From Clostridiales bacterium (GTDB lineage Bacteria > Bacillota_E > Sulfobacillia > Sulfobacillales > JAIMBI01), in contig DAHVOH010000130.1 of NCBI GenBank assembly GCA_027318915.1, positions 1 through 6,563 on the forward strand: a DNA stretch of 6,563 nt, written 5' to 3'. This document shows positions 1 through 6,563 of this stretch, one piece after another; the first letter of the stretch is position 1, and the number at the start of each line of letters is the position of its first letter. Both the position numbers and the translations under genes were made by a program. The notes beneath the pieces were generated by a model. That model was not told the DNA's origin. It saw only the letters and a list, made by a program, of their open reading frames with translations, and did not search any database.

Positions 1-228
1 CGGTTCATCAGCGCCCCGGTGGCCAGCGTCAGCGGCGAAAACGCTCTCCTCACCAACGGCCACATCATCAATTCATACTGGTGCTCGAAACGGGCGGGCA
101 CTTTGGTGACATTCGCCCAGCCCGGTGACCGTTTCGTTATCCAAACGGAAAAGATGCAGGGGGAGGGGGGGTGGATACAGGAGTGCGTCACCAAAATTGT
201 GTTCCCCAGCACGCCGCCCTCCAACTAA
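1..228 (+). CDS. C-terminal part of an unrecognised protein
   Basis: Reading frame 1 is open from the window edge to a TAA at 226-228, giving at least 75 residues of the end of a gene that starts outside the window. I do not recognise the family. The visible part has mixed composition, with residues such as W, C, Y and F spread through it. It includes a segment GTLVTFAQPGDRFVIQTEK that looks like a beta-strand, turn, beta-strand, and it ends in VFPSTPPSN. There are no membrane segments. A GTG at 19 is only an internal possibility and has no convincing ribosome binding site. The gene shares the strand of the csf genes but is separated from them by more than 500 bp, so it need not belong to the operon. 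It could be a Cas-related RAMP protein, but the glycine-rich loop that would show this is not visible. Confidence 0.45.
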   Translation, partial: RFISAPVASVSGENALLTNGHIINSYWCSKRAGTLVTFAQPGDRFVIQTEKMQGEGGWIQECVTKIVFPSTPPSN

Positions 229-257
229 CCCCCGCACGTGTGGAGACATCCCCACGC

Positions 258-278
258 CCCCCCTTCTCGCGAGGGGGG
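258..278. repeat. Strong C6/G6 hairpin, type I-C-repeat-like on the minus strand
   Basis: C258-C263 pairs with G273-G278, extended by T264-A272, around a loop that includes the palindrome CTCGCGAG (266-273). It lies 30 bp after the stop codon of the upstream gene fragment. No T tract follows on the + strand, so it is a poor intrinsic terminator. Read on the minus strand from 280 it begins GTCCCCCC, and after the hairpin it continues GCGTGGGGATG. That recalls the GTC...GCGTGGATTGAAA layout of type I-C CRISPR repeats. Only one copy is present. Confidence 0.5.
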
Positions 279-304
279 ACAACGGAGTTGGCCGATGACT
301 CGAT

Positions 305-370
305 AATGCGCAACCGCATTCTTGTCTTCGCGCCTCTCGACGCATTTCCCCTAGCACTGGGAGAATGCGT
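305..370. repeat. Cluster of four AATGCG motifs in alternating orientation
   Basis: AATGCG (305-310) and CGCATT (315-320) form a perfect 6-bp inverted repeat with a 4-nt loop. A second pair, ACGCATT (340-346) and AATGCGT (364-370), forms a 7-bp inverted repeat whose arms continue inward with CCC (348-350) and GGG (359-361). Four copies of one 6-mer in 66 bp, arranged head to head, look like paired operator half-sites or two tandem hairpins. No protein in the window is an obvious DNA-binding regulator. Confidence 0.45.
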
Positions 371-634
371 ATCAGGGGGCCAAGGCCCTTGATGAAAGGT
401 TGATGGTGTGGACCGCCTCGCACATTCGGGGCCACGGCCCTACACCGCCGATGACTTGGGTAGAGGGTAGACTTGGCTCGGTCCCACAGATGGGAACTGG
501 ATTAGCGCCGGATGGATGCGGCACGCTATCTCGCGGCCTGCGTTGCTGATGATGCTACTCTGATGGCTACCGTGCTGAAACCCGCTCTCACCCAACCCGG
601 GTAATCCGAGAAATACCCGATCCCACCTGTCGGA

Positions 635-662
635 GTCCGCCCTCTGTGCGTGGGGGCTATCT
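635..662 (+). repeat. Degenerate CRISPR repeat, first of an upstream mini-array
   Basis: Aligned without gaps to the consensus repeat of the array at 5910, this 28-nt stretch matches at about 20 of 28 positions. It keeps the GTC start, the GTGGGGG block (650-656) and the TATC end (658-661). It differs in the first stem arm and loop, which read CTGTG where the array has ACGCA. It can still fold: G639-C644 pairs with G652-C657 around a 7-nt loop, TGTGCGT. The T-to-C change at repeat position 23 (657) supplies an extra G-C pair. It has the same strand and orientation as the array. Confidence 0.7.
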
Positions 663-694
663 GTACGCGAGTACTCGATCGGCGGTGGACCGTG
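663..694 (+). other. 32-nt spacer-like segment between two degenerate repeats
   Basis: The segment between the two degenerate repeats is 32 nt, matching the 32-34 nt spacers of the downstream array. It contains the perfect palindrome CGAGTACTCG (668-677) and a GTAC direct repeat (663-666 and 671-674). By eye I found no extended match to it elsewhere in the window. It could be the guide part of a regulatory crRNA-like transcript, a fossil spacer, or an operator for the csf operon. Confidence 0.5.
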
Positions 695-722
695 GTCGGC
701 CCCCTGTGTGTGGGGTTGCCCC
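695..722 (+). repeat. Degenerate CRISPR repeat, second of an upstream mini-array
   Basis: With a one-base gap this matches the array repeat at about 18 of 28 positions. It keeps GTC, GCCCC (699-703) and GTGGGG (710-715). It shares with the repeat at 635 the substitutions C, T, T and G at repeat positions 10, 11, 13 and 14, so the two are more alike in the loop than either is to the array. The hairpin is C701-C704 with G712-G715 around a 7-nt loop, TGTGTGT. GGC (698-700) can also pair with GCC (718-720). It starts 60 nt after the previous copy; the array period is 60-62 nt. Confidence 0.65.
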
Positions 723-731
723 ACGGCCGAC
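695..731 (+). promoter_or_regulatory. Long stem-loop in the putative csf1 5' leader
   Basis: GTCGGCC (695-701) is perfectly complementary to GGCCGAC (725-731), and inside it GTGGGG (710-715) is perfectly complementary to CCCCAC (719-724) with a TTG loop. This makes 13 base pairs interrupted only by an 8-nt bulge on the 5' side (702-709). The structure uses the same G712-G715 block that pairs with C701-C704 in the repeat-like hairpin, so the two folds exclude each other. It ends 23 nt before the csf1 Shine-Dalgarno sequence (755-761). If transcribed, it could act as a processing site, a protein-binding site or a switch. The transcription start is unknown. Confidence 0.5.
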
Positions 732-772
732 TTTCTGCTTCCTCTATTCACCCCAAGGAGGTTTGGTCACCA

Positions 773-1900
773 ATGTCCACATCCGGTTTGTTGTTGGCGC
801 CCGATACGCCTGACCTTGCCTCGCCAGAACGAGAATTTCTGCGGCCCCATGACTTTCTTCTTCCCTATATCATGGAATGGGAGGGGCCCACCGATGCGCA
901 GGTGGTGGCCGCCATGGCTCAGGACCGTCCTGTCGCCAAGAAGCGCCGCACACGCCGGGGCGATCCCCGGCTATCTGACTTCCACATCACCGCCGGCCCA
1001 TCGGACGTCGCCCTCGGCCCTCCGCCGACGGTGGACATGGAACATTGCGCCGTTTGCGGCGTCACCGTCAACGCACCGAAGAAAAAACCCGGCAAGAAGA
1101 GCGGGACTGCCACGGAACCCCCGAAGGCGGCCAAGAAGACGCCTCGGGCTCCTTGGTGCCAAACCTGTCAGACCGCTCGCAGCCGTCTGAACGCCCGCCG
1201 TCAACTTACGCTCGCCGTCCGCCCCAACCGTGACCACCTTCCCTGCGCCCTCTGTGGCTGTACGGCCAGTGCGGTCCTTCCCGTGGACCAAATCTTTGCC
1301 GATCACGACAAGGCATCGGCCTTTGGTGACCCTGCGGGCTGGGTGCGCCGCGATTCCGCCTGGACGTGCCTCCCCTGTGCCAGTGTTTACGCCGTGACGG
1401 GCGTGAGATCGGGTAAGTTGTGGGCGTTTGCCTTCGCACAGGCCCCTGACGGATCCCTGACGGTCGCCTTGCATCAAGAAGTTCCCTGGTGGGACGCCCC
1501 CGCATCGCCCAGTTTAGTGGTGTATCACCGGGGTCAGACGGGCGGCATCGTCCAGCGTCTCGCCCGGACGGAGGTCTCCGTCGATCCGGACACCGTGATC
1601 ATCAACGTCATCGACAGCACAAACCGCTATCCCACCCGACTCACGTTCCCCCGAGCCAGTCCCGACATGCAAACCGCGATTCGCCACATGGCCGCGACGC
1701 TGACGACCCTGATTCCCCCCGCTAAGAAAAATGACGGCAAGCCAGAGAAGTACCCGCCCGAGTTCTGGACTCTCTTGACCCAGTGTGTGACAGAACTTTT
1801 ACCTCCCACCGCACACGCAAGCCCGCTGTGGCAGGAAACCCGACACCAACTTTGGCTTGAGGCCCAGCGCGGGGTTGCTACCCCTAAGGAGGTTCTTTAA
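773..1900 (+). CDS. csf1: Csf1-like zinc-finger subunit of a type IV CRISPR complex
   Basis: A 375-residue protein encoded first in the operon. The start is ATG 773, preceded by AAGGAGG at 755-761; an in-frame extension to 650 would run through the repeat-like hairpins and has no ribosome binding site. Four CxxC pairs are visible: C92/C95 with C129/C132, and C158/C161 with C199/C202. They suggest two four-cysteine zinc sites, the second ending in WTCLPC. A basic patch (KKRRTRR, about 56-62) and a lysine/proline-rich insert (about 101-127) inside the first zinc site could contact nucleic acid. Csf1 is the signature type IV protein, holds a zinc finger and is thought to act like the Cas8/large subunit. 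From memory, this one is longer than typical IV-A Csf1. The assignment rests on the cysteines and the gene order more than on recognisable sequence identity. No nuclease motif is seen. Confidence 0.72.
   Translation: MSTSGLLLAPDTPDLASPEREFLRPHDFLLPYIMEWEGPTDAQVVAAMAQDRPVAKKRRTRRGDPRLSDFHITAGPSDVALGPPPTVDMEHCAVCGVTVNAPKKKPGKKSGTATEPPKAAKKTPRAPWCQTCQTARSRLNARRQLTLAVRPNRDHLPCALCGCTASAVLPVDQIFADHDKASAFGDPAGWVRRDSAWTCLPCASVYAVTGVRSGKLWAFAFAQAPDGSLTVALHQEVPWWDAPASPSLVVYHRGQTGGIVQRLARTEVSVDPDTVIINVIDSTNRYPTRLTFPRASPDMQTAIRHMAATLTTLIPPAKKNDGKPEKYPPEFWTLLTQCVTELLPPTAHASPLWQETRHQLWLEAQRGVATPKEVL
1886..1892 (+). promoter_or_regulatory. Ribosome binding site of csf2 inside csf1
   Basis: AAGGAGG is a full anti-Shine-Dalgarno match lying within the last codons of csf1, 11 nt before the csf2 ATG. 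It is the same 7-mer at the same spacing as at csf1 (755-761). It fixes ATG 1904 as the start and implies efficient translation of the backbone subunit. Confidence 0.8.
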
Positions 1901-1903
1901 CCG

Positions 1904-2914
1904 ATGGAGACCGGAACGCGCATTCTCATTGATGCCACTGCCTACGAGCCGATTCTGAACGCTCGGGTGCCTTATCAAACCGGTAAGAACACGGACTCCG
2001 ACAAAAACAACGAACAGCACGACATCGAGCCCCAGCAAATGCGGGTGCTGGTTGAAGACCCGGTGACCGGTGCCCGGGACCCCCTCACCATCCCGGTGGT
2101 GACCGGCAATTCCGTGGGCGGCTCGCTCCGCCGCCTGCTCTTGCACGACCTGCTGGCTCGCCTGGATCTGACCCGCCCCCTCATCGCCGAACATGCGGGC
2201 CACAGCGAAAACGTACGCCTCTTGTATCACACGCTTCAGAATGGAGGCACCCTCGGGGCTGGCGACTTGGTGCCCCCCTGGACGCTGGAGACGGAAGAAG
2301 CCATTCGGCAGGAGTGGCCCGTCTGGAGTGTGCTCGGCTGTTCCATCGGCAGCCGCATGATCACCTCGCGCATTTCCCTGCACGCCTTGCGCCCGGCATC
2401 CCGCCAGCTCGCGGCGCTTTTCCCCGACGACCCTGCCTTCCACCAGCGCCTACAGACGTTCGACCCTGCCACTTGCCTCGTATCGGCCCGCGATCCCGCC
2501 GGCACGTCCGGCGCTCGGCACGCCGACGGCCTGGTGCCTTATCCCGACATCAAGAAGGGGGGCAAGCTCCTGTACCGCAGCATGGTGCAACCCCACCGGG
2601 GCTACATCGCCGCGGGTACTCCGCTCTTGGGCTGGATCGAGGTCCTGAGTCCGCTGACTCCCGTGGAAGCTGGCCTCCTGAGTCATGGTCTCCAACTGTT
2701 GCAAGCTCACGGGCGCTTCGGCGGTTGGGGGCACAGTGGGTTCGGCGGCGCCGCCATCCGTATTGTCGGGCACGGTGATCCGGCCCCCTATCTGACGTGG
2801 GTCACCGACCATCGCCCGGTGTTGCAGGACTATCTGACCGGGCACACCTGCCCCACCTGGATGAAGGCCGTGGCGGCTAAGCAGGGAACCGGGATCGACG
2901 CGGAGGAGGACTAA
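1904..2914 (+). CDS. csf2: Csf2, Cas7-like crRNA-binding backbone subunit
   Basis: A 336-residue RAMP-type protein that starts 3 nt after the csf1 stop. The segment IPVVTGNSVGGSLRRLLLHDL (about 63-83) is the hallmark of Csf2/Cas7-group proteins, where a G-N-S-x-G-G/R motif leads into an arginine-rich helix. A glycine-rich stretch near the end, RFGGWGHSGFGGAAIRI (about 271-287), fits the conserved glycine loop of the RAMP fold. The N-terminal part (21-60) with the acidic, asparagine-rich QTGKNTDSDKNNEQHD segment would be a surface loop or thumb. In known type IV complexes several Csf2 copies polymerise along the crRNA spacer; here this is inferred from the family. I see no conserved aspartate that would clearly mark the backbone RNase activity of type III Cas7, and none is expected in type IV. 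The position between csf1 and csf3 supports the call. Confidence 0.83.
   Translation: METGTRILIDATAYEPILNARVPYQTGKNTDSDKNNEQHDIEPQQMRVLVEDPVTGARDPLTIPVVTGNSVGGSLRRLLLHDLLARLDLTRPLIAEHAGHSENVRLLYHTLQNGGTLGAGDLVPPWTLETEEAIRQEWPVWSVLGCSIGSRMITSRISLHALRPASRQLAALFPDDPAFHQRLQTFDPATCLVSARDPAGTSGARHADGLVPYPDIKKGGKLLYRSMVQPHRGYIAAGTPLLGWIEVLSPLTPVEAGLLSHGLQLLQAHGRFGGWGHSGFGGAAIRIVGHGDPAPYLTWVTDHRPVLQDYLTGHTCPTWMKAVAAKQGTGIDAEED
2902..2909 (+). promoter_or_regulatory. Ribosome binding site of csf3 inside csf2
   Basis: GGAGGAGG overlaps the glutamate codons at the end of csf2, 9 nt before ATG 2919. It supports this start and coupling of csf2 and csf3 translation. Confidence 0.75.
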
Positions 2915-2918
2915 GGCC

Positions 2919-3617
2919 ATGGCCGTGGTTGAAGTGACGGGAACCCTCCTGGCCCCCGTTGTGCTTCCAGCGGTTGGTTTCATGCCGGGCGACGCCTTGC
3001 TGCATACGGCGGCCGTCCGCCAACGCTACGCGGACACTTGGGCCACGCGATCCCCCGCAGTCTGGGACGAGATTCCCCTGCCGGTGGCGTACCGGGACGG
3101 CGTGCCCCTCGTCTCCTGCATCACCTTGCCCCAGGCCGTCCGCGGCACCGCCTCCCACGCGAAATTGACCGATCCTTTGGTGCTGGCCGGGCACCGGGCC
3201 GAGGTCCCCTCCGCTCTCAGCTACATGTACAAGGGCGCGATTATGCAGGATCACACCTGGCATGCGCCCACCTTTCAGTTCTGGTGCGAGGTCCCGTCAG
3301 ATCGGGAGGAGGACTTCTGTGACCTGCTTGAGGCGCTCGACTTCCTCTCGCTCGGCGTCCGGCGTCATACGGGCTTTGGCCGCATCGGACGCGTCAGCGC
3401 CACGGTAGTGGATCAGTCCTCGGCGCTCTTCGACCCGACCGGGCGGCTGCTGCGCCCGGTGCCGATCACCTGGCACGCCACGCCCCCGCCCGCCGCCCAT
3501 CGCCGGGCGGTCCGGCTCGCGCCGCCGTATTGGACCGGGCCGGTTCACGCGGCCTTTTGTCCCCTCCCCACCACCCTGTATGGAGGTGAAGCCCATGGCG
3601 GCTTCGTTGACGGGTAA
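2919..3617 (+). CDS. csf3: Csf3, Cas5-like subunit of a type IV CRISPR complex
   Basis: A 232-residue RAMP-family protein that starts 4 nt after csf2. The best evidence is the glycine-rich segment LSLGVRRHTGFGRIGRV (about 143-159), a typical Cas5/Cas7 RAMP loop in which GFG and G-R residues contact crRNA. Near the C-terminus, VRLAPPYW (198-205) followed by a stretch of hydrophobic residues looks like the conserved end of Csf3. In type IV complexes Csf3 is believed to cap the 5' repeat-derived handle of the crRNA, as Cas5 does in type I. Residues 75-110, with K82, R93, K105 and an SALSYMYKGA stretch, may form the handle-gripping thumb; this is inference. The last 23 nt overlap the start of the helicase gene, so the two are translationally coupled. 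No histidine pair typical of a catalytic Cas5d or Cas6 is obvious, but that cannot be excluded by eye. Confidence 0.8.
   Translation: MAVVEVTGTLLAPVVLPAVGFMPGDALLHTAAVRQRYADTWATRSPAVWDEIPLPVAYRDGVPLVSCITLPQAVRGTASHAKLTDPLVLAGHRAEVPSALSYMYKGAIMQDHTWHAPTFQFWCEVPSDREEDFCDLLEALDFLSLGVRRHTGFGRIGRVSATVVDQSSALFDPTGRLLRPVPITWHATPPPAAHRRAVRLAPPYWTGPVHAAFCPLPTTLYGGEAHGGFVDG
3582..3589 (+). promoter_or_regulatory. Ribosome binding site that fixes the recD start
   Basis: GGAGGTGA lies 5 nt before ATG 3595. The in-frame ATG at 3580 overlaps this motif and has no ribosome binding site of its own, so the start at 3595 is preferred. The signal lies inside the csf3 coding sequence. Confidence 0.7.
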
Positions 3618-5841
3618 GCCAGATGCGGAGGTCGGCCTGGCCGCCGGGTTCCGCGATCTCATGCGCACGGAACTTCCCGCCTTGATTCGCATCGGTGACC
3701 TACCGGACCCCGTGGCCGAAAACCTTCTACTGACGCCGCGCATCATTCAGCGCTGGCTCAGTGGGGTCGCTCCCATGCCATTGGAAGCCGCCGCGTTACA
3801 CTACACGGACAGCACCTGGACGGAGATCCAACGGGTGTGCGATGACGCGCTGGACAACGCCTTTACGCCTGCGTGGCAGTGGATCGACGAGGCCCCGACC
3901 CCGGTTCGAGCGTTCTGGCACCCTGCGCGCCGCACCCGAGCCGCACGGATTCTGCTGACGTGGTGGCGCAACAACGCCAAGGTCGCTGCGGTCATCAGCC
4001 AAGCCCGCACCAATCCCTACGTGCTGATGACGGTGGCCCTGGGGGAGTTTGACACCACCCCTCGGCAGTTGTACCACATCTGCACTCAAAGTGCCCCCGC
4101 CGATCTCCCATGGCTCAGTCGTGCCCGCGGTGCCGTGCTGACGGCGGTGGCCGAACGGAACAACCAGCACCGTCTCCCGTTTGTTCTGCGCGGCGCCGAC
4201 TCCAAACCGGGTCCCATCCTGACCACGGCCGCCCAGTTGCTCAGTCCCCGCCACCCCCAAGAGGCCGAAGCGATGGCCCAGCACCTGGTGGAGCAGGTCT
4301 ACACCCTCTTGCCCTGTGCCACCGTCCAACACGCGGACGAGGCACCGTCCCCTGAAGACGCCTCGATGTCCACCAGCGGCACGGTCTCGGCGCAGTTTGC
4401 CGAATGGCCCGTGTCCATGCACTTGATGCTCCGGGAACGGGACAAGATGCTGTCGGGGGTGCCCAGTTGGTTTCACTGGGCGCGGGCCGGGGCCGCCCAG
4501 CGGATTTGGGCACGATACTCCACACCGGCGACTCCGATCGATCCCTCCCTCTTGGCGGAGATTGACCACGCCACGGTGGGCGGTAAACCACTCGCTCCCG
4601 AGCAACGCCTTGCCCTCCAGCGTGCCTTTTCGACTGCCCTCTCCCTGGTCACCGGGGGACCGGGAACAGGGAAAACCGCCCTGTGTCAAACGTTGGCGAC
4701 CATTGCCGCCCAGCACCACATGGTTGTGCGCGGATTTGCCCCCACCGGGCGGGCCGCTCGCCGACTCCAAGAAATCACCGGCATTCCCAGCGCCACAATT
4801 CACAGCACGCTGATGACCGGCGGATACACGCGCAAGGGTAGCATGCCGCCCTGCACCATCGCCGTGGTGGATGAGTGTTCGATGCTGGACACCCGGACCC
4901 TGGCCGCTGTGCTGCTGGCGAGTCAAGGCGTGGCCCCGCATGTGGTCCTGTTGGGAGACCGCGATCAACTGCCGCCCGTCGAGGGCACCGACTCCTGGAC
5001 CGCCTTGTTGACGGTCCTGCAAGAGCGGGGCGGAGCGGTCACGACTTTGCGCCACACGTTCCGCCATGATGCGGTGACGCTCAATGCGCACTGGCTCTTC
5101 GATGACCGACCCGGTGCCTGGGACTGGAACGACACGATCATCGGACTCCCCTTGCCCCAGGAGGAAGAAGACGGGTTGGACTCGTCTGTGCGGGCGTGGC
5201 TTGACCAGCGGCCCCTCACCGACGCCGAGACCGATTGGCAAGTCATCGCCTACACCAAGAACACGGTCAAGGCGCTGAACGGCATCATCCGCCATCACCT
5301 GCTGGGGGCCCAAGACGATGGCTGGGTGGTGGGTGATCGGGTTATGCAGATCGTCAACGACTACGATGTGGATCTCCGGAACGGCGAGCAAGGCGTCATC
5401 CGCCAGGTGACGGCACGGAAAGTGACGGCCCAGTTTGGAGACCGCTCGGTCACCGTAGCGCCGTCGTACACGCTGGCCCACTGGACCCCCGCCTGGGCGA
5501 TCACGGCGCACAAGTCGCAAGGCGGTGAATGGCACGACATCTTGGTGGTGGCCACTGAAGTCGAGGGCACTCACATTTGGTCGCGCGAAGCGCTGTATAC
5601 CGCACTGACCCGCGTGGCCGGCGGAACGGTTTCGGTCTTAGCCCCGGACCCTACAGCGGTGGTCATGCGCGCCAAAGCCACCCCAGCCAAGCGTAGCGGC
5701 AACTTCTCCTACGAACCCTACCTGAAGATCCTGTTCACCAAGAAGCAGGGGAGTCCCGATCCCCAGCCCGTCGCCCGGCACAAAAAGGCGTTGCAACGCG
5801 CTGCAGTTCAACCACCGCCAGAGATTGCCTCCACGACTTGA
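3595..5841 (+). CDS. recD: RecD2-like superfamily 1B helicase, subtype IV-D accessory
   Basis: A 748-residue helicase, about the usual RecD2 length. Numbering from ATG 3595: an N-terminal region (about 1-300) includes NPYVLMTVALGEF (140-152) and a following helical stretch typical of RecD2; Walker A is GGPGTGKT (354-361), motif Ia APTGRAARRLQE (382-393), motif II VVDECSML (424-431), motif III LGDRDQLPPVEG (453-464), and motif IV LRHTFRH (485-491) where most RecD proteins have FRQ. The domain 2B segment GDRVMQIVNDYD is at 580-591, motif V ITAHKSQGGEW at 636-646 and motif VI REALYTALTR at 664-673. All catalytic residues are present, so it should hydrolyse ATP and move 5'-3' on single-stranded DNA. 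A basic, proline-containing tail follows (about 690-748). In IV-A, DinG is needed for interference; RecD replaces it in IV-D. Being last in the csf operon and overlapping csf3, it is very likely the effector helicase and not a housekeeping RecD. Confidence 0.9.
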   Translation: MAASLTGKPDAEVGLAAGFRDLMRTELPALIRIGDLPDPVAENLLLTPRIIQRWLSGVAPMPLEAAALHYTDSTWTEIQRVCDDALDNAFTPAWQWIDEAPTPVRAFWHPARRTRAARILLTWWRNNAKVAAVISQARTNPYVLMTVALGEFDTTPRQLYHICTQSAPADLPWLSRARGAVLTAVAERNNQHRLPFVLRGADSKPGPILTTAAQLLSPRHPQEAEAMAQHLVEQVYTLLPCATVQHADEAPSPEDASMSTSGTVSAQFAEWPVSMHLMLRERDKMLSGVPSWFHWARAGAAQRIWARYSTPATPIDPSLLAEIDHATVGGKPLAPEQRLALQRAFSTALSLVTGGPGTGKTALCQTLATIAAQHHMVVRGFAPTGRAARRLQEITGIPSATIHSTLMTGGYTRKGSMPPCTIAVVDECSMLDTRTLAAVLLASQGVAPHVVLLGDRDQLPPVEGTDSWTALLTVLQERGGAVTTLRHTFRHDAVTLNAHWLFDDRPGAWDWNDTIIGLPLPQEEEDGLDSSVRAWLDQRPLTDAETDWQVIAYTKNTVKALNGIIRHHLLGAQDDGWVVGDRVMQIVNDYDVDLRNGEQGVIRQVTARKVTAQFGDRSVTVAPSYTLAHWTPAWAITAHKSQGGEWHDILVVATEVEGTHIWSREALYTALTRVAGGTVSVLAPDPTAVVMRAKATPAKRSGNFSYEPYLKILFTKKQGSPDPQPVARHKKALQRAAVQPPPEIASTT

Positions 5842-5909
5842 ACCGATGCCCCCGACGACGATCTACCAGTTCTGGTATGGTTCAGGGTTTGTACGGTCTA
5901 TCCCTTGGT
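5842..5909 (+). promoter_or_regulatory. Short CRISPR leader with a 14-bp palindrome
   Basis: Only 68 bp separate the recD stop from the first repeat. They contain TACCAG-TT-CTGGTA (5864-5877), a perfect 6-bp inverted repeat around TT, which could be a protein-binding site or a small hairpin. A weak extended -10-like sequence TGGTATGGT (5873-5881) overlaps it, without a good -35. The array is either read through from the csf operon or has a promoter here. This is the leader side because the degenerate repeat is at the other end. Confidence 0.45.
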
Positions 5910-6425
5910 GTCAGCCCCACGCACGTGGGGGTTATCGGTGTGGCATTTTGCGCGGTCAGCGCCTCGCCCACGTCAGCCCCACGCACGTGGGGGTTATCGC
6001 GCTAGCAGTTCGCCCTTGGGACCGGTGATCACGTCAGCCCCACGCACGTGGGGGTTATCGGGGTGAGTGAGGTGCGCAGGATTACAAGAGAGCGTCAGCC
6101 CCACGCACGTGGGGGTTATCGGCAGATGACCGACTCCGCAGTTCAAGCAGTGATGTCAGCCCCACGCATGTGGGGGTTATCGTCGGTGGGCGGCGGCGAT
6201 CATCGAGCCCCAGAGTCAGCCCCACGCATGTGGGGGTTATCGCGACTTGGGAGCCGCGTAGGTCATCTCCCAACCGTCAGCCCCACGCACGTGGGGGTTA
6301 TCGCCAATTTCGGCCGGTGGGTCAGGTGTCGATGCCGTCAGCCCCACGCATGTGGGGGTTATCGTTGCCTTCCGAAAACCGTCAGAGTTATCGATGCGAC
6401 AGTCCTACAGTCGTGGGGGTTTTTG
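5910..6425 (+). CRISPR. CRISPR array, 28-nt I-E-like repeats, 8 spacers
   Basis: Eight near-identical 28-nt repeats start at 5910, 5972, 6033, 6094, 6155, 6215, 6276 and 6337, and a degenerate ninth starts at 6398. Each begins GTCAG, has a CCCCAC-GCAY-GTGGGG hairpin with a 6-bp stem, and ends GTTATCG. The only variation in the first eight is C or T at repeat position 15, in the loop: C in repeats 1-4 and 7, T in 5, 6 and 8. Spacers are 5938-5971 (34 nt), 6000-6032, 6061-6093, 6122-6154 (33 each), 6183-6214 (32), 6243-6275, 6304-6336 and 6365-6397 (33 each). All differ overall. The repeat resembles type I-E repeats, as is common for type IV systems. Processing would need a Cas6 cutting at the 3' base of the stem and leaving a handle of about 7-8 nt; no cas6 is present in the window. 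Newest spacers should be at the 5910 end. Confidence 0.97.
6398..6425 (+). terminator. Degenerate terminal repeat that also resembles a terminator
   Basis: This unit sits exactly one array period (61 nt) after the last good repeat and matches it at 20 of 28 positions. All changes in the stem keep pairing: C-to-T at repeat positions 6 and 9 (6403 and 6406) give G:U pairs, while the loop is changed at three of four bases. Changes at positions 25 and 27 turn the GTTATCG tail into GTTTTTG, so the hairpin is now followed at once by T5 (6420-6424). The result looks like a weak rho-independent terminator made from a repeat. Confidence 0.55.
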
Positions 6426-6435
6426 TCCACAAACT

Positions 6436-6465
6436 AACCCGGCCCTGCGGGCGCGGGTTCTTCTT
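6436..6465 (+). terminator. Intrinsic terminator downstream of the CRISPR array
   Basis: AACCCG (6436-6441) with CGGGTT (6454-6459) and GCCC (6442-6445) with GGGC (6449-6452) form a ten-pair stem with one bulged G (6453) and a 3-nt loop. The stem is followed by CTTCTT. It lies just after the last repeat and would end the csf-array transcript. It could also serve a convergent minus-strand gene, though the reverse side has only a weak T tract. Confidence 0.65.
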
Positions 6466-6488
6466 GTGCTAACTGTTCTCGTTGAACT

Positions 6489-6563
6489 TCACACCACCGT
6501 GGGATAAGGATGGTACATCACCATTATGGCCACCATCGCCTTGATCCACTCGATGCTCCTGCT
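6489..6563 (-). CDS. Possible C-terminal end of a minus-strand gene
   Basis: On the minus strand one frame is open from the window edge to a TGA at 6489-6491, giving 24 residues that end IEWIKAMVAIMVMYHPYPTVV. The fragment is hydrophobic in the middle and too short to assign. It would converge on the terminator at 6436-6465, which is a sensible arrangement. A competing reading on the + strand is a gene start at ATG 6510 or 6526, with AAGGA at 6506-6510, but the spacing is poor. Confidence is low because only 75 bp are visible. Confidence 0.2.
   Translation of the reverse strand, partial: SRSIEWIKAMVAIMVMYHPYPTVV

Follow-up and report, generated by a model that had tools for sequence, protein, structure and literature searches.

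Does a type IV-D CRISPR operon keep a guide gene of its own, apart from its immune array? Most type IV complexes are without a known nuclease and are able to act as repressors. The window analyzed here, a stretch of 6,563 nucleotides, carries such an operon, and two degenerate repeat-like units enclosing one spacer-like segment stand just upstream of its first gene. The locus thus raises three questions: whether the pair is real, whether it has the anatomy of a crRNA source, and where a guide made from it could act.

The type IV-D operon and its main array

The operon reads along the plus strand. It begins with a CxxC-rich gene in the csf1 position (773..1900), named from that position, and continues with csf2 (Cas7-like, 1904..2914), csf3 (Cas5-like, 2919..3617), and a gene for a RecD-family helicase, the mark of subtype IV-D (3580..5841). 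PADLOC profiles matched Csf2 (8e-30), Csf3 (1.7e-19), and RecD_0_IVD (2.8e-41), in agreement with the type IV-D operon of the first-pass annotation. The helicase also matched Pfam AAA_30 (4.2e-31), and a profile comparison of csf2 with the solved Csf2 structure 7jhy gave E 0.0019. Type IV-D is defined by csf2 and csf3 together with a RecD-family helicase replacing DinG, as described in PMC7434947 and PMC11127173. Judged by its gene content, the operon is type IV-D, with csf2, csf3, and a RecD-family helicase instead of DinG. No cas6 was found in the window.

The protein in the csf1 position matched no Pfam, PADLOC, or NCBIfam profile at E 0.001, and looser profile scans gave weak unrelated matches only. 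A structural model built from three sequences had a mean pLDDT of 44, indicating a poor fold. The position and the CxxC motifs suggest that it may be a very diverged Csf1. The N-termini of two relatives (57 and 59% identity) align at the start at 773; thus, the stretch 635-722 lies upstream of the csf1 coding region. The ribosome-binding stretches of csf1 (751-775) and csf2 (1882-1906) are 76% alike over 25 nt.

The main CRISPR array (5910..6425, plus strand) has eight 28-nt repeats that are nearly identical, followed by a ninth (6398-6425) that is degenerate; its repeat period is 60-62 nt, and its eight spacers measure 32-34 nt. The ninth repeat keeps 14/20 and 6/8 of the repeat in its first and last parts, and a T run stands at its end.

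Two repeat-like units upstream of csf1

The first unit, psiR1 (635..662), matches the array repeat at 20/28 positions, and the second, psiR2 (695..722), matches it at 17/28 for the repeats with CACG and 18/28 for those with CATG. The first-pass annotation had placed two such units here at 20/28 and 18/28 identity, in the orientation of the main array, 60 nt apart, and around a 32-nt segment (663..694). Its coordinates, orientation, and spacing were all borne out, as was its value for psiR1; its value for psiR2 holds for the CATG variant. The GTC start, the CCC arm, and GTGGGG, which it had listed as kept, are present in both units.

psiR1 and psiR2 are the two best plus-strand matches to the repeat outside the array; two places on the minus strand equal psiR2 at 18/28. 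For the pair, we added up the scores of any two units lying 58-64 nt apart; psiR1 and psiR2 together gave 38. This score was reached by none of 2000 shuffles of 229-772 and by none of 400 and then 3000 further shuffles of 1-5880, among which the best was 36. When the repeat itself was shuffled, the single-repeat pair score of 37 was reached in 0/3000 trials (best 36), and five control stretches gave a maximum of 34. The comparison with shuffled sequence named in the first-pass annotation therefore came out clearly for the pair, which beats all shuffles, and weakly for the single units. A lone 20/28 match occurred in 68/3000 and 12/400 shuffles of 1-5880 and in 1/2000 shuffles of 229-772. With a covariance model trained on the main array only, psiR1 scored E = 0.021 and psiR2 E = 3.7; unrelated coding places reached E = 0.027 and 0.04. 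Since each unit is weak alone, the evidence lies in the pair, its spacing, and its place. We therefore regard the psiR1-psiR2 pair as real. At the array period, further positions matched the repeat at only 3-11/28. Rfam gave one match, under its gathering score.

Anatomy of the units

Both units can fold a hairpin at the place of the hairpin in the array repeat. Shuffled sequences folded as well in 15/200 cases for psiR1, 55/200 for psiR2, and 5/200 for the array repeat. When the stem of the repeat was laid on five sequences, 93% of the cells were paired, compared with 47-70% when it was slid out of register, and the 3' arm GTGGGG was present in 5/5. No covariation was seen among these five sequences; because no stem pair was altered on both sides, the stem does not amount to proof by covariation. 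As a whole, the 88-nt RNA folded no better than shuffles (z 0.29), nor did 560-790 (z -0.39).

The two units are alike in an uneven way. They are identical at 17/20 positions in their first 20 nt and at 2/8 in their last 8 nt. This 20|8 break had p 0.005 when it was set beforehand from the usual 8-nt handle, and any break as strong appeared in 13/3000 permutations. An 8-nt handle is assumed for this repeat; that length has been published for creA and for crRNAs of type I-B (PMC8501985). Of the handle bases of the array, psiR1 keeps 6/8 (655-662) and psiR2 3/8; the loss in the last 8 nt of psiR2, taken alone, is not significant (p 0.08-0.12). Because the break falls at the expected Cas6 cut, the part needed in a crRNA appears to have been kept and the unused tail lost. 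Terminal repeats of ordinary arrays are also often degenerate.

The first-pass annotation had called the units decayed. That they have diverged from the array is clear from the identities of 17-20/28; however, simple decay does not fully describe them. In the first 20 nt, each unit matches the array at 14/20 with one repeat variant, and the two match it at 15/20 and 13/20 with the other, thus at 13-15/20, whereas they agree with each other at 17/20. At positions 10, 11, 13, and 14, both units share a base that differs from the array. At least four such shared bases arise by chance in 1% of cases under uniform changes and in 6% under transition-biased changes. These four common bases suggest that the units are not simply decayed copies of the present repeat.

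No array-like leader precedes the pair: the 120 nt before the unit and the 120 nt before the array aligned with a score of 7 against a null mean of 9.4, and 990/1000 shuffles scored as well. A scan for sigma-70-like promoters gave 0 sites in 200-1000. The start of the guide-like segment (663-682) holds a quasi-palindrome, GTAC-GCGA-GTAC, with a possible 4-bp hairpin and a GNRA-type loop. It is overlapped by a 10-nt palindrome, CGAGTACTCG; 158 of 5000 shuffled 32-mers have one as long, and the eight main spacers have none above 8 nt. A self-pairing seed is odd for a guide and could be the mark of an operator.

Search for a target in the window

Two characterised creA guides pair with their target promoter through positions 1-5 and 7-11 (PMC8501985). 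We searched both strands for seed matches of the 663..694 segment, either as contiguous runs or skipping every sixth base, at guide starts from -2 to +2, and compared them with those of 200 shuffled guides. Within 229-800, the every-sixth rule gave a best run of 4 for the unshifted guide and of 5 when its start was shifted by one (shuffled median, 5). The best contiguous run within 440-800 was 4, which 184/200 shuffled guides reached. Over the whole window, contiguous pairing gave a best run of 6, matched by 180/200 shuffled guides, and the every-sixth rule gave a run of 8 (start -2, inside csf2), reached by 68/200. The best 12-base match (10/12) fell on the guide's own palindrome and was set aside; 107/200 shuffled guides reach at least 10 somewhere. 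The longest exact match elsewhere was 10 nt; it lies between guide positions 16-25, beyond the seed, and 443-452 of the minus strand.

The first-pass annotation had proposed an autoregulatory guide and a comparison of 663-694 with the csf promoter region. In that comparison, the best runs were no better than those of shuffled guides, and no seed match above chance was found in the region upstream of csf1 or in the rest of the 6563 bases. Autoregulation is therefore unsupported in this test, which relies on the seed rule of creA and on an upstream region in place of a mapped csf1 promoter.

No CreT-like toxin was seen in 229-760. This region has two short ORFs with a Shine-Dalgarno-like motif, neither of them with paired AGA or ATA codons. 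At 284-320, a GGAG is followed by a tiny ORF, ATG ACT CGA TAA (295-306), and by a hairpin with a T-rich tail (305-320), without paired rare codons.

Targets and relatives outside the window

A comparison of 655-702 with plasmids returned 15 records and with phages 3, none of them better than E 0.8; no exact copy of the guide's first 20 nt occurred in IMG/VR. For the main array, the best phage match was E 2 among the 20 listed of 31 records; plasmid matches began at E 8e-5 among the 20 listed of 44 records and were apparently other arrays.

Protein searches returned three relatives for Csf2 (78, 81, and 99%) and two further ones for Csf1 (57 and 59%). Among the best 120 of 565 RecD matches, two at 70-71% and two at 38-39% came ahead of general RecD2 proteins. 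The near relatives lie on contigs of <10 kb. A search of viral and genome contigs with Csf2, Csf1, and RecD queries and four DNA patterns, in which pattern matches were kept only if confirmed by tblastn, revealed no type IV-D locus. One candidate contig (L002) carried a RecD-family helicase and was rejected as a type IV-D locus. Plasmids and phages gave no match to Csf2, Csf1, or Csf3. RecD had 1656 plasmid matches at <60% identity; the check for csf genes covered one of the 15 listed, L001.

Discussion

At a probability of about one half, we favor the reading that the pair and the segment between its units form a leaderless one-guide CRISPR (psiR1-guide-psiR2) closely ahead of csf1, with a target somewhere beyond the window. 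The unit would be transcribed toward csf1, from its own promoter or within the 5' leader of the operon. A Cas6-type nuclease encoded outside the window may then cut at the base of both hairpins, as suggested by their folding capacity and the 20|8 break. The product would be one crRNA-like RNA, with the 8-nt handle from psiR1 ahead of the 32-nt guide and 20 nt from the start of psiR2 behind it. This RNA could load into the Csf complex as a fixed guide, untouched by turnover of the main array. Since no target was found in the window, its action is most likely elsewhere; candidate sites are the host chromosome, the rest of the replicon, and a competing plasmid.

The closest likeness is to the two-repeat form of creA in type I systems. 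These genes have strongly diverged repeats, no leader, and a handle better kept in the first repeat (PMC8501985), and the discussion of that paper extends the last trait to most two-repeat creA genes. In Halobacterium hubeiense, creA lies directly upstream of the cas operon (PMC8501985). The present unit similarly has diverged units around one guide, no leader, a place upstream of the effector operon, and a handle better kept in the first unit (6/8 vs 3/8); the identity between units is 19 of 30 bases there and 19 of 28 here. It differs in belonging to type IV-D and not type I and in the good agreement of its units in their first 20 nt, and no upstream seed target or CreT-like gene was found for it. 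A further creA trait is not clearly reproduced: in creA, the second repeat resembles the array in its first part more than the first repeat does, whereas here the figures are 14 vs 14 or 15 vs 13 of 20 according to the repeat variant. In CreTA, seed positions 1-5 and 7-11 pair with the promoter of a nearby toxin gene; such pairing was not seen here, where the best run was 5 of 10 in 229-800. It has been argued that creA repeats, by degenerating, avoid recombination and keep the guide tied to its own Cas proteins (PMC9458426).

CreR, a crRNA-like repressor of cas operons in types I and V-A (PMC12737573), is also comparable: a possible guide stands beside an effector operon with no evident tie to a toxin. 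In contrast, the guide here has no match to the upstream region of the operon, and type IV is not among the CreR types named in the part of PMC12737573 considered here. By its structure, as far as the sequence tells, the unit is creA-like; the tests made do not establish identity with creA or CreR. In type IV-A1 of Pseudomonas oleovorans, a self-targeting guide represses the host gene pilN (PMC11656645, PMC11551745), which offers a parallel for a type IV guide as a repressor of a host gene. That guide is described as a spacer of its type IV system, whereas here the unit is separate and diverged and no target was found. Viral mini-arrays and orphan arrays of plasmids resemble the unit as one-spacer arrays; the repeats of viral mini-arrays, however, are described as identical to those of the host (PMC11656645), whereas the repeats here have diverged and are next to the effector genes of their own system. 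Among the titles and opening lines of abstracts that our literature search covered, none describes a unit of this kind at a type IV-D operon; the surveys of Pinilla-Redondo 2020 and Moya-Beltran 2021 lay outside it, so that absence is unproven.

The main rival, to which we give substantial weight while doubting it, is a fossil: the operon would once have had a second array at its side, with a repeat slightly unlike that of today, and the pair would be what is left of it; no guide would be made, and the sequence would drift. An identity to the array repeat of only 60-70% fits this explanation, as do the missing leader and the searches of the window, plasmids, and phages, which found no target; the four bases that the units share against the array fit an array with another repeat. 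Against it, the spacing, the hairpin arms, and the psiR1 handle were kept and the loss fell mainly in the part that a mature crRNA does not use, and the four shared bases may be due to chance (1% uniform, 6% transition-favored).

Improbable, in our view, is a guide that sends the Csf complex to the promoter of csf1, as in CreR-like autoregulation, or to that of a nearby toxin, as the creA of a CreTA pair. The unit does lie directly upstream of the operon, as creTA does in H. hubeiense (PMC8501985), and type IV-A1 complexes are described as repressing at promoters without the helicase (PMC11551745). Nevertheless, the seed runs in 229-800 and 440-800 are no better than those of shuffled guides, and 229-760 has no short ORF that combines a Shine-Dalgarno-like motif with paired AGA or ATA codons. 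We consider it even less probable that the pair has a non-CRISPR origin, as two similar G+C-rich hairpins or operator sites with an accidental likeness to the repeat. The weak scores of the single units and the 10-nt palindrome between them would agree with such sites, yet a pair statistic of 0/3000, an array-like spacing, the common GTC start, the 6/8 handle of psiR1, and a hairpin in register speak against accident. What endures of the first-pass annotation is thus a degenerate one-spacer unit with creA anatomy beside a type IV-D operon; its autoregulatory role does not, for want of a seed match above chance.

A leaderless one-guide CRISPR at this place would have consequences for the role of type IV-D systems. 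We tentatively suggest, while thinking it rather unlikely, that such systems carry ahead of csf1 a minimal CRISPR of the creA/CreR kind as a dedicated gene for one fixed guide, through which the Csf complex would permanently repress a single gene of the host or of a plasmid, apart from the immune array. If so, the tie between a fixed guide gene and the operon would point to a regulatory role of type IV-D systems that can be tested, and type IV would join types I and V-A, for which the sources cited describe creA/CreR-like guides. If the unit has no function, it is a remnant; even a fossil would suggest that this operon formerly had beside it another array, whose repeat differed slightly from the present one.

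The stretch 406-498 on the minus strand is a candidate inverted and diverged copy of the whole mini-array. Depending on the scheme and the side shuffled, 24-124 of 5000 shuffles were as good, and coding controls reached its score in 2/4 schemes (47 segments) and 3/4 schemes (104 queries); because of these controls, we treat the copy as a lead. Outside the window, the phage-like IMG/VR contig L003, which was rejected as a type IV-D locus, carries another array. No evident cas gene was seen among its listed ORFs, as judged without profiles, and by eye an apparent tRNA 3' end follows the array, whose five repeats (2174-2438; GTCCGCCCCACGCACGTGGGG and on) are spaced at 61 nt.
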